Shown piece after piece: positions 1-64,000 of a DNA stretch of 64,000 bases. Origin of the DNA: Salinadaptatus halalkaliphilus (GTDB lineage Archaea > Halobacteriota > Halobacteria > Halobacteriales > Natrialbaceae); contig NZ_RBZW01000058.1 of NCBI RefSeq assembly GCF_006543045.1, positions 124,001-188,000 on the forward strand, written 5' to 3'. The notes beneath the pieces were generated by a model, which was given only the letters and a program-made list of their open reading frames with translations, ran no database searches and was not told where the DNA came from. A program made the translations under genes and the position numbers. Position 1 is the stretch's first letter; the number at the start of each line of letters is the position of its first letter.

Positions 1-363
1 GACGCGCTCGAGCATCGTCTCGGCGCGTTCGTGGCGCTCGTCTTCCGAGACGCCGCGCATCTTCAGGCCGAAGGCGACGTTCTCGAGGACCGACTTGTGG
101 GGAAACAGCGCCCAGTCCTGAAACACCGTCGAGGTGTGTCGGTCGTAGGCCGGCTGCTCGGTGACGTCCTCGCCGCCGATTCGGATCGCGCCTTCCGTCG
201 GCGTCTCGAGGCCGGCGATCATCCGGAGCGTCGTCGACTTGCCGCTGCCGCTCGGCCCGAGTAGACACAGCAGTTCGCCGTCGTTGATCTCAACGGAGAC
301 GTCTTCGACCGCCGTCGTTTCGCCGTACTGTTTCTCGAGTCCCTGTAACGTAATTTCGGACAT
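1..363 (-). CDS. potA: Polyamine-type ABC transporter ATP-binding protein, N-terminal part (runs off window)
   Basis: This is the first 121 residues of an ABC ATPase read on the minus strand; the rest lies beyond position 1. Walker A (GPSGSGKST) is at residues 36-44 and the Q-loop glutamine is in TVFQDWALFPHKS at about residue 82, as in the PotA/CysA-like importer ATPases. The ATG at 363 gives a typical short N-terminus. The gene follows the potD-like gene by 21 bp in the same direction, which supports a spermidine/putrescine role. The signature motif and Walker B are not visible because of truncation, so the substrate assignment rests on the neighbour. Confidence 0.9.
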   Translation of the reverse strand, partial: MSEITLQGLEKQYGETTAVEDVSVEINDGELLCLLGPSGSGKSTTLRMIAGLETPTEGAIRIGGEDVTEQPAYDRHTSTVFQDWALFPHKSVLENVAFGLKMRGVSEDERHERAETMLERV

Positions 364-384
364 TGGATTGAGTGTGTGGTCGCG

Positions 385-1572
385 TTAGGACTCCTGTTGC
401 ATGCGGGAGAACTCGTCGGAGAGGTCGGAGCCGTGCTCCGAGAGATACTCCCAGTCCGGGAACTCGATGGTGCGAGCCTCCTCGTCGGTCGTCGGGAGGT
501 CGTCCTCAAGTTCCGCAGGGTAGTCGATGTGTTCGTTGCTGAACATCATCGGGTGGTTCTGGGCCCACTCGGACTGGACATCGGCGTCGAGCAGGAAGTC
601 GATGAACTGCTCGGCCTCGTCGTGCATCTCGGTCCCCCGAACGATACACCAGTTGTTCATCCAGCCGGTCGTCTGCTCTGGCATCGTGTGGGACAGATCC
701 TCGTAGTCGTCGATGTCGAAGGCCGTCTGGTCGTAGTACCACTGGGCGATGTCGATGATGTCGTTCTCGAAGGCCTGCCAGATGTCCTCGCCGGAAGCGG
801 CCCACTCCTCGACGCCCCAGTCCTCGATCTGCTGGAGGACATCGTCGTGTAGCGCGTCGTCGTACATCTCGCTGGCGCCGTCTTCGTCGTCCATGCCGAT
901 CGCGGCGGCGTACATCGGGTACCACCAGAAGCCGGTGTCGATGCCGACGCCTGCGCTTTCGTCGACGGCGTCGGAAGAGAGGTCGGCCCACGTTTCGGGG
1001 TCGATCTCCGCGTCGTCGCGGTGGATGATCGTACACGGCGCCCCGTCGACGGGCATCCCGTACTCCGGATCACGGATCTCGGTGAAGAAGTCCATGATCT
1101 CGTTATAGTTCGAGATGTTGTCGACATCGATCGGCTCGAAGAGATCGTCCTGCCGGCCGTAGTAGTAGAAGTTCCCCTCCGCGACGGTGACGTCGAACGG
1201 CGGGTCGTCTTCCGGCGCGTTCCGGATGTCTTCTAACACCTCGCCCCACCCACGACGAAGATCGATCTCGACGTCGTGTTCGGCCTCCCACTGGGAGACG
1301 AGTCCCTCCTCGAAGCGGTCGGCGTAGTTGCCGCTCCAGACCATCACACGCAACTGGTCCTCGGCAGCGTCTTCGCCCGCAAACGTCTCGGCGCACCCTG
1401 CGAGTGCGGCCGCCCCACCGGTCGCCGCCACAGATAGGAGTCGACGACGGGACGTCGCCGCTGTCCCGTCGGATTCGGTTGTCGACTCGAGCACTGATTC
1501 CGTCTCTTCGGTATCTGCATCCCGTTGTGGGTCTGCAGCCATTGGTGCCCCGGTTTTCCCGGACGGTGACAT
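385..1572 (-). CDS. potD: Extracellular polyamine-binding lipoprotein (PotD-like)
   Basis: A 395-residue substrate-binding protein of the PotD/PotF type, expected to capture spermidine or putrescine outside the cell for the transporter whose ATPase follows. It starts with an acidic leader, then a twin-arginine motif (RRRLLS, about residue 42) and a lipobox ending LAGC at Cys60, so export by Tat and lipid anchoring are likely. The mature part begins with LRVMVWSGNYADRF, typical of the family. I chose the ATG at 1572; an ATG at 1542 would remove ten residues. A longer upstream reading crosses a palindromic repeat and is not credible. Permease genes are not in the window. Confidence 0.85.
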   Translation of the reverse strand: MSPSGKTGAPMAADPQRDADTEETESVLESTTESDGTAATSRRRLLSVAATGGAAALAGCAETFAGEDAAEDQLRVMVWSGNYADRFEEGLVSQWEAEHDVEIDLRRGWGEVLEDIRNAPEDDPPFDVTVAEGNFYYYGRQDDLFEPIDVDNISNYNEIMDFFTEIRDPEYGMPVDGAPCTIIHRDDAEIDPETWADLSSDAVDESAGVGIDTGFWWYPMYAAAIGMDDEDGASEMYDDALHDDVLQQIEDWGVEEWAASGEDIWQAFENDIIDIAQWYYDQTAFDIDDYEDLSHTMPEQTTGWMNNWCIVRGTEMHDEAEQFIDFLLDADVQSEWAQNHPMMFSNEHIDYPAELEDDLPTTDEEARTIEFPDWEYLSEHGSDLSDEFSRMQQES

Positions 1573-1985
1573 AAAACGGTTGTGGACTCGAGAGATTGTG
1601 GCAATTTTTTCTCCACAGTTCCCGAGACGTTCCCGAATCGTATCCGTTCCACCGCTCTTCGTGGAGGAGTACCTCGAGATCCGGTCGGTCGTGCCAGCCT
1701 TCCTGCTGGACACTGATACGGATTGCTGTAACGATTTGCCGGCGAAACCGCGACCCGTCTGCGGTTTCGGCGGTAACGACTTACAGTAAACCGTATGAGT
1801 CGTCGGGAAATCCGTCCTCGGAATCAGGAATCGGCTCGTCGCAAAACCCCGGATATCGCGCCGGGCGTAGATCGTCTCGTAGACTGTCGCTCGCTCTTGT
1901 CCGTGGACGAACGTCGTGCAGAGCCGAAACTGCAACTGTATAAATTTGCTGATCAGTGCGCGGGACAAACCCAGCGTGGAGTCGA
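1573..1985. other. Intergenic region upstream of potD, holds repeat A1
   Basis: This 413-bp gap separates the potD start from the 3' end of nth. It contains a palindromic repeat (1716-1796). The T-rich stretch near 1604-1610 could belong to the potD promoter. Open frames across it have poor codon bias and no acidic character, so I see no further gene. Confidence 0.6.
1716..1796. repeat. Palindromic intergenic repeat family A, copy A1
   Basis: The outer arms are ATACGG and CCGTAT; the next stem is CTGTAA paired with TTACAG, and the inner GC-rich stem pairs GCGAAACCGC with GCGGTTTCG. The full element is about 81 bp. Related copies in this window lie at 3253, 31017, 40965, 57087 and 59657. It sits 189 bp beyond the nth stop codon and upstream of potD. 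Confidence 0.85.
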
Positions 1986-2843
1986 TCAGTCGTCGGCTTC
2001 GGCCGGGTCCACGACGTTGTCCGTCGCCGGATACACCCCAACCTGGTCACAGAGATCACCCAGTGGACAGGCATCGGGATCGTCGAGGCAGGCCGGCTTG
2101 CGTGCCGTGCAGTACTCGCGGCCGAACTGGATCGTTGCGGTGTGTCCAAAGCCACACTTCGCCGGGGGGACTTCACGCTCGAGGACGGCCCGGACCACCT
2201 CGTGATCGGCGTCGGCCGGTGCGATCCCGAGGCGGCGATAGATTCGATGAACGTGCGTATCGACGGGGAAGACGCCAGCGCGGCCGCCGGCAAACAGCAA
2301 CACGCAATCGGCCGTCTTCGGACCGATGCCGCGGACCTCGAGTAGTGTTTCCCGAACTGTCTCGGACGGTTGGTCCGTCACGAAGCTGTCGAACGCCGCG
2401 GCCGAACCGAACGCCTCGAGCACCCACTCGGCGACATCGATGAGCACGGCTGATTTCTGATTATAGAGACCTGCTGACTTGATCGTTTCAGCGAGGGCGG
2501 ACTGCTCGGCGGCTGCCAGCGCGGCCGCAAGATCTCCGTCCGCGGCCGTGATACTGTCTGCTTCGGGCTCGAGTTCGCGATCGGACCCCGCATTCCCGTA
2601 GCGCTCGAGCAAGGCGTCGTGGGCGGGCTGGCTCGCCACGTCGCTCGTATTCTGGCTCAGAATCGTCCGGACGAGGCAGGTGAAGGCATCCTGTCCGCCG
2701 TAGGTCTTCTCCCAGTACAGTTCCCCGAGCCGGTCGACGACCCGTTCCGCTCGCGTCTCCGCAGTCGCCGGATCGAACTCCGCCACGATATCGCCACCTG
2801 TCTCGCCCCCGCTGATGTTGCTCGAGGGTTCTCGATCGGGCAT
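1986..2843 (-). CDS. nth: Endonuclease III (base-excision DNA glycosylase/AP lyase)
   Basis: A 285-residue HhH-GPD glycosylase that removes oxidised pyrimidines and cleaves at the abasic site. The helix-hairpin-helix is LEVRGIGPKTADC with the catalytic lysine at 176, and the catalytic aspartate is Asp195 in FPVDTHVHR. Four cysteines near the C-terminus (245, 252, 259, 265) form the Fe-S cluster; the middle spacing is six residues rather than the usual two. An acidic, low-complexity N-terminus and an Ala-rich stretch near residues 100-115 are haloarchaeal additions. The ATG at 2843 is the first good start. Confidence 0.93.
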   Translation of the reverse strand: MPDREPSSNISGGETGGDIVAEFDPATAETRAERVVDRLGELYWEKTYGGQDAFTCLVRTILSQNTSDVASQPAHDALLERYGNAGSDRELEPEADSITAADGDLAAALAAAEQSALAETIKSAGLYNQKSAVLIDVAEWVLEAFGSAAAFDSFVTDQPSETVRETLLEVRGIGPKTADCVLLFAGGRAGVFPVDTHVHRIYRRLGIAPADADHEVVRAVLEREVPPAKCGFGHTATIQFGREYCTARKPACLDDPDACPLGDLCDQVGVYPATDNVVDPAEADD

Positions 2844-2932
2844 GGTCCCTAGTCAGGGCGCGTCGGTCATCGGTCTTTCTTCCGAACACCTCGCGATCTC
2901 GAGAGAGCGCACCCGGTCTGGCGACGAGTTGG

Positions 2933-3112
2933 TCACCGAGCCAGCGGATCGTCGATCTTGCAGGCGAACGTTTCACTGCAGTCCGGACACGTCGCCGATC
3001 GATCGAAGCTATCGGTTACCGACCCGATCTTTTGACGCGTCCTGAGTACTTTGCGATCGATATCGATGAAGACCTGTTCCGAACAGTGTGGACAGACCAC
3101 CTTCTGTGCCAT
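2933..3112 (-). CDS. Small zinc-ribbon protein
   Basis: A 59-residue protein with two zinc knuckles, CPHC at residues 7-10 and CPDC at 42-45, which would form one zinc ribbon. No other domain is present. I took the ATG at 3112 rather than the TTG at 3127. It lies upstream of nth on the same strand, 89 bp apart. Haloarchaea have many such single-ribbon proteins; a nucleic-acid or protein-contact role is plausible, but the sequence does not name one. Confidence 0.65.
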   Translation of the reverse strand: MAQKVVCPHCSEQVFIDIDRKVLRTRQKIGSVTDSFDRSATCPDCSETFACKIDDPLAR

Positions 3113-3252
3113 ACGGTCTGATTCCAATATCGGTCCATTATCGTTACGGCCCTCATTTATAAACAGCCATTGTTTTCACACCACTATTGTCTAGTATACC
3201 TGGGAGTGGCACTCTCTACAACCGGCGTGCCGGCAGAAATCAGACCGGAGTG

Positions 3253-3334
3253 ATACGGATTACTGTACCGATGTCCCGGCCCAGCCGCCGCCTGGGTCGG
3301 GGCTGGGCCGGAACTGACGGACAGGAAACCGTAT
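3253..3334. repeat. Palindromic repeat family A, copy A2
   Basis: The arms ATACGG and CCGTAT flank an inner stem CCGGCCCAGCC paired with GGCTGGGCCGG. Compared with A4 (CCGGCGCAACC/GGTTGCGCCGG), both arms have changed together, so pairing is kept while sequence is not. The element ends 16 bp beyond the stop codon of the DUF371 gene. Confidence 0.88.
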
Positions 3335-3350
3335 GAGACAATCGTCTCGA

Positions 3351-3764
3351 TCACTCGACGCGCAACGTCGCCGTCAGCTCTGCCCCGTCGGCAAGCGCTG
3401 CGACAAGAGCACGGTCGATCCCGTCGGCGGCACAGTCGGCCTCGAGCACGACCGTCCGATCGTCGACGTACTCGCTGGTCCGACCGACGGCGCTTCGTTC
3501 GTTGGTCAACTCGAGGGCCGGATCGCCGCGTCCGGTAACCGAATCGCGGTGGCCGTCGGCCTCGAGTTCCAGTGTGATCGTCGCGTCGTCGTCTTGACAG
3601 GCCTCGATAAAGCCGGGATCGAAATCCGCCGGCGCGCGGTCGGCCTCGATCGCGAGGATACAGTCGCCGGCCGGCGTAAGGAAGTCGTCGGTTGTGATTT
3701 CGAACGTACTTGCGTGTTCGGCACTGACGTGTTCGTGGCCGCGGGCGTGTATAACTTCTTCCAT
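3351..3764 (-). CDS. DUF371 family protein
   Basis: This 137-residue acidic protein matches the archaeal DUF371 family as I remember it. It starts MEEVIHARGHEHVSAEH and contains the family's typical FEITTDDFLTPAGDC stretch. The fold is predicted small and soluble with no membrane segment. The biochemical function is unknown. It lies 62 bp from the start of the upstream phosphatase-like gene, reading the same way, so the two may be co-transcribed. Confidence 0.8.
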   Translation of the reverse strand: MEEVIHARGHEHVSAEHASTFEITTDDFLTPAGDCILAIEADRAPADFDPGFIEACQDDDATITLELEADGHRDSVTGRGDPALELTNERSAVGRTSEYVDDRTVVLEADCAADGIDRALVAALADGAELTATLRVE

Positions 3765-3826
3765 GGCCGTCGGTTTCGCTGCAGGTCGGAAAATGCCCTC
3801 GAAAGTCGCCCGCTCGGTGGGCTGGT

Positions 3827-5170
3827 CTAGACCAGACTCGCGCCGTCGAAGTCACCGCGACTGTACTCGATATCGAGCAAGTCGAGGATCGTCGGCGCGA
3901 TGTCGAAGAGGTCGGCGTCGCCGATGGTCGCGTCGGGATGGTCGATGTACAGCGACGTATCGTCGAAACTGTGCATCCCGTTTCGTGGGCCCCTCGTAAA
4001 GACGTCCGAATCGCCGGTAAAGCCAGATTTGAGATCGAAGCCCTTGTTCGGAATCGCGACAAGATCGGGTGCGATGTCGTCGTGGTCGCCTCGGAAGGCC
4101 TCCTCTTTCTCGACGACACGGTCGACGACCGGATCGCCGTCGGGACCCTCGAGCGCCTCGAGGTCGGCCTTGAGTTCGTCGCGGACGGCGTCGTACTCGT
4201 CTTCGGGGACCGAACCACGTGGCTCCCGGCCCTCGAGATTGATGTAGAACCGGCCAGGGATGAACGAGTACACCCTCGTGTCGTCGGCGATGTCGCCCAG
4301 TTCCTCGGGCTCGTCGGTCCGGAAGGAGAGCCAGCCCTCCTCGCGAAGCCACTCGTTGAAGTGGACTTCGTAGTCCAGACTCGTAAAGCCGTGATCGGAA
4401 GCGACGACCATCGTCACGTCCTCGGGCAGCGCCTCGCGGAGCTGGCCGACGTAGTCGTCGACCTTCTGGTAGAACTCGAGGAACTCGTCGTAGTACTCGC
4501 CTTCGCGTTCGTAATCTTTGAACAGGAAGTGATTAACTCGATCCGTCGTCATGAAGACGCCGAAGAAGAGGTCCCAGTCGTCTTCCGCGATGTAGTGCTC
4601 GAACGCCTCGAAGCGAGCGTCGACGGTCGCGTGGGCATCTTCGATGAACTCGGCTTTGTCCTCCTGGTGGCCGAGTTTCGGATTGACGTCGATCCGATAG
4701 TCGAGCGTCTCGAGGTACGCCCGTGTCTCGTCGGGATAGGCCGCCTTCTCGAGGCCGGGCGAGAGAAAGCCCGAGACCATCCGCTGGACGTTTCGCTGTG
4801 GCGGGAAGGTAACGGGAACGTTCAGCACGGTCGCCTTGCGACCCGCCTCGTGGACGCGATCCCAAACGCGGTCGGCCTGGACCTCTCCGCCCATCGGGAC
4901 GTAGGTGTCGTACGTCCCGACTTCGCGATCCTGAAACCCGTAGACGCCGGTTTCGCCGGGGTTCATGCCGGTCGTCAGCGACGGCCAGCAGGCGCTCGAT
5001 TCCGGCGGCACGATGCTCGAGATCTCGCTGGCTGTCCCGTCGTCGGCGATCGCTGCGAAGTTCGGAAACAGATCCTCGTGCTCCGAGAGGAGACTGTACG
5101 GCACGCCATCGACACCGATAAACGCGACTCGGGGCGCACCATCGCCCCGCAACCGATCGAATAGGCCCAT
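3827..5170 (-). CDS. Alkaline-phosphatase-superfamily phosphodiesterase/nucleotide pyrophosphatase
   Basis: A 447-residue member of the type I phosphodiesterase/nucleotide pyrophosphatase group. The metal and nucleophile positions can be followed: Asp in FIGVDGVPYS, the nucleophile region PPESSACWPSLTTG, Asp and His in MTTDRVNHF, Asp-His in VASDHGF, and a late His in NGMHSF. No signal peptide or membrane helix is seen, so it should act in the cytoplasm. I chose the ATG at 5170 (MGLFDRL); the GTG-type start at 5197 only adds nine non-conserved residues. The physiological substrate cannot be read from sequence. Confidence 0.88.
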   Translation of the reverse strand: MGLFDRLRGDGAPRVAFIGVDGVPYSLLSEHEDLFPNFAAIADDGTASEISSIVPPESSACWPSLTTGMNPGETGVYGFQDREVGTYDTYVPMGGEVQADRVWDRVHEAGRKATVLNVPVTFPPQRNVQRMVSGFLSPGLEKAAYPDETRAYLETLDYRIDVNPKLGHQEDKAEFIEDAHATVDARFEAFEHYIAEDDWDLFFGVFMTTDRVNHFLFKDYEREGEYYDEFLEFYQKVDDYVGQLREALPEDVTMVVASDHGFTSLDYEVHFNEWLREEGWLSFRTDEPEELGDIADDTRVYSFIPGRFYINLEGREPRGSVPEDEYDAVRDELKADLEALEGPDGDPVVDRVVEKEEAFRGDHDDIAPDLVAIPNKGFDLKSGFTGDSDVFTRGPRNGMHSFDDTSLYIDHPDATIGDADLFDIAPTILDLLDIEYSRGDFDGASLV

Positions 5171-5373
5171 ATGCGGTCGTTGTCCGACCGGATACAAGAA
5201 GGTTCGTTTCGAGACACTGTATTGCGACGCATCGACACCGCTACAAGGGTCGTCCTCGCGTCGTCGCTACAGGACTGGAGGGCGGTCGGCAGTTGGAGAG
5301 AAACGGGACGATCGGATCGCTTCGAGGCCCCAGAATTGATTCGCGCGACCGGACCGTGCTCCATCGACTCGTC

Positions 5374-5523
5374 TCACGCCTCTCGGTCGGTGTCGGCGGG
5401 CTCGAAATTCGTCGGGACGACTGTCGGGTGTGCCATTCCGGCGCCTGCCGTTTCGGACTCGTCGGCGACTGCGGATTCGTCGCCCGACTCGGTATTACGG
5501 GACGCGGGGTTGTGGACTGCCAT
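5374..5523 (-). CDS. Possible small hypothetical protein (49 aa)
   Basis: From the ATG at 5523 the frame gives an acidic, Ala/Asp/Glu-rich 49-residue protein with haloarchaeal codon choice. A TATA-like TTTTAA lies roughly 30 bases upstream on the minus strand (near 5552), the spacing of a leaderless start. An upstream ATG would extend it to about 65 residues. I recognise no family. It could be a real small protein or chance. Confidence 0.4.
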   Translation of the reverse strand: MAVHNPASRNTESGDESAVADESETAGAGMAHPTVVPTNFEPADTDREA

Positions 5524-5651
5524 ACCGAGTGAACGTACGGCTCCATCCCGGTTAAAATTACCCATGCTCATAATGCATGGGCGCCGGAAGCGCGCATAAC
5601 TGGTGAGCATCTACCAGGTGACAAGCGGGCTATACGGGTTACAGCAGGCCG

Positions 5652-6185
5652 TTACGAAAAGTGTTCTTCGTACAGCTCTTGGGCGTGTTCGATCGCGTCG
5701 TAGGCGGCCTGTTTGTCTTCCCAACCAAGCGTCTCGACTTCTTTCCCTTCCTCTAAGTTCTTGTAGGTCGCGAAGAACTCGTCGATCTCATCGAGTTGCT
5801 GCTGTGGGATATCCTCGAGATCTTCGATGTGGTCGTAGCGTGGGTCCTCGCTGGGGACGGCGATGACCTTGTCGTCTTGCTCGCCGTCGTCGTCCATCTT
5901 CATCAGCGCGACGGGACGGGCTTCGATCACACAGCCGGGGAACGTCTGATCCTCGACCAGCACGAGGACGTCGAAGGGATCCTCGTCGTCGTAATAGCTC
6001 TGTGGGATAAAGCCGTAGTCGCTTGGATAGTGGACGTTGCTGTGAAGCACGCGGTCTAAGACGACGCCGGGAACGTCTTTATCGTACTCGTACTTGTTGC
6101 GCTCGCCTTTGAGACACTCGACGACGGCGTAGATCTCTTCTGGCGGGTTCGGTCCGGTCTCTAGGTCCTCCCAAAGGTTCACCAT
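5652..6185 (-). CDS. ppa: Inorganic pyrophosphatase
   Basis: A 177-residue family I soluble pyrophosphatase that hydrolyses PPi to phosphate and so drives biosynthetic reactions. The conserved blocks are clear: the N-terminal VVECLKGERNKYEYDK region, SDYGFIPQS, and the metal-binding Asp cluster DDEDPFDVLVLVE. The length is normal for the family. The ATG at 6185 is well supported. It is divergent from the padR gene, the two starts being 201 bp apart. Confidence 0.96.
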   Translation of the reverse strand: MVNLWEDLETGPNPPEEIYAVVECLKGERNKYEYDKDVPGVVLDRVLHSNVHYPSDYGFIPQSYYDDEDPFDVLVLVEDQTFPGCVIEARPVALMKMDDDGEQDDKVIAVPSEDPRYDHIEDLEDIPQQQLDEIDEFFATYKNLEEGKEVETLGWEDKQAAYDAIEHAQELYEEHFS

Positions 6186-6356
6186 CTACCGGAGATTCCA
6201 CGGTCGATCAAAAAGTACTTTCGTAATCACGTTTCAGTTGAAACTGACGGCTGGCAAACAGCCGACAGACAGAGACTCACCACAACGACACATTCGGTAC
6301 GTACTCCGTCCGGTAGACGGGGTCTAACGGGCACCAAAACCGAATAGTTGGCAAGT

Positions 6357-6364
6357 CTTAAATA
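6357..6364 (+). promoter_or_regulatory. TATA box of the padR-family gene
   Basis: CTTAAATA is centred 26-27 bases before the ATG at 6387. That is the spacing expected for leaderless transcription in haloarchaea, and it supports this ATG as the true start. Confidence 0.5.
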
Positions 6365-6386
6365 GTCTGGTGACATTTACAGATCT

Positions 6387-6746
6387 ATGTCAGAGGCACA
6401 ATCAATCACCGGCGAACAGAGCATCGCACGCGAACTCACAGCGTTCCAAACGAACATCCTCGTCATCCTCGCCAAGGAGCCGATGTACGGGCTGGCGATC
6501 AAACGCGAACTCGAGGAGTACTACGGAACGGAAGTCAACCACGGCCGTCTCTACCCGAACCTCGACGAACTCGTCGAGCTCGGCCTGGTCGAAAAGAGCG
6601 AACTCGACAAGCGAACCAACCAGTACTCGCTGACCGACGACGGCTACGAGGCCGTCCTCGACGGCGTCCGCTGGACGCTTTCGAAGGTCGTCACCGGCGA
6701 CGACCGAGCCGACGAAATCGAAGCGATCGTCGACGAGAGCTACTGA
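6387..6746 (+). CDS. PadR-family winged-helix transcriptional regulator
   Basis: A 119-residue single-domain PadR regulator. The winged helix spans roughly residues 18-90: FQTNILVILAKEPMYGLAIK, the recognition-helix part VNHGRLYPNLDELVELGLVEK, and the wing QYSLTDDGYEAV. The C-terminus is short, without the long dimerisation domain of PadR-s1 types. It converges on the next gene, overlapping it by 7 bp at the stop codons. Its ligand or target is unknown. Confidence 0.9.
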   Translation: MSEAQSITGEQSIARELTAFQTNILVILAKEPMYGLAIKRELEEYYGTEVNHGRLYPNLDELVELGLVEKSELDKRTNQYSLTDDGYEAVLDGVRWTLSKVVTGDDRADEIEAIVDESY

Positions 6747-7360
6747 GACCGGTAGTCGGGCACCGGTTCTCCGGTCGTCTCGTAGACGTGGGTGATCGAC
6801 TCGTCGATTACCGCCTGCTGGTCTGCAGACGGCCACGCATTTCGCACGAAATACTCCGTCAGAAACTCCGATAGCTCCGGCCCCGTCAGTGACTCGATCG
6901 GTTTTGCGTAGTGGTTACTCGCGAACGTCGCGAGCGTTTCGGCATTGTCCCCGTGAACCTCCCCGTACGCTTCGCGAACGTCGCTTGCGAGCGCGTCGTT
7001 TCGTTCCGCGACGGCGTCCCAGTCGTCGGGATCTGCCGTTCCTTCGAGGGGAATCTCGATCGCTCGCGACAGATCGTCGATCCTACCGGTTCGAATGACG
7101 CCGTCCTCGTGCCATTCGGCCGGGTGAAGCACGAGCACGTCGTCGCCGTCGTCGTCTCGAATGCGCGCAGTGAACTCGTGTTCCGAAAGGAGCACCTGCC
7201 GTCGATCGAGATACGCCGTGGCTTCGTTCTCGTCCGTTGCAGTCCGCTCGAGCCGCGTCAAGCGTTCGGCTTCCTCACGGACCTCCCGTGGGAGATCGTC
7301 GCTCTCGTCGCCGTCAGACGGGCTCTCGTCGCCACCAGTCTCGTCCGTCGCGTCGGTCAT
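6740..7360 (-). CDS. RnhA-operon protein (conserved haloarchaeal, DUF7108-like)
   Basis: A 206-residue acidic protein that in haloarchaea often accompanies rnhA; I recall it as the 'RnhA operon protein' family, DUF7108, from memory. It has an acidic N-terminus (about 25 residues), a compact middle around TARIRDDDGDDVLVLHPAEW and a helical C-terminal half. No membrane segments or known catalytic motifs are seen. It lies 88 bp downstream of rnhA on the same strand, so a shared transcript is likely. Molecular function is unknown. Confidence 0.75.
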   Translation of the reverse strand: MTDATDETGGDESPSDGDESDDLPREVREEAERLTRLERTATDENEATAYLDRRQVLLSEHEFTARIRDDDGDDVLVLHPAEWHEDGVIRTGRIDDLSRAIEIPLEGTADPDDWDAVAERNDALASDVREAYGEVHGDNAETLATFASNHYAKPIESLTGPELSEFLTEYFVRNAWPSADQQAVIDESITHVYETTGEPVPDYRSQ

Positions 7361-7448
7361 GTGGAACTGATTCGGCTGCCCGCTTTACACGTTTCTCGGT
7401 CTCGATCGAGGCCGACAGTCCTCGAAGACTCGGCAACCCTACGGCTGG

Positions 7449-8042
7449 CTATCCGTCGTCGAAGGCCTCGTTGGCGAGCTCATCGGCGCGGCTGTTGACC
7501 TCGCGGGGGACGTGCTCTAAGGTCCACTCGTCGAAGTTTCCCAGGAGTTCGTGGACGGTGACGCGCCGCTCGCGGAGTTTGGGATTGTTCGTATCGTACT
7601 CGCCTCGAACCTGCTTGACGATAAGTTCGGAGTCACCCCGAACGTGAAGTTCGTCGTAGTCGTAGTCGCTTGCGGCCTCGAGGGCGGCGATCAGCGCCTC
7701 GTACTCGGCCTGATTGTTCGTCGCACGACCGATCCGCTCGCTGCCTTCGGTGACGATACCGTCACCGGTGACGATCACCCACCCGATCGCCGCTTCGCCG
7801 GGGTTTCCGCGGGCTGCGCCGTCGAAATAGACGTGGGCGCGGCCGCCACTCTCGCGGAGTAAAGCGGTTATATTCTGGGGCGCGTTTCCTTGAACGACGA
7901 TCTTGTCGTCGTACGCGACCGCCGTTGCGCCGCCACGGCTCGCACGCCAGCGCTCGTGATCGGTGTTGCCGGTTTCGACCGAGACGCCTGCATCGTCGAG
8001 ACGATTTCGAGCGGCGTCGATGTCGCACTCGATGACGGGCAT
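7449..8042 (-). CDS. rnhA: Ribonuclease HI
   Basis: A 197-residue RNase H with an N-terminal extension of about 65 residues before the catalytic domain. The DEDD catalytic set is present: Asp in HVYFDGAARGNPG, Glu in NNQAEYEALI, Asp in HVRGDSELIVKQ, and the late Asp in NSRADELANEA. It would remove RNA from RNA:DNA hybrids. I chose the ATG at 8042 (MPVIECDID). It is divergent from tfb and leads a probable two-gene operon. A second, diverged RNase H-like gene lies at 38049. Confidence 0.94.
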   Translation of the reverse strand: MPVIECDIDAARNRLDDAGVSVETGNTDHERWRASRGGATAVAYDDKIVVQGNAPQNITALLRESGGRAHVYFDGAARGNPGEAAIGWVIVTGDGIVTEGSERIGRATNNQAEYEALIAALEAASDYDYDELHVRGDSELIVKQVRGEYDTNNPKLRERRVTVHELLGNFDEWTLEHVPREVNSRADELANEAFDDG

Positions 8043-8204
8043 TCGTGCCTGTGATCGCCCAGGTCCGGATAAAGTCTTTCCGGTTTGAAATCGCAAACCC
8101 GGCTCCTGAGGCGCTATATCGTGCCAAATCCGGCACTAACAGTTCGTTACCAAAAACTCGTCCCAAGGGTTTATGTACCATGGTGATACTACTATAAAAG
8201 TGCG

Positions 8205-9167
8205 ATGACACGGTCCACCCGCCAGCGGGAGCGAACGCGTGAGACGGACGAGACCGAGGATCAGGAGGGGGTACGTGCCTGTCCCGAGTGTGAATCGGAG
8301 AATCTCGTAAAGGATTCCGACCGGGGTGAGCTCATCTGTGAAGACTGTGGGCTCGTCGTGGAGGAAGAAAAGATAGATCCCGGGCCTGAGTGGCGGGCGT
8401 TCAACCACCAGGAACGACAGGAAAAATCCCGCGTCGGTGCACCGACGACCCAGACGATGCACGACAAGGGATTGACGACGACCATCGACTGGAAGGACAA
8501 AGACGCCTACGGGCGCTCGATTTCCTCGAAAAAGCGCAGCCAGATGCATCGGCTGCGCAAGTGGCAGGAGCGAATTCGAACGAAAGACGCGGGTGAGCGC
8601 AACCTGCAGTTCGCACTGAGCGAAATCGACCGCATGGCATCCGCACTGGGCGTCCCGCGTTCGGTTCGGGAAGTCGCCTCGGTCATCTATCGGCGCGCGC
8701 TCAAAGAAGACCTCATTCGCGGCCGATCGATCGAGGGCGTCGCGACATCTGCGCTGTATGCCGCCTGTCGCAAGGAAGGCATTCCGCGCAGCCTCGAGGA
8801 GATCTCAGAAGTATCCCGGGTCGAACGCAAGGAAATCGGCCGCACGTATCGGTATATTTCCCAGGAACTCGGCCTCGAGATGCGACCCGTCGATCCGAAA
8901 AAATACGTCCCGCGCTTTTGTTCCGAACTCGAACTCTCCGAAGAAGTCCAGACGAAGGCCAACGAAATTATCGAGAAGACGGCCGAGGAAGGATTGCTCT
9001 CGGGGAAATCGCCGACCGGCTACGCCGCGGCTGCGATCTACGCCGCCTCGTTGCTCTGTAACGAGAAAAAGACCCAGCGCGAGGTCGCAGACGTCGCGCA
9101 GGTCACCGAAGTCACGATCCGGAACCGATACCAGGAACAGATCGAAGCGATGGGTATTCACGGCTAA
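8205..9167 (+). CDS. tfb: Transcription initiation factor B (TFB)
   Basis: A 320-residue archaeal TFIIB homologue that bridges TBP at the promoter and RNA polymerase. The N-terminal zinc ribbon uses CPEC and CEDC (about residues 26-51), followed by the B-finger/reader segment with [15 protein letters not shown]. Two cyclin-like repeats follow, the second ending with the helix-turn-helix [17 protein letters not shown] that contacts the BRE. Haloarchaea encode several TFBs; which paralogue this is cannot be told here. A TTTATGTA-like element lies about 30-36 bases upstream. Confidence 0.96.
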
Positions 9168-9282
9168 GACTCCGGCTTCGTCCACTCACCAACTATCCGT
9201 TTTATCAGCAGTGCCAGTCACGCAGCAGTCGCCACGCACGGCAACCGACGGTATCTCCCCGAATCCGCGACGCCCATCACTG

Positions 9283-9310
9283 ATACGGATTACTGTAACG
9301 ATGCCCCGGG
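9283..9310. repeat. Half copy of palindromic repeat family A (A3)
   Basis: Only the left arm is recognisable: ATACGGATTACTGTAACGAT followed by GCCCCGGG. No matching right arm follows. The stop codon and last residues of the small lipoprotein gene (9290-9508) fall inside it. Confidence 0.6.
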
Positions 9311-9508
9311 CTCGTCGTCCGGATCTGGGGTGGCGTTTGGTTCGTCCGGAGCGTCGTCGTCAGCCGGACTGTCACCGGGTGTTTCGTCGTCTACTGGTTC
9401 CTGTTCACCAGGGCCGTCGTCACCACATCCGGCCAGTACAGCCGCTCCGCACGCGCTCCCGAATACGAGAATCCGTCGGCGCGTCGATGATCGCGTCGTT
9501 CTGTCCAC
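9290..9508 (-). CDS. Small acidic TAT lipoprotein
   Basis: A 72-residue protein: STRRRILVFGSACGAAVLAGC is a twin-arginine signal with lipobox, followed by about 45 Asp/Pro/Glu-rich residues with no fold signature. The same opening (RRR, LAGC, then D-x-GPGE) occurs in the neighbour at 9653, so they look like paralogues. The last five residues and the stop are supplied by half of a palindromic repeat, which suggests that the original 3' end was lost. Function is unknown; it may be a surface-anchored acidic tail. Confidence 0.65.
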   Translation of the reverse strand: MDRTTRSSTRRRILVFGSACGAAVLAGCGDDGPGEQEPVDDETPGDSPADDDAPDEPNATPDPDDEPGASLQ

Positions 9509-9652
9509 GGCGAGTACTCACACCGCTCGAACCAAAACGCACACCCCTGCCATCGCTACGAAGCGAGTGACCTGTCGCGACTTCCCCACACCGTAACAGC
9601 TACTCGAGGAGGAATACGGTGCCAACCCGATGCGCGAGGATCGGCTGGAAGG

Positions 9653-10018
9653 TTACTCGTCGTCTTCGTCGTCGTCGTCTTCGTCCTCTTCGTCGTCTTC
9701 GTCGTCGTCGTCTTCGTCGTCGTCGTCTTCGTCGTCATCCATCGGGTCGTCCTCTTCGTCGTCTTCGTCGTCATCCATCGGGTCGTCGTCTTCGTCGTCT
9801 TCGTCGTCATCCATCGGGTCGTCCTCTTCGTCGTCGTCTTCGTCGTCCATCGGGTCGTCTTCGTCGTCGTCCATCGGATCGTCGTCTGCTGGATCGTCAG
9901 GATCGTCTGCTGGGTCTTCCTCTTCGCCCGGGCCTTCGTCGTTACAGCCAGCAAGGGCAGTGACTCCAGCAACACCACTCAGCGCGATCATTCGTCGGCG
10001 TGTGATCTGATCGTCCAT
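9653..10018 (-). CDS. Extremely acidic repeat TAT lipoprotein
   Basis: A 121-residue protein with a twin-arginine signal (TRRRMIALSG), lipobox LAGC and a tail made almost only of Asp and Glu, broken by DDPMDDDE units repeated about every 11-12 residues. The mature part has no hydrophobic core and is probably disordered; it could bind cations at the surface. The coding DNA is a TCG/TCT-type minisatellite. The ATG at 10018 is clear. It is followed on the same strand by the shorter paralogue at 9290-9508. Confidence 0.75.
   Translation of the reverse strand: MDDQITRRRMIALSGVAGVTALAGCNDEGPGEEEDPADDPDDPADDDPMDDDEDDPMDDEDDDEEDDPMDDDEDDEDDDPMDDDEDDEEDDPMDDDEDDDDEDDDDEDDEEDEDDDDEDDE
9656..9892. repeat. 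Coding minisatellite in the acidic lipoprotein
   Basis: On the plus strand the segment is TCGTCTTCGTCGTC-type trinucleotide repeat interrupted by CATCCATCGGGTCGTC blocks at roughly 33-36 bp spacing. Read on the minus strand it codes the DDPMDDDE units. Such tracts are prone to slippage, so length variation between strains is expected. Confidence 0.8.
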
Positions 10019-10395
10019 CGGCGTCCAGTAGCGAGACGGGGATGCTCAAGAGAATTCGGCCCTTATTTACACCGATTCCCGAGATAAGCAACCGTAACAT
10101 CTCGTCTGTCGTGACCGACGCCGATTTGGAACCGTCTCTACAGCTTTTCATTTCTCGACGCTCACGAACACATGTATTGTACCGTATGATTTCCAGACTG
10201 ATGGCGTTGTAACAGTGTGTGAATTCGCCCTCCTGTAGTCCGTTTTGCCTCGGATATGTGCCCCAGTGAGTTTATAATCGAATACATACGTGCAGAGACA
10301 GATTATTGTACTGATGGTGTTCTACCCGTCGACAGTCGGCATGCAGCCACCCGATTGTGATCGTCTATCGATTCGATCAAACGGGTAAACGTCAC
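10019..10395. other. Intergenic region without a recognised gene
   Basis: This 377-bp stretch is less GC-rich than its surroundings and has no frame with haloarchaeal codon use. An A/T-rich GTAAATAAG on the minus strand near 10062 may be the promoter of the acidic lipoprotein. I see nothing else that I can name. Confidence 0.5.
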
Positions 10396-10850
10396 TCAAT
10401 GTGCCTTCAGTACAAGCGAATTGATTGGTGCACCCGTCGCCCGCTCCATGTGCAACGGCGCGGCCGTATATAGGACTTCGTAGATGCCGTCCGTCGCACA
10501 GCTCGCAGCGAGGTCATCGAGCCAGAGGATTTCGTTCAGGTACACCCCGAGATCGCGCAACGTCACGCCGTGCAGCGGAATAACGTACTCCGTGCCGTCG
10601 ATCTCCTGGTTGACTTTTTCCACCGCGAGGTTATCCGGGCCGATCATCGGAATATCCATCTCGTACAGCCACCAGACTAACTCCTCGCTGAACCGGAGCC
10701 CGGGCTCGTTCAACGGATCCCACTCGGCACCGGGATCCTGCAGGCGCGCCACGGCACCCGTTCGTATCAACAGGATGTCCCGCTCCTCGAGGTCGGTCCC
10801 TTGCGCGTCGGCGGTCGAACGGAGATCCTTGTGACGTTCGTGGCGACCCG
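10396..10850 (-). pseudogene. 5'-truncated cyclase-family (kynurenine formamidase-like) remnant
   Basis: The C-terminal half of a cyclase-family protein is recognisable, from EERDILLIRTGAVARLQD through HGVTLRDLGVYLNEILWLDD to APLHMERATGAPINSLVLK. The N-terminal half, which carries the family's metal-binding HxGTHxD motif, is absent: upstream the frame passes antisense into nadE without homology. No credible start codon or promoter precedes the conserved part. I read it as a decayed gene, probably truncated by a rearrangement near 10850. Confidence 0.6.
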
Positions 10851-10951
10851 ATGATGATCGGCGCCGTAAACTCCCATGCTGGTTGTACACTCGTCCACTT
10901 TTTTTGCTCGAGGGGGAGGCTATTAGAACGAGGAGCCTGTACAGGTGCGTA

Positions 10952-11746
10952 ATGATCGATCTTCGGTTCTCGGAGTCAGAACTCGAACAGCGACGCGAAC
11001 ATATTCTCGCCTTCATTCGCGAGCGAGTCGAGGCTGCAGGCGTCGACGGCGTCGTACTCGGATTCTCCGGGGGGATCGACAGCACGCTGACTGGCCATCT
11101 TGCCGTCGAAGCGCTCGGCGCGGAGAGCGTCCACGGACTCGTCTTGCCGGCGACCGTCAGCAGCGACGACAACATGAGCGACGCCGAGCGAGTCACACAG
11201 GCTCTCGAGATCAGTTACGACGTGATCGAGATCGAACCGGTCATCGACTCGTTGGTGGCGGCCTATCCCGAAGCCGAGGGCGACCGGGAAGCGGTCGGCA
11301 ACGCACGCGCACGCGTTCGAGCCGTATTCAACTACCTCGTCGCGAACAACGAGCACCGACTCGTCCTCGGGACCGGCAACCGGAGCGAGGCTGCCGTCGG
11401 CTACTTCACCAAGTACGGCGACGGCGCCGTCGACTGCCATCCCATTGGCAACCTCTACAAAGCACAGGTTCGCCAACTCGCACGCCACGTCGGCGTCCCG
11501 GACGACCTCGCCGCGAAAACCGCCACCGCCGAGTTGTGGGCCGATCAAACCGACGAAGACGAGATGGGACTCAGCTACGAGACGCTCGATTCGATCCTCG
11601 CGACCCACGTCGACGGCCCGTTGTCGGTCGCCGCGACCAGCCGTCACCTCGAGGTCGACGAAGCCACCGTCGAGAAGGTACGCGGGATGTACGAACGAAG
11701 CGAACACAAGCGACGGGTTCCGCCGGCGCCCGAACCGCTCGAGTGA
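10952..11746 (+). CDS. nadE: NH3-dependent NAD+ synthetase
   Basis: A 264-residue synthetase that makes NAD+ from deamido-NAD+, ATP and ammonia. The N-type ATP pyrophosphatase P-loop is FSGGIDSTLTG (about residues 34-44), and GTGNRSEAAVGYFTKYGDG is the family's conserved substrate-binding block. There is no glutaminase domain, so free ammonia is the nitrogen source. The ATG at 10952 (MIDLRFSE) fits the family; an upstream in-frame start adds 23 residues of non-homologous sequence. Confidence 0.93.
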   Translation: MIDLRFSESELEQRREHILAFIRERVEAAGVDGVVLGFSGGIDSTLTGHLAVEALGAESVHGLVLPATVSSDDNMSDAERVTQALEISYDVIEIEPVIDSLVAAYPEAEGDREAVGNARARVRAVFNYLVANNEHRLVLGTGNRSEAAVGYFTKYGDGAVDCHPIGNLYKAQVRQLARHVGVPDDLAAKTATAELWADQTDEDEMGLSYETLDSILATHVDGPLSVAATSRHLEVDEATVEKVRGMYERSEHKRRVPPAPEPLE

Positions 11747-11798
11747 GCGACGCCGACCCGACGCCGACCCCCCGAGACGGTGTCGACACGCGGTCGAA

Positions 11799-12563
11799 TT
11801 ACTCGAGGACGGCGACGACGCGAAGCCGACGGTAATCTGCCGTCCAGGTTCCATCCGCGAACAGCGCCTCGCGAAGGTCGTCTTCGACGGCGTCGATGAC
11901 GGCCGCCCGTTCGGATTCCGGAACTGGCGACAACAACTCGTCACCGAACATCTCGATCCAGCCCTCGAGTCCGTTCTCGCCGTCGTCTAACGTCGTCGGC
12001 CGATCGAACAATCGAGCGTGGCGCACTTCGAACCCGTGAGACTCGAGGCGGCTCGCGTACTCGCCGACGGTTGGGAAATACCACGGATGGGTCGACTCGT
12101 AGCCACGGCGCGTCAGTTCGGATCTGACCGCATCGACGATCGCCTGAACATTGCCGGTTCCGCCTAATTCGGCGACAAACCGCCCGTTCGGTCGGAGTGC
12201 GTCGGTTACCGACTCGAGGACGGCGTCCTGCTCGTCGATCCAGTGGAGCGCGGCGTTCGAGAAGACGGCATCGACCGGCTCCTCGAGGTCGAAATCACGA
12301 GCATCGGCCTGGACGAATCGCTGGTCCGGATACTCGGTTCGAGCCTGCTCGATCATCGCCGGTGACCGATCCAGCCCGACGACCGCAGCCCCAGAAGAGG
12401 CGATTTCGGCCGTCAGATGACCGGTTCCACAGCCGAGATCCAAGATTCGTTCGTCGGGGCTCGGCTCCAGCAGGTCGATCACGTCCTCACCGTATTCGAA
12501 GACGAACGAGTGGCCATCGTCGTAATCGCTCGAGTCCCACTCGTTTGTGTCGCGTGCGGTCAT
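11799..12563 (-). CDS. SAM-dependent class I methyltransferase
   Basis: A 254-residue Rossmann-fold methyltransferase. Motif I is ILDLGCGTGHLTAEIA, motif II includes VGLDRSPAMIEQA, and FSNAALHWIDEQ follows as in trans-aconitate methyltransferase-like proteins. The C-terminal half includes a GWIEMFGDELLSPV segment common in that group. The substrate is unknown. The ATG at 12563 was chosen because longer readings run antisense into the neighbouring hydratase. It is transcribed after the enoyl-CoA hydratase gene, with a 43-bp gap. Confidence 0.85.
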   Translation of the reverse strand: MTARDTNEWDSSDYDDGHSFVFEYGEDVIDLLEPSPDERILDLGCGTGHLTAEIASSGAAVVGLDRSPAMIEQARTEYPDQRFVQADARDFDLEEPVDAVFSNAALHWIDEQDAVLESVTDALRPNGRFVAELGGTGNVQAIVDAVRSELTRRGYESTHPWYFPTVGEYASRLESHGFEVRHARLFDRPTTLDDGENGLEGWIEMFGDELLSPVPESERAAVIDAVEDDLREALFADGTWTADYRRLRVVAVLE

Positions 12564-12606
12564 CGTCGAAGGGTTCGGCGCCGTCCTCGTAAATCGTTGG
12601 TTCGGC

Positions 12607-13317
12607 TCACTCGAGCAATGCATCGATGTCGTCGGCGTGTGCTTCGACGAGACGACCGAAGGCCTGTGCCTCCCGTCGTTCCTGTGTTGCTCGCTCGTCG
12701 TCGTCCCGAATGCGACGTTTGAGCACTGGGAGTGCGTCGTGAGCGTTCTCGAGGAGTTCGTCGGCGACCACCCGCGGCTCGGCTTCGATTCGGGAGATGA
12801 GTCCCATTCGCAGGGCGTCCTCGGCGTCGACCGTCCGCCCGCTGAGTGCGAACTCGAGGGCGTTGCCCTCGCCGAGGACCCGTGGCAATCTGACGGTCCC
12901 GCCCCAGGCCCCGAACAGTCCGAAGGTGACGCCCGGCTCCCCGTAGCTCGAGTCCGGCGTGCCGACCCGAACGTCACAGGCGAGTGCGAGCTCGAGACCG
13001 CCCCCGAGGGCGGGGCCGTCGATTCCCGCGACCGTAATCGCCGTCGATTCGTCGATCGTTCGGGCAACGCGCTGGCCGAGCCGCGCGAACGCCTCGGCGC
13101 GTTCCGGATCGCCATCGAGACCACCGACGGTCTCGAGGTCGGCGCCGGCGCTGAACGCGGGGCCGTTTCCGGTGAGGTAGATCACCGCTTCCTCGGCGTC
13201 CGCGATGGCGGTGTCGAGCGACTCCAGTCCCCCGACGGTCAGGGCGTTGCGGGCGTCGGGCCGGTCCAACGTGATGGTCCGGATCGATCGCTCCGCATCG
13301 GTCGTAACGTCGATCAT
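12607..13317 (-). CDS. Enoyl-CoA hydratase/isomerase family protein
   Basis: A 236-residue crotonase-fold protein. The two oxyanion-hole segments are visible: GPAFSAGADLETVGG and GPALGGGLELALACDVRVG. The later YGEPGVTFGLFGAWGGT block carries the region that holds one catalytic Glu in true hydratases. It is a little short (typical 255-260), ending soon after the conserved core. The acyl-CoA substrate cannot be assigned. Start ATG at 13317 (MIDVTTDA). It is divergent from the next gene, with 60 bp between starts. Confidence 0.88.
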   Translation of the reverse strand: MIDVTTDAERSIRTITLDRPDARNALTVGGLESLDTAIADAEEAVIYLTGNGPAFSAGADLETVGGLDGDPERAEAFARLGQRVARTIDESTAITVAGIDGPALGGGLELALACDVRVGTPDSSYGEPGVTFGLFGAWGGTVRLPRVLGEGNALEFALSGRTVDAEDALRMGLISRIEAEPRVVADELLENAHDALPVLKRRIRDDDERATQERREAQAFGRLVEAHADDIDALLE

Positions 13318-13377
13318 GTTCGGAGTCGATCGGGCGTTTCCAAAGGCCTTTGGCTCCCCCGTCGTAACTGCTCGCTA

Positions 13378-14064
13378 ATGGAACCGGCCGACAACTGTCG
13401 GCGTGCCGCGTTCGAAGCAGTTGCGGACGTCGAACCAGCGCGGTTGCACGACCTCGTCGAGGCCATCCTGGATGGCGCATCGATGGTCCCCGGTGCGCTC
13501 ACGGTCGAGAGCACCGCCCGAGCAGGAACAGACGTAAGTACCTCCCTCGAGGAGCCGACGACCGACACGGACCCCGTGTTGACCCAGGCCGCAGGCGTCC
13601 AACTCATCTACGAAGGACTGCGGTTGACCCGAACCATCGCCCACGACGAACCCTGGACCGATCCCGACTCGGCCGTCGACGGCGACCTCGAGATTCTGGC
13701 CGCCGACATCCTCGTGGCTCGCGGGTTCTACCTCCTCGCTCGCACCGACGCCGCCGGCAAGGCCGTCCAGACGGTCCGGACGTTCGGCCGCGATCAAACC
13801 CGCCGCGACGACCTCGAGGGCATCGATCCCACGACGATCGACGCCAACCTCGAGCGCGACGTGCTCGAGCTGGCCGTCCGAACCGGCGCTGCGTCCGCCG
13901 GCGAACCCCCCTCGTCCCGCTTGCTCGCGTTCGCCGACGACCTCGCAGACGATGTCGCCCCGTCCTTTCCCCCCGCGTCGGAGTGTCTCTCGGAGCTCGA
14001 CCCTCGACGATCCGAGCTCGAGGAGAGTACGACCGACCGAGCGACATCGGCAACCGACCCCTGA
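13378..14064 (+). CDS. Conserved haloarchaeal protein (DUF7114-like)
   Basis: A 228-residue, largely helical acidic protein beginning MEPADNCRRAAFEAV. Conserved-looking stretches are VQLIYEGLRLTR and LEILAADILVARGFYLLARTD. I associate it with DUF7114 from memory. The helical pattern with an Asp-containing LAADILVARG loosely recalls polyprenyl-synthetase regulatory folds, but the DDxxD motifs are absent, so I do not assign that activity. The ATG at 13378 is used; longer frames run antisense into the hydratase gene. Confidence 0.7.
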   Translation: MEPADNCRRAAFEAVADVEPARLHDLVEAILDGASMVPGALTVESTARAGTDVSTSLEEPTTDTDPVLTQAAGVQLIYEGLRLTRTIAHDEPWTDPDSAVDGDLEILAADILVARGFYLLARTDAAGKAVQTVRTFGRDQTRRDDLEGIDPTTIDANLERDVLELAVRTGAASAGEPPSSRLLAFADDLADDVAPSFPPASECLSELDPRRSELEESTTDRATSATDP

Positions 14065-14308
14065 GACGGATTGCTTAATTATACTGCGGACAACGGTCCT
14101 GTACATCCGATCGCGACTCACCGGCTGTCGACGCCGGCGACAGCCTTCGCATGCGATCTGACTGTGAACCGTGTCGTCCGAGTATACGTGACGCTGATTG
14201 CTGACTCGTTCCGGCGATCGACCACCGAGATCGCCATACGCCACACTGACACACGCCCCGTCCAAACCGAAACCCATAAAGACAACTCGAGTCAACGGAT
14301 ACATGCGT

Positions 14309-14380
14309 GCCTGGGTAGCTTAGCGGTAAAGCGCGTCCTTGGTAAGGACGAGACCCCGGATTCAAATTCCGGCCTAGGCT
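14309..14380 (+). tRNA. tRNA-Thr (anticodon GGT), copy 1
   Basis: The cloverleaf is complete: acceptor GCCTGGG/CCTAGGC with one G-U pair, D-arm GCTTAGCGGTAAAGC, anticodon stem CGTCC/GGACG with loop TTGGTAA (anticodon GGT), and T-arm CCGGA-TTCAAAT-TCCGG. CCA is not encoded. It lacks an intron. Confidence 0.95.
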
Positions 14381-14529
14381 CTTCATCTCGGCTTTACAGA
14401 CCCGGAATGGCGACGCCGCCGTAACGGATACATCGTGTCAGTGGACTCGAGTATCCCTAGATCGAGACGGGAGTCAACTCGCCACTTCCGAAGGGGTTAA
14501 ATCCGACTCGCGAAAACGATAGCATGCGT

Positions 14530-14601
14530 GCCTGGGTAGCTTAGCGGTAAAGCGCGTCCTTGGTAAGGACGAGAGCCCGGGTTCAAATCCCGGCCTAGGC
14601 T
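14530..14601 (+). tRNA. tRNA-Thr (anticodon GGT), copy 2
   Basis: This is a near-identical second copy 149 bp downstream. It differs from copy 1 in the variable loop and in one T-stem base pair, which is G-C here (CCGGG/CCCGG) and A-T in copy 1. A short T run (TCTTTT) follows the gene. Confidence 0.95.
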
Positions 14602-14739
14602 CTTTTCGAGTTTGGCACACTGCTGTCTGTGTGACGGAGAACTCGCTACGCTATCTTCTTGCCGACCACTGGTGAGCCTCGAGCGGTAGTGCCATTTCGA
14701 ACTCGCTCACCTACATCTCCCCGGGACTGGTGGACCAAG

Positions 14740-14746
14740 TATATAT
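14740..14746 (+). promoter_or_regulatory. TATA box of queD
   Basis: TATATAT lies 23-29 bases before the ATG at 14769. This points to a leaderless transcript and decides that ATG over the upstream ones at 14730 and 14745. Confidence 0.55.
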
Positions 14747-14768
14747 GCTCTCCAAAGAATATCGAGGT

Positions 14769-15251
14769 ATGATTGGCGGATCACTGGCAGATGGTTTCAA
14801 GAATACATCCAGCGAAACCGGAGACGACAGCATCGTCGGCACGGCGCGAACCCTCCGTATCGGTCACGACCGGCCGATTCGTATCAGTGCGGGCCACCGG
14901 CTCCTGCACCACGATGGGAAGTGCTCGCGCCCACACGGACACAACTACGAGGTGAGCGCGACCGTTACCGGCGAACTAACGCAAGCGGGATGGGTCGCCG
15001 ACAAAGGCGATATTACCGCAGTAATCGAAGAGTGGGATCACATGTTCCTGCTCGAGGCCGGCGATCCGCTCGTCGAGGCCTTCGAGGCGGCCGGCGACGG
15101 CGACGGCGTCGTCGTCCTCGAGGCGCCGCCGACGGCCGAAGTGATGAGCGTCGTGTTAGAAGAAAAGCTTCGGGACGCGCTTCCGGAGACGATAACCGAC
15201 GTCGCAGTGACGGTACGGGAAACGAGCGAGCTGTGTACCAGTGGTGTCTGA
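14769..15251 (+). CDS. queD: 6-pyruvoyltetrahydropterin synthase/QueD family (6-carboxytetrahydropterin synthase)
   Basis: A 160-residue T-fold protein that converts dihydroneopterin triphosphate to 6-carboxytetrahydropterin, the first committed step towards preQ0. Zinc ligands are His in ISAGHRLLHHDG and the HGH of CSRPHGHNYEV, the Cys of which is the catalytic residue. The family's TSELCTS ending is present. It starts the queD-queE-queC cluster, and its stop codon at 15251 is immediately followed by the queE start, so translation is probably coupled. In archaea preQ0 goes into archaeosine at tRNA position 15. Confidence 0.92.
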   Translation: MIGGSLADGFKNTSSETGDDSIVGTARTLRIGHDRPIRISAGHRLLHHDGKCSRPHGHNYEVSATVTGELTQAGWVADKGDITAVIEEWDHMFLLEAGDPLVEAFEAAGDGDGVVVLEAPPTAEVMSVVLEEKLRDALPETITDVAVTVRETSELCTSGV

Positions 15252-15252
15252 G

Positions 15253-16068
15253 ATGCCGGTCTCCGAGCGGGTCGACGACCGGGAGTGGAGCGGTCGTGAT
15301 CGCGAGCGAGCCGACGGCGAAACTGACGCGCCGGCAGATCAGTTGGGACTCCCGATCAACGAGCTGTTCTACTCGCTACAGGGAGAGGGAACACTCGCCG
15401 GCGTTCCGTCGGTGTTCGTCCGAACGAGTGGCTGTAACCTCCGCTGTTGGTTCTGTGACTCGTATCACACCTCCTGGGAACCCACCCACGCGTGGCTCGA
15501 GCTCGAGGCCATCCTCGAGGAGATAGAATCCTTCGAGGCCGACCACGTCGTGCTCACCGGGGGCGAACCGTTGGTCCACGACGATAGCGTTGCCTTGCTC
15601 GAGGCGCTGGCCGATCGTGACTATCACACGACCATCGAGACGAACGGGACGATCTACCGCGACGCGCCGATCGACCTCGCGTCGATCAGCCCGAAACTCG
15701 CGAGCAGTACGCCGACGGCGGCACGCGCCCCCGAAGGCGTCGACGTGGGTGAGTGGGAACGACGCCACGAGGCCGAGCGGGTCGATCTCGAGACCCTCGC
15801 GGCACTCGTCGAAACGTACGATGTCCAGTTGAAGTTCGTCGTCACTGACGGCGACGATCTGCCCGAAATCCATGCGTTGCTCGAGGCCCTTCGAGACGCT
15901 GCAGCCGTGCCGATCCCCGACGACGACGTGTTGTTGATGCCCGAAGGTGCGACCCGCGAACGCCTCGCCGAGACTCGCGAGCGTGTCGCGGACCTTGCCC
16001 TCGAGTACGGTTTCCGATACACCCCGCGGCTGCACGTCGATCTCTGGAACGATGCCCCCGAAACGTAA
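15253..16068 (+). CDS. queE: 7-carboxy-7-deazaguanine synthase (radical SAM)
   Basis: A 271-residue radical-SAM enzyme that contracts the pterin ring to 7-carboxy-7-deazaguanine. The cluster motif is CNLRCWFC (CxxxCxxC), preceded by ELFYSLQGEGTLAGVPSVFV, which is diagnostic for QueE, and followed by VLTGGEPLVHD. A halophilic acidic N-terminus of about 35 residues precedes the core. The ATG at 15253 follows the queD stop with one base between; queC starts 6 bp after its own stop. Confidence 0.94.
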   Translation: MPVSERVDDREWSGRDRERADGETDAPADQLGLPINELFYSLQGEGTLAGVPSVFVRTSGCNLRCWFCDSYHTSWEPTHAWLELEAILEEIESFEADHVVLTGGEPLVHDDSVALLEALADRDYHTTIETNGTIYRDAPIDLASISPKLASSTPTAARAPEGVDVGEWERRHEAERVDLETLAALVETYDVQLKFVVTDGDDLPEIHALLEALRDAAAVPIPDDDVLLMPEGATRERLAETRERVADLALEYGFRYTPRLHVDLWNDAPET

Positions 16069-16074
16069 GTTGCT

Positions 16075-16875
16075 ATGACAGACACACCGGCCGAAACTGA
16101 TACGCCGACCAACGCGGCGACTGGTACCGACACATCGACCTCGAGAACGAACGCGTCCGCGAGAGTGACCGAGGAGGGGACGCCGAAACGAGCCGTCGTC
16201 CTCCTCTCGGGGGGGATGGACAGCGCGACCGCCGCCTACGAGGCCCGCGAGCGGGGATACGAGATCTACGCGCTGCATACCTCCTACGGCCAGCGCACCG
16301 AAGCCCGCGAACTCGAGTGCGCTCGTCGACTCGCCGAGGAACTTACCGTCGCGGATTTCTGCTCGATCGAGACGAGTCACCTCTCTGCGATCGGCGCCTC
16401 GAGTCTCACCGACGACGAGATGGCCGTCGCCGACGCGGATACGGAAAGCGACGAGATCCCGTCGTCGTACGTCCCCTTCCGGAACGCGAACCTGCTCTCG
16501 ATGGCGGTCGCCTACGCCGAAGCCAACGACTGCGGCGCCGTCTTCATCGGCGCCCACAGCGAGGACTTCTCGGGGTATCCCGACTGTCGACCCGAGTTCT
16601 TCGACGCCTTCGAGCAGGTGGTCGATGTCGGCACGAAACCCGAGACCGAAATCTCGATCGAAGCGCCGTTCGTCGAGTGGTCCAAGACCGACATCGCCGA
16701 CCGAGGGCTCGACCTCGGGGTTCCCTACGAGCACACCTGGAGCTGTTACCGTGAGAACGAACCCGCCTGTGGCACCTGTGATGCGTGTGCGTTCCGCTTG
16801 CAGGCGTTCCAGCGACTCGACGTTCGCGATCCGATCGAGTACGGTGAACGGCCGTCGTACACGGACGAGTCATGA
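16075..16875 (+). CDS. queC: 7-cyano-7-deazaguanine synthase
   Basis: A 266-residue ATP pyrophosphatase that turns 7-carboxy-7-deazaguanine into preQ0. The P-loop is LLSGGMDSATA, and the zinc site is made by four cysteines in CYRENEPACGTCDAC near the C-terminus. GAHSEDFSGYPDCRPEF is the family's substrate block. The first 35 or so residues are a Thr/Ala/Asp-rich halophilic extension. It is the last gene of the preQ0 cluster. Confidence 0.95.
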   Translation: MTDTPAETDTPTNAATGTDTSTSRTNASARVTEEGTPKRAVVLLSGGMDSATAAYEARERGYEIYALHTSYGQRTEARELECARRLAEELTVADFCSIETSHLSAIGASSLTDDEMAVADADTESDEIPSSYVPFRNANLLSMAVAYAEANDCGAVFIGAHSEDFSGYPDCRPEFFDAFEQVVDVGTKPETEISIEAPFVEWSKTDIADRGLDLGVPYEHTWSCYRENEPACGTCDACAFRLQAFQRLDVRDPIEYGERPSYTDES

Positions 16876-16944
16876 ATTCTGTGGCAACGCAGTATCAGTA
16901 GCGGTGAGAAAGATTCAACTCGGTGACAGCCAAATCGTCGACCG

Positions 16945-17400
16945 ATGATAGCTGCGGTGCGCAAGTGGTTTCGCGAGGACGGTGAGTGGACCCTGCCGGA
17001 TGGCCGACGCGGCGAATTGATCGTCCTCGCGATCGGTCTTCCCGTCTTCATCTGGTTCGTCCACGCTGACGGCGGGTTGCCGTCGGTCGGCGATATCTGG
17101 ATCGCTGGTGCCATCGGCACCGGTGCCGGCTATCTGTACACCGGACGGTATCGAGAGCGGGTCGTCGATACCGTCCCCGCGGTCAATGGCTGGACGGTCG
17201 TCTCGCTGTTCGCCGGCGGCTTCGGTCTCAGCGTGCTCGAGGTCTTTTATCTGGCCGATCCAGCCGTTGCCTTCCTGGTAGCCGCGGGCGTGACGATCGC
17301 GGGTATCTACGCCGTGCGACTCGTCTCGCCGGTCCACGAAGGCGTCCAACCGCCAGCCCGCGGCGTCGAACCGCCGCCCGCGCTCGAGACGGACGGCTAA
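16945..17400 (+). CDS. Small membrane protein of unknown function
   Basis: A 151-residue protein with four likely membrane helices at about residues 28-45, 54-70, 84-105 and 108-126, and a proline-rich cytoplasmic or external tail (QPPARGVEPPPALE). The N-terminus is basic and amphipathic. I recognise no family. It sits between queC and a convergent alcohol dehydrogenase gene and has its own ATG at 16945. Confidence 0.7.
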   Translation: MIAAVRKWFREDGEWTLPDGRRGELIVLAIGLPVFIWFVHADGGLPSVGDIWIAGAIGTGAGYLYTGRYRERVVDTVPAVNGWTVVSLFAGGFGLSVLEVFYLADPAVAFLVAAGVTIAGIYAVRLVSPVHEGVQPPARGVEPPPALETDG

Positions 17401-17441
17401 CTCGCTGGGTCGGCCCTTGGACTGCTACGCGCGCTCGCGAA

Positions 17442-18668
17442 CTACCAGGCCTGCTCGAGGATCGCTTCGATATCGTCGGTCGTTGGCTCGAGCCCTGGCG
17501 GGGCGTACTGTAGCAGTCGATCCTCGAGAATCGCGTCGGCGACGTCGGGGAACCGTTCGGGATCGGGACTGTCGACATCGCGGAGTCGCGTGGGGAGGTC
17601 GAGGGCGTCCCTGACTCCGATGACGGCATCGACGACGGCCGCGGCGGGATCGGACGCGTCGTCGACCTCGAGGGCGTCGGCGAGGGTGTCCGCGCGGACA
17701 TCGACGCCATCGGCGTCGAAGAGGTACTCGAGCACGTGAGGAACGACGACAGCGTGAGCGACCCCCTGCTGAAGGCCGCCGTATTCGGTCAGTCCGTGGC
17801 CGAACGCGTGGACGATCGAGAGCATCGTCTCTCCCGGTCGAGAGATGCCGTACTGCACGAGCACCAAGCCCTCGAGGATCGTCGTGATAGTCCCGGTGTC
17901 ACGCTTTCCGCGGCCGTAGTCCCGAAGGCCGTCGGCAAACAGCCCGAGGCCACGGGTCGCCGTCGCGTCGGTGACCGGCGTCGCGTTGGCGGCGTAGAGC
18001 GTTTCGATCCCCTTGTCGAATCCGTTCATCGCCGACCCGGTGAGCACCGGTTCTGGCGTCGTCGCGACGAGGGCCGGATCGTAGACGGCCGCAGTCGGCA
18101 TCAGGCCCGGATGTGAGAGTCCGCCGTCGACTGGAGCGTCGACCAATCCTGACTCCGGATCGGCGGTGAGGCCGGCGGCGCTCGAGAGTTCCGCGCCGGC
18201 GAGCGTCGTCGGAATCGCAACGATTGGATACAGCCCGGAGTCGGGGACCGTAATCGTCCCTCGGTCGGCGAACTCGGCGGCGAGTTCCGCCCGTGTACGG
18301 TCGCTGGCGGCAACGGCGCTACAGGCCGTCGCGATGTCGAGACTGCTCCCGCCACCGAGGCTGACGAGCACATCCGCATCCACGTCCTCGAGTCGGTCGA
18401 CACCGTCGACGGCCGTCGCGAGTCGTTTGTCCGGCGTCGTCTCAGCGAAGACGCCCGCGAGTCGATCCCCGAGACCGTCTTCGACGGGATCGATCACCGC
18501 GGGCGTCGAGCCGACGGTCGACCCACAGACCACCAGCGCGCGTTCCAGGCCCGCTTGCTCGAGTTCGGTCTCGAGCGAGTCGACCGCGGCGGGGCCGAAC
18601 AGAACTGTCGGCGAATCGTACTCGAAGCGAACGGCCGGTCCTCGAGATGTCGAAAACGGTGTCGTCAT
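17442..18668 (-). CDS. Iron-containing alcohol dehydrogenase family protein
   Basis: A 408-residue group III (iron-type) dehydrogenase. The NAD-binding motif LGGGSSLDIATAC (about residue 100) is clear, PTTLAGAELSSAAG matches the family's conserved block, and metal ligands are expected from GFDKGIE and SIVHAFGHGLTEYGG. Haloarchaeal members of this type have not been tied to one substrate; alcohol or glycerol-type oxidoreduction is the broad expectation. I used the ATG at 18668; upstream in-frame sequence is basic and not homologous. Confidence 0.88.
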   Translation of the reverse strand: MTTPFSTSRGPAVRFEYDSPTVLFGPAAVDSLETELEQAGLERALVVCGSTVGSTPAVIDPVEDGLGDRLAGVFAETTPDKRLATAVDGVDRLEDVDADVLVSLGGGSSLDIATACSAVAASDRTRAELAAEFADRGTITVPDSGLYPIVAIPTTLAGAELSSAAGLTADPESGLVDAPVDGGLSHPGLMPTAAVYDPALVATTPEPVLTGSAMNGFDKGIETLYAANATPVTDATATRGLGLFADGLRDYGRGKRDTGTITTILEGLVLVQYGISRPGETMLSIVHAFGHGLTEYGGLQQGVAHAVVVPHVLEYLFDADGVDVRADTLADALEVDDASDPAAAVVDAVIGVRDALDLPTRLRDVDSPDPERFPDVADAILEDRLLQYAPPGLEPTTDDIEAILEQAW

Positions 18669-18792
18669 AGCGTCCCGTATGGTGCAGGACGGCATAAAAG
18701 CGAGCGCGGCGGCGAGCCGTGTTGCTCGGGGCCGTGTCGAACGTATCGGTCCGCTATCGGAGGGGTTCGCGGCAACGCGGACTGCGAATGAC

Positions 18793-19494
18793 CTATGGCA
18801 TCGCCGAAAGCCACAACTGCCGAACGGCGGGTCGGCTGATGGCCCACCACCCGAGCGCACTGCCGCCACAGCCGAGAAATGCGAGCCAGCCGTCTGTCGT
18901 CCCGCCGGTGACGAGAAGCGCGGTCGTGCCGAGGACGGCCGCTCCGAGGAACGCTCTCCCTGGGTCACGCCGCGTCAGTAGCGCCGCAAGGAGGAGAAAG
19001 GCGACGCCGAACAGGACGGACGCGACGACGTCGACCAGGAAGTGGACACCGAGTGCGAGCCGCGAGACGGCGACGAGTGCAACGGCGATCGACGCCGTGG
19101 CCAGTCGGCGTTGCCTCGTCGAATGCGTTCCCCACAGCGCAAGCGTCGTCCAGAGGACGGTCGCTGCCATCGTGTGTCCGCTTGGAAATCCGTCACCGGT
19201 TCGCGAAACTGCCTGCAGCGACGCCGGCGGTCTCGACGCTCCGAACGCCGTTTTGAGGACGAGCGTCAGTGCGAGTCCGCCGAAGACGACGGCGACGACG
19301 AATGCCGTTCGATCCGTGAGTAACTGCTCGGTGCCGTCCTCGAGCGACCGATAGGCGTCGTGTCCGACGATCAGAACCAACACGCCGACGACGAGGAACC
19401 CGTCGCCGAGGATCGCGACCAGTTCGAACAGCGGGACCGACCACTCCGGGAGGGAGGGACGGATTAGTTCGGTAACGCCGACATCGCGATTCAC
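18793..19494 (-). CDS. PAP2-family membrane phosphatase
   Basis: A 233-residue membrane protein with about six helices and all three PAP2 phosphatase motifs: KTAFGASRPP, GFPSGHTMAA and SRLALGVHFLVDV. These build the extracytoplasmic active site of lipid phosphatases such as phosphatidate or undecaprenyl-PP phosphatases. I chose the GTG at 19494 because NRDVGVTEL resembles the usual haloarchaeal opening; another GTG at 19542 would add 16 residues. Confidence 0.85.
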   Translation of the reverse strand: MNRDVGVTELIRPSLPEWSVPLFELVAILGDGFLVVGVLVLIVGHDAYRSLEDGTEQLLTDRTAFVVAVVFGGLALTLVLKTAFGASRPPASLQAVSRTGDGFPSGHTMAATVLWTTLALWGTHSTRQRRLATASIAVALVAVSRLALGVHFLVDVVASVLFGVAFLLLAALLTRRDPGRAFLGAAVLGTTALLVTGGTTDGWLAFLGCGGSALGWWAISRPAVRQLWLSAMP

Positions 19495-19852
19495 GTTCGA
19501 AACACCGCGAGTCCTCGGGACGGACTCGAGCGGTCGATACACCGATTCGACAGTTAATTCTTTCAGTCGTGAGTCGTCAGTCGAGACGGATCGTCGTCAC
19601 TGGGGACGGATCTCCCGACGTGAACGAACGACTGTCCGGACCGACAGCGGTTCGCCCGTCTCCGCCGGGATCGACCAGGGGTGGAACGTGTGGCCCGTCA
19701 TAGACGTGACGACAACGACAGATTACAACATAGGGAAGATAATCGGTACTCGTGTAGCGTATCCGTACATCCTGAGAGTTCGGTGTAGGTGAAGAAAGCT
19801 AACAACGGGCTCGAAGAGAACAATTCTACGACGGATACTGGAGTGAGCCACG
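19495..19852. other. Intergenic region; possible 34-aa ORF on the minus strand
   Basis: No clear gene occupies this 358-bp gap. On the minus strand an ATG at 19701 opens a 34-codon frame ending at 19597 whose start (MTGHTFHPWSIPAETGEPL) has good haloarchaeal codon choice. It could be a tiny gene or a broken gene's 5' end. The plus-strand side holds the leader of the next gene. Confidence 0.3.
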
Positions 19853-20203
19853 ATGAACAATTCGACGGCGTCGACCGGGGGGACACGGACGAACAACTCG
19901 ACGGTCCCGCGAGCGGTTATTCACAAGCAGATCCTCGATGTCGCGGAGTTGCGGCCCGATGCATCGATGGAAGCGATCGCCGAGGGGGTAAGCGGCGCGA
20001 CCGTTTCGATCGTCACGAACGTCCTCGAGTTCGTCGGCGACGGCGGGACTGATATTCTGGACGACGACCCATCGCCGCAGGTTCGGCGGCGAGTGCCGTC
20101 TCTGCCTGGTCGGTCTCGTTGGCCGGTTGCTCGTCCGTCGCGGCCGTCACGTTCATCGGACTATCGGTCGCTGACGGGACGATGTACACCTCCGTCACCG
20201 TGA
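19853..20203 (+). CDS. Small haloarchaeal protein with a helical conserved core, probably altered C-terminus
   Basis: The frame codes 116 residues. Residues about 20-63 (AVIHKQILDVAELRPDASME to VLEFVGD) look like a conserved haloarchaeal helical domain of the HTH type, with normal codon use. After about residue 75 the sequence turns basic, Ser/Arg/Pro-rich and is exactly antisense to the gene at 20013-20456, so this tail is probably not original. A GGAG sits 8-12 bases before the ATG. The native 3' end seems to have been lost by a deletion joining two convergent genes. Confidence 0.5.
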   Translation: MNNSTASTGGTRTNNSTVPRAVIHKQILDVAELRPDASMEAIAEGVSGATVSIVTNVLEFVGDGGTDILDDDPSPQVRRRVPSLPGRSRWPVARPSRPSRSSDYRSLTGRCTPPSP

Positions 20204-20456
20204 GCGTCCCGGTATCGTCGTTGACCGTCGCGACGTCTCCCACCTCGAGCCGTTCGAGTACGTAACCGGGTTGCGGACCGAGTTCGACCGTTGCATACCG
20301 TGTCTCGGACTCGGCATCCCCCTCCAGATCGTCGCCGACGCTCGAGACGACCGCAATTCCGGCGAGGATCACAGCCAAGAGGAGAATGACCACGAATGCG
20401 TCGATAATTAGCGGACGCCTACGGGTGATTGGTTGCCGATCGACGATCCGGCCCAA
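20013..20456 (-). CDS. Single-pass membrane protein of unknown function
   Basis: A 147-residue protein: a short Arg-rich cytoplasmic start, one membrane helix (IIDAFVVILLLAVILAGIAV) and an external beta-type domain with TVELGPQPGYVLERLEVGDV. The last 20 residues (QSRRRRRTRGRS) are antisense to the plus-strand gene's conserved core and are likely read-through. The start appears to be TTG at 20456, 5 bp after the stop of the upstream lipoprotein gene, so it would depend on coupling with it. I recognise no family. Confidence 0.5.
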   Translation of the reverse strand: MGRIVDRQPITRRRPLIIDAFVVILLLAVILAGIAVVSSVGDDLEGDAESETRYATVELGPQPGYVLERLEVGDVATVNDDTGTLTVTEVYIVPSATDSPMNVTAATDEQPANETDQAETALAAEPAAMGRRPEYQSRRRRRTRGRS

Positions 20457-20460
20457 ACGG

Positions 20461-20997
20461 TCAGTGGCGGGTTTCGACCTGGGTGCTGATCCCGCCTCCC
20501 TCGCGAAGCGACACCGTCGTCAGCGATCTGTCACCGGACGAATAAGTCGTCGTCATGTTCGCTCGCGCCGAGCCGGATTCGATGTCCGTCGCGTAGGTTC
20601 CGGGTTCGTTGACGACGATCTCGAGTGTCGTATCGGCTGGCAGTTCGTCGGTTTCGTCGAATACGGAGGCCCCGTCGTGATCGATGCGGACTGTGAGATC
20701 ACGTGCGTCCGTATCGGCGTTCGTGACGGAGATCGCATGGAGGTCGCCCGGCTCCGTTTCGGTACGGTTGTCACTGTCGACGATGTCGATACGTTCGATC
20801 GGATCGGACGGAGTCACGTCGGTGAACTCGTCGTCGGTCCTGTCGCCGTCAGCGTCGTCGTTCTCGCCATCGTCCCCGGTCGAATCGGTCGACTCCACGG
20901 GTGAACCATCTGTGGTATCAGAGCGGTCGCCGAGACAGCCGACGATGGAGACGAGTCCGACAGTCGTTCCGAAGCTGACGAGCGTGCGGCGGTCCAT
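20461..20997 (-). CDS. TAT lipoprotein with one predicted external domain
   Basis: A 178-residue exported protein. MDRRTLVSFG is the twin-arginine start, and the lipobox ends IVGC. An acidic Asp/Thr/Glu linker of about 45 residues follows, then a beta-rich domain (RIDIVDSDNRT to ISTQVETRH) that reads like an Ig-type or carboxypeptidase-regulatory-like fold. I used ATG 20997 rather than the GTG at 21009. It leads a probable two-gene unit with 20013-20456. Function is unknown. Confidence 0.7.
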   Translation of the reverse strand: MDRRTLVSFGTTVGLVSIVGCLGDRSDTTDGSPVESTDSTGDDGENDDADGDRTDDEFTDVTPSDPIERIDIVDSDNRTETEPGDLHAISVTNADTDARDLTVRIDHDGASVFDETDELPADTTLEIVVNEPGTYATDIESGSARANMTTTYSSGDRSLTTVSLREGGGISTQVETRH

Positions 20998-21631
20998 ATC
21001 GGTCGCCACATCGGTCTTGGTGAAATCGTTTTTTCACGGCTCATAGACAGTCATGACAGGTGATAGTCGGCGCTCGCGTTGTCGTTCTCGACAGTCGGGA
21101 ACTCGAAACGAACACAGTCGGTAATCGGCGCTTACAACGCGATCGAACGGTGCGGTATCGACGGGACTGTCAGTACGAGATTCCGAACCCGAACGAATAC
21201 GGACTGGTTCGCAACGGTCGTCGGTATCGGTTGCTGGCTCCTTACAGAGTCAAGGTGGTGGACTCGATCACTCGTCAGCACCGGCGTACATCGGTGCTGG
21301 CGAGGAGAGGCCAGTGATCACGATCGTATCTCGTGAACCGTTATCACCACGAGTACGTACTCAATGGCGGTGCGGTAACCACGAGAGCGTCCCGCAAGTG
21401 ACGAGCTAGCGGTGCCACTGCACACCTGACCACACGACGGCTGTGCGACCAGTGAGTGAATCGTTGCAGTTGGTACTATACCAATCGCACCCCACCGGTA
21501 GCGACCGCTAGGGATATGCTCGTCCAACAATCACCTACACTCTCGAAATCGAGTGTTTGGACGCCGTACGATTGCCCTCGTTTATCACAGCAACCGATGA
21601 CACGCCAATACCCCATACGGGGGAGACGACC
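20998..21631. other. Long intergenic region, holds repeat B2
   Basis: This 634-bp region has lower GC and no frame with haloarchaeal codon use. It carries a diverged copy of palindromic family B at 21407-21480. The last 80 bp form the leader of the secreted protein at 21632, including a GGGGGAG ribosome-binding site. Confidence 0.55.
21407..21480. repeat. Palindromic repeat family B, diverged copy B2
   Basis: It aligns with the reverse complement of the copy at 26745-26828: shared blocks are GCCACTG, CACACCTGA and the end TTGCAG..TACTATA. It lacks the AAGTCAAT-like spacer of B1. Pairing of the arms is weaker than in B1. Confidence 0.55.
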
Positions 21632-21973
21632 ATGAAAGAAAGAGATCGAGTGACACTGTGCCAGCGTGCGATCGTCGTCGCGATGACCGTAAGTTTGCTC
21701 GCGTTGACCATCGGGGCTGGCGGTGCAGTTGCTCAGGATACCGAAGTCATCGAATCGGAGAATCAGACACAGACTGAAGAAACCGGCGAAGTGACTGCAC
21801 AGGAGACAGTCGAAGAAGAGAGCATAACAGAGATCGAACAATCGGAGACGACCACTGAGACGGTGGTCGAAGATTCGTTTACCACAACCGGTGACGATAT
21901 TTTCGACACCGACGCGTTCCTCGAGGACCTCACAGTTGAGATCCTCATGCCGGACGACGGGCTCTTCGAGTAA
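21632..21973 (+). CDS. Secreted Thr/Glu-rich small protein
   Basis: A 113-residue protein with a Sec-type signal (hydrophobic residues about 10-32, cleavage after AVAQ or nearby) and a mature chain rich in Glu and Thr (QTQTEETGEVTAQETVEEES). It ends in a more structured DIFDTDAFLEDLTVEILMP segment. A strong ribosome-binding site (GGGGGAG) lies 7 bases before the ATG at 21632. No repeat ladder is present, but it converges on the large repeat protein gene and, like its neighbours, is exported. Function is unknown; I see it as a possible accessory. Confidence 0.7.
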   Translation: MKERDRVTLCQRAIVVAMTVSLLALTIGAGGAVAQDTEVIESENQTQTEETGEVTAQETVEEESITEIEQSETTTETVVEDSFTTTGDDIFDTDAFLEDLTVEILMPDDGLFE

Positions 21974-22112
21974 CACACCGCGTTACGTTCGAGGAGCTTC
22001 GGCCGCCCTCGGACATTTCAGCGACGTGTAGGGCCTATCGACCCTGACAAAGAAACAGTGAAATCGGAAACGGTTCAGCCGCCAATCGATTCGAACGTCG
22101 CCGACAGTTCAG

Positions 22113-23642
22113 TTACCCTTCCACCCAGACGTTCGTCGCAGCGACGGAGCCGAACTGGATGTTCTCGTTCTCCTGCATGCTCACCTGTGCCGCGTCGGAG
22201 CTGTTGCCGTTTTCGGCGATGGCGATTGCGGCTTGCTGTTCGTTGACGTTCTCCTGGGTGATGAACTGCACTTGCTCGAGCTGGGCGCTCGCGTGCTGTT
22301 CGGGGTCGTTGGTCTGGAGCGCGTCGTAGTCGTAGGCGAGTCCTTCGAAGCCGTCGACATCTTCGCCACCGACGGTCACGCTGGTGGTCGAGGTGACCAT
22401 GGCGTTCTCGTACTGGTGGCTCGGTCCTGCGTAGACGTTCAACGCGTCCGCGAAGCCGACCTGCGCGTTGAGGTTGGTCTGGAAGGCGAGCTGGACCGCG
22501 GTCGCCTCGCTTTCGTTGGTCGCGTAGGCGAATGCGGTGTTTTGCAGGTTGACGTTCATCTGTTCGGCGCTCTGTTGCTGGGTAACCTCCGAGGTAGCCG
22601 ACTGGATCTGCTCGTCGCTCTTCTTGTGGCGATCGTCTTTCTTGTCGTCGTAGAGCGACTCCGTCGTGATGTCGGTTTCGAGGACCGAGGTATCGTCGTC
22701 GACGCCCGAAGTTGCGACGTGCATGCCTTCGAGTCCCATGATGATGTTCTCGGCTTGCGCAGCACCAATCTGTTCGTTGAGGTTGGTCTGTTCGGTCACC
22801 TGGATTGCAGTGGCGACGCTGTCTTCGCCAACGGCGATGGCGACGGCACCGTCTTGCTGGTTGATGTTCGACTGATCGACTTCCTGTGCCTGTTCGATGT
22901 CAGCTGCTGCAGCCTGGTCGGCGAAGTCACCGCTCCCCGCGTAGACGTTGGTCGCGTTTGCAACGCCTTGTTGCAGGTTCTGGTTGGACTGCTGGGACTG
23001 CTGGATCGCGGTCGCTTCGCTCGCGTTCTCCGCGATCGCGAACGCGGTGTTCTGTTCGTTGTAGTTCAGCTGGCCAACTTCCTGGACCTGCGTCACTTCG
23101 GCCTCAGCCGACTGGTCGGGGTCGATGTCGGGCTTGTGGCCTTTCTTGTCAGCGATGCCCCAGCCGTCGAATGCCTTGCCGTCACCGTTGCCGATGAGGA
23201 CAGTAACTTCGCCGACATTTTCGAACTGGGTCTCTTCGACCTGGACGTTGTCAGCGGACGCGTCCGCGAACTGATCGTTGGAGTTGAGTTGGGTGGCTTC
23301 CTGGACCGCCGTGGCCTCGCCACCATCGATCGAGATCGAGGTTGCGTTCGCTTGCTGGTTGATGTTGACCTGGTCGACATCTTGGTACTGCGAGACTTCG
23401 ACGTCCGAGACCTGGTCACCGTTTGCGTGCGCTTCGATGTACTCGTCGAGGGTCATGTCGCCGAGATCGGCACCGAAGACCAGATACAAGCCTTCGTCGT
23501 TCTCGAGCGCGTGGGCCGTCGAGTCGCCGGGATCGTCGCCCGCGGCGGCAGCCGGCGCGCCGGCTGCGATCATCGCTACGGCGACTATACAGGCCATAAG
23601 AAGCGTCGTACACTGTGAACGTATCGTCGTCGTGGTGGTCAT
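22113..23642 (-). CDS. Secreted Gln/Asn-ladder repeat protein (candidate beta-solenoid/curli-like fibre subunit)
   Basis: A 509-residue exported protein with a Sec signal peptide (about residues 1-34). Residues 43-76 form a short N-terminal segment (LYLVFGADLGDMTLDEY). Five modules follow at about 81-134, 181-234, 247-302, 351-406 and 453-508. Each module is two 27-residue units with the pattern Q-x3-Q-x-N-x-N-x-Q followed by alternating Ala; for example QEVGQLNYNEQ and QQSQQSNQNLQQ are exactly 27 apart. Modules are separated by charged 46-48-residue spacers except between the second and third. The mature chain is free of cysteine and has no membrane anchor. Alternating Q/N/A residues at fixed period are the hallmark of beta-solenoids and functional amyloids such as CsgA, though the period differs from curlin's 22-23. 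Assembly into fibres is inference. Confidence 0.8.
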   Translation of the reverse strand: MTTTTTIRSQCTTLLMACIVAVAMIAAGAPAAAAGDDPGDSTAHALENDEGLYLVFGADLGDMTLDEYIEAHANGDQVSDVEVSQYQDVDQVNINQQANATSISIDGGEATAVQEATQLNSNDQFADASADNVQVEETQFENVGEVTVLIGNGDGKAFDGWGIADKKGHKPDIDPDQSAEAEVTQVQEVGQLNYNEQNTAFAIAENASEATAIQQSQQSNQNLQQGVANATNVYAGSGDFADQAAAADIEQAQEVDQSNINQQDGAVAIAVGEDSVATAIQVTEQTNLNEQIGAAQAENIIMGLEGMHVATSGVDDDTSVLETDITTESLYDDKKDDRHKKSDEQIQSATSEVTQQQSAEQMNVNLQNTAFAYATNESEATAVQLAFQTNLNAQVGFADALNVYAGPSHQYENAMVTSTTSVTVGGEDVDGFEGLAYDYDALQTNDPEQHASAQLEQVQFITQENVNEQQAAIAIAENGNSSDAAQVSMQENENIQFGSVAATNVWVEG

Positions 23643-24296
23643 GATTCGTTTGATATGAACCGTGAGAGTCTTTCTTTCTGCAACCCCACGGCGTGAACCG
23701 TCGTAATCCTATGACAGACTTTGTTATCTGTCAGTTGAAGCGCCGATGCGCCGGCCTACCGAATCGAAGCCGATTGCTTACGGGCAGAAACCGGTCGCTT
23801 CGACCCTGGCGAGAACGAGACGGCTCACTTGCTACCGTGTCACAGACGGTCACACCGGCGTTTCGCTCGAGAATGCGGCCCTGTGAGCGGAAACGTCTCA
23901 GCGAAGGCGACTGTTTCATCGAGAAAAGGCATCTCTTACTGGCCACGCTGGCCCGGAGGTGGTACCTGATTAGGATTCGGGGGCGGTCCTGCCGGGGATA
24001 TCGCGCCACCGTTGGCGATAGGTTGTTCGTATCGCTTCCAGTGACACACAGTCACAAGATGAAAACTGAGCCTGATTTACCCGACGAGGGTTTCATACTG
24101 TGTAAGTGGCGAATTCACCCTGAAACCGTTTGTCGGGTTCAAGTGGGACTCCGTGATGAGTAGCCAGTGGGCAACGCGTCACAACGGGGATGTCTCAGGT
24201 GTCGGCGGTACGACCCGTGACGAGCGCCGGCCACGTGGTTGGCGTGAGGACACACGGAACGTACCCTCCATGTGATGCGTGCCTCAGAATACAAAT
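23643..24296. other. Divergent control region between the two ladder-protein genes
   Basis: This 654-bp gap separates the starts of the genes at 23642 (minus) and 24297 (plus). The 156-codon plus-strand frame inside it is basic and Cys-rich with no signal or family match, so I do not call it a gene. A small GTGAC/GTCAC inverted repeat is at about 24038-24053. The length would allow extensive regulation or a lost gene. Confidence 0.5.
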
Positions 24297-24890
24297 ATGA
24301 AGCGCGCACTCGCAATCACACTGACGGTAGCGATGATCGGATCCCTCGCGTTTATGGGATTCGCAGGAACGGCAGCGGCACAGGAAGATCAAATCATTGA
24401 TCAAGCTGCAGAGAACGTTTCTCTCGACGCAGACCAACAGCAGGACCTGATGTCCGGTGACGCAGAAACTAACGTGAACGTCGATCAGTCTAACGACAAC
24501 GCACAGGTCGGCTCTGCGACCGCTGGTGACGCTGTTGCACTGAGCGGCGGTGGCGGTGCCGGCGCTGCTGGAGCTGCCCACGATAAGGGTGGAGCTGCAG
24601 CTGGCGCAGGTGGTGCTGGCGGTGGCGCAACTGCAGCCTCCGCAGCTGAAACCAACCAAGTTCAGGACGTGAACCAGATCAACGCCGCTGACGTCGATGC
24701 AACCGCCGAAAGCGGTGACGTCACTGGTGAGCAGAATCTGACGCAGGAGCCAACCCAGGAAGCTGAACAGGTTGACGAAGGCGATGTCGATATCGATGCA
24801 GGCCTCGATAATGAGGAGTTCTTCGGCGAACTGTCGGCTCTCTTTGAAGGATTCAGTAACTTCGATCCTGCTGAGGTCGGCGACACGTAA
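24297..24890 (+). CDS. Secreted Gly/Ala-rich protein with Gln/Asn motifs
   Basis: A 197-residue exported protein with a Sec signal (cleavage about after TAAAQ29). Two short ladder segments, TNVNVDQSNDNAQVG (about 58-72) and TNQVQDVNQINAADV (about 119-133), flank a silk-like Gly/Ala tract (84-116). The second resembles the VQEVGQLN unit of the divergent 509-residue protein. The C-terminus is acidic with FFGELSALFEGFSNF, a possible amphipathic helix. Codons are less GC-biased than in neighbours. I chose the ATG at 24297 over a GTG at 24279. It could be a minor subunit or nucleator of the same assembly; that is inference. Confidence 0.75.
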   Translation: MKRALAITLTVAMIGSLAFMGFAGTAAAQEDQIIDQAAENVSLDADQQQDLMSGDAETNVNVDQSNDNAQVGSATAGDAVALSGGGGAGAAGAAHDKGGAAAGAGGAGGGATAASAAETNQVQDVNQINAADVDATAESGDVTGEQNLTQEPTQEAEQVDEGDVDIDAGLDNEEFFGELSALFEGFSNFDPAEVGDT

Positions 24891-25019
24891 CCTGTAGCGA
24901 ACTGCAGCGAACTGAATCTTCGTAGTTTTTTCTCAACAAGAATTTGGCAGTTGTATGCAGGACAGTATCAACTGAAATGTAACAGATTTCTCTCAGTTTA
25001 TTGATGTCACTTGTTTAAG

Positions 25020-26363
25020 CTAATTCCAATCGAGCGGCCCGTATACCACTTCCTCGGCCTGCTGAACCACAGTGCGAATAGCCGTTTTTGCTTCCCGAGC
25101 AACTGCCTTCGCATCTTCGTACTCCGCACTCACGTCGTAGACCTCACCATCGACGTCACGTGCGATCTTCACGTCCACCTCGTATTCCTCACCACCAATC
25201 TCGAGCGTCACGGTCTCGATCTCCCGCTGTGCAATCCACCGATGGCTCGCACCCGATTCACGCACGCCAAGCGTCCCAGTCTCTTCGGCCAGTCGACGCG
25301 CGACTCGCTGTCGATCCTCGGGTTTGCAGATGACCTTCACGAGGTGGCCCGGCCGGGATTTCTTCATCGTCATCGGGACGATCGAGACGTCTCGAGCGCC
25401 GACCTCGGCTAACGTCTCTTGGAGCCCGCCCAAAATTTCGGGCGAGACGTCGTCGACGTTCGTCTCGAGCACCGCGATATCGTCTTTCACCAGCCCCCGG
25501 TCGCCCTCGCCGACCAGTACCCGGAGGACGTTCGGGTGGGGATCCAGATCGTAGCCGCCAGCGCCGTAGCCCGACGACTGGATCTCGAGGGCGGGCAGCG
25601 ACTCGACGCCGTCGGCGAGGTGGCCGAGAATCGCCGCACCGGTCGGCGTGAGGAGTTCTTTCTCGACGGGCCCACCCTGGAGCGACCAGTCGGCGCGTTC
25701 GGCGATTTCGACCACCGCGGGCGTCGGCACGGGGTACTCGCCGTGGCTCATCGAGACCGATCCGCCGCCGGTCGCGAGCGGGGTCGTGACGATGCGCTCG
25801 GGCTCGAGGTCGTGGACCAGGAGAACCGCGCCGACGATATCCGCGATGGCGTCGTCGGCTCCGACCTCGTGGAAGTGGATGTCCTCGAGTGCTTCGCCGT
25901 GGACGCTGGCTTCAGCCTCGCCCAGTAACTCGAAAATGGCGAGTGCGTCGCGTTCGACCGCCGGCTCGAGGGCCATCGATTCGACGATGTCGCACACCTC
26001 GAGGTAGCTGCGACGGGGGCCGTGACCCTCCGCGCGGACGTGCTCGTGGTCGTTGTGGGTGTGTTCGCAGTTGGCGTGGGTATGTTCGTGGCCGTCGTGG
26101 CTGTGATCGTGGTCGTGATCGTCGACGGAATGCTCGTGGTCGCGGTCGGTATCCTCCCGGTCGGCGGTGTCCTGGTCCGTCAACACGACGTCGACCGTCG
26201 TCGCCGAGATGCCGCACTTGACGGTGTCGTCGATTCGGTACTCGAGCTCGAGGGCGTCGGTGACCGGCTCGAGGGCGTCGGGATTGGCACCGACGGCGAG
26301 GAGGGCAGCGAGAATCATGTCGCCGCTGGCCCCCATCCGGCCGTCGAAGGCGAGAACGCTCAT
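25020..26363 (-). CDS. larC: LarC, nickel-pincer cofactor biosynthesis nickel-insertion protein
   Basis: A 447-residue LarC, the CTP-dependent cyclometallase that inserts nickel into the pincer nucleotide used by lactate racemase-type enzymes. The family start LAFDGRMGASGDMILAALL is present, as are HFHEVGADDAIADIVGA and ETNVDDVSPEILGG. Residues about 74-110 form a His/Asp-rich insert (repeated HDHDH-type), fitting metal handling. The protein is unsplit, unlike LarC1/LarC2 frameshifted versions. No larA, larB or larE lies in the window. Start ATG at 26363. Confidence 0.92.
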   Translation of the reverse strand: MSVLAFDGRMGASGDMILAALLAVGANPDALEPVTDALELEYRIDDTVKCGISATTVDVVLTDQDTADREDTDRDHEHSVDDHDHDHSHDGHEHTHANCEHTHNDHEHVRAEGHGPRRSYLEVCDIVESMALEPAVERDALAIFELLGEAEASVHGEALEDIHFHEVGADDAIADIVGAVLLVHDLEPERIVTTPLATGGGSVSMSHGEYPVPTPAVVEIAERADWSLQGGPVEKELLTPTGAAILGHLADGVESLPALEIQSSGYGAGGYDLDPHPNVLRVLVGEGDRGLVKDDIAVLETNVDDVSPEILGGLQETLAEVGARDVSIVPMTMKKSRPGHLVKVICKPEDRQRVARRLAEETGTLGVRESGASHRWIAQREIETVTLEIGGEEYEVDVKIARDVDGEVYDVSAEYEDAKAVAREAKTAIRTVVQQAEEVVYGPLDWN

Positions 26364-26393
26364 ATGGACGAACGGACTGGGACGGTCAAAAAG

Positions 26394-26744
26394 TCATCCA
26401 TCGTGTCGGTGAGCCGGATCCAATATGCCGTCGAGCCGTTTGTGTGCGGTGAGAACAGTACGAAAGCCCCTGACCCGCTCGACCGTCCGGGGCTCGTTGC
26501 GGTCCTCACTGCGTTGCGGTCCTTCCGGCGCCCGGGAGGGACCGACCGGGCCAGCCCCTTTCATTCCCACCCAGCGGTTGTTGACCGGCCAGCCGATACA
26601 GGTGGGAACGAATGGGCCTGCCGGTATCCGGAAAGACGGGTGACGAAAGCACGCGAACGGAGCGAGGGCAAAGCCCCCCGGAACGCAAACGGGGAAGTAC
26701 GACCCGTGAAGGGAGTGAGGCGCGTACCGAGGCCATAGACCGGA
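26394..26744. other. GC-rich structured intergenic segment, possible RNA or mobile remnant
   Basis: This segment between larC and repeat B1 is open in several frames at once but has no codon bias. It contains inverted pairs, such as CATTCCCACC with GGTGGGAACGAATG (about 26562/26601) and ACGGGT with ACCCGT (about 26635/26702), and pieces like GGAGCGAGG and GGAGTGAGG. It does not show RNase P or SRP RNA consensus. It might be a structured RNA or an assembly of short mobile hairpins. Confidence 0.35.
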
Positions 26745-26828
26745 TATAGTAGCCACTGCAACTATTTACACACTGATCGTGTAGCTGGCGTGCGATCAGG
26801 TGTGCATTGACTTACAGTGGCTACTATA
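26745..26828. repeat. Palindromic repeat family B, copy B1
   Basis: The outer 14-bp arms TATAGTAGCCACTG and CAGTGGCTACTATA are perfect inverted repeats. A second, inner pair is ACACTGATCG and CGATCAGGTGT. The 84-bp size and nested arms resemble a MITE or a small hairpin element. A diverged copy lies at 21407. Confidence 0.8.
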
Positions 26829-27050
26829 CCGGCGGGGGCTTCGTGGTGTTTGTCTGTAGCGTCCTCGAGTCAAAACCGAGCGGGACTCCGAAACCGACAC
26901 CACCCGATAGAGCCAAAACGCTCCGGGGTCGACACGTCTATGTATCTTCCAGCCCTCGTTCGAGATGGTAGCATCTGGCATAGTGAAGGGTAGCAAAAAG
27001 CCTATCCGCACACGAATCGGATTCACAGACATCGCCGTCCATCCCGAATC

Positions 27051-29279
27051 ATGAACGAAGTTCAACTGGAGGTCGCGAAGGCATACCCGAACGACTCGGG
27101 TCGTGGTATCGCCCGACTCGACCCGGACACGCTGTTGCATTTGAAGCTCAGTCCGGGCGACATTATCGAAATTGAAGGTGCAGACACCACCGCCGCGAAG
27201 GTCTGGCGGGCTGACCGGCAGGACTGGAACACGGACACCGTCCGCATCGACGGCTTCACCCGGCAAAACGCCGACGTGGGGATCGGCGAGCGGGTGACGA
27301 TCCGGAAGGCAGAAGCGACGAAAGCCGAGAGTCTCGTCCTCGCGCCGCCGGAAGAGGCCTCGGTTCAGTTCGGTTCCGACGCCGCTGGCATGGTCAAACG
27401 CCAGATCCTCAAACGGCCCGTGGTGGGTCGGGACATCGTTCCCGTCATGTCCTCGACGAACCATCCGTTCATGCGCTCGCCCGGCCAGGCGATCCCGCTG
27501 ATCGCCGTCGAGACCGAACCCGACGATGTCGTCCTCATCACCGAGGATACCGACGTCGAACTCCGCGAAGAACCCATCTCGGGCTTCGAGAAGACCGGTG
27601 GTGGGATCACCTACGAGGATATCGGGGGGCTCCAGAGCGAGATCCAGCGCGTGCGCGAGATGGTCGAGTTGCCGATGAAACACCCTCAGATCTTCAAGAA
27701 ACTGGGGATCGAACCGCCACAGGGCGTCTTGCTCCACGGGCCGCCCGGCACCGGCAAGACCCTGCTGGCGAAAGCCGTCGCCAACGAGACCTCGGCGAGT
27801 TTCTTCTCCATCGCCGGCCCCGAGATCATCTCGAAGTACTACGGCGAATCCGAACAGCAACTCCGGGAGATCTTCGAGGACGCGAGCGAGGAGTCACCCG
27901 CGATCATCTTCATCGACGAACTCGACTCCATCGCACCCAAACGCGAAGACGTCACGGGCGAGGTCGAACGCCGCGTCGTCGCCCAGTTGCTGACGATGAT
28001 GGACGGTTTGGAGGCTCGCGGTCAGGTCATCGTCATCGCCGCCACAAATCGGGTCGATTCGGTCGATCCGGCACTGCGTCGTCCCGGTCGCTTCGACCGC
28101 GAAATCGAGATCGGTGTCCCCGACGAGGTGGGTCGCGAGGAGATCCTCCAGATCCACACCCGCGGGATGCCCCTCTCCGATGACGTCAACCTCGGCCACC
28201 TGGCCGACGAAACCCACGGCTTCGTCGGCGCGGATATAGAGAGCCTGACGAAGGAAGCCGCGATGAAGGCGCTCCGGCGGTACCTCCCCGAGATCGATCT
28301 CGACGAGGAGGACATCCCGCCGAGCCTGATCGACCGGATGATCGTCAAGCGCGAGGACTTCCGTGGCGCCCTCAACGAGGTCGAACCCTCGGCGATGCGG
28401 GAGGTGCTGGTCGAACTCCCGAAGATCTCGTGGGACGACGTCGGCGGCCTCCACGAGGCCAAAGACCAGGTCCAGGAGTCGGTCGAGTGGCCGCTGAACA
28501 ACGCCGAACGCTTCGACCGGCTGGGCATCGATCCGCCGGCCGGCGTCTTGCTCTACGGCCCGCCCGGCACCGGGAAGACGCTGATGGCGAAAGCGGTCGC
28601 CAACGAGACGAACGCGAACTTCATCTCCGTGCGGGGGCCGCAACTGCTCAGCAAGTGGGTCGGCGAGTCGGAGAAGGCCATCCGCCAGACCTTCCGCAAA
28701 GCGCGGCAGGTCTCGCCGACGGTCATCTTCTTCGACGAACTCGACGCGCTCGCACCCGGGCGGGGCGGCGAGGTCGGCTCGAACGTCTCCGAACGCGTCG
28801 TCAACCAGCTGCTGACCGAGCTCGACGGGCTCGAGGAGATGGAAGACGTGATGGTCGTCGCAGCGACCAACCGGCCGGACATGATCGACCCCGCACTCCT
28901 GCGATCCGGTCGATTCGACCGACTCGTCATGATCGGCGAACCCGACGTCGAGGGTCGCGAGCGAATCCTCGAGATCCACACGCAGGATACGCCCCTGGCC
29001 GCCGACGTGACGCTCCGTGAAATCGCCGAGATCACGGACGGCTACGTCGGCAGTGACCTCGAGTCGATCGCTCGCGAGGCGGCGATCGAGGCGCTTCGTG
29101 AGGACCACGAGGCGGATATCGTCGAGATGCGCCACTTCCGTCAGGCGATGGAAAACGTTCGTCCGACGATCACCGACGACATCCTGGACTACTACGAGCG
29201 GATCGAAGAGGAGTTCCAGGGCGGTTCGGCCGGTCCCGATCCGACGGGACGTCGCGGCAGCCGGATCGGCTTCCAGTAA
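27051..29279 (+). CDS. cdc48: Cdc48/VAT AAA+ ATPase
   Basis: A 742-residue archaeal homologue of p97. The N-domain (about 1-185, double-psi barrel start [18 protein letters not shown]) binds cofactors and substrates. Two AAA modules follow, with Walker A GPPGTGKT near residues 230 and 503 and Walker [10 protein letters not shown] and VIFFDELDA; the SRH sequences [19 protein letters not shown] and [19 protein letters not shown] are present. It unfolds proteins, often for the proteasome. The start ATG at 27051 is supported by the conserved N-terminus. The C-terminal tail is short and lacks the eukaryotic HbYX-like extension. Confidence 0.97.
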
Positions 29280-29480
29280 GCGGCCCTTACCGACTGGACT
29301 CCGGTATCATCGCTCGCCGCGCTTCGGTACGTTCCTCCCGGTGTGTGATCGACCAGTAGCGACCGGCCTCCCGAGACCACGACGGCCGAGCAAACTCGAG
29401 TGAACTGAATCTGGCGCGGAGAAACGGTCGTGTCCGTCTATATACGGCGACACCGACCCTCGACGGACGACGGTGAGACG

Positions 29481-29783
29481 ATGACCGACTCCTCGAGTAC
29501 CCGTTCTCGATCCGGCTCGAAGCCGGTTTCGCGTCGAGACGGCGACGCGCCGACAGAGAGCGACGACTCGCAACCATCTACCCGTGGGCGACTCGAGCGG
29601 CTCGTTCCACCCCAGGCGGATCGAATTCGAAGAGGCAGTTTCTGGGTGGGGATTATCCTCTCCATGGTGCTCGTCTTGCTGGTCCTGTATGGATTACGTA
29701 CGTGGCGGTCGGCGAGTCTATTCGTCCTGCTCGTGGCGTGTACTATCGGGGCGTTGTACGTCGGACGATCGCATCGCCGATAA
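29481..29783 (+). CDS. Small membrane protein of unknown function
   Basis: A 100-residue protein with a Ser/Arg/Asp-rich cytoplasmic half and two closely spaced membrane helices near residues 57-73 and 78-93 (WVGIILSMVLVLLVLYG and SLFVLLVACTIGALYVG). A GGTGAG ribosome-binding site precedes the ATG at 29481. I recognise no family. It lies downstream of cdc48 and converges on the EamA gene. Confidence 0.6.
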   Translation: MTDSSSTRSRSGSKPVSRRDGDAPTESDDSQPSTRGRLERLVPPQADRIRRGSFWVGIILSMVLVLLVLYGLRTWRSASLFVLLVACTIGALYVGRSHRR

Positions 29784-29833
29784 CTGCGCACGGTCGACTC
29801 GGGTCGTATCGATATCGTCGGTTGGGTAGTGGG

Positions 29834-30763
29834 TCAATCGTCGGGACTCGAGTGACCACGTCGGTGAGTGAGTTCCGCGCCGATCGCCTCGCGTTTGACG
29901 AGGACGAACCCGACGACGATGAGACAGAAGCCGGCCACCGTCGTCGCGTCGACGATCTCGCCGAGGTAGAGCCAGCCGACGAGGGCCGCGAAAATCGGCG
30001 CGACGTAGGAAACCATGTTGATCTCGACGGCACCCAGCCGATCGAGTAGGTCGAAGTACAGCAGAAAGCCGAGCGCGCTCGCGACGACCGCGAGATAGCC
30101 GAGTGCGCCGATCGCCTCGGGTTGGGCCCACGTTGCTGGTTCGATCGGTTCACCAAGGGCGAGGCTCACGAGGTGCATCAGCGCCGCCCCGCCGAGCATC
30201 GACCAGGCTTCCATCGTCTCGATCGGCAGGTCGGCCTCGAGCCGCCGCGTGAGGACGGCCCCGAGAGCGAACGACGCGGCCGCACAGAAGACCAACAGTT
30301 TCGCCACGAAATCGGTCGCCAACAGATTCGCGGGGTCGGGCTGAGAGATGACGGCGACGCCGACGAGACCGACGAGGACGCCGAGCACGCCGACGGTCGA
30401 GAGCGCGTCCGCGGGCATCAGGGCGCGGGCGAATCCAGTCGTCAACACCGGCGAGAGACTGACGAGGATCGCCGCGGCGGCCGCGGTGGTATGTTGCTGG
30501 CCAACGAACAGAAACGCATGATAGGCGGCGATCAACAGCGTCGCGCCCACCGCGACGACCACCCACTCCTCAAGTCCCCGAGGTCGCCAGTGATCGACGG
30601 CGTAGAGTGCATACAGGAGCATGAGTATCCCGGCGATATCGTACCGGAGTGCCGCAAAGAGGACTGGTGGAAAGTATTCGAGGCCGGCGCTGATCGCGAC
30701 GAATGCCGATCCCCAGATGGCCGCCAATGTCAGAAAGAACGCGGCGTTTCGGTACCGACTCAC
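29834..30763 (-). CDS. EamA/DMT-family transporter
   Basis: A 309-residue protein with ten predicted membrane helices arranged as two EamA repeats (about 5-135 and 150-290). The first repeat opens with IWGSAFVAISAGLEYFPPVLFAALRY, as in RhaT/YdcZ-type drug/metabolite exporters. GAVEINMVSYVAPIFAALVGWLYLGE is the second-repeat signature. It probably exports an amino acid or small metabolite. The ATG at 30763 is used. Confidence 0.88.
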   Translation of the reverse strand: MSRYRNAAFFLTLAAIWGSAFVAISAGLEYFPPVLFAALRYDIAGILMLLYALYAVDHWRPRGLEEWVVVAVGATLLIAAYHAFLFVGQQHTTAAAAAILVSLSPVLTTGFARALMPADALSTVGVLGVLVGLVGVAVISQPDPANLLATDFVAKLLVFCAAASFALGAVLTRRLEADLPIETMEAWSMLGGAALMHLVSLALGEPIEPATWAQPEAIGALGYLAVVASALGFLLYFDLLDRLGAVEINMVSYVAPIFAALVGWLYLGEIVDATTVAGFCLIVVGFVLVKREAIGAELTHRRGHSSPDD

Positions 30764-30928
30764 AGCAGTGCTCTCGTCAGGACGGTCCTATATATTTCGT
30801 TTCAGGCTGACTGTTGGAGTGGATCGAACGACCGTTCCAGCCACGAGAAGGCAGTCAGTTGTACCGATTCGCTGGTAAACTTGCAGGATGGCCGCGGTTG
30901 CGCCGAACCGCGGTACGAGAGAGCGTCT

Positions 30929-31014
30929 GAGACGGTCTGTTGGAGGTTATTACCGGCGCGACCGCGACCCGTCCTGCAGTCGAACCAGTAAATCGGTACA
31001 GCAAACTGGATGCG
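30929..31014. repeat. Degenerate palindromic repeat family A, copy A4b
   Basis: TTATTACCGGCGCGACCGCG and the end AAATCGGTACAGCAAACTG match family A arms, but the outer termini have decayed. It stands only 2 bp before the full copy A4. Confidence 0.45.
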
Positions 31015-31016
31015 TC

Positions 31017-31098
31017 ATACGGATTGCTGTAACGATTTACCGGCGCAACCGCCGCCCGGGTCGCGGTTGCGCCGGCAATGACTTACAGTAAACCGTAT
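31017..31098. repeat. Palindromic repeat family A, copy A4
   Basis: This is an almost perfect copy with outer ATACGG/CCGTAT, middle CTGTAA/TTACAG and inner CCGGCGCAACCGC/GCGGTTGCGCCGG. It ends 38 bp beyond the stop codon of the wHTH gene at 31137. Confidence 0.9.
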
Positions 31099-31136
31099 CA
31101 GTGGTGAACGAGCGGTCGATCCGAACGGGGTGTGTC

Positions 31137-31514
31137 TCACAGCGCCGGTCGCGTGCGCAGTTCCGGAATGGCTTCGGTCTGGCGGAACTGCTCGAGCAGC
31201 GGCTTGATATCGTCGAAGCCGTCGACGAGGACGATATCTCCGCTTCGAAGGTCGTAGTCGATAATGTCGTAGTCCGCGAGCCGCGGGAGATGGTTGTGGA
31301 CGAGCGAGACGTAGACGTGCTGTCTGATCTCGGAATCGACCTCGCCAGCGAGTTCGTCGTGTTTCCACGCGGCAACCTGGCTCACGACATCCTCGAGGGT
31401 GGTTTCCTGGTGCTCGCTGAGCTGATACAGGACGTATCGGCGTTCCGGCTCGGCCAGGAGCGAACAGGCGTCGTCCATTCGGGCACCGCTCAATTGGCTC
31501 ATATACTGAGACAT
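31137..31514 (-). CDS. Haloarchaeal winged-helix domain protein (DUF7344-like)
   Basis: A 125-residue protein whose core (residues about 16-110) is a winged helix: LLAEPERRYVLYQLSEH, ETTLEDVVSQVAAW, then HVYVSLVHNHLPRLADYDII and a wing with SGDIVLVDG. I recall this as the DUF7344 family, common in haloarchaea as small putative regulators. Starts at 31514 or 31502 are both possible. It lies 3' of the dipeptide operon on the same strand, 115 bp beyond dppF, so a regulatory link is possible but unproven. Confidence 0.75.
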   Translation of the reverse strand: MSQYMSQLSGARMDDACSLLAEPERRYVLYQLSEHQETTLEDVVSQVAAWKHDELAGEVDSEIRQHVYVSLVHNHLPRLADYDIIDYDLRSGDIVLVDGFDDIKPLLEQFRQTEAIPELRTRPAL

Positions 31515-31629
31515 GAACTGTGGGGGCTTACACCTACTGCCAACACAGATTGGTGATAGATATTAGTGATTGTATATCTCACGCTCGATGATACCATCGA
31601 GTGAGGTCGAACCCGACGTTACAGCCCTC

Positions 31630-32955
31630 TCAACGCACGTTTTCGAGAGTTTCGCATTCGTTGTCCGCGTAGAGATGACAGGCGACTGGATGCCCATCCT
31701 CGCCAAGATCGGGGCGATCGCGTTCGCAGACGCTCGCGTAGACCTCTCGTAACTGCGTCCCAGCCGCGTCCCAGTCCGTCGACGCCAGTTCCGCGAGCGC
31801 GCCGTCGACGAGTTCGGCGTGTCGGGCCGGCAGCTCTCGATCGAGCACTCGCTCGCGCAGCGCGTCGACGAAGGCGTCGACATCGGCCGGTGGAATCGAG
31901 CCGTCCGTGAATTCGAATTCCTCGTCGCCGCCGACGGTCTCGAGCGAGATATCCCGTCGTTCGATTCGCTCGCGCAAATTCATGATCGCCCGGTAGTCCT
32001 CCTGGTCGATCTCGAGGTCGTCAGGCGGGATGACCATCGGACAGCGGGTCCGAAACCGACAGCCACTCGGCGGATTCCGTGGTGAAGGGACATCGCCGGC
32101 GAGCGTCTGTCGATCGCGCTCGCGTTCGTCGGTCGACGCGCGGGGGACACTCGCCAGCAGGGCCTCTGTGTAGGGGTGTTTCGGCGCCTCGAAGATATCC
32201 TCGACGGGGCCGATCTCGACGATTTCACCGAGGTACATCACGGCGACTCGATCACAGATATGGCGAATCACCGAGAGGTTGTGACTGATAAGCAGGTAGG
32301 TCAGATCGAACTCGTCCTGTAAGTCGGCGAGGAGATTCAACACCTGTGCCTGCACCGAGACGTCGAGTGCGCTCGTCGGCTCGTCTAAGACGAGAAACTC
32401 GGGCTCGAGGGCGAGAGCACGAGCGATGCCGATACGCTGGCGCTGGCCGCCGGAGAACTCGTGGGGGTAGCGATCGAGTTGGTCGACGGAGAGTCCGACC
32501 CGCTCGAAGAGGTCTCGGACCCGCTGGCGTCGTTCGTCTGTGGGACCGACATCGTGGATGTCGAGTGGCTGCTGAACGATGTCGCCGATAGTCATGCGGG
32601 GATCGAGACTCGAGAAGGGGTCCTGGAAGACCACCTGTGCGTCCCGACGAAACTCGGTGAGGTCGCTTCCCTCGAGGTCGTAGACGTTGTCGCCGTCGAA
32701 TTCGACGCGACCGTCGGTGGGCTCTTGCAGTCGGAGTAGGGTCTCGCCCGCGGTCGACTTCCCGCAACCGGATTCGCCGACGAGACCGAGCGTTTCACCC
32801 TCGTGAATGTCGAACGTCAGGCCGTCGACGGCCCGCACCGCGACCGGTTCGTCGCCGAACAGTCGATCGAGCACGGAGTCGTTCTCCCAGAAGTACTTCT
32901 CGAGGCCGTCGACGCTGACCAGCGGCTGGCTGGTCGGTGGCGTCTCGGCGCTCAC
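31630..32955 (-). CDS. dppF: Dipeptide/oligopeptide ABC transporter ATP-binding protein (DppF/OppF type)
   Basis: A 441-residue ABC ATPase. Walker A is GESGCGKST (about 58-66), the signature is [15 protein letters not shown] and Walker [13 protein letters not shown]. The oligopeptide/dipeptide C-terminal extension follows with the Cys-rich [12 protein letters not shown], and an unusually long tail carries further cysteines ([17 protein letters not shown]), which may hold an Fe-S cluster as in other DppD/F types. Its start overlaps the dppD stop by 4 bp. Confidence 0.9.
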
Positions 32956-34232
32956 GGCGACTCACCTCCGGGCTCCTCGAGCGGGCGTTGTGGCTCGTCG
33001 ACGGTCGGGCCCTCGTCCGCGTCTTCGGGATCGACGTGTTTGTCCCCGGCGGGGCGTGTCTCGTCGAAGTAGCCGTCGGGGATCGCTCGGCGCTCGTCGT
33101 ACTCCTGGGCTGCGAGCACGCAGCGAACGGCGTGGTCGTTCGAGCCCTCCGCGTCGTACTCCGGTGGATGCTCGAGGCAATCCTCCATCGCGTTCGGGCA
33201 GCGATCCGCGAAGTGACACCGATCACCCATCTCGTGATCGAGGAGACTGGGGACATTGCCATCGATCGGCTGGAGACGCCCGGCCTCGCCCTCGATGTCC
33301 GGAATCGAGCCGAGTAACCCCTCGGTGTAGGGATGGACGTGGTCGTCGAAGACGTCCTCGAGGGTGCCGCGTTCGACGATCTCGCCGGCGTACATCACGC
33401 CGACGCGGTCGCACATCCGTGCGATAACGCCGAGGTTGTGCGTAATCAGCAGGATGGTCATCCCCGTCTCCGATTGGAGCTCGTCGAGCAGATCCAGGAC
33501 CTGTGCCTGAATCGTGACGTCCAGCGCCGTCGTCGGCTCGTCGGCGACGAGCACGTCCGGCTCGCCGGCCAGCGCTTGTGCGATCATCGCCCGCTGGAGC
33601 ATCCCACCGGAGTACTCGTGGGGATGCTCGTCGGCTCGCTCGACCGGATCGGGAATGCCCACCAGCTCGAGGAGTTCGATCGCCCGCTCGCGACTGGCCT
33701 CGGTGACGTACCTTTTCGAGGGGAGAAACGAGGAGAGCACGAACGAACCGAGCGAGTACTCCTCGGATCGGGTCCGAGCGCGGGTCGAGCGCGGATTCGC
33801 GCTGGCTCGACGCTGGACCTCGACGGCTTCGGCGATCTGTTCGCCGACCGTGAGGCTGGGGTTGAAGCTGCTCTCGGGATCCTGAAAGATCATGCTGAAG
33901 GATGTTCCACGAAGCGATCGTCGCCTCTCCGGCGAGATCCGACGGAGGTCGACGAACGTCCCGTCGACGGCCTCCGGCCGGTCTTCACGGACCGCGTCGG
34001 CGAGGTCGGGTTCGTTGTACCAGATCTCGCCGTCCGTGATCTCGCCGGGCGACTCGATCAGGTCGACGATCGAGCGCGCGGTAACGCTCTTCCCGCTGCC
34101 GCTCTCGCCGACGATGCCGAACACGTCGCCGCGGTCGATCCGCAGGTCGAAGTTGTCGACGGCGTTTACCTGTCCCTGTTCCGTAAAGAATCGCGTCGAG
34201 AGGCCGTTGATGCGGAGTAGTTCCTCTGTCAT
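32952..34232 (-). CDS. dppD: Dipeptide/oligopeptide ABC transporter ATP-binding protein (DppD/OppD type)
   Basis: A 426-residue ABC ATPase. Walker A is GESGSGKSV, the signature is [16 protein letters not shown] and Walker [13 protein letters not shown]. Between Walker A and the signature it carries an extra loop (about residues 140-190) with a basic [12 protein letters not shown] stretch. The Cys motif [14 protein letters not shown] is in the C-terminal oligopeptide-binding extension. The start ATG at 34232 lies 2 bp after the dppC stop. Confidence 0.9.
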
Positions 34233-34234
34233 GG

Positions 34235-35239
34235 TTATCCGGCGCCACCTCCTTCACCCTCGATGTTCGGATCGAGCGAGTCGCGAAGCCAGTCGCCGAG
34301 CAAGTTGATGCTGATCACCGACAGGACAATGCCGATACCCGGAACCGTCGAGACCCACCAGGCAGTCCGCAGATAATCCTGCCCTTGCTGGATCTCGTAA
34401 CCCCAGGACAGCGTCGTTCCGGAAAACCCGAGATAGGAGAGTGAGCTCTCGAGGAGGATGATCGCGGCGACCTGGATCGTCGCGAGGACGATCACCGGCG
34501 TCAGGCTGTTCGGCAGGACGTGTTTGAGTAGTATCTCACGATCGTTCGCACCGAGACTCCGTGCGGCTTTGACGTACTCCTCGTTGCGGATCGACATAGC
34601 CTCGCCGCGAGCGACCCTGGCGAACCAGACCCAGGTGACTAACCCGACGACGAGGGTTACCGTCCCGGGTAAGGGTGTCGAGGCGGGCATCCCGTCGGCT
34701 ACGCCGGCGAATACGAACGGGTCAGGTATCGGTATCGTCAACGATCCCATGACGCCGATCAGCGCCAGCGCTAACACGAGCGAGGGGAACGCAAGCATTA
34801 TGTCGGCGACGCGCATCATGGCGTCGTCGACCCGGCCGCCGTAGTAGCCCGAGACCAGCCCGAACGGAACGCCGATGAGGACGGCGAGGCCGGTGCCGAA
34901 GACGCCGACCATCAGCGACGTCCGAGCACCGAACAGCAGGCGCGAGAAGACGTCCTGCCCGATGTTGTTCGTCCCGAGGTAATGGTCGGCGCTGGGTTCG
35001 GCGGTGTAGGTCACGCGCTCGCCGTCTACCCACTGATGGCTGTCGTAGGAGACGCCCATCGGCGGATAGGCGTTCCCGTCGTCGTCGAAGTAGCCCGTCG
35101 TGTGGGGGTTGTGGGTCGCCAGTACCGGCGCAAACAGCCCCATGATCAGAATTGCGACGAGCAACACGAGTCCGACTTTCGCAAGCAAACTCTCGCGGAA
35201 TTCGCGTGAGAGGTTCGACTTGATTCGATCCGAAATCAT
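34235..35239 (-). CDS. dppC: Dipeptide/oligopeptide ABC transporter permease (DppC type)
   Basis: A 334-residue permease with about six helices. An N-terminal OppC-N segment (LLAKVGLVLLVAILIMGLFAPVL) is followed by an external loop of about 60 residues and the core with the EAA loop RNEEYVKAARSLGANDREILLKHVLPNS, which docks on the ATPase. The start overlaps the dppB stop by 4 bp, so translation is coupled. Confidence 0.92.
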   Translation of the reverse strand: MISDRIKSNLSREFRESLLAKVGLVLLVAILIMGLFAPVLATHNPHTTGYFDDDGNAYPPMGVSYDSHQWVDGERVTYTAEPSADHYLGTNNIGQDVFSRLLFGARTSLMVGVFGTGLAVLIGVPFGLVSGYYGGRVDDAMMRVADIMLAFPSLVLALALIGVMGSLTIPIPDPFVFAGVADGMPASTPLPGTVTLVVGLVTWVWFARVARGEAMSIRNEEYVKAARSLGANDREILLKHVLPNSLTPVIVLATIQVAAIILLESSLSYLGFSGTTLSWGYEIQQGQDYLRTAWWVSTVPGIGIVLSVISINLLGDWLRDSLDPNIEGEGGGAG

Positions 35240-36225
35240 TCGTCAATCACCCGCGGATTGAGTTTCGCGTAGATCGCGTCGACGGCGATGTTGATGACGA
35301 CGTAGCTGATGCCGATGAAGATGATGATCCCCTGGATGAGCGGCCAGTCGAGGTTGTTGATCCCGTCGATGAGTCGCAATCCGAGCCCCGGCCAAGAAAA
35401 GACCGTCTCGGTAACGACCGCGCCACCGAGCAAGGTCCCGAACTGGAGTCCGAGCACGGTAATAATCGGGATCATCGTGTTACGCAGGACGTGTTTGTAC
35501 CGGATCAATACGCCCGGGATCCCCTTCGCCTCGGTCGCGGTCACGTAGGGCTTGCCGTACTCGTCTAACATGCCGCTTCTGGTCAACCGCGTTATCAGCG
35601 CGGTAAAGTACGTTCCCAGCGTGACCGCTGGCAAGATGATGTGATGGAGCCACGTCAGTAGGTCGCCGACGTAGAACGTCGTCAGAAACGTCCACAGCGC
35701 GTCGTGGAACGCGACCGGCCGGCGTCCGGTCGGGAAAATGTCGATCTGGACCGCAAGCAACAGGATCAGCATGATGCCAAGCCAGAAGTTCGGCGTACTA
35801 ATCCCGACCAGCGAAAACGACGTCGCGCCGTAATCGGCCGGCTCGTTGCGTCTGGTCCCGCTGATAACGCCGAGGGGAATCGCGATGACGAGCGCGATGA
35901 CCGTCGCGGCGACCGCCAGCTCGAGCGTCGCCGGAACCCGTTCGAGAACCATCGTCGTCACCGGTCGGCTCGACTGGTAGGAGTAGCCGAGATCGCCGAC
36001 GAGCAGATCCTGCAAATAATCGACGTACTGTACGTATATCGGCTGATCGAGCCCGAGTTCTTCGCGAATTCGATCTCGAGTGGCCTGATCGACTGCCGGA
36101 TCGACGATGAGGTTGACGGGATCGCCGGGCGTAATCGCCCGGAGACCGAACAGCACGGTCACGACACCCCAGATGACGACGAGTCCCTGCAGCGATCGCT
36201 TGAGTAAGAACTTTCCAAAGGACAT
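35236..36225 (-). CDS. dppB: Dipeptide/oligopeptide ABC transporter permease (DppB type)
   Basis: A 329-residue permease. The opening LLKRSLQGLVVIWGVVTVLF and PGDPVNLIVDP are family features, six helices are expected, and the EAA loop is YVTATEAKGIPGVLIRYKHVL. It pairs with the DppC-type subunit downstream to form the channel. The ATG at 36225 is used; the gene is 82 bp downstream of the binding-protein gene. Confidence 0.92.
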   Translation of the reverse strand: MSFGKFLLKRSLQGLVVIWGVVTVLFGLRAITPGDPVNLIVDPAVDQATRDRIREELGLDQPIYVQYVDYLQDLLVGDLGYSYQSSRPVTTMVLERVPATLELAVAATVIALVIAIPLGVISGTRRNEPADYGATSFSLVGISTPNFWLGIMLILLLAVQIDIFPTGRRPVAFHDALWTFLTTFYVGDLLTWLHHIILPAVTLGTYFTALITRLTRSGMLDEYGKPYVTATEAKGIPGVLIRYKHVLRNTMIPIITVLGLQFGTLLGGAVVTETVFSWPGLGLRLIDGINNLDWPLIQGIIIFIGISYVVINIAVDAIYAKLNPRVIDE

Positions 36226-36307
36226 TAGCGAGCGAGCAACCGTTCGAACGTGGTCATAGCTGAGTCAGTTTCGACGGGCCGATCCACGGCCCGTAGCCGA
36301 TTCGATC

Positions 36308-37873
36308 CTAGTTGATATCCCAGAGGTAAATACTCTCGTCGGTTCGTGGCTCCCACTCGAGGTCGTCACGAACGCCGTAGACGCTGTCCTGGGAGTGGAG
36401 GAAGACCCAGGGGGCTTCCTCGCGAAGCTCCTCGTTGATGTCCTGGAGCAGCTGTTCGCGTTCGTCTTCGTCTTCGACTTCCTGGCTCTCGAGGATGGCC
36501 TCGGAGATGTCCTCGTTGCGAAGCGTCTCGAGTGCCGCCTCCTCGGTGAAAAACGGCGCGAGTCCGTAGTCGGAGTCGCCCGTAATGACGCCCCATCCGA
36601 TCAGGAAAAAGGGCATGTTTTCGTCGTCGTAGCCGGCACTGTTCGCGTCGGAGATGTCGGGGAACGGCACGATGTCGATGTCGCAGTCGACGTTCTCGAG
36701 CTGGTCGATATGGTCGGCTGCGGTCTGGGCGACGTCGGCGTCGTTGAGATACCGGCCTTCCGGCGCGTGAAGGGTAATTTCGGCGCCCGCGTAGCCGCTT
36801 TCCTCGACGAGCTCTTCCGCCCGTTCTATGTCCTGAGAGTACGGATCGAGATCGGGATTGAACCCGAAGACGCCCTCGGGAATCGGCTGGGTCATCGGGT
36901 CAGCGAAGCCGCCGAGGACGCTGTCGATGATACCCTCGTTGTCGACGGCGTAGTTCATCGCCTGGCGGAACTCTTGGCTGTCGAACGGTTCGACGCCGGA
37001 TTTCATCACAAGGAAGACGTTCCGAAGGCTCGTCTCGTTGCGAATCTCGACGCCGTCGGCCTCGTCGACGGTCGAGACATCTTCCGGAATGACGTTGTCG
37101 ACGATGTCGCTCTCGCCCGCCTGGAGGGCGTTTGCGCGACCGCTGGATTCGCCGTCGGCGTTGAACGTGACGCGATCGAAGTCCGGCACCTCGCCCCAGT
37201 AGTCGTCGAACGGCTCGAGGACGAGTTGGACGTCGGGTTCGTACTCGACGACTTCGAACGGTCCGGTGCCGTTGAACGCGTCGGCGTCGCTGCCGGCGAT
37301 CGGCTGGTCCTGTCCCTCGATCCACTCTTGGTTCACTGCGCGCCCGTAGTTGGCGTACTCGTACTCCGCAAGCGACGGCGCGACGTTGTGCTCGAGGCTG
37401 ACGGTCGTCTCGTCGAGTGCCTCGGCGCCATCGATCGCACCGAGACCGGCGGCCTGGTCGCTTTCGACCCCGAGCTCGGGATCGATCATCCGGTTGAACG
37501 TGTAGGCGACATCTTCGGCGGTCAGGTCGTCGCCGTTGTGGAAGACGACATCGTCGCGAATCGTGAGTTCGGCCGTGCCGTCACCCATGTCCTCCCAGTC
37601 GTCGACGACGCGGGGCTGGAACTCGAACTCCGGCGTCACGTCGAACAACGGTTCGTAGACGGGATCGAGAACGTTGAAGTACGGCCCGGTGATGTGGTCG
37701 TTCGGATCCGGGTTCTCGATGAACTCGCCCTGTGTGATGACGAGTTCGTCTGCGTCATCGACGGCTCCATCGTCGAGACAGCCGGCGATTCCCGTGAGGC
37801 TGGCTGCACCAGCGACCCCGGAGAGCTTCAGGACGGTTCGGCGGTCGGCGGTTGTTCTGTCAGCACCCTGCAT
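36308..37873 (-). CDS. dppA: Dipeptide/oligopeptide-binding lipoprotein
   Basis: A 521-residue family 5 extracellular solute-binding protein. A twin-arginine start (ADRRTVLKLSG) and lipobox (IAGC about residue 32) show Tat export and lipid anchoring. FNRMIDPELG and LTAEDVAYTF are the SBP_bac_5 signatures. It delivers peptides, or another substrate of the family such as sugars, to the permeases. The long acidic mature chain is typical of halophiles. A TATA box at 37898 supports the ATG at 37873 and a leaderless operon start. Confidence 0.92.
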   Translation of the reverse strand: MQGADRTTADRRTVLKLSGVAGAASLTGIAGCLDDGAVDDADELVITQGEFIENPDPNDHITGPYFNVLDPVYEPLFDVTPEFEFQPRVVDDWEDMGDGTAELTIRDDVVFHNGDDLTAEDVAYTFNRMIDPELGVESDQAAGLGAIDGAEALDETTVSLEHNVAPSLAEYEYANYGRAVNQEWIEGQDQPIAGSDADAFNGTGPFEVVEYEPDVQLVLEPFDDYWGEVPDFDRVTFNADGESSGRANALQAGESDIVDNVIPEDVSTVDEADGVEIRNETSLRNVFLVMKSGVEPFDSQEFRQAMNYAVDNEGIIDSVLGGFADPMTQPIPEGVFGFNPDLDPYSQDIERAEELVEESGYAGAEITLHAPEGRYLNDADVAQTAADHIDQLENVDCDIDIVPFPDISDANSAGYDDENMPFFLIGWGVITGDSDYGLAPFFTEEAALETLRNEDISEAILESQEVEDEDEREQLLQDINEELREEAPWVFLHSQDSVYGVRDDLEWEPRTDESIYLWDIN

Positions 37874-37897
37874 ACTCTTTAAACTCGTTGGGCGGTT

Positions 37898-37906
37898 ATT
37901 TATATA
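37898..37906 (-). promoter_or_regulatory. TATA box of the dppABCDF operon
   Basis: On the minus strand ATATAAATA lies 25-33 bases before the dppA ATG, consistent with leaderless initiation of the five-gene transcript. Confidence 0.55.
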
Positions 37907-38016
37907 TGTTGATAATCATTGCTGGTGGATGAACAATATGTACACTAATGTCCACTCTTGGAATACGATCTACAATCTATTACGGTGGTAGTTCGCACGA
38001 CGTGATTCCTGCCACA

Positions 38017-38023
38017 AATTTAA
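38017..38023 (+). promoter_or_regulatory. TATA-like box of the RNase H-like gene
   Basis: AATTTAA lies 26-32 bases before the ATG at 38049, the spacing of a leaderless promoter. Confidence 0.4.
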
Positions 38024-38048
38024 GTTCCCTAGCTCGCCTACTGTAGGT

Positions 38049-38684
38049 ATGGCCGCTCACGGCCGGTCCGCACTGCGGGACCTGTTCGACGAGTCGCCCA
38101 CACCGCATATCGCCCATCCACCGCGGACCCATCATCGTGACTTCTACGTCGCTACCGACGGGTCCTTCCGGAATGGCGGTGGCGGCCTGGGCGCCGTCAT
38201 CGAAACGCGCGACGGCACGCGCGTCGCCAGACTCGCGACGCCGGATATGCCGCCGGACAACAACGTCGCCGAGTATCGAGCGCTCCATCTCGGTCTCGAT
38301 GTCCTCGCCGCTCGTGCCCCTCGAGACGCCAGTATCGGCGTCCTCGTCGACCACGATACGCTCGCCAGCAACGTGAACAACACCGTCCTCGCGACGAGCT
38401 ATCCCGACGGCACGCCCCCCCGCCAGATTTCGATTCCGACAGAAACGCGCTATCATTGGCGCGGCATCCAGGCTCGCCTCAACGGCTTCGGTGAGGTGCG
38501 GGCCGCACGCATCGACAGCGACGACAATCCCGCCCACCCGCTTGCGAATGCTCCACGACAGTACGAACACGTCAACCGCGAGCCCGACCGCTGTGTTCTT
38601 CCCGAGCCGCCGGAGTCACCGACAGCTGAGTTCCCGCCACCGTCTCGAGCCGACCGCAACGGCGGCGGCCGTGCCTCGGATTGA
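38049..38684 (+). CDS. RNase H-like protein (second RNase H fold)
   Basis: A 211-residue protein with an RNase H fold: DFYVATDGSFRNGGGGLGAV (first Asp and strand), VAEYRALHLGLDVL (catalytic Glu helix), VLVDHDTLASNVN (third Asp) and DDNPAHPLANAP, where the late catalytic Asp/His would sit. It differs clearly from rnhA at 7449: the middle contains an insert (TETRYHWRGIQARLN), and the tail is Pro/Arg-rich. It may act on RNA:DNA hybrids or be a diverged relative. Confidence 0.75.
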   Translation: MAAHGRSALRDLFDESPTPHIAHPPRTHHRDFYVATDGSFRNGGGGLGAVIETRDGTRVARLATPDMPPDNNVAEYRALHLGLDVLAARAPRDASIGVLVDHDTLASNVNNTVLATSYPDGTPPRQISIPTETRYHWRGIQARLNGFGEVRAARIDSDDNPAHPLANAPRQYEHVNREPDRCVLPEPPESPTAEFPPPSRADRNGGGRASD

Positions 38685-38772
38685 CCGACCGGCGACGGCA
38701 CGAGCCGAATCGCCGACTCGGTGTCGCGACTAATCGCCACAGTTTTTTCACCCCTCGAGCAACTGCTGATCG

Positions 38773-39225
38773 ATGAGTCTCCGGGTCGCCGTCGCCGCGC
38801 CGTTCGTCCAACACGGCACACTGCGTCTCGAAGAGAGCGAGTTCGTCGTTGCGCTCTCACTCGATCGGGACTGGTTCTCGCCCGACCAGACCAAGCGCCT
38901 GATCGATGTCGCGACTCGGGAAGGGCTACTCGAGCACGACGATGGCGACCTCGTCGCGACCTTTTCGCCGGCCGACATGACGATCCCGGAGGAGTTCGTC
39001 CCCGACGAGGAGCTGCTTCGCGAGCGATCTGCCTTCGAGCGCGTCCTCGAGGCCCTCGTCGCCGACGGCGTCGAAAAACACGAGGCCGTCGGCGCGATCA
39101 ACAGCCTCCAGCAAGACCTCGGCGTGACGATCGAAGCCGCCGCCGTCGTCTACGCCCGTCGCGAGGGACTCGAAGTGGCAGAACTCGTGGCGGTCGCTCG
39201 AGGGGCGATCGCTGACGAGGAGTAG
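38773..39225 (+). CDS. DUF2240 family protein
   Basis: A 150-residue archaeal protein matching DUF2240 as I recall it: SLRVAVAAPFVQHGTLRLEE, then a winged-helix-like FSPDQTKRLIDVATREGLLE, and a helical end with INSLQQDLGVTIEAAAVVYA. Such proteins look like small DNA- or complex-associated factors, but function is not established. ATG at 38773. Confidence 0.8.
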   Translation: MSLRVAVAAPFVQHGTLRLEESEFVVALSLDRDWFSPDQTKRLIDVATREGLLEHDDGDLVATFSPADMTIPEEFVPDEELLRERSAFERVLEALVADGVEKHEAVGAINSLQQDLGVTIEAAAVVYARREGLEVAELVAVARGAIADEE

Positions 39226-39350
39226 CGGCACACGCCGGCGGAGACACACCCCTCGACTGGGACTTTCGCTGCTATCGCACTTCTCGTCCGTCACACCGTC
39301 GGTCGATTTGTTCCGACCACGCACAGCCACACAGCCACGGCGGCCAGTAA

Positions 39351-39357
39351 AAATATA
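39351..39357 (+). promoter_or_regulatory. TATA box of hemAT
   Basis: AAATATA lies 25-31 bases before the ATG at 39382. A second AT-rich TTAAATA at 39369 is too close to serve. Confidence 0.45.
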
Positions 39358-39381
39358 CTACCCATCCATTAAATAGGGGTG

Positions 39382-40965
39382 ATGGCCAGCCCTGCGACAG
39401 AATATAAGATTACGGATTCGGATCGGAAATCAGTCGACGGCGACGTGCTGACTGCAGATCTTGGGATCGACTCACGAGAGATCGAGTGGCGAAAGGAGTT
39501 TACGGGCTTCGACGACGCTGACGCCGACCGACTCGAGTCGATGGCACCACTGTTCGATCGGATCGCCGACGACCTCGTCGAGGAGTTCTACGATCATCTG
39601 CAGTCTCACGCCGAATCGGACGCAATTCTGGCGTCGTCCTCGAAGGGGGTCGAGCAACTCAAGCGATCACAGCGTCGGTATCTCACTGACCTCGGGAGCG
39701 GCGAGTACGGGCAGTCGTATTTCGACCAGCGCGCTCGCGTCGGCAAGCTTCACGATATGCTCGATCTGGGGCCGAAATTCTACCTCGGTGCCTATACCAT
39801 CTACTACGAGGGGATTCTCGGAGCCATCGGTGAGGACGCGCACGGTCGCCTCGAGTCGTCGGCCGTCGACCATCCGTCGACGGACACTGTCGAGGAGCGC
39901 CCAGGGGCGGACGACACCACGCAGGATTCGGCTGCTGATCGTGACTCCGTACCCGACGACGAGCCCGTCGTCCCGCTCTCGGCGGCCACTGCCGTCGTCG
40001 ACGACCTCACCGGCGATCTGCTGTCGGTGATCAAACTCCTCTCGCTCGATCAGCAGACGGTGATGGACACGTATATCGACTCCTATGCCGACGTCGAGGC
40101 CGAACTCGAGCGCCGGACCGAGGTCGCCGAAAACGTGACGGACTCGGTGACGGAGCTTCGCGAACAGTCGACGGACGTCGAGGAGCGATCGACCGAAATT
40201 CACTCGCTGGCCGGCGAACAATCGACGGCGATGGGCGACGTCGCGAGCGAGGTCTCGAGTCTCTCGGCGACGGTCGAAGAGATCGCGTCGAACGCCGAGA
40301 CGGTCAGCGAGACCAGCGAGCGCGCCGAGGAGATCGCGGGGGAGACGACGGAGACGGCACAGTCAGCGATCGAGAAGATGGAGCGCGTCGAAGCGGCGGC
40401 CACCGACGTGGCCGACGACGTCGAGGAGTTGCGAGAAAGCGTCCAGCGGATCGACGAGGTCGTCGAGGTGATCAACGACATCGCCGATCAGACGAACTTA
40501 CTCGCGCTCAACGCCTCGATCGAAGCAGCAACTGCCGGCGAGGCTGGCGACGGCTTCGCCGTCGTCGCCGACGAGGTCAAGACGCTCGCCGAAGAGTCCC
40601 AGGAGGAAGCGACGACGATCGAGACGATGGTCGAGCAGATTCAGGCGGATACGGAAGACACTGTCGAGAGTCTCGAGATGGCGACCGACGAGATTTCAGA
40701 CGGCGTCGAGTTCGTCGAGCAGACGGTCGACAACCTCGCGCGGATCGAGGAAACGGTCGGCGAGGCAAGCAGTGGTATCGCAGAAGTCGCGATGGCGACC
40801 GACGAACAGGCAGCAAGCACCGAGGAGGTCGCGAGTATGACCGATACGACGATGGAACAGGCCCAAGAAGTCGAACGGGAGATCGCGGCGATAGCCGACG
40901 CCAACGAGCAGCTTCGCGAACTGATCGACGAGGTCGACGCCGAAGTTCGTCGTCTCACCGAGTGA
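39382..40965 (+). CDS. hemAT: HemAT, globin-coupled aerotaxis transducer
   Basis: A 527-residue soluble transducer. Residues about 25-185 are a sensor globin with the proximal His in [20 protein letters not shown], which binds heme and O2. An acidic linker (about 155-200) interrupts its end. The C-terminal half is a methyl-accepting signalling domain with the hairpin [20 protein letters not shown] and heptad helices. No membrane segment is present. It should steer motility by oxygen via CheA/CheW, which are not in the window, while cheF, cheY, cheC and cheR follow. Confidence 0.92.
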
Positions 40966-41048
40966 TACGGTTTCCTGTCCGTCAGTTTCGGCGCACCTGC
41001 CGCCCGGGGGTCGCGGTTGCGCCGGTACATCGGTACAGTCATCTGTAT
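40965..41048. repeat. Palindromic repeat family A, copy A5 (inverted)
   Basis: This copy begins at the last base of the hemAT stop codon. Its left arm (ATACGGTTTCCTGTCCGTCA) equals the reverse complement of the A2 right arm, so it lies in the opposite orientation, and it shares the A2-type substitutions. The inner stem is GGCGCACCTGCC/GGTTGCGCC. Confidence 0.8.
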
Positions 41049-41199
41049 GAGGCCGCCTGCGGTAGCCCACTGGGCTGCCCGACTCCATTGTAGACCAGTA
41101 CGTAAAGAGATATATACGTCCACAACAGAATGAACTGTAGGTACGACGACGGATCGGCCGCCGTCCCCGTCGTTCGGTTTCCCATCCAACACAGACGCC

Positions 41200-42078
41200 A
41201 TGACCGAAGACATCGTCGCGGACTTCACTGGTCGATTTTTCCTCAACAGTGGCGATGGTGCCGGCGGGACACCGACGAACGGTCGCATCATCTTGACGAA
41301 ACGTCGATTAGTCCTCGCGACCAGCGACGACAAGACGACGATTCCTCTCTCGAACGTGATCGACATCAACGTCGGTTCCGTCCCGAATCACGTCAAACAG
41401 TTCTTCGACGATACCGTAACGGTCGGCTACGACAGTCCGACCGGCGTCGAAAGTGCGGTCATCGAGAGCGAAAGCGAGACGTTAGAGACGTTCGTCGCAA
41501 TCCTGTTTCGATGCCTGTTGAACGGCCGCTCCGTCGCGGTCAAACACCCTGCACGGGTCGGCGGTCGAGTCAAAGAGACCTCCGCAGCCACCGGCACGCT
41601 CCAGATCAAACGGCGATCGATCGAAATTTCGACCGAGACGGGCCCAGTGAGTATCGATATCGAGAGCGTCATGAACATCGACCGCGCGAACAAACTCGGG
41701 AAACGTGACGACCGGATCACGCTCGTCGTCAAATCGATCGATGACGCCGGACTCACGAAGACATCACTGATCGCCCCCTCGAAGAGCCAGTACGTGAACC
41801 TGCTGGCGCGGTTCCTCCGCCTCGAGTTCGACGAGCTGCGTGAGGAAGTCGAGGATATCGAGCTGACAAATCCCGAAAAACGCGTCCTCGTCGGCATCCA
41901 CGCGACCGGTGGCGACATCGATTTCACCAACATGCTCGATGGCGACCCCGCCTACGTGACGAACGTGTTGAACTCGGTCAAAAACAAAGATCTCATCGTC
42001 GAGAACGGCAGCGGAATTTCGCTCACACCCAAGGGACGGATCATCGTCGGCCAACGGATCGAAGATGTCAATGCGTGA
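41200..42078 (+). CDS. cheF: CheF, archaeal chemotaxis adaptor
   Basis: A 292-residue protein of the archaea-specific CheF (DUF439) family, which links phosphorylated CheY to the archaellum motor. It opens with EDIVADFTGRFFLNSG and TNGRIILTKRRLVLATSD; the C-terminal 75 residues form a winged helix (TNPEKRVLVGIHATGGDIDF to LTPKGRIIVGQ). Soluble, no membrane segment. It lies between hemAT and cheY, which supports the assignment. ATG at 41200. Confidence 0.9.
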   Translation: MTEDIVADFTGRFFLNSGDGAGGTPTNGRIILTKRRLVLATSDDKTTIPLSNVIDINVGSVPNHVKQFFDDTVTVGYDSPTGVESAVIESESETLETFVAILFRCLLNGRSVAVKHPARVGGRVKETSAATGTLQIKRRSIEISTETGPVSIDIESVMNIDRANKLGKRDDRITLVVKSIDDAGLTKTSLIAPSKSQYVNLLARFLRLEFDELREEVEDIELTNPEKRVLVGIHATGGDIDFTNMLDGDPAYVTNVLNSVKNKDLIVENGSGISLTPKGRIIVGQRIEDVNA

Positions 42079-42230
42079 TCTATCTCGTTCCCGATATATA
42101 AATTCCATCGGCAGGGATAGCTAATTATCCTCGCACTGAGCGTTCGCCGCCGAGGTCGACGTGGCAAGTCGTTTCGGCTGTCATTTTTTTGGTCAACATC
42201 ATTAAGTCATCCGGGTGTATTCACCCCCCT

Positions 42231-42587
42231 ATGGACGTGCTGATTACAGACGATTCTGGGTTCATGCGGGATCTCCTTCGAGAAATTCTCGAGGAAGACC
42301 ACACTATCGTCGGTGAGGCCGAAAACGGCGTCGAAGCCGTCGAACTGTATCAAGAGGAACAGCCGGATATCGTGTTTATGGATATCGTCATGCCGATCAA
42401 AGACGGCATCGAAGCGACCGACGAGATCACCGATATGGACGGGAGTGCGAAGGTCGTGATGTGTACGAGCGTCGAGCAGGCCGAGCAGATGAAAGACTCG
42501 ATCAAAGCGGGTGCGGAAGGATACATCACAAAGCCGTTCCAGAAAGAGAGCGTGCTCGAGGAACTCAACAGCATCGCCGCCGAGTAG
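42231..42587 (+). CDS. cheY: CheY response regulator
   Basis: A 118-residue single receiver domain. The acid pocket is LITDDSG, the phospho-accepting Asp is in DIVFMDIVMP, and the switch Thr and Lys are in VMCTSVEQ and YITKPFQ. The start at 42231 gives the canonical length. It would carry the chemotaxis signal to CheF and the archaellum. The cheC-type gene starts 9 bp downstream. Confidence 0.96.
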   Translation: MDVLITDDSGFMRDLLREILEEDHTIVGEAENGVEAVELYQEEQPDIVFMDIVMPIKDGIEATDEITDMDGSAKVVMCTSVEQAEQMKDSIKAGAEGYITKPFQKESVLEELNSIAAE

Positions 42588-42596
42588 ATCGTTTCC

Positions 42597-43805
42597 ATGG
42601 AAATCGACATCCGCGAGCTCGAGACCTACCAGGAACTCGCACACGACGGCGCACAATCGGCCGCCCAGTCGCTGGCACAGTTGACCGGTATCGAAACCCG
42701 CGTTCAGGTAACCGACGTCTCACTCATGTCCCCACAGAGTCTGAGCTACGAGTTCATCGGCGACGAGTTCGCCGGCGTCAACATCGACTTGAGCGGGGAG
42801 ATGGCCGGCGAAGTCGTCCTCGCGTTCGACGAGCAGGGTCGGCGCGCGATCACGGAGACGCTCGTTCCCGCCGACGATCCGGAGAAGAAAAAGAGCTCTA
42901 TCGAGGAGGTGGGCAACATCATGACCAGCGGCTTCGTCGACGGCTGGGCCAACTACCTCGAGGCCAAGATCAAGAGCTCGCCGCCGACGTACATCCAGGG
43001 CACCGGTCCAGACATCCTCCCGACATCGGCCAGCGAGGGCGATACGCATCTGTTCGTCTTCCGCAGTCGCGTCGAGGCCTCGAAAGACGCCGTCAACGAA
43101 CCCATCGATTTCCGCATTCTGCTCGTGCCCGACGCCGACTCACTCGAGCGATCGCTCGAGCCCCAGACGGAGAACATCATCTCGCTCGAAAAGCTCGAGG
43201 TGTTCAACGAGATGACGATGGAAGGCGCGGAGAAGGCGGCGACGAACATCACCTCGATGACGGGCATCGAGACGACGGTCAACGTCAGCCGATTGAGTCT
43301 GATCCCGATCGCCGACATTCCGACCGAGGTCGGCAACAAGCGATACGTCGGCACCGTCATGGAGTTCGAGGGGAAACTCGGGGGGTATCTCGTCATCCTC
43401 TTCGACCAGCCCTCCGGCCGCGCCGTCGTCGATTCGCTCGTGCCGATGGAGACCGACGAACAGTGGGGATCGACCGAACAGGGTGCCTTACAGGAACTGG
43501 GCAACATCATGACTAGCGGCTTCGTCGACGGCTGGGCGAACGTGTTGAACGCCGAAATCAAACACTCGCCGCCCGAGTTCGTCGCCGATACGGGCGCCTC
43601 CATCCTGCGCCCGATCACCACCGAAATCGCCAAATCGGACGATCACGCGTTCATGCTCGACTCGAATATCCAGACCGACAGCGATCAGGTCTTTACCTGC
43701 CAGATGCTCGCGCTTCCCCACCGGGACGAACTCGAGCAGGCCCTCGACGACCTGTTGCTAGAAAACGCACAGAACACCACCGTCGATCCCGACGATCTCT
43801 TCTAA
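42597..43805 (+). CDS. cheC: CheC-type phosphatase, two fused CheC domains
   Basis: A 402-residue protein made of two CheC domains, about residues 1-195 and 200-400. Each has the phosphatase helix with the E-x2-N motif: EVGNIMTSGFVDGWAN near 104 and ELGNIMTSGFVDGWAN near 300. Both keep the later Pro (SSPPTY, HSPPEF), so both may dephosphorylate CheY-P. Single-domain CheCs are about 200 residues, so this is a tandem fusion. It is transcribed with cheY. Confidence 0.9.
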   Translation: MEIDIRELETYQELAHDGAQSAAQSLAQLTGIETRVQVTDVSLMSPQSLSYEFIGDEFAGVNIDLSGEMAGEVVLAFDEQGRRAITETLVPADDPEKKKSSIEEVGNIMTSGFVDGWANYLEAKIKSSPPTYIQGTGPDILPTSASEGDTHLFVFRSRVEASKDAVNEPIDFRILLVPDADSLERSLEPQTENIISLEKLEVFNEMTMEGAEKAATNITSMTGIETTVNVSRLSLIPIADIPTEVGNKRYVGTVMEFEGKLGGYLVILFDQPSGRAVVDSLVPMETDEQWGSTEQGALQELGNIMTSGFVDGWANVLNAEIKHSPPEFVADTGASILRPITTEIAKSDDHAFMLDSNIQTDSDQVFTCQMLALPHRDELEQALDDLLLENAQNTTVDPDDLF

Positions 43806-43888
43806 CCTACTCGTTCTCTCGCGGTCGTTTCGGTGATCTACAAACGGCGACACACGGTACCGGCTGGGCTCGAGTCGATACACCACCA

Positions 43889-44119
43889 TCAGTGTCGAAA
43901 CAAGACCAGATCGTCGTCCCGCCTGAGGAGACAGAACGGCGACCCGGCGTTCGATGGAACACTGTACTGGCGCGGTTCGACGAGCATGAGCCGTTCGAAC
44001 TCGCGTGAACACGCCGGACAGGTCAACCCGTCGCGGTTCTCGAAGACGGCCGTCTCGCCGCTATCCTGCAGTTGTTTGAGTTGATGACGGTGGTCGTGTA
44101 CGTCGAAGTCGGCGTCCAT
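43889..44119 (-). CDS. Flagella-cluster zinc protein (DUF7385-like)
   Basis: A 76-residue protein with CPAC (about 34-37) and a later Cys in SPFCLLRR that may share one zinc site. It begins DADFDVHDHRHQLKQLQD. I recall it as the small 'flagella cluster protein' found next to haloarchaeal chemotaxis and archaellum genes (DUF7385). The ATG at 44119 is preferred over a TTG at 44149. It reads towards the cheC 3' end and follows cheR. Confidence 0.65.
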   Translation of the reverse strand: MDADFDVHDHRHQLKQLQDSGETAVFENRDGLTCPACSREFERLMLVEPRQYSVPSNAGSPFCLLRRDDDLVLFRH

Positions 44120-44193
44120 ACGGCACCGCTCGAACGCGAGCGTGCTCAACGTTGTGGGCGATCCCGCGTGAGCGCCCGCGAGGGAACGCCTCG

Positions 44194-45003
44194 TCAGTTG
44201 CGCTGATAGATTCGGTGTTTGTTGTCGACGGCGTCGAACGTCGATTTCAGCGCCGGCGGAATCGTCTCGCTCTTGCCGATGACGAGGTAGCCGCCGTCTC
44301 GCAGCGAGCGGGCGATCGTCTCGAGCATCGCTCGCTTGGCCTCGCTTTCGATGTAGATAAACAGGTTGCGACAGGTGACGAGGTCGAAGCCGGATTTCGA
44401 CGCGCCGTTGATGAGGTCGTGGCGCTCGAACGTGACCGGTTTCTTGATTCGATCTCGAACCCGGTAGGTGCCGGCCTCGCCGTCGTAGTCGACATACTGG
44501 TCGTAGTTCCGGAGATGACCCAGTTCGTCCCCGATATCGGTCGTCCGTGACTCCTCGTAGACCCCTTCACGTGCGGTCTCGAGGGCGGGGTCGCTAATAT
44601 CGGTTGCCAGAATCCGAACCGAATCGGCGTCGATCCGGCGGTCGTCGTGAATCAACATCGACAGCGAGTACGGTTCGCGACCGTCGGCACAGGCCGCAGA
44701 CCAGACGTCGACGCGCCGTTCTTGGTTCGACAGTGTCGCTAGCACGTCGCGAATGCCGTCCCAGACCTCCGGATTGCGAAAGAATCCGGTAACGTTGATG
44801 CTTAACGAATCGAGCAGCGCCTCCTGTTCGTCGGCGTCGGCACGGACGAACTCGAGGTACTCGGCGTAGGACTCACACGATGTCCGGCGCATGCGCGCGG
44901 TGATGCGTCGGTCGAGATAACTCTCGTTGTAGTGGCTGGTTGCAAACCCCAACTCCGATTCCATGTACTCGAGCAACGTGGAAAACGCGTCCTCGGTTAC
45001 CAC
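44194..45003 (-). CDS. cheR: CheR chemotaxis methyltransferase
   Basis: A 269-residue enzyme that methylates glutamates of transducers such as HemAT using SAM. The N-terminal helical domain includes SYLDRRITARMRR; the SAM-binding part has VDVWSAACADGREPYSLSML, ILATDISDPALETAREGVY and FDLVTCRNLFIY. The start is GTG at 45003, which gives the family's N-terminus. It is antiparallel to cheY/cheC but clearly part of the same system. Confidence 0.95.
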   Translation of the reverse strand: MVTEDAFSTLLEYMESELGFATSHYNESYLDRRITARMRRTSCESYAEYLEFVRADADEQEALLDSLSINVTGFFRNPEVWDGIRDVLATLSNQERRVDVWSAACADGREPYSLSMLIHDDRRIDADSVRILATDISDPALETAREGVYEESRTTDIGDELGHLRNYDQYVDYDGEAGTYRVRDRIKKPVTFERHDLINGASKSGFDLVTCRNLFIYIESEAKRAMLETIARSLRDGGYLVIGKSETIPPALKSTFDAVDNKHRIYQRN

Positions 45004-45181
45004 GAACAGGTCACTCTATCCGAGAGTCGGGTGTCCAGCGGATAAGTGTGCTGATCGGGAATATCACTGTGAGTGGATACATAGCGTGGGACGCTGTAGC
45101 GGTGTGATCCGGCGCTCGATCGCCAGTCCGATCGGCCGAAGACCTCCCGACTGCGGTGGCGTTTGGGGGAAAACCGGGCGT

Positions 45182-45976
45182 TTAGAACGGGAACAGCGAG
45201 TCGGCCTCGAGGTCGCGTTCGATCAGTTCGATCTCGTGGCCGTCCTGGTCTTTCGTAAAGGCGTACATGTCGTCGTTGCTCTCGGGGTCGCGGTAGTCGG
45301 GCGCCTCCCGTTCGACGAGGGTCTCCCAGTCGTCGCCGAGGTCGTCGACCCGGACACAGAGGTGACCCCAGGCGTCGCCGAACTCGTAGGAGCGGCCGTC
45401 GTAATTGTAGGTGAGTTCGACGGACATCGCTTCGGGCGCGGCGTCGCGGGGTTCGACGAAGTAGTTCGCGAACGTATCGGATTCCCAGCGGCCGACCTCG
45501 TCGTACTCGAACTTGCGGGTCCAGTAACCGAGTGCCTCGTCGGCGTCTTCGACACGGATCATGGTGTGATCGAGCGACCACAGCGCACCCTCGTCGGGGT
45601 CACGTTGGACGATCTCGATCTCGTGGCCGTCGGGATCTTTCACGAAGGCGTACCGCCCGCCGCAGGATTTGGGGTCTCGATAGTCCTCGACGCCTTCGTC
45701 CATCAGTTGCTGATAGTAATCCTCGAGTTCGCCCTCCGGAACGCGTACCGCGATATGTCCCCAGGCGTCGCCGACCTCGACATCCTCGCCCTCGTTGTGG
45801 GTGATCTCGAGCATCGCACTGTCCTCGTGCATCTCCTCGGGACCGAGATAGACGATGGTGAAGCCGTCGCCCTCGTGGCGGTCTTTTTCCTCGTATCCGA
45901 GGTGGGTCTGGTACCACTCGAGGGACGCCTCGAGGTCGGCGACGCGAATCATCGTGTGATCGAGCGTTCCGTTCAT
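45182..45976 (-). CDS. Double glyoxalase-fold (VOC) protein, lactoylglutathione-lyase-like
   Basis: A 264-residue protein with two VOC modules, about 5-125 and 135-255, each beginning LDHTMIRV and ending with PDGHEIEIVQRD or QDGHEIELIERD. The metal-ligand His at each start and Glu at each end are kept. A two-module single chain can make a complete active site without dimerising. Glyoxalase I activity is possible, but other VOC enzymes look alike. ATG at 45976 (MNGTLDHT) was chosen. Confidence 0.85.
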   Translation of the reverse strand: MNGTLDHTMIRVADLEASLEWYQTHLGYEEKDRHEGDGFTIVYLGPEEMHEDSAMLEITHNEGEDVEVGDAWGHIAVRVPEGELEDYYQQLMDEGVEDYRDPKSCGGRYAFVKDPDGHEIEIVQRDPDEGALWSLDHTMIRVEDADEALGYWTRKFEYDEVGRWESDTFANYFVEPRDAAPEAMSVELTYNYDGRSYEFGDAWGHLCVRVDDLGDDWETLVEREAPDYRDPESNDDMYAFTKDQDGHEIELIERDLEADSLFPF

Positions 45977-46060
45977 ACGTGAGAGGACGGGAGCGCCGGC
46001 CAAAAACGTGGCGAAGGCGTGTTTCGCGGGCGCGGACTCTCGTTGGCGAACAGTCGCGAC

Positions 46061-47170
46061 CTACCGCCGCAGAATCAGTTTGAGCACGTCTTCGTCCTCG
46101 AGGACGTGCTCGGTGCCGACCTGCTGTTCGTCGTGGGTCGCGCTCGGGCCGCTGACGCGGGCGAAGCGGAATCGCTCTTCCATCTCGCCGCCGAGTTTCT
46201 CGATGGCTTCGCCGATGGTCGTTCCTTTCTCGACGACGAGGGGTTCCTCCCAGTCGACGCCGCGGCCGGGTTTGTCCATGTAGACACGGATGAGCCCGAG
46301 GTTGTCCCAGATACGGTCTTTGAGGGCGTCGAGCCCGCGTTCGACTTCGGCGCTGATGAACGTGACCTCCTCGGGGTCGAGCCCGCGCTCGCGCAGTTGC
46401 TCGTCGACCGTCTCCTTGTAGTCGGGCTCGATCAGATCGACCTTGTTGACGCAGGTGATCGAGGGGATGTACTCCCGATTCTCCATGAGTCCGTCGACGA
46501 GTCGATCGATGCTGACGTTCTCCTGGAGGTTGAGGTCGGCGTTGACGTAGCCGTGTTCGCGCAGGACGTCCGAAATCGTCTCCTCGTCTAAGTCCTGCTC
46601 GGTGCTCGAGGTGATCTTGATGCCGTCTTTGATCTTCGGGCGGACCGTCACTCGCGGGGGCTCCTGATCGACGCGAATGTTGATGTCGTACAGTTCTTCC
46701 TGGAGCCGATCGTACTGCTCGATCTCGAACACCGAGAGGACGTAGACGATGAGATCGGCGTTGCGGACGACCGCCAGCACTTGCTGCCCGTCGCCACGGC
46801 CCGACGCCGCGCCTTCGATCAGGCCGGGGACGTCGAGCATCTGGATGTTCGCGCCGCGGTGCTCGAGCATCCCGGGGTTGACATCGAGCGTCGTAAACTC
46901 GTAGGAGCCCGTCTCGCTTTCGGCGTTGGTCAGCGAGTTCAACAGCGAGGACTTGCCGACGCTCGGGAACCCGACCAGGGCGACGGTCGCGTCACCGTGT
47001 TTCTCGACGGAGTAGCCGGTGCCCCCGCCCGCGGAGCTTTGATTCTGGAGTTTCTCCTTTTTCTCCGCGAGCTTCGACTTCAATCGGCCGATGTGGGCCT
47101 CCGTCGACTTGTTGTAGGGCGTATTGGCGATCTCTTCTTCGATTGCCTCGATCTCCTCCTCGAGCCCCAT
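46061..47170 (-). CDS. DRG-family GTP-binding protein
   Basis: A 369-residue OBG/DRG GTPase. An N-terminal coiled helix (EEEIEAIEEEIANTPYNK) precedes the G domain with G1 GFPSVGKSS, G3 DVPGLIEGAASG and G4 NKVD. An S5D2L-like insert and a C-terminal TGS domain (IRVYMDKPGRG to DVLKLILRR) complete the DRG plan. These proteins work with the translation machinery; the neighbouring gene on the other strand codes ribosomal protein L15e. ATG at 47170. Confidence 0.95.
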   Translation of the reverse strand: MGLEEEIEAIEEEIANTPYNKSTEAHIGRLKSKLAEKKEKLQNQSSAGGGTGYSVEKHGDATVALVGFPSVGKSSLLNSLTNAESETGSYEFTTLDVNPGMLEHRGANIQMLDVPGLIEGAASGRGDGQQVLAVVRNADLIVYVLSVFEIEQYDRLQEELYDINIRVDQEPPRVTVRPKIKDGIKITSSTEQDLDEETISDVLREHGYVNADLNLQENVSIDRLVDGLMENREYIPSITCVNKVDLIEPDYKETVDEQLRERGLDPEEVTFISAEVERGLDALKDRIWDNLGLIRVYMDKPGRGVDWEEPLVVEKGTTIGEAIEKLGGEMEERFRFARVSGPSATHDEQQVGTEHVLEDEDVLKLILRR

Positions 47171-47406
47171 TTGTCTATACCCAGCCGGTCGTCCCGAAAA
47201 ACCCTTTCCATGCGTCGCCAGACGGCGTGTGATAGATCCTCGTGGGTGTCTCGGCTTCGAAGCGCTTATACTCGAGAGTTGGATAGAATCGGGTAGACTC
47301 GCTGGATCGCGGGCACCAGTGGGCACCTGTTCGGCGACGACGCCACCACAGGACGGGATGTGATCCCACGATCGGGATTGAACCAGGAAACGCCCGCGGT
47401 GATACG

Positions 47407-47997
47407 ATGGCAAAGAGCTTCTACTCACACATCAAAGACGCATGGAAAGACCCCGACGAAGGGAAGCTCGGGGAGCTGCAGTGGCAGCGCAAACAGGAGT
47501 GGCGCGACCAGGGCGCAATCGAGCGTATCGACCGACCGACACGCCTGGACAAGGCCCGCGAACTCGGCTACAAGGCCAAACAGGGTATTATCGTGACTCG
47601 CGTCTCGGTCCGCAAAGGAACCGCACGCAAGGAACGATTCACGGCCGGTCGTCGGTCCAAGCGCCAGGGTGTCAACCGCATCGGGCGGCGCAAGAACATC
47701 CAGCGCATCGGCGAGGAGCGCGTCTCCCGGAAGTACCCGAACCTGCGTGTGCTCAACAGCTACTGGGTCGGTGAAGACGGCTCGCAGAAGTGGTTCGAAG
47801 TGATTCTGGTAGATCCAAACCACCCCGCAATCCAGAACGACGACGATCTGAACTGGATCTGTGACGACGCCCACACGAACCGCGCGTTCCGCGGGCTCAC
47901 CAACGCTGGCAAGGACAACCGTGGTCTCAACAACCGCGGCAAGGGCGCCGAGAAGGTCCGACCGTCCAACACCGGCGGCCAGGGCCGCGCGAAGTAA
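47407..47997 (+). CDS. rpl15e: Ribosomal protein L15e
   Basis: A 196-residue large-subunit protein of the archaeal/eukaryotic L15e family. The typical start AKSFYSHIKDAW, the basic block GRRSKRQGVNRIGRRKNIQR, and VLNSYWVGEDGSQKWFEVIL are all present, as is the C-terminal GLTNAGKDNRGL. Unlike most proteins here it is basic. ATG at 47407. Confidence 0.97.
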   Translation: MAKSFYSHIKDAWKDPDEGKLGELQWQRKQEWRDQGAIERIDRPTRLDKARELGYKAKQGIIVTRVSVRKGTARKERFTAGRRSKRQGVNRIGRRKNIQRIGEERVSRKYPNLRVLNSYWVGEDGSQKWFEVILVDPNHPAIQNDDDLNWICDDAHTNRAFRGLTNAGKDNRGLNNRGKGAEKVRPSNTGGQGRAK

Positions 47998-48072
47998 CTC
48001 GTTCGTACCGGCGCGAGACGGCCACCTCGATTTTCGTGAGGATTTAACTCACAGACTGCCGTAGCCGTGGGT

Positions 48073-48507
48073 ATGACAGACCACGTGCTCGTCCCTGTCG
48101 ACGATTCGATCCAATCGACCGACGCACTCGAGTTCGCCTGCACGGAGTATCCCGACGCGACGATCACCGCGATTCACGCCATCGACCCTGGCGACGTCTA
48201 CGCGGCGACGGGCGTCGAAGGTGGTGCGATGGCGAACTACGAACAGATTCGGGACCAACACGAGCAACAGGCCGAGACGGTCCTCGAAGCCGCACGCGAA
48301 CAGGCGACGGAACTGGGACGTGAGATCGAGACCGAGCAGGTCGTCGGTGGTGTCTCTCGATCGATCGTCGACTACGCGACGGAACACGATGTCGACCACA
48401 TCGCGATCGGCAGTCACGGCCGGACCGGGGCGTCCCGGATTCTGCTTGGCAGCGTTGCCGAGACGGTCGCCCGGCGCTCACCGGTCCCGGTGACGATCGT
48501 CAGATAG
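48073..48507 (+). CDS. Universal stress protein (UspA family)
   Basis: A 144-residue single UspA domain. It starts HVLVPVDDSIQSTDALEFA and ends with the ATP-binding pattern GSHGRTGASRILLGSVAET and VPVTIVR. It should bind ATP and dimerise; the specific stress role is unknown. The ATG at 48073 was preferred over the GTG at 48067. Confidence 0.93.
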   Translation: MTDHVLVPVDDSIQSTDALEFACTEYPDATITAIHAIDPGDVYAATGVEGGAMANYEQIRDQHEQQAETVLEAAREQATELGREIETEQVVGGVSRSIVDYATEHDVDHIAIGSHGRTGASRILLGSVAETVARRSPVPVTIVR

Positions 48508-48619
48508 CGCCTCGCACGGGATAGTGAAACTGGTCGTGATTTTTGCTCCTGTCTCGAGACGGCGGGACGGCATCGGCAACTCCGATACTGGTAAAAGTCG
48601 CGCCCGAGTTTTTCCCCTA

Positions 48620-50392
48620 ATGAGTGATGCAGGCGACGCCGACGTGCCGGAGCCGCCCGAGCCGCCGGAGACGGGTCGGGGCTCGGTTCACGTCCTCGGG
48701 ACCGCCCACGTCTCGCAGGCCAGCGTCGACGAGGTTCACGAGACCGTCGACGAGGAACAACCCGACGTCGTAGCGGTCGAACTCGACGAGGGTCGATTCC
48801 GGCAGATGCAAGGAGGAACTCCCGACGATATCGAAGCGAACGATCTCCTCTCCGGCAACACCGTCTTTCAGTTTCTGGCCTACTGGATGCTGTCCTACGT
48901 CCAGTCCCGACTTGGCGACCAGTTCGACATCGAACCCGGCGCCGACATGCGCGCGGCGATCGACGCGGCCGAACGAAACGGCAGCGGCGTCGCGTTAGTC
49001 GACCGCGATATCCAGGTGACGATCCAGCGATTCTGGCGCCGATTATCGTTTCTCGAGAAACTGAAGATGGTCGGCGGTCTCGCCCTCGGCGCGACCGACC
49101 CGCGAACGATCGGGATCGGCGTCGGTGTCGGCATCGGCGCAATCGTCGGAATCATCGCCTCGGTCTTTCTGGCGCCGTTGCTCGGGTTCGGTGACGTGAC
49201 ACTGCTCGGCATGACCGATCCCGGAATCCATCAGTACGTGGGTGCGGTCGGGCTGGGGGCGCTCGTCGGCGTCTTCGTCGGTCTCCTCGCCCTGCCGTCG
49301 TTCGATACGCCGAGTCAGTACACCGGCGGCCTGCTCGATGGCTTCTCGTTACGAATTCTCGGCGGTCTCGTCATCGGTATCGGGGGCTGTCTCGCGCTCG
49401 TCGCCACGGAAACGTTCGTCGGACCCGTCTCCGCGGGCAGGTTCGAAAGCGCCGGCATCTACGCGATACGAACGGGCACCGGACTCGTCGCCGGCGTCGG
49501 ACTCGGTGCGCTACTGGGTGCCGTCCTCGCAGCCGTCCTCGGCACCGCCGGCGCCGACGTCGAGGAGATCGACGAAATCGACATCGAGGAGATGACCGAC
49601 GGTGACGTCGTCGCCGCCATGATGGAAGAGTTCCGTCGCTTCAGTCCCCGCGGGGCCAACGCCCTGATCGACGAACGCGACGCCTACATCGCCCACAACC
49701 TCCACCAGCTTCGCGAACAGGGCTACGACGTGTTGGCCGTCGTCGGCGCGGGACACAAGGCCGGCATCGAACGACACCTCGAGAACCCGTCCGGATTGCC
49801 GCCGATGGAGTCACTGACGGGCGCAGCCACGGGGCGGCGCTTTTCGCCGGTGAAGATCTTCGGTTATCTGATCATGGTCGGCGTGGTCGCCTTTTTCTTC
49901 CTGCTCGTCATGGCGGGCGTCCAGAACACCTTCCTGCTCCAGCTGTTTGCGGCCTGGTTCCTGTTCAACGGCGTGTTCGCGTTTACACTCGCTCGACTGG
50001 CCGGCGCCCACTGGAGCAGTGCCGGCGTCGGCGGTGCCGTGGCTTGGCTGACTAGCATCAACCCCATGCTCGCGCCCGGCTGGTTCGCCGGCTACGTCGA
50101 ACTCAAACACCGTCCGGTCAACGTCGGCGATATCGCCACGTTGAACGAGATCATCGGCGACACCGACCGCCCGATCGACGACGCGCTCGCGGAGATGTTC
50201 GACGTGCCACTGTTCCGGCTCATCATGATCGTCGCGCTGACGAACATCGGGAGCATGCTCGCGTCGTTCCTGTTTTTCATCGTCGTCGTCCCGTGGATGG
50301 GCACCGAGATCGGCGGGGTCGACGCACTGATGGGCGAACTCTGGGCCGGCGCCGAAAACAGCCTCGAGCTGATTCGGGGTGTGCTCACGTGA
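48620..50392 (+). CDS. TraB-family membrane protein
   Basis: A 590-residue protein. The N-terminal TraB/PrgY-type domain has HVLGTAHVSQASVDEV and VVAVELDEGRF; the later VVGAGHKAGIERHL completes the conserved set. Around 200-310 and 415-590 lie eight or more membrane helices, many Gly-rich. Homologues are thought to be metal-dependent proteases or to limit pheromone or peptide signals. It overlaps the next gene, a membrane protease, by 4 bp (GTGA). The ATG at 48620 precedes a Pro/Glu-rich opening. Confidence 0.85.
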   Translation: MSDAGDADVPEPPEPPETGRGSVHVLGTAHVSQASVDEVHETVDEEQPDVVAVELDEGRFRQMQGGTPDDIEANDLLSGNTVFQFLAYWMLSYVQSRLGDQFDIEPGADMRAAIDAAERNGSGVALVDRDIQVTIQRFWRRLSFLEKLKMVGGLALGATDPRTIGIGVGVGIGAIVGIIASVFLAPLLGFGDVTLLGMTDPGIHQYVGAVGLGALVGVFVGLLALPSFDTPSQYTGGLLDGFSLRILGGLVIGIGGCLALVATETFVGPVSAGRFESAGIYAIRTGTGLVAGVGLGALLGAVLAAVLGTAGADVEEIDEIDIEEMTDGDVVAAMMEEFRRFSPRGANALIDERDAYIAHNLHQLREQGYDVLAVVGAGHKAGIERHLENPSGLPPMESLTGAATGRRFSPVKIFGYLIMVGVVAFFFLLVMAGVQNTFLLQLFAAWFLFNGVFAFTLARLAGAHWSSAGVGGAVAWLTSINPMLAPGWFAGYVELKHRPVNVGDIATLNEIIGDTDRPIDDALAEMFDVPLFRLIMIVALTNIGSMLASFLFFIVVVPWMGTEIGGVDALMGELWAGAENSLELIRGVLT

Positions 50393-51027
50393 GCACCCGC
50401 GCCCGTCGCCAGCCCGAGCCCGAGCTCTCCTTTAGCGACAAGGAGCTGTTCGATCTCGCGCTGGCCTGGGTCGTGTTGAGCGTCGCGTTCGCGTTGTTGC
50501 TCGCGCCGATCCACCGCGGGGCCGACGTGACGATCGGCTTTTTCGTCACGATGATCGGGCTGAGTTTCGTCACCGTTGGCGTTGCCTTCCTCTTACACGA
50601 ACTCGCACACAAGGTCGTCGCGATCGAATACGGCCAGATCGCCGAATTTCGGGCGGACTACCAGATGCTGTTTCTGGCGATCATGAGTGCCCTGATCGGC
50701 TTTCTCTTTGCGGCCCCGGGTGCGGTCTACCACCGGGGTCGGATCACGGTCCGTGAGAACGGTCATATCGCGCTCGCGGGCCCGGTGACTAACCACCTGC
50801 TCGCACTGCTTTTCTTCCCGTTGATGCTTTTCGGCGGCTACCTCGGCATGATCGGCCACATGGGCGTACTCATCAACCTCTTCCTGGCCGCGTTCAACAT
50901 GATTCCATTCGGCCCGCTCGACGGCAAGACCGTCCTCGAGTGGAACAAAGCGATCTTCGCGGCGGTCTTCGGGTTCAGCGTCGTCGCCCTGGTCGCGTTC
51001 TTCCTCGTCTTTGGCTTCTTTTGGTAG
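50389..51027 (+). CDS. Site-2-type membrane metalloprotease (peptidase M50)
   Basis: A 212-residue intramembrane protease with about six helices. The zinc motif is LLHELAHKVVA (HExxH), and the third ligand Asp sits in FNMIPFGPLDGKTVLEW, as in S2P/RseP proteases. It lacks PDZ or CBS domains. Start codon is GTG at 50389, overlapping the TraB stop, so synthesis is coupled; joint work in membrane proteolysis is inference from this. Confidence 0.88.
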   Translation: MSTRARRQPEPELSFSDKELFDLALAWVVLSVAFALLLAPIHRGADVTIGFFVTMIGLSFVTVGVAFLLHELAHKVVAIEYGQIAEFRADYQMLFLAIMSALIGFLFAAPGAVYHRGRITVRENGHIALAGPVTNHLLALLFFPLMLFGGYLGMIGHMGVLINLFLAAFNMIPFGPLDGKTVLEWNKAIFAAVFGFSVVALVAFFLVFGFFW

Positions 51028-51107
51028 CCACTCGAGTGGACTCGTTTCGATACCGATTTCCACTCGGGACCGGTGACCTTTTGCTCGCCCCACGCGGTCG
51101 TTCCCAC

Positions 51108-52106
51108 ATGACCGACTCAGCGGACGACGAGCGTGAGTCCGAGGGGCTCACCTACGCCGACACCGGCGTCGACATCGCAGCCAGCGAGGACGCGACCGCC
51201 GCCTTACTCGAGGCCTTCGGCAGCGACCTCCGAACCGAGTACGCCGGCCTGATCGACATCGGCGACCGCTACCTCGCGTTGGCGACCGACGGCGTCGGCA
51301 CCAAACTGCTCGTCGCGGAAGCTATCGAGGATTTCTCGACGATCGGTATCGACTGCATCGCGATGAACGTCAACGACCTCGTCGCGGCGGGCGTCGAACC
51401 CGTCGCGTTCGTCGACTACCTCGCGATCGACGAGCCAGACGACGATCTGACCAACCAGATCGGCGAGGGGCTCGCGGTGGGCCTCGAGCAGGCCGATCTG
51501 GCCATGCTCGGCGGCGAGACGGCGGTGATGCCCGAGGTCGTGAAAGGGTTCGACCTCGCGGGCACCTGCGTCGGCCTCGCGGCGAAAGGCGACGTGCTCG
51601 ATGGCGAAGCCCAGATCGGCGACGCGCTCGTCGGGTTTCCCTCCAGTGGGATCCACTCAAACGGTCTCACACTCGCTCGCGAGGCCGTGACCCGCGAGCA
51701 CGACTACACCGACCCGTTCCCACACGCTGACGACGACCGCTCGATCGGCGAGGAACTGCTTCGACCGACCCGGATCTACACGGACTTGCTCGAGCCGATG
51801 GGTGAGTTCGGTGTTCACGCTGCGGCTCACGTCACCGGCGGCGGCTGGACGAACCTGCTGCGGATGGGCGAGAACAAGTACGTGATCGACGAGCCACTGC
51901 CGGCTCAGCCGATCTTCGAGTTCGTCCAGGCGGAGGGTAACGTGAGCGACGAGGAGATGCACCGCACCTTCAACATGGGTACCGGTTTCGTCGTCGCGCT
52001 CCCCGAGGACCGGGCCACAGACATCGTTGCCGACACGGACGGACGAATTATCGGTCGCGTCGAAGCGGGCGACTCGGTCGAGATTCGTGGACTTTCGCTC
52101 TCCTAG
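51108..52106 (+). CDS. purM: Phosphoribosylformylglycinamidine cyclo-ligase (AIR synthetase)
   Basis: A 332-residue PurM that makes aminoimidazole ribotide in purine synthesis using ATP. ALATDGVGTKLLVAE, IGIDCIAMNVNDLVAAG, MLGGETAVMPEV and FPSSGIHSNGLTLAREA are the conserved nucleotide and substrate segments. Length is typical. The ATG at 51108 follows an 80-bp gap after the protease gene; it appears to be a separate unit. Confidence 0.95.
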   Translation: MTDSADDERESEGLTYADTGVDIAASEDATAALLEAFGSDLRTEYAGLIDIGDRYLALATDGVGTKLLVAEAIEDFSTIGIDCIAMNVNDLVAAGVEPVAFVDYLAIDEPDDDLTNQIGEGLAVGLEQADLAMLGGETAVMPEVVKGFDLAGTCVGLAAKGDVLDGEAQIGDALVGFPSSGIHSNGLTLAREAVTREHDYTDPFPHADDDRSIGEELLRPTRIYTDLLEPMGEFGVHAAAHVTGGGWTNLLRMGENKYVIDEPLPAQPIFEFVQAEGNVSDEEMHRTFNMGTGFVVALPEDRATDIVADTDGRIIGRVEAGDSVEIRGLSLS

Positions 52107-52136
52107 AGCAGCGAACGTCTGTCAGGGACCGAACGC

Positions 52137-53252
52137 TTATCGCGGATCGAGCGCATCACGCAACCAGTCGCCGACGACCGACAACGCGACCACGGTCCCG
52201 GCGAGTGCGACCATCGGCATCGTCGATACCCACCAGCTATTCTGAAACCGGACGTTCGTGCCGCCCTCGACGAGCCCTCGAGCGATCGTGTGCCCCCACG
52301 AGGCGACATTCGGATCGGAGAGATACATGAACGCGAGTGCGGCTTCGACGAGCAACAGCCAGGCGATCAGCTGGGTCGTCCCGACGACGGCCACGCTGGC
52401 CGCGTTTGGAAGCAGGTGCCACCGCAGAATCTGTGCCGTCGTACAACCGCAATTTCTGGCCGCTTCGACGAACTGTCGCTCGCGTAGCTGGCGAACCTCT
52501 GCCCTGACGAGCCGTGCGACGCGCCCCCAGCCGAGCAGGCCGAAGACGACCACGAGCAGGAACAGGCTGTACTCGAAGACGTAGCCAAGCACGATGTAGA
52601 AGAGAAAGACGGGAACCGTCTCCTGGACGTCAACGTAGCCCATCAGCGCCGAGTCGATGGCTCCGCCCGCGTAGCCCGCGACCGTCCCGACGACGAGCGC
52701 CGTCGGAACGATCACCATTGCGACGACGAACGCGACCCGCAGGCTGACGCCGGCACCCTCGAGCAGCAGCGCTACGAGATTCTGTCCGTGGCCGTCGGCC
52801 CCGAGTGGCGCCTCGAGGGTACCCGGCGGCTGCAGCGAGTCCGTGACGAACGGACCGTAGTGTTCGACGAGTGCGGCGCCGACCGTGCCTGCGAGTCCGA
52901 ACGCGACGAGATAACAGCAACTCGCGAGCGCGAGCGGATCCGCACGAAGCGAGCGCCAGAGTCGCCGTCGGAGCATCGCGTCGGTCACGACCGGTATAAC
53001 GACGAACCACGTGAACGCGGCTACAGCGAGCAGGAATAGCCAGTCGACGCGCGAGGGCGTCCACTCGAGCACGAGCGGCTCCTCGACTCCGCGGACGACG
53101 CGGTGGGCCAGAAACCCGAGTGCGAGTACCGACGCCGAGAGGAGGAAGCCGAGGGTCTTCCCGGAGACGAATTCACACAACCGACGGTCACCAGCGCCGC
53201 GCGAATCCGCGTCGCCGATCTTCACGGAGTCGGTTGGTGGTCGAGATGCCAT
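52137..53252 (-). CDS. Oligopeptide-type ABC permease (DppC-like), orphan
   Basis: A 371-residue permease with the EAA loop RQFVEAARNCGCTTAQILRWHLLPNA and the BPD_transp_1 core (about 175-365). The N-terminal third is unusual, with extra helices and a loop. It ends VVALSVVGDWLRDALDPR, as in DppC. Its divergent partner is the DppB-like gene at 53467. No ATPase or binding protein lies nearby. ATG at 53252 was chosen; an ATG at 53324 is possible. Confidence 0.82.
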   Translation of the reverse strand: MASRPPTDSVKIGDADSRGAGDRRLCEFVSGKTLGFLLSASVLALGFLAHRVVRGVEEPLVLEWTPSRVDWLFLLAVAAFTWFVVIPVVTDAMLRRRLWRSLRADPLALASCCYLVAFGLAGTVGAALVEHYGPFVTDSLQPPGTLEAPLGADGHGQNLVALLLEGAGVSLRVAFVVAMVIVPTALVVGTVAGYAGGAIDSALMGYVDVQETVPVFLFYIVLGYVFEYSLFLLVVVFGLLGWGRVARLVRAEVRQLRERQFVEAARNCGCTTAQILRWHLLPNAASVAVVGTTQLIAWLLLVEAALAFMYLSDPNVASWGHTIARGLVEGGTNVRFQNSWWVSTMPMVALAGTVVALSVVGDWLRDALDPR

Positions 53253-53455
53253 CGTCGGCGCCCCACGAACGTTCCAACACCAGTACATAAACGTCAATAG
53301 TTCTTTGGTCGGTGCAGAGCGCATCTTCCGCCCTCCAAACCTGACAAAATTTTAAACGGATAGGGGCGGTAGTTCGAAATCGTGTCTCCATCGGTCGCGT
53401 CGATCGCGGTCTCGAGCGCTCGTGACTCTGTCGCGAACCGGCGGTTCCAAGCGAC

Positions 53456-53462
53456 GAGGTGA
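53456..53462 (+). promoter_or_regulatory. Strong Shine-Dalgarno of the DppB-like gene
   Basis: GAGGTGA lies 4 bases before the GTG at 53467 and is a full match to the archaeal anti-SD. It decides the GTG at 53467 over the upstream GTG at 53422. Confidence 0.6.
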
Positions 53463-53466
53463 GACA

Positions 53467-54465
53467 GTGGCGTCCTGGTGGGCCGTTGTTCGGCGGACGG
53501 CGTTCGCGTTGCTTGCACTCTGGCTGGTCGTCACGGGAGCGTTCGTCCTTCTGGCTACGACGGACGACCCGAACGAGGCGCTCGTCCGACAGGCTGCCGC
53601 CATGGAGGTCGCGGACGGGACGATGGACGAAGACGAAGTCGAGGTCCACGTCGAGCAAGCCGTCGAGGCGTACCGCGAGCAACGGGGGTACGATCTCCCA
53701 CTGCACGAGCGCTACTTCGAGTGGCTCTCGGGGATCGCGACGTTCCAATGGGGACTGTCCGAGTCGACGGGCCAGCCGGTGACGGACGTGCTCGGCGAAC
53801 GCCTCGCCGTCACGGCGACGTACGTGTTCCCGGGGCTGGCACTCGCGCTGGTCGGCGGCGTCGCACTTGGCACCTACGGCGCGCTCGGGCGGAACCAACT
53901 CCTCTCGCGGCTCAGCATCATCGCCACGTATACGATCTACGGCGTGCCGAACTTCTGGATCGCGGCGGTCGCACTGGCGATCGTGCCGCTCCAGTTCGGC
54001 ATCGTCCTGACGGGGTACGACCTCGAGCGAAGCCTCGTCTCCTCGTACAACCTCCAACGCGTTGCGCTCCCGGCACTGATTCTCGGAACAGGATTGATCG
54101 CAGGACAGGCCCAACACGTCCGGGCCGAACTGCTCGAGCGCGAATCACGGCCCTACGTTCGGACGGCACGCGCAGGTGGGCTGAGCGAGTGGCGCGTGAG
54201 CTACCACGTCCTCAGGGTCGCAGCCGTCCCCTTGCTGTCGCTGACCCTTTCGAAGCTCTTCGGCGTCCTCCTGGTGAACGTCTTCGTACTCGAGTACGTT
54301 TTCGAACTTCCCGGGTTTGGACTGGTGACCTACAACGCGATCCTCAGACGCGACCTGCCGCTGGTGATGGGGGCGACGCTGATCATCGCCATCGTCGGGA
54401 TTGTCGCCACGTACGTACAGGACCTCGCTGCCGGCGCGCTCGATCCGCGCGTCGATCTCGAATGA
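53467..54465 (+). CDS. Oligopeptide-type ABC permease (DppB-like), orphan
   Basis: A 332-residue permease: first helix RRTAFALLALWLVVTGAFVLL, a large external loop with many Glu (DEDEVEVHVEQAVEAYREQR), then the core with the EAA loop YVRTARAGGLSEWRVSYHVLR and the family end AAGALDPRVDLE. The usual PGDP block of DppB is replaced, as DDPNEALVRQ, so it is diverged. It pairs with the DppC-like gene across a 214-bp divergent region. Confidence 0.82.
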   Translation: MASWWAVVRRTAFALLALWLVVTGAFVLLATTDDPNEALVRQAAAMEVADGTMDEDEVEVHVEQAVEAYREQRGYDLPLHERYFEWLSGIATFQWGLSESTGQPVTDVLGERLAVTATYVFPGLALALVGGVALGTYGALGRNQLLSRLSIIATYTIYGVPNFWIAAVALAIVPLQFGIVLTGYDLERSLVSSYNLQRVALPALILGTGLIAGQAQHVRAELLERESRPYVRTARAGGLSEWRVSYHVLRVAAVPLLSLTLSKLFGVLLVNVFVLEYVFELPGFGLVTYNAILRRDLPLVMGATLIIAIVGIVATYVQDLAAGALDPRVDLE

Positions 54466-54513
54466 ACCGATCCAGCTTTCGTCTCAGACGGACGTCGTAC
54501 CTCGAGCGCCGGG

Positions 54514-55053
54514 TTATCGATCGGCCTTCCTCCCGTCGGTCCGTTTCGACTCTTCGGCTTCGCCGGTCGCCGCGCGGATCGCGTCGTACTCCTCGTCGCT
54601 GTAGGCGATGACGCGGACTTCCTCGAGCGCTTCGGGCTCGTAGGCATCGATCTCCTCGCCGATGATCTCCCCGCCTTCGGTGAGGTCGAAGCCCGCCACG
54701 CCACAGCCGAGTGCCGGGATGACGAGCGATCGACAGCCGAGTTCGTCGGCGCACTCGAGGCTGTTACGCGTCGCGTCGCGGATACTTTCGGCGGTCGCTT
54801 CCCCGTCGCCATAATGGGGCATCGCGGCCGCGTGGATGACGTACTCGGCCTCGAGGTCGTAGGCGTCGGTCACCGCCACCGCGCCGAGATCGATCGGTCC
54901 CTCGTCCATGGCTTCCTCGTTTATTTGTTGACCCGCGCCCCGCCGGAGCGCGCCGGCGACGCCCGATCCCATCCGGAGGCTCGTCCCGGCGGCGTTGACG
55001 AGCGCGTCGGCTGACTGTACGGCGATGTCTCCCTGAATCACGTCGAAATCCAT
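54514..55053 (-). CDS. Macrodomain protein (O-acetyl-ADP-ribose deacetylase-like)
   Basis: A 179-residue protein with a macrodomain: FDVIQGDIAVQSADALVNAA, the glycine-rich SGVAGALRRGAG, and VIPALGCGVAGFDL. It would bind or hydrolyse ADP-ribose adducts. The substitution of NAANS by NAAGT in the first loop may affect catalysis. A charged tail (EAEESKRTDGRKADR) follows the domain. ATG at 55053. Confidence 0.9.
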   Translation of the reverse strand: MDFDVIQGDIAVQSADALVNAAGTSLRMGSGVAGALRRGAGQQINEEAMDEGPIDLGAVAVTDAYDLEAEYVIHAAAMPHYGDGEATAESIRDATRNSLECADELGCRSLVIPALGCGVAGFDLTEGGEIIGEEIDAYEPEALEEVRVIAYSDEEYDAIRAATGEAEESKRTDGRKADR

Positions 55054-55151
55054 GTTCGGCCCTACGGTCGCGAGGAGTTTGAACGTCGGGTATGGTCGCC
55101 TCGCGTTCCGATCACACTCGAGCGAGTCTCCTCGATATCGGTCCCATGCTC

Positions 55152-55165
55152 TTAGGCAAACCAAA
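55152..55165 (+). promoter_or_regulatory. DtxR/SirR-like operator, upstream copy
   Basis: TTAGGCAAACCAAA is a 5-4-5 inverted repeat with one mismatch (CCAAA instead of CCTAA). It lies 36 bp before the small gene's ATG, beside the TATA position. Confidence 0.35.
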
Positions 55166-55177
55166 ACCCTTTTGGAT

Positions 55178-55191
55178 TTAGGGTCGCCTAA
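55178..55191 (+). promoter_or_regulatory. DtxR/SirR-like operator, downstream copy
   Basis: TTAGGGTCGCCTAA is a perfect 5-bp inverted repeat with a 4-base spacer, the form known for metal-responsive DtxR-family sites in haloarchaea. It ends 9 bp before the ATG at 55201, overlapping the expected transcription start, so bound repressor would block initiation. Confidence 0.45.
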
Positions 55192-55200
55192 CTTCGCGTG

Positions 55201-55368
55201 ATGGAAGCACCCGCCCGCAGGCAGGACGAAAACACCGCCGAGGCTCCGCCAGAGCCGGCGGCAATCGTGAGCAGCCACGAACCCCGTCCCGGTAAACTCG
55301 TTTTTACCGAACGAAACAACACCGACGGCTGGATCGCGACTGATCTGACTGTCGACCTCGAGCCGTAA
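55201..55368 (+). CDS. Small conserved haloarchaeal protein (55 aa, DUF7331-like)
   Basis: The 55-residue frame starts MEAPARRQDENTAEAPP and ends with a conserved-looking block: RPGKLVFTERNNTDGWIATD then LTVDLEP. I recall this GK-VFTE-...-GWIA-D pattern as DUF7331 in haloarchaea. Codon use is normal. The promoter carries two DtxR-like boxes, suggesting control by metal. Function is unknown. Confidence 0.7.
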   Translation: MEAPARRQDENTAEAPPEPAAIVSSHEPRPGKLVFTERNNTDGWIATDLTVDLEP

Positions 55369-55456
55369 TCTCGCTCTCGGTATCGGCTGGCCCCGATCGA
55401 TCGTGCGTTCGCGACACAGGGGCGCACGGACCTTTTACGGAGAGTCAAGGAGAAAG

Positions 55457-55477
55457 CCTCGCCCTTTCAGGGCGGGG
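55457..55477 (+). repeat. Left-end hairpin of the IS1341-type element
   Basis: CCTCGCCC and GGGCGGGG pair around a TTTCA loop with one G-T wobble. In this IS group such hairpins are recognised by the TnpA of a related element. Confidence 0.65.
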
Positions 55478-55581
55478 ATGAATCCGACACTACCATTCAC
55501 AAACCACGTTCGATGGCACGGCTGGATATTCCACGCGGTGCAATCCATACCTTCAAGTAATTTTACCAACATAGATTACGT

Positions 55582-56914
55582 ATGGCGAAACAGGTCGTCA
55601 CACGCACCTACACTGCTTCCATCAGGAACCAGTCACGGGTGTCCAACGACCTTGATTCGCTCGGGTTCGCCGCCTCGAAACTCTGGAACGTCGGCCGGTG
55701 GGCAATCAGTCATGTCTGGGATGAAATTGGCTACATTCCAGAACACGACGAACTCACCGCGTACCTCAAGAGCCACGAACGCTACGATGACCTGCATTCT
55801 CAGTCAAGTTCGTTCGAGACGGCGAAGCCGTCTCGTGATGCCAATGAGCTTCGCTCATTGAGCACAGCGAGTCCTACAAGAACTCGCTGAAGCGTTCAAC
55901 GGCTGGTACGGCAAACGACGCAACGGAGACACGCGAGCGAACCCGCCCGGTTACCGCAAACACGGCGACGAACACCCGCGTTCCACAGTCACGTTCAAAG
56001 CCGCTGGCTTCAAACTCGACACCCAGTACAACCGGGTTCGACTCTCAAAAGGCTCGAACCTCAAAGAGTACTGGTCGGACTTCATCCTCTGTGAGTACCA
56101 GACCCGACCCGACGTTGATCTCTCCACCGTGGAAACCGTCCAACAGGTGCGGGCGGTCTGGACGGGTGACGAGTGGGAACTGCACTTCGTGTGTAACGTC
56201 GAGATCGAAGTGGCCGACACACCGGGTGAGAAGACCGTTGGTGTCGATCTCGGTATCAACAACTTTGCAGCACTCGCCTACGAGGACGGCCACAGCGAGT
56301 TGTACCCGCTTAACTGCCTGAAGCAAGATGACTACTACTTCAGCAAGCGGATTGCTCGGTGCGACGACTCCGACTCTGAGCAGGCCACCCGGCTGAACCA
56401 GAAAAAGTCTCGGCGGCGAACCCACTATTTCCATACACTCTCGAAACACATCGTTCAACGATGTGTCGAGGAATGTGTTGAGACGATTGTGGTGGGCGAC
56501 CTATCCGGTATCCGCGAAGATGAGGATGGTGAGGTGAAAGACTGGGGTAAACACGGCAATCTCGACCTCCACTCGTGGGCGTTCGACCGATTCACCGATC
56601 TCCTCGAGTATAAAGCTGAGATGGAAGGTATCACGGTTGAAGCAGTGTCCGAGCAGGATACGTCGAAATCGTGTTCGTGTTGTGGCCGTAAACGTGACGC
56701 GAACCGTGTTGAACGTGGCTTGTACGTCTGCGATGAGTGCGGGACGGTAGCGAACGCTGATGTGAACGGTGCTGAGAATATACGGCAAAAAGTATCTCCG
56801 AGTCTCGCCTGTGATGGGGGAGATAGGAGTAACGGCTGGTTGGCACAGCCATCGACGTTCCTGTTTGACAAGGAAACTGGTGCGTTCGCACCTCAAGAAC
56901 AGATCACGTCGTAA
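55582..56914 (+). pseudogene. tnpB: tnpB (RNA-guided endonuclease of IS1341-type element), frameshifted
   Basis: Codons run from ATG 55582 (MAKQVVTRTYTASI) to 55809, then a 55-bp insert shifts the frame; the original reading resumes at 55865 (QRVLQELAEAFNGWYG). Without the insert the protein would have 425 residues, a normal TnpB length. RuvC-I is VGVDLGINNFAAL; RuvC-III NADVNGAENI has its Asp; the zinc finger CSCCGRKRD..CDEC is intact. At RuvC-II the usual E of (V)EDL is Gly (VVGDLSG). The gene cannot make a full protein as it stands. Confidence 0.85.
55810..55864. repeat. 55-bp double-hairpin insertion inside tnpB
   Basis: Two perfect hairpins sit side by side: CGAGACGGC/GCCGTCTCG with a GAA loop (55815-55835) and CAATGAGC/GCTCATTG with a TTC loop (55842-55860), 6 bases apart. 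Removing the 55 bp restores the tnpB frame exactly. This looks like a small palindromic mobile unit. Confidence 0.75.
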
Positions 56915-56919
56915 ACCAT

Positions 56920-56970
56920 AATATCCCAACGCGGTCGGGAATCTTCGCCCTTCAGGGCGGAGAGGATGTC
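56920..56970 (+). ncRNA. Possible 3' end of the TnpB guide (omega) RNA
   Basis: In IS200/IS605 elements the guide RNA covers the tnpB 3' end and right end, and the spacer begins at the element border. Here the hairpin TCTTCGCCC/GGGCGGAGA is followed by GGATGTCAA, so the guide would start near 56971. It is inferred from known elements, not seen as a transcript. Confidence 0.35.
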
Positions 56971-57086
56971 AAGACCGCGACCGTTCGGACTCGGTATGAC
57001 GAAAGCAGCGATCCCCGTTCTCGCTCGGCGTCGATCGTAACCGTTCACGACCGCGTCGGCTGCCGGTTCTCGTCGCGAAATGAATC

Positions 57087-57168
57087 ATACGGATTACTGT
57101 AACGATTTACCGGCGCACCCGCGACCCGGGCGGCGGGTGCGCCGGAAATGACTTACAGTAAACCGTAT
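57087..57168. repeat. Palindromic repeat family A, copy A6
   Basis: Outer ATACGG/CCGTAT and CTGTAA/TTACAG are as in A4, while the inner stem is CCGGCGCACCCGC/GCGGGTGCGCCGG, covarying with A4 at one pair. It ends 56 bp beyond the dpsA stop codon and lies 3' of the tnpB element too. Confidence 0.9.
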
Positions 57169-57224
57169 CAGTACTTCCCGTTGCGCTGCTCGCCTGGCGG
57201 CTCGTCGTCGGTTCGTTTCCGGCG

Positions 57225-57770
57225 TTACTTCGTCGCTTCCTCGAGCACGAGCGTATCGTCCTCGAGGTAGTGTTCGAAGTGGTGGCCGTCTTCCTCGAGC
57301 GTGACGAGGATTTCCCGCAGGATCTCAGCGGTGGCGTAATCGCCTAAGTTCTCGGCGAGTTCGATGCTGTCGCGCATCGATTCGATGATGTCGCCGTACA
57401 TCTCGAGGTCGTTCTGGAACATCGTCCGGACGTCGTAGACGTCCTCGCCCTCGAACTCGACGGTCGCTCGGCGCTCCTGGTTGGTCGGACCCGAAACCGG
57501 GACGCCGCCCAGCGCCTGCGCGCGCTCGGCGATGACATCTGCGCCTTCCTCGACGTGCTCGTAGGCCTCCGCTAAGAATTCGTGCAGCGGGAGGAACTCG
57601 GCACCCTCGACGACCCAGTGGTGTTTTTTGAGCTGGTGATACAGCACGTAGGAGTTCGCCAGCTCCGTGTTCAGCGCGTCGACGATCTGCTCGGCTTTCT
57701 CCTGGTCGAGCCGGAGCTCGTTCTCTTCGACGGCGTCTGCGGATTGACGGACGGTTTTCTGGGTGCTCAT
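57225..57770 (-). CDS. dpsA: DNA-protecting ferritin-like protein DpsA
   Basis: A 181-residue Dps-type ferritin that stores iron and shields DNA. Ferroxidase ligands are in KKHHWVVEG, HEFLAEAYEHVEEGADVIAERA. The length and opening (STQKTVRQSADAVEEN) match haloarchaeal DpsA. The ATG at 57770 is used; upstream in-frame residues run into the promoter. A DtxR-like palindrome 58 bp upstream suggests iron control. Confidence 0.94.
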   Translation of the reverse strand: MSTQKTVRQSADAVEENELRLDQEKAEQIVDALNTELANSYVLYHQLKKHHWVVEGAEFLPLHEFLAEAYEHVEEGADVIAERAQALGGVPVSGPTNQERRATVEFEGEDVYDVRTMFQNDLEMYGDIIESMRDSIELAENLGDYATAEILREILVTLEEDGHHFEHYLEDDTLVLEEATK

Positions 57771-57827
57771 CGTATTAAATCGATACGCGCGCGATCTCCT
57801 TAAACCTTCCCCACCACAAAACAATTC

Positions 57828-57841
57828 TTTGGTGTACCAAA
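57828..57841. promoter_or_regulatory. DtxR-like palindrome between dpsA and the aldehyde dehydrogenase gene
   Basis: TTTGGTGTACCAAA is a 6-bp inverted repeat with a 2-base centre (5-4-5 in DtxR terms). It lies 58-71 bp upstream of the dpsA ATG and 132 bp from the divergent gene. Confidence 0.4.
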
Positions 57842-57972
57842 AGATTTGTTTTCTGTAGTGCGACATCGGTTCCCACTGTCGGCGATCGTATCACCGATCG
57901 TCACCGTCAAGGCCACCTGTGTTTTTTCGAGTGTGAGTAAACATTTTCAGTATGGGCGTCGAAGGGCAACGT

Positions 57973-59442
57973 ATGGCAACGAGAGCTGCACAGCGGCGAG
58001 AGCGACTGTACGTCGACGGCGAGTGGCGCGAGGCCGACAGTGCCCTCGAGGTGTCGGACCTCGCGGCCGGCGGAACCTTCGCCCAAGTGGCTGGGGCGGG
58101 GCCAGCCGAGGCGCGGGCGGCGCTCCAGGCCGCCGAGGCGGCCAAGCCGACGCTGCGAGAGACGACCGTCGTCGAACGGGCCCACTGGTGTGAGGAGATC
58201 GCCGAGAAGCTTCGTGCACGCGAGGAGGAACTCGCCGAAGTTATCGTCCGAGAGGCTGGCAAACCGATCTCGTCGGCTCGCGGGGAAGTCGAACAGGCCG
58301 CAGAGCGCTTCGACCGCGCAGCCGAAGAGGCCCGCAACGTCGTCAGCACGGGCGAGTACCGCGAGGGATCGACCGAGGGCCACGAGGGCTGGCAAGCGAT
58401 CGTCAAACACGAACCGATCGGCGCCGTCCTCTGTATCACGCCGTACAACTATCCGCTGGCGACGACGGCCCTGCAGGTCGCGCCGGCGATCGCAGCCGGC
58501 AACAGCGTCCTACTCAAACCCGCTTCGAAGACGCCCATCTCGGCGGCGATCCTCACCGACATCGTCACGAGCGTCGCGGGAATCCCCGACGGCGCGTTCA
58601 ACTTCGTGCCCGGTCAAGCGAGCGAGATCGGCGACGTCCTCGCGGGCGACGATCGCGTCAACGCCATCGCGATGACCGGCTCCTCGAGCGCCGGTGAACA
58701 CGTCGCGCGCGAAAGTGGGATGGTCACCCTCCACATGGAATTGGGCGGCAACGCCCCCGCCATCGTCTTCGAGGACGCCGACCTCGCCGACGTCGCTGGC
58801 AGTTGCGCGAAGGGATCGTTCAAGTATGCCGGCCAGCGATGCTCGGCCGTCTCCCGTGTCCTCGCCCACGAATCGGTCCACGACGAGCTCGTCGACCTGC
58901 TCGAGGGCCAGATGGACGCCTGGCAGGCTGGCGACCTCTTCGAGGAGGACACCGCCTTCGGTCCGCTGATCAGCGAGGACCAGGCCGACTGGGTCCAGGA
59001 ACTCGTCGACGACGCCGTCGAGAAGGGCGCGGATCTCGTTCGCGGTGGGAGTCGCCACGCCCCCGCGGGCGTGCCGGACGATCTCGCCGACCAGTTTTTC
59101 GAGCCGACGCTGCTCGCGAACGTCCCCCACGACGCCCGCATCGTCGACGAAGAGCAGTTCGGCCCCGTCGCCGCGGTCACGACGTTTTCGGACGAGGACG
59201 AAGCGCTCGAGATCGCCAACGGGTCGGAACTGGCGCTCGATGCCGCCGTCTTTACGAACGACTACAAGCGAGCGATGCGAGTCGCCGATCGCGTCGACGC
59301 CGGCGGCGTCCGCATCAACGGGCCGCCAAGCCACGGTCTCGGCGACATCCCATTCGGCGGGAACAAGCGCTCGGGAATCGGTCGCGAGGGCCTCGACGCG
59401 ACGATTCACGAGCTGATGCGAAAGAAGAGCATCGTCCTGTAG
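57973..59442 (+). CDS. NAD(P)-dependent aldehyde dehydrogenase
   Basis: A 489-residue ALDH. The cofactor region has CITPYNYPLATTALQVAPA and KPASKTPISA; the general base is Glu256 (HMELGGNAP) and the nucleophile Cys290 (YAGQRCSAVSR). FGPVAAVTTFSDEDEALE and PFGGNKRSGIGREG are C-terminal signatures. It resembles non-phosphorylating GAPDH (GapN)-type or lactaldehyde-type enzymes, but substrate is uncertain. ATG 57973 (MATRAAQ) was chosen; ATG 57952 would add seven residues. Confidence 0.92.
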   Translation: MATRAAQRRERLYVDGEWREADSALEVSDLAAGGTFAQVAGAGPAEARAALQAAEAAKPTLRETTVVERAHWCEEIAEKLRAREEELAEVIVREAGKPISSARGEVEQAAERFDRAAEEARNVVSTGEYREGSTEGHEGWQAIVKHEPIGAVLCITPYNYPLATTALQVAPAIAAGNSVLLKPASKTPISAAILTDIVTSVAGIPDGAFNFVPGQASEIGDVLAGDDRVNAIAMTGSSSAGEHVARESGMVTLHMELGGNAPAIVFEDADLADVAGSCAKGSFKYAGQRCSAVSRVLAHESVHDELVDLLEGQMDAWQAGDLFEEDTAFGPLISEDQADWVQELVDDAVEKGADLVRGGSRHAPAGVPDDLADQFFEPTLLANVPHDARIVDEEQFGPVAAVTTFSDEDEALEIANGSELALDAAVFTNDYKRAMRVADRVDAGGVRINGPPSHGLGDIPFGGNKRSGIGREGLDATIHELMRKKSIVL

Positions 59443-59778
59443 GACCATCGTCGGCCGCGAGCGTTGCCAGTTTTGATCGGTCCCGACAGTCGACACGAGG
59501 ATCAGCGATGACCGGTTCTCGAGAATGGTCCAGTTTTCAGCGTTTCCCAGCCTCGGCGAGCGGCGACGATCGGCTGATACGATCTCGTGGAACGATCTCG
59601 ACGTGACCGCGACCGTCCTGCGAGACCGCCGGCAGTGACCGACGAGATTCCGTGCGAGACGGATTGCCGTAACGATGCACCGACGCAACCGCGATTAGGC
59701 GGCGATTGCGCCGGAAACGACGTACAGTACACCGTATGAAAGATTCAAATCGATCGGTCACCAACGGGGGCCAAAGCG
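59443..59778. other. Intergenic region, holds repeat A7
   Basis: This 336-bp gap follows the aldehyde dehydrogenase gene. It contains family A copy A7 (59657-59737) about 41 bp before the next gene. No other coding frame with haloarchaeal codon bias is seen. Confidence 0.6.
59657..59737. repeat. Palindromic repeat family A, copy A7
   Basis: The left end is AGACGG instead of ATACGG, the right end CCGTAT. Inner arms are CCGACGCAACCGC and GGCGATTGCGCCGG with a shortened loop (GATTAGGC). It is slightly more decayed than A4 or A6. Confidence 0.8.
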
Positions 59779-60306
59779 ATGGAGAAAACGCCACAGGGAA
59801 CTGCCGTCGGCGTCGACGATCCCTACGAGTTCGCCGACCTCTGCGATTACCTCACCGGCGAGGGCCAGTGTCGGTACGCCCTCGAGCACTACGGTCACGA
59901 TCCGGAATTCGCCCGCGAGCGCGCCGCCCAGGAGTACGCCTGTCCCGTCGTCGACCCCGAGACCGACGAGACGTGGGCGGACTGTCCGCACTTTCGCTCG
60001 CGCAATCGCGATCGCGAGTGCGTGCGCTGTGGCCTCGAGGAAAAACGGATGGCCCATGACGACGAGCGCCCGCTGCTCGAGGAACACCACCTCTCCTATG
60101 CTCGCGACGGCGAGACCCTCTCCCACGAGATTACGGTGTATCTCTGTCGCTGGTGCCATTCGAAAGTCCACAAGTCGTGGGCGCGGATCACCGACGATGC
60201 TGCGCCGGAGCCGGACGCGATCGCCGCGTCAGAGCAACGCCGCGGCCGCGAGAACGAAGAACTCGGCTTCGAATCAGCCGCCGAGCGATACGGCGAGGAT
60301 GAGTGA
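59779..60306 (+). CDS. HNH-like zinc-binding protein
   Basis: A 175-residue protein. Its second half reads like an HNH finger: ECVRCGLEEKR supplies the first CxxC, LEEHHLSYARDG the His pair of the catalytic strand, and YLCRWCHSKVHKSW the second CxxCH with the final His. The first half has separate Cys/His (YACPVV, DCPHF) that may hold another metal. Nuclease activity is plausible from the HH motif but not proven; haloarchaeal relatives are annotated only as DUFs. ATG at 59779. Confidence 0.72.
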   Translation: MEKTPQGTAVGVDDPYEFADLCDYLTGEGQCRYALEHYGHDPEFARERAAQEYACPVVDPETDETWADCPHFRSRNRDRECVRCGLEEKRMAHDDERPLLEEHHLSYARDGETLSHEITVYLCRWCHSKVHKSWARITDDAAPEPDAIAASEQRRGRENEELGFESAAERYGEDE

Positions 60307-60381
60307 CGGAAATGCGCCAGTTCCGGCGAAATGCTTGCATCGCTAGAGCGTCCCGTCAGCGAGCCGAGACGGTCGGCTCCG

Positions 60382-60579
60382 CTAGTCGACGATATCGCCG
60401 ATACGACGCGGCTCGCCCTGTAGGTTCGGCTGTTCGGCGACGATTTTCAGCACTTCGTGGTCGGTCACGTCGAAGTAGGTCTTTTCTGTCGCTTCCTCGA
60501 TCAGGTCGCGCTCGAGGCGGAACTCGGTGCCTTCGTAGACGACGTCGACGCCGTCGTCGTCGAACGCAAGCGTGGTCAT
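60382..60579 (-). CDS. DUF5800 family protein
   Basis: A 65-residue acidic protein: TTLAFDDDGVDVVYEGTEF then RLERDLIEEATEK and HEVLKIVAEQPNLQGEPRR. It fits the haloarchaeal DUF5800 family as I recall it. The ATG at 60579 gives the conserved start; the longer frame upstream is antisense to the leader of the next gene. Function is unknown. Confidence 0.78.
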   Translation of the reverse strand: MTTLAFDDDGVDVVYEGTEFRLERDLIEEATEKTYFDVTDHEVLKIVAEQPNLQGEPRRIGDIVD

Positions 60580-60701
60580 GGCGAGTCGTATGCGATCAGC
60601 AAATAAAAGGTGGCCGTTACGAGCGTGCCAGCGGCACGGTCGTGATCGTGTGGCCACGACGCCCAGTTCGAATGACGGCTGTCGGACGGCCAACGACGAA
60701 G

Positions 60702-60708
60702 TTTATTA
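60702..60708 (+). promoter_or_regulatory. TATA box of the bactofilin-like gene
   Basis: TTTATTA lies 26-32 bases before the GTG at 60734 and supports that codon as a leaderless start. Confidence 0.45.
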
Positions 60709-60733
60709 CCGGCCGGTTACATGGGGACTGAGT

Positions 60734-61591
60734 GTGGCCGTACGCAGCGATCCGCTCGACGAACTCGTGGTCCCCGACGGGACGGAAGCGAAGGAAGTCG
60801 CCTTAGAGACCGACGGCGACGTCCTGGTCGGTGCGCGCTCGAGCGTCGAGTTCGGTGTTCGTGGCCGAAACGTCCTGGCCGGCGAGAACGTCGAATTCGG
60901 CGGCGAGATCGAAGCCGACGGCGACTGTCGACTCGATATGTGGTGTGACGTCGCCGAAAATGTGTTGGTGGGCCAGGACGCCTACATCGGTGAGCGCGTC
61001 CACATCGCCGGCGAGTTGAAAGTCGCGGGCGACCTCGATATCGGCGACGACGTCGACATCGAGGAGGGGTTCGAGGCAAACGGCTGGATCGTCATTCGGA
61101 ACCCGATGCCGACGATCGTCCTGCTTTTCGTCTATCTCAAGCACCTGCTGGTCGTCGGCGAGGAAGAGACAGCCCAGCGGCTGATCTCGGAACTCGTCGA
61201 CGAAGACGGCGAGGAACCCGAGACTGAACCCCTCGTGATCCCCCGCAATGCGACGGTCAGCGACGACGCCTGGCGGGTTTCGACGCCGGCACGAATCGGC
61301 GACGACTGTCGTTTGCACGGCAACGTTCGTGCCGAATCGATCGATGTCGGTGCCGATTGTAACATCTTCGGGAGCCTTCGCGCCCGCGGCGACATCACCG
61401 TTGGCCCGAAGACGCGCATTCACGGCGATCTCACCACTCGCAACGGTGACGTGACGATCGCCGAAGACGCCCGCATTCTCGGCGACGTCTCCTGTCGCGC
61501 CCTCGAGCTTGGTCCCGAAGCCGAGATCGACGGGACGATCAGAGCGAACGGCGAAATCACGATGGGAACGACCAAACGCGAAGACGAGTAA
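60734..61591 (+). CDS. Bactofilin-like polymer-forming protein
   Basis: A 285-residue protein with two stretches of parallel beta-helix (about 20-115 and 170-280), full of G-D/E-V/I rungs such as IAGELKVAGDLDIGDDVDI and RARGDITVGPKTRIHGDLT. Between them lies an insert with a hydrophobic stretch (MPTIVLLFVYLKHLLVV) and an acidic loop. Bactofilins form filaments; a cytoskeletal or scaffold role is expected. Start is GTG 60734 (VAVRSDPLDEL). Confidence 0.8.
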   Translation: MAVRSDPLDELVVPDGTEAKEVALETDGDVLVGARSSVEFGVRGRNVLAGENVEFGGEIEADGDCRLDMWCDVAENVLVGQDAYIGERVHIAGELKVAGDLDIGDDVDIEEGFEANGWIVIRNPMPTIVLLFVYLKHLLVVGEEETAQRLISELVDEDGEEPETEPLVIPRNATVSDDAWRVSTPARIGDDCRLHGNVRAESIDVGADCNIFGSLRARGDITVGPKTRIHGDLTTRNGDVTIAEDARILGDVSCRALELGPEAEIDGTIRANGEITMGTTKREDE

Positions 61592-61686
61592 TTCTCCGCG
61601 ATAATCGCGACACTCGAGACGGGCCAAGAGTGACCAGTCACAGCTGGCTGCGGACTAATTTCCGGTGACGATTGGGACCCCCATCC

Positions 61687-61777
61687 TTAATACTGTTAGT
61701 TACGATAGTGATAGGCAGGCATGGTAGTAAAAGACACGCACGGGACAGGGAGGAATAGATGCGATCGATCGTACTGA
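61687..61777 (+). promoter_or_regulatory. fixA leader: TATA, leaderless mini-ORF and internal Shine-Dalgarno
   Basis: TTAATA at 61687-61692 is placed 28-34 bases before an ATG at 61721 that opens an 18-codon frame (MVVKDTHGTGRNRCDRSY) ending at 61777, past the fixA start. The fixA ATG at 61759 has its own GGGAGG six to twelve bases upstream. A leaderless upstream mini-ORF may tune fixA translation. Confidence 0.3.
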
Positions 61778-62625
61778 CGAAAGGGGTACCGGACTTCTCG
61801 GAGGGCGCGGTGTCGTTCGACGAGGAGGGCCATCTAGAACGGGGGAAGACACCGACCGTGATGAATCCGAACGACGCGTTTGCGGTCGAGGCGGCCTTAC
61901 AGACGAAGGTCCGCCATGGCGGGCACGTCAGTGGGATGAGTATGGGGCCACCGGGGTATGCGGACGTCCTTCAAGGCGCGATGGAGTCGGTCTACACCGA
62001 CGACAGCTATCTCCTGTCGGATCGGGAACTCGCGGCCTCGGACACCTGGGCGACGGCAATCACGCTGAGTGCTGGGCTCGAAAAGTACCAGGAGGAAGTC
62101 GAGGAGATCGACATTCTCTTCGCTGGCTTCAAATCGGCCGACGGCGAGACGGGCCAGACCGGTCCACAGACTGCCTGGGCGATGGACTGGCCGATCGTCA
62201 CCCACGTCATCGCGCTGGATATCGATCCCGACGAGCGGCGGTTGCGGGCGAAGCGACTCGTCGAGGGCGATGTCGACGAGATCGAGACCGTCGAAGCGCC
62301 CCTACCCTGCGTCGTCGTCACCGATCCGGAGTTCGAGCCCACGTATCGAAAGGCCTCACACAGGCTCACGCACAAGCGGTTGCGCGCGGAGACCGAGCAA
62401 CGTGCTCAGGAGCACGAGGACCATCTGACGACCTGGAGCCAGCAGGATCTAAACCTCGATCCGGACTATATCGGCCTCGACGGCTCGCCGACGATCGTCT
62501 CCTCGGTCGATCCGATCCCGAAAGCCCCTTCCGAGCGGGAGGCGACGATGATCGATCCCGACGACAGCGGCGGAATGGCAGAGGTCCTCGAGGCAATGCA
62601 ACCGTACGCGGAGGCAGGTGAATAA
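61759..62625 (+). CDS. fixA: Electron transfer flavoprotein beta subunit (FixA/EtfB)
   Basis: A 288-residue ETF beta-type subunit. VMNPNDAFAVEAALQTK and VSGMSMGPPGYADVLQ are the family's AMP/FAD-binding features; IDILFAGFKSADGETGQTGP is the beta-subunit signature. It forms a dimer with FixB encoded two bases downstream, passing electrons from acyl-CoA dehydrogenases or a bifurcating complex towards the quinone pool. ATG at 61759 with a GGGAGG ribosome-binding site. Confidence 0.94.
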   Translation: MRSIVLTKGVPDFSEGAVSFDEEGHLERGKTPTVMNPNDAFAVEAALQTKVRHGGHVSGMSMGPPGYADVLQGAMESVYTDDSYLLSDRELAASDTWATAITLSAGLEKYQEEVEEIDILFAGFKSADGETGQTGPQTAWAMDWPIVTHVIALDIDPDERRLRAKRLVEGDVDEIETVEAPLPCVVVTDPEFEPTYRKASHRLTHKRLRAETEQRAQEHEDHLTTWSQQDLNLDPDYIGLDGSPTIVSSVDPIPKAPSEREATMIDPDDSGGMAEVLEAMQPYAEAGE

Positions 62626-62627
62626 CG

Positions 62628-64000
62628 ATGACGGACCTAGATCCCGACGAGTACACGGTCGAGGAGCTGAGCGACGAACTCGAGACGATCGACGACGAGG
62701 ACGTCCTCCAGTCCGTTCTCGAGGCCGAACAGGCCGGCCAGGATCGACAAACGGCCCGTGAGGCGGTCCACAAGCGCCTCGAGGCTGTCGAATCGGGCGA
62801 CGGTGTCGAGGGTGACACCGAGACCGAAGGCGAGTACGAGGAGACCAAAGAGAGCGTCGGCGAGGAGGCAGAAGGCGAGGAGGTGGACGAAGTCGAGCCA
62901 GACGAGCAAGCGGACGAGTCCGCGGAAGACCAAGCGGAACCAGACGATGGTCTCTCACACCCAACCCGGGACAAGAAACACGTCCGGGGTCTCGAGGACG
63001 GCCACTACGAAGATATGTGGGTGTTCTGCGAGACTCAGCAGGGAGAGTTACTCGAGGTATCCAAGGAGATGCTCGGGAAGGCTCGCGAGTTGATGGACCA
63101 GTTCGCCGAGGACTACGAGGACGAAGAACGAGTCGTCGCGTTTTTGATGGGCGACGACTGCGAAGGGCTCGCCGAGGAGTGTATCGCCTACGGCGCAGAT
63201 GTCGCGGTCTATCACGACGACGACCGCCTCGAGCGATTCCTCCACAAGCCCTACACCGAGATTTCGGCCCACATGGCTCGCGGCGAGGGTTCGACCGAGA
63301 GCACGGACTGGCGTGACTACGACAAACCCAGGTATGTACTGTTCCCGGCGACGAACAACGGGCGGGACCTCTCGGCGAAGGTGCAGGCCGAACTCGACTC
63401 CGGACTGGCGTCGGACTGTTCGGACCTCTTCATCGAGGAGAACGAGGTCTCCAACCCCGTCAAGACCGGCGAGCCCGGCGTCAAGAAAACCTTCCAGAAA
63501 GTCTTGCACATGAAACGGCCCGACTTCTCGGGCTTCGAGTACTCGACGATCCTCTGTCTGGACAATCCGGGCCGGGAGTTCCACCCACAAGGGGCCTCGG
63601 TCATCCCCGGCAGCTTCGAGCCGATGGAACCCGACCACGACCGGGACGGCCTCGTGGTCGAACACGAGATGGAACTGCCCGAGGAGTGGTTCCGCGTCGA
63701 GATCACCGAGTACGACCAACTCGAGGCCGGCGTCGATCTGACCGGCCACGAGGTGATCGTCTGTCTCGGCCGGGGTATCGCGGACGACCCTACCAAGGGG
63801 ATGGAACTCGGCCTCGACCTCGTCGAGGCCTTCGAGAACGCCGAACTCGGGATCACGCGAGGGATCGTAACCTCCTCCTACGAGTTCGACGGTCACGTCG
63901 AGGAGTACTCGAAAGAGGTGCGCCAGATCGGTGAGACGGGACAGGTGGTCGCACCCGACCTCTACATCGCCGCGGGCGTCTCCGGGGCGGTCCAGCACAA
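62628..64000 (+). CDS. fixB: Electron transfer flavoprotein alpha subunit (FixB/EtfA), 3' end beyond window
   Basis: The frame is open from ATG 62628 to the window end (457 residues). The ETF-alpha N-terminal domain starts near residue 126 (DMWVFCETQQGELLEVSKEM). It is preceded by a helical segment (TVEELSDELETIDDEDVLQS) and a very acidic linker (about 60-105). The FAD domain begins to show at GHEVIVCLGRGIADDPTKGM, with SGAVQH just before the edge, where FAD binds. The extension is longer than in bacterial EtfA. Confidence 0.93.
   Translation, partial: MTDLDPDEYTVEELSDELETIDDEDVLQSVLEAEQAGQDRQTAREAVHKRLEAVESGDGVEGDTETEGEYEETKESVGEEAEGEEVDEVEPDEQADESAEDQAEPDDGLSHPTRDKKHVRGLEDGHYEDMWVFCETQQGELLEVSKEMLGKARELMDQFAEDYEDEERVVAFLMGDDCEGLAEECIAYGADVAVYHDDDRLERFLHKPYTEISAHMARGEGSTESTDWRDYDKPRYVLFPATNNGRDLSAKVQAELDSGLASDCSDLFIEENEVSNPVKTGEPGVKKTFQKVLHMKRPDFSGFEYSTILCLDNPGREFHPQGASVIPGSFEPMEPDHDRDGLVVEHEMELPEEWFRVEITEYDQLEAGVDLTGHEVIVCLGRGIADDPTKGMELGLDLVEAFENAELGITRGIVTSSYEFDGHVEEYSKEVRQIGETGQVVAPDLYIAAGVSGAVQH

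Follow-up and report, generated by a model that had tools for sequence, protein, structure and literature searches.

A conserved five-module glutamine/asparagine-ladder protein of haloarchaea as a candidate amyloid-like fibre subunit

What is the role of a secreted haloarchaeal protein built largely from evenly spaced glutamines and asparagines, and is it akin to curli or any other known amyloid? This question is raised by a locus of Salinadaptatus halalkaliphilus lying in a 64,000-nucleotide stretch of contig NZ_RBZW01000058.1 (hereinafter the window). The gene, 22113..23642, sits on the minus strand and encodes 509 residues from an ATG, so that reading the same interval on the plus strand does not give the five-module protein described here; 99 of 125 Natrialbaceae genomes carry homologues. 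Inspection of the translation shows a signal peptide of approximately residues 1-34 (23541..23642, minus strand), with an arginine in the n-region, a hydrophobic core and an AxA cleavage region, in agreement with the original prediction of a secreted product. The cysteines of the protein are confined to this leader, leaving the mature chain Cys-free as had been noted; distant homologues do contain cysteine. Ten copies of the motif Q-x3-Q-x-N-x-N-x-Q are present, with first residues 87, 114, 187, 214, 253, 281, 357, 384, 459 and 486, whereas 5,000 shuffled versions of the mature chain contained 0.0044 on average and 1 at most, which confirms that the ladder is real. The modules holding these motifs are devoid of Lys, Arg and Pro and consist of 29% Q+N in the window protein, while the charge is located in the linkers (24% D+E). 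Conservation also extends outside the modules, to the segment LYLVFGAD (near residues 52-59) and to FDGW of linker 1. The gene evolves under purifying selection: comparison with three relatives of 77-79% identity gave a dN of 0.13-0.14, a dS of 0.54-0.79 and a dN/dS of about 0.16-0.25.

The ten motifs are arranged as two units in each of five modules, all on the minus strand: module 1, residues 81-134 (23241..23402); module 2, residues 181-234 (22941..23102), with predicted strands at 176-205 and 209-234; module 3, residues 247-302 (22737..22904); module 4, residues 351-406 (22425..22592); and module 5, residues 453-508 (22119..22286). Each is supported by the motif positions and a module profile. 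The original description was of a 27-residue unit, recurring exactly in module 2; a spacing of 27 holds for modules 1, 2, 4 and 5, with module 3 showing a spacing of 28. Likewise, the charged spacers of 46-48 residues are recovered for three of the intervals using the earlier boundaries, but just 12 residues separate module 2 from module 3, and spacers range from 10 to 84 residues among the homologues. The 27-residue unit was itself taken to be the repeat; we considered it as the rung of a solenoid and discarded it, since each module shows a constant asymmetry between its two units and the large proteins contain only whole pairs. In unit 1, two residues separate the last Q from the first A, and unit 2 continues as Q-x-G/A-x-A-x-A-x-N. 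The better repeat is a 54-residue pair of unlike units.

To count modules we ran an iterated profile of the 54-residue module on the fetched loci, and it found exactly five in all 55 large homologues (51 distinct sequences). Small secreted homologues detected with this profile mostly have one module, and a set of Bacillota genes have two. Whole-genome searches likewise returned five module matches in most gene-bearing genomes, other counts being mostly accounted for by a second large gene or small module-bearing genes. In 90% of 6,375 comparisons of modules across species, the best-matching module held the corresponding position, with 20% expected by chance. The five modules are therefore old and individually distinct, and do not constitute a freely expanding tandem repeat.

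Within Natrialbaceae the family is present in 26 of 29 genera, and a class-wide sample added five carrier genomes outside it; named relatives include Natrialba, Natrinema, Haloterrigena, Halobiforma and Natronorubrum, with Haladaptatus and Halalkalicoccus further off. No relatives were recovered from IMG/VR or phage collections, and the gene is therefore not viral. Pfam, NCBIfam and PHROGs assigned no family to the large protein: with a cut-off of E 1, Pfam gave no match for the window protein, nor with a cut-off of E 10 for the archaeal homologues and three Thermincola relatives, curlin included. Searching PDB sequences with the protein itself and with two profiles yielded chance matches only, and none of the searches pointed to any family whose known function is non-fibrous. 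Plasmid records (PLSDB) annotate its members as hypothetical or PGF-CTERM proteins, and we found no description of the five-module family in the literature on haloarchaeal amyloid proteins. The Bacillota genes belong to a metagenome-assembled genome labelled Thermincola ferriacetica (GC 36%), where three tandem genes (L091:6004-8316) each encode two modules with a different C-terminal region and no evident signal peptide. They lie near two YheC/D-type ATP-grasp genes, of the spore-coat-associated type, and a PGA_cap (capsule-synthesis) gene, so that the two-module product is possibly a coat protein using the same module. This genome is the sole carrier among 398 sampled from the Bacillota; hence, the bacterial branch is rare.

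Alternate residues of each module are near-invariant, reading V Q Q V Q N N Q / A A A N / S A A Q S Q N N Q G A A N. Across the five modules, column entropy averages 0.3-0.5 bits for most strand segments of this Q/N/A face (overall range 0.05-0.84), as against about 1.4-2.3 bits for nearly every segment of the opposite face. The parity of the first strand shifts by one at residues 198-199, and the same shift is seen in all five modules. This alternation is what a β-strand would show if one of its faces were exposed and the other buried and tightly packed.

An AlphaFold2 model of the full protein, built with 35 homologues, has paired long strands in every module, as expected of β-strand ladder modules, with block pLDDT values of about 70-91; the linkers fall below 50 and are disordered, and the overall pLDDT is 58.5 with a pTM of 0.54. 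Modelled alone, modules 2-3 reached a pLDDT of 68 and a pTM of 0.44, with module 2 strands at 177-197, 200-205 and 209-233. Thus, rather than a globular fold, the monomer is predicted to consist of β-stranded modules joined by disordered linkers. Foldseek gave no significant fold match for either model (best E 0.02, TM-scores of about 0.06-0.2), nor anything significant against viral models; the non-significant top hits were CsgA (8c50), FapC and a β-helical antifreeze protein for the full model, and FapC, CsgA, antifreeze β-helices and other parallel β-helices for modules 2-3, so that the weak hits rank consistently in the two models. VIA-align superposed 95 residues from all five modules of the full model on CsgA 8c50 at 2.6 Å with a Z of 3.4, below the level that would prove a shared fold, and gave no match for modules 2-3.

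These models also bear on a second arrangement of the strands, in which the modules would be hairpins of 27-residue strands and the five would close into an antiparallel tube or a flat sheet. DSSP assigns near-continuous strands of about 26-30 residues in the full model, broken only at the mid-module turn, and simple sequence arithmetic indicates that, given one bulge in strand 1, antiparallel pairing would place Q opposite Q and N opposite N in every module. Yet the structural near-matches, none of them significant, are nearly all parallel solenoids, β-helices and amyloids, and we regard such an antiparallel sheet or barrel as rather improbable.

The gene neighborhood offers further clues. 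Upstream of the large gene, across a 636 bp divergent intergenic region (23643..24278) that presumably holds the promoters of both genes, lies an ORF of 203 aa on the plus strand (24279..24890; probable ATG at 24297, MKRALAITL...) coding for a small secreted Q/N-rich protein. Its module halves are diverged and order-swapped around a Gly/Ala-rich insert, and the profile scores them at only 7.4 and 3.1 bits; it was identified as a partner because its leader and position are shared with the one-module proteins of relatives. In those relatives the same divergent place holds one to three small proteins with the leader MKRALxITLTVAxIGSLxFMGFAGTAAA, and a single clear module is seen in many of them. 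With a simple filter, a divergent small secreted Q/N gene was found at 34 of 55 loci (some of which are one genome fetched twice), including that on a Haladaptatus plasmid; Natronococcus, Halalkalicoccus and some Haladaptatus loci had no such neighboring partner. The small one-module proteins are likely to be minor subunits, acting as a nucleator, cap or branch. A 257-residue secreted protein found beside the small partners at one locus (L045:11298-12071), in which Q/N stretches flank a central acidic region, is possibly a partner with an inserted domain.

On the other side, a gene for a small secreted, very acidic Thr/Glu-rich protein (21557-21973, plus strand) is convergent with the large gene, and a close relative has a similar gene in the corresponding position (L036:9571-9918). 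Farther downstream are genes for a likely lipoprotein (20461-21009, minus strand) and a DUF4330-like membrane protein (20013-20456, minus strand); both are found there again in a single close relative (L040), a few others have one of the two, and most loci have neither.

Several homologues end in a PGF-CTERM segment (NCBIfam TIGR04126 in L049 and L050; PLSDB annotation), the tail of surface proteins processed by archaeosortase A, and at least these can be argued to remain on the cell. By inspection, homologues from Natronococcus, Haladaptatus and others have a Tat-like RRxY/RRDY leader. The window genome encodes archaeosortase A, but the window protein differs from such anchored proteins in lacking TIGR04126; like most homologues it terminates directly after module 5 without an anchor.

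The anchored homologues, the fixed number and position-specificity of the modules, and the LYLVFGAD and FDGW segments, which suggest extra specific contacts, would all suit a monomeric surface protein that does not polymerize: a stacked five-module adhesin, an S-layer-associated spacer or a ligand-binding rod, with the small proteins as its binding partners. The exposed ends of a stacked cross-β structure, however, normally need caps, and no capping domain is predicted, both termini being disordered or absent in the full model; moreover, the window protein and most of its homologues stop directly after module 5 and have no anchor. Accordingly, we consider a non-polymerizing monomer unlikely, though a serious competitor.

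We instead give an even chance to a structural protein that is secreted to the cell surface or into the biofilm matrix, with its five modules stacked into an amyloid-like fibre or sheet. After export and removal of the signal peptide, the five 54-residue modules would fold as long β-strand pairs, each pair being either a hairpin within one sheet or an arch linking two, their conserved Gln/Asn/Ala/Ser/Gly face packing tightly with the formation of amide ladders. The modules would then stack into a cross-β core with the acidic linkers looping outward into the brine, and monomers would join end to end, following the logic of FapC, to give an amyloid-like fibre or sheet in which the one-module proteins may serve as nucleator, cap or branch. 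In lineages with the PGF-CTERM tail, archaeosortase would anchor the large protein to the cell surface.

Haloferax biofilms stain for amyloid, with only a candidate gene having been offered (PMC4180959), and the archaeal amyloid proteins that we found in the literature are methanogen sheath proteins (PMC6242892). Against this background, a conserved, unannotated Q/N-ladder family found in most Natrialbaceae, usually with linked small genes, represents a testable amyloid candidate in cultivable organisms; its modules, free of Lys, Arg and Pro, would need to function at high salinity. More tentatively, it could be the first functional amyloid system of haloarchaea, in which a five-module major subunit is combined with a one-module nucleator or cap, unrelated in sequence to curli, Fap or MspA, and a single cross-β module serves both archaeal surface fibres and a bacterial (Bacillota) coat.

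Comparison with known amyloids places the family apart from curli and Fap in sequence. The curli subunits CsgA and CsgB resemble it in presenting Q/N ladders in short repeats and in pairing a larger with a smaller related secreted protein. Descent from them, as a CsgA/B family member exported to archaea, might further be suggested by two genomes of one related genus that code for secreted proteins in which true curlin repeats of 19 residues are arrayed in tandem (NDADVDQRNKAFVDQDGKN), above the Pfam cut-off (L140:4052-4789, minus strand; L141:3885-4508, plus strand). Yet these proteins do not match the 54-residue module profile; they form a separate archaeal curli-like family, possibly including the one archaeal protein with curli-like repeats that a 2012 survey of curli mentions (PMC3521004). 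In the window genome, searches with PF07012 (curlin) and PF03783 (CsgG) found nothing, with the E. coli control positive for the former and controls positive for the latter, and the 509 residues contain just one curlin core Q-x-G-x2-N. Moreover, the curli repeats are short (22-23 residues, versus a module of 54) and abutting, and their number in CsgA varies widely (PMC3521004, PMC12822426), whereas the modules are separated by linkers and always number five. True curli thus seem extremely improbable, and the initial assessment of a type distinct from curlin is borne out.

The MspA sheath amyloids of Methanosaeta and Methanospirillum (PMC6242892, PMC10593813) are likewise archaeal and secreted, with imperfect repeats in which G, A, N and Q are conserved. 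They differ in their repeats of about 80 residues and in belonging to methanogens with tubular sheaths, a separation that we draw from their description; no sheath protein was matched in any of our family searches.

The closer analogue appears to be FapC of Pseudomonas, with its relative FapB (PMC12392863, PMC12822426). These too are secreted, with a fixed number of imperfect repeats, linkers of variable length lying outside the core, a conserved array of Asn, Gln and small residues, and a large subunit accompanied by a related second one. Exactly three repeats are found in 94% of FapC genes, with variable linkers and a conserved Asn/Gln array (PMC12392863), and cryo-EM shows each of the three imperfect repeats forming one cross-β layer, linked by loops and held by an Asn/Gln hydrogen-bond array (PMC12392863; PMC12822426). 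The same combination of a fixed repeat number with linkers is seen here, with five modules in 55 of 55 homologues and spacers of 10 to 84 residues. The differences lie in modules of 54 residues, five rather than three, known here from sequence and predicted structure, and in the absence of any sequence match: the FapC motifs GN-x-G-x-N and G-x2-NQQN are both lacking in the large protein, and the module-family profiles matched no FapC chain in the PDB. The fap operon, outer membrane and FapF-type secretion are not expected in an archaeon, and no FapA, D, E or F was found among the neighbors of the large gene that were examined. By every sequence test made, then, the family is neither curlin nor Fap. 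It is because its design matches FapC while that of curli differs that we propose a stacked cross-β fibre with extruded linkers. The five-module protein is probably an amyloid-like fibre subunit of the surface or matrix that follows a FapC-like logic, and would be an independent instance of the FapC design of fixed repeat number, linkers and amide ladders.
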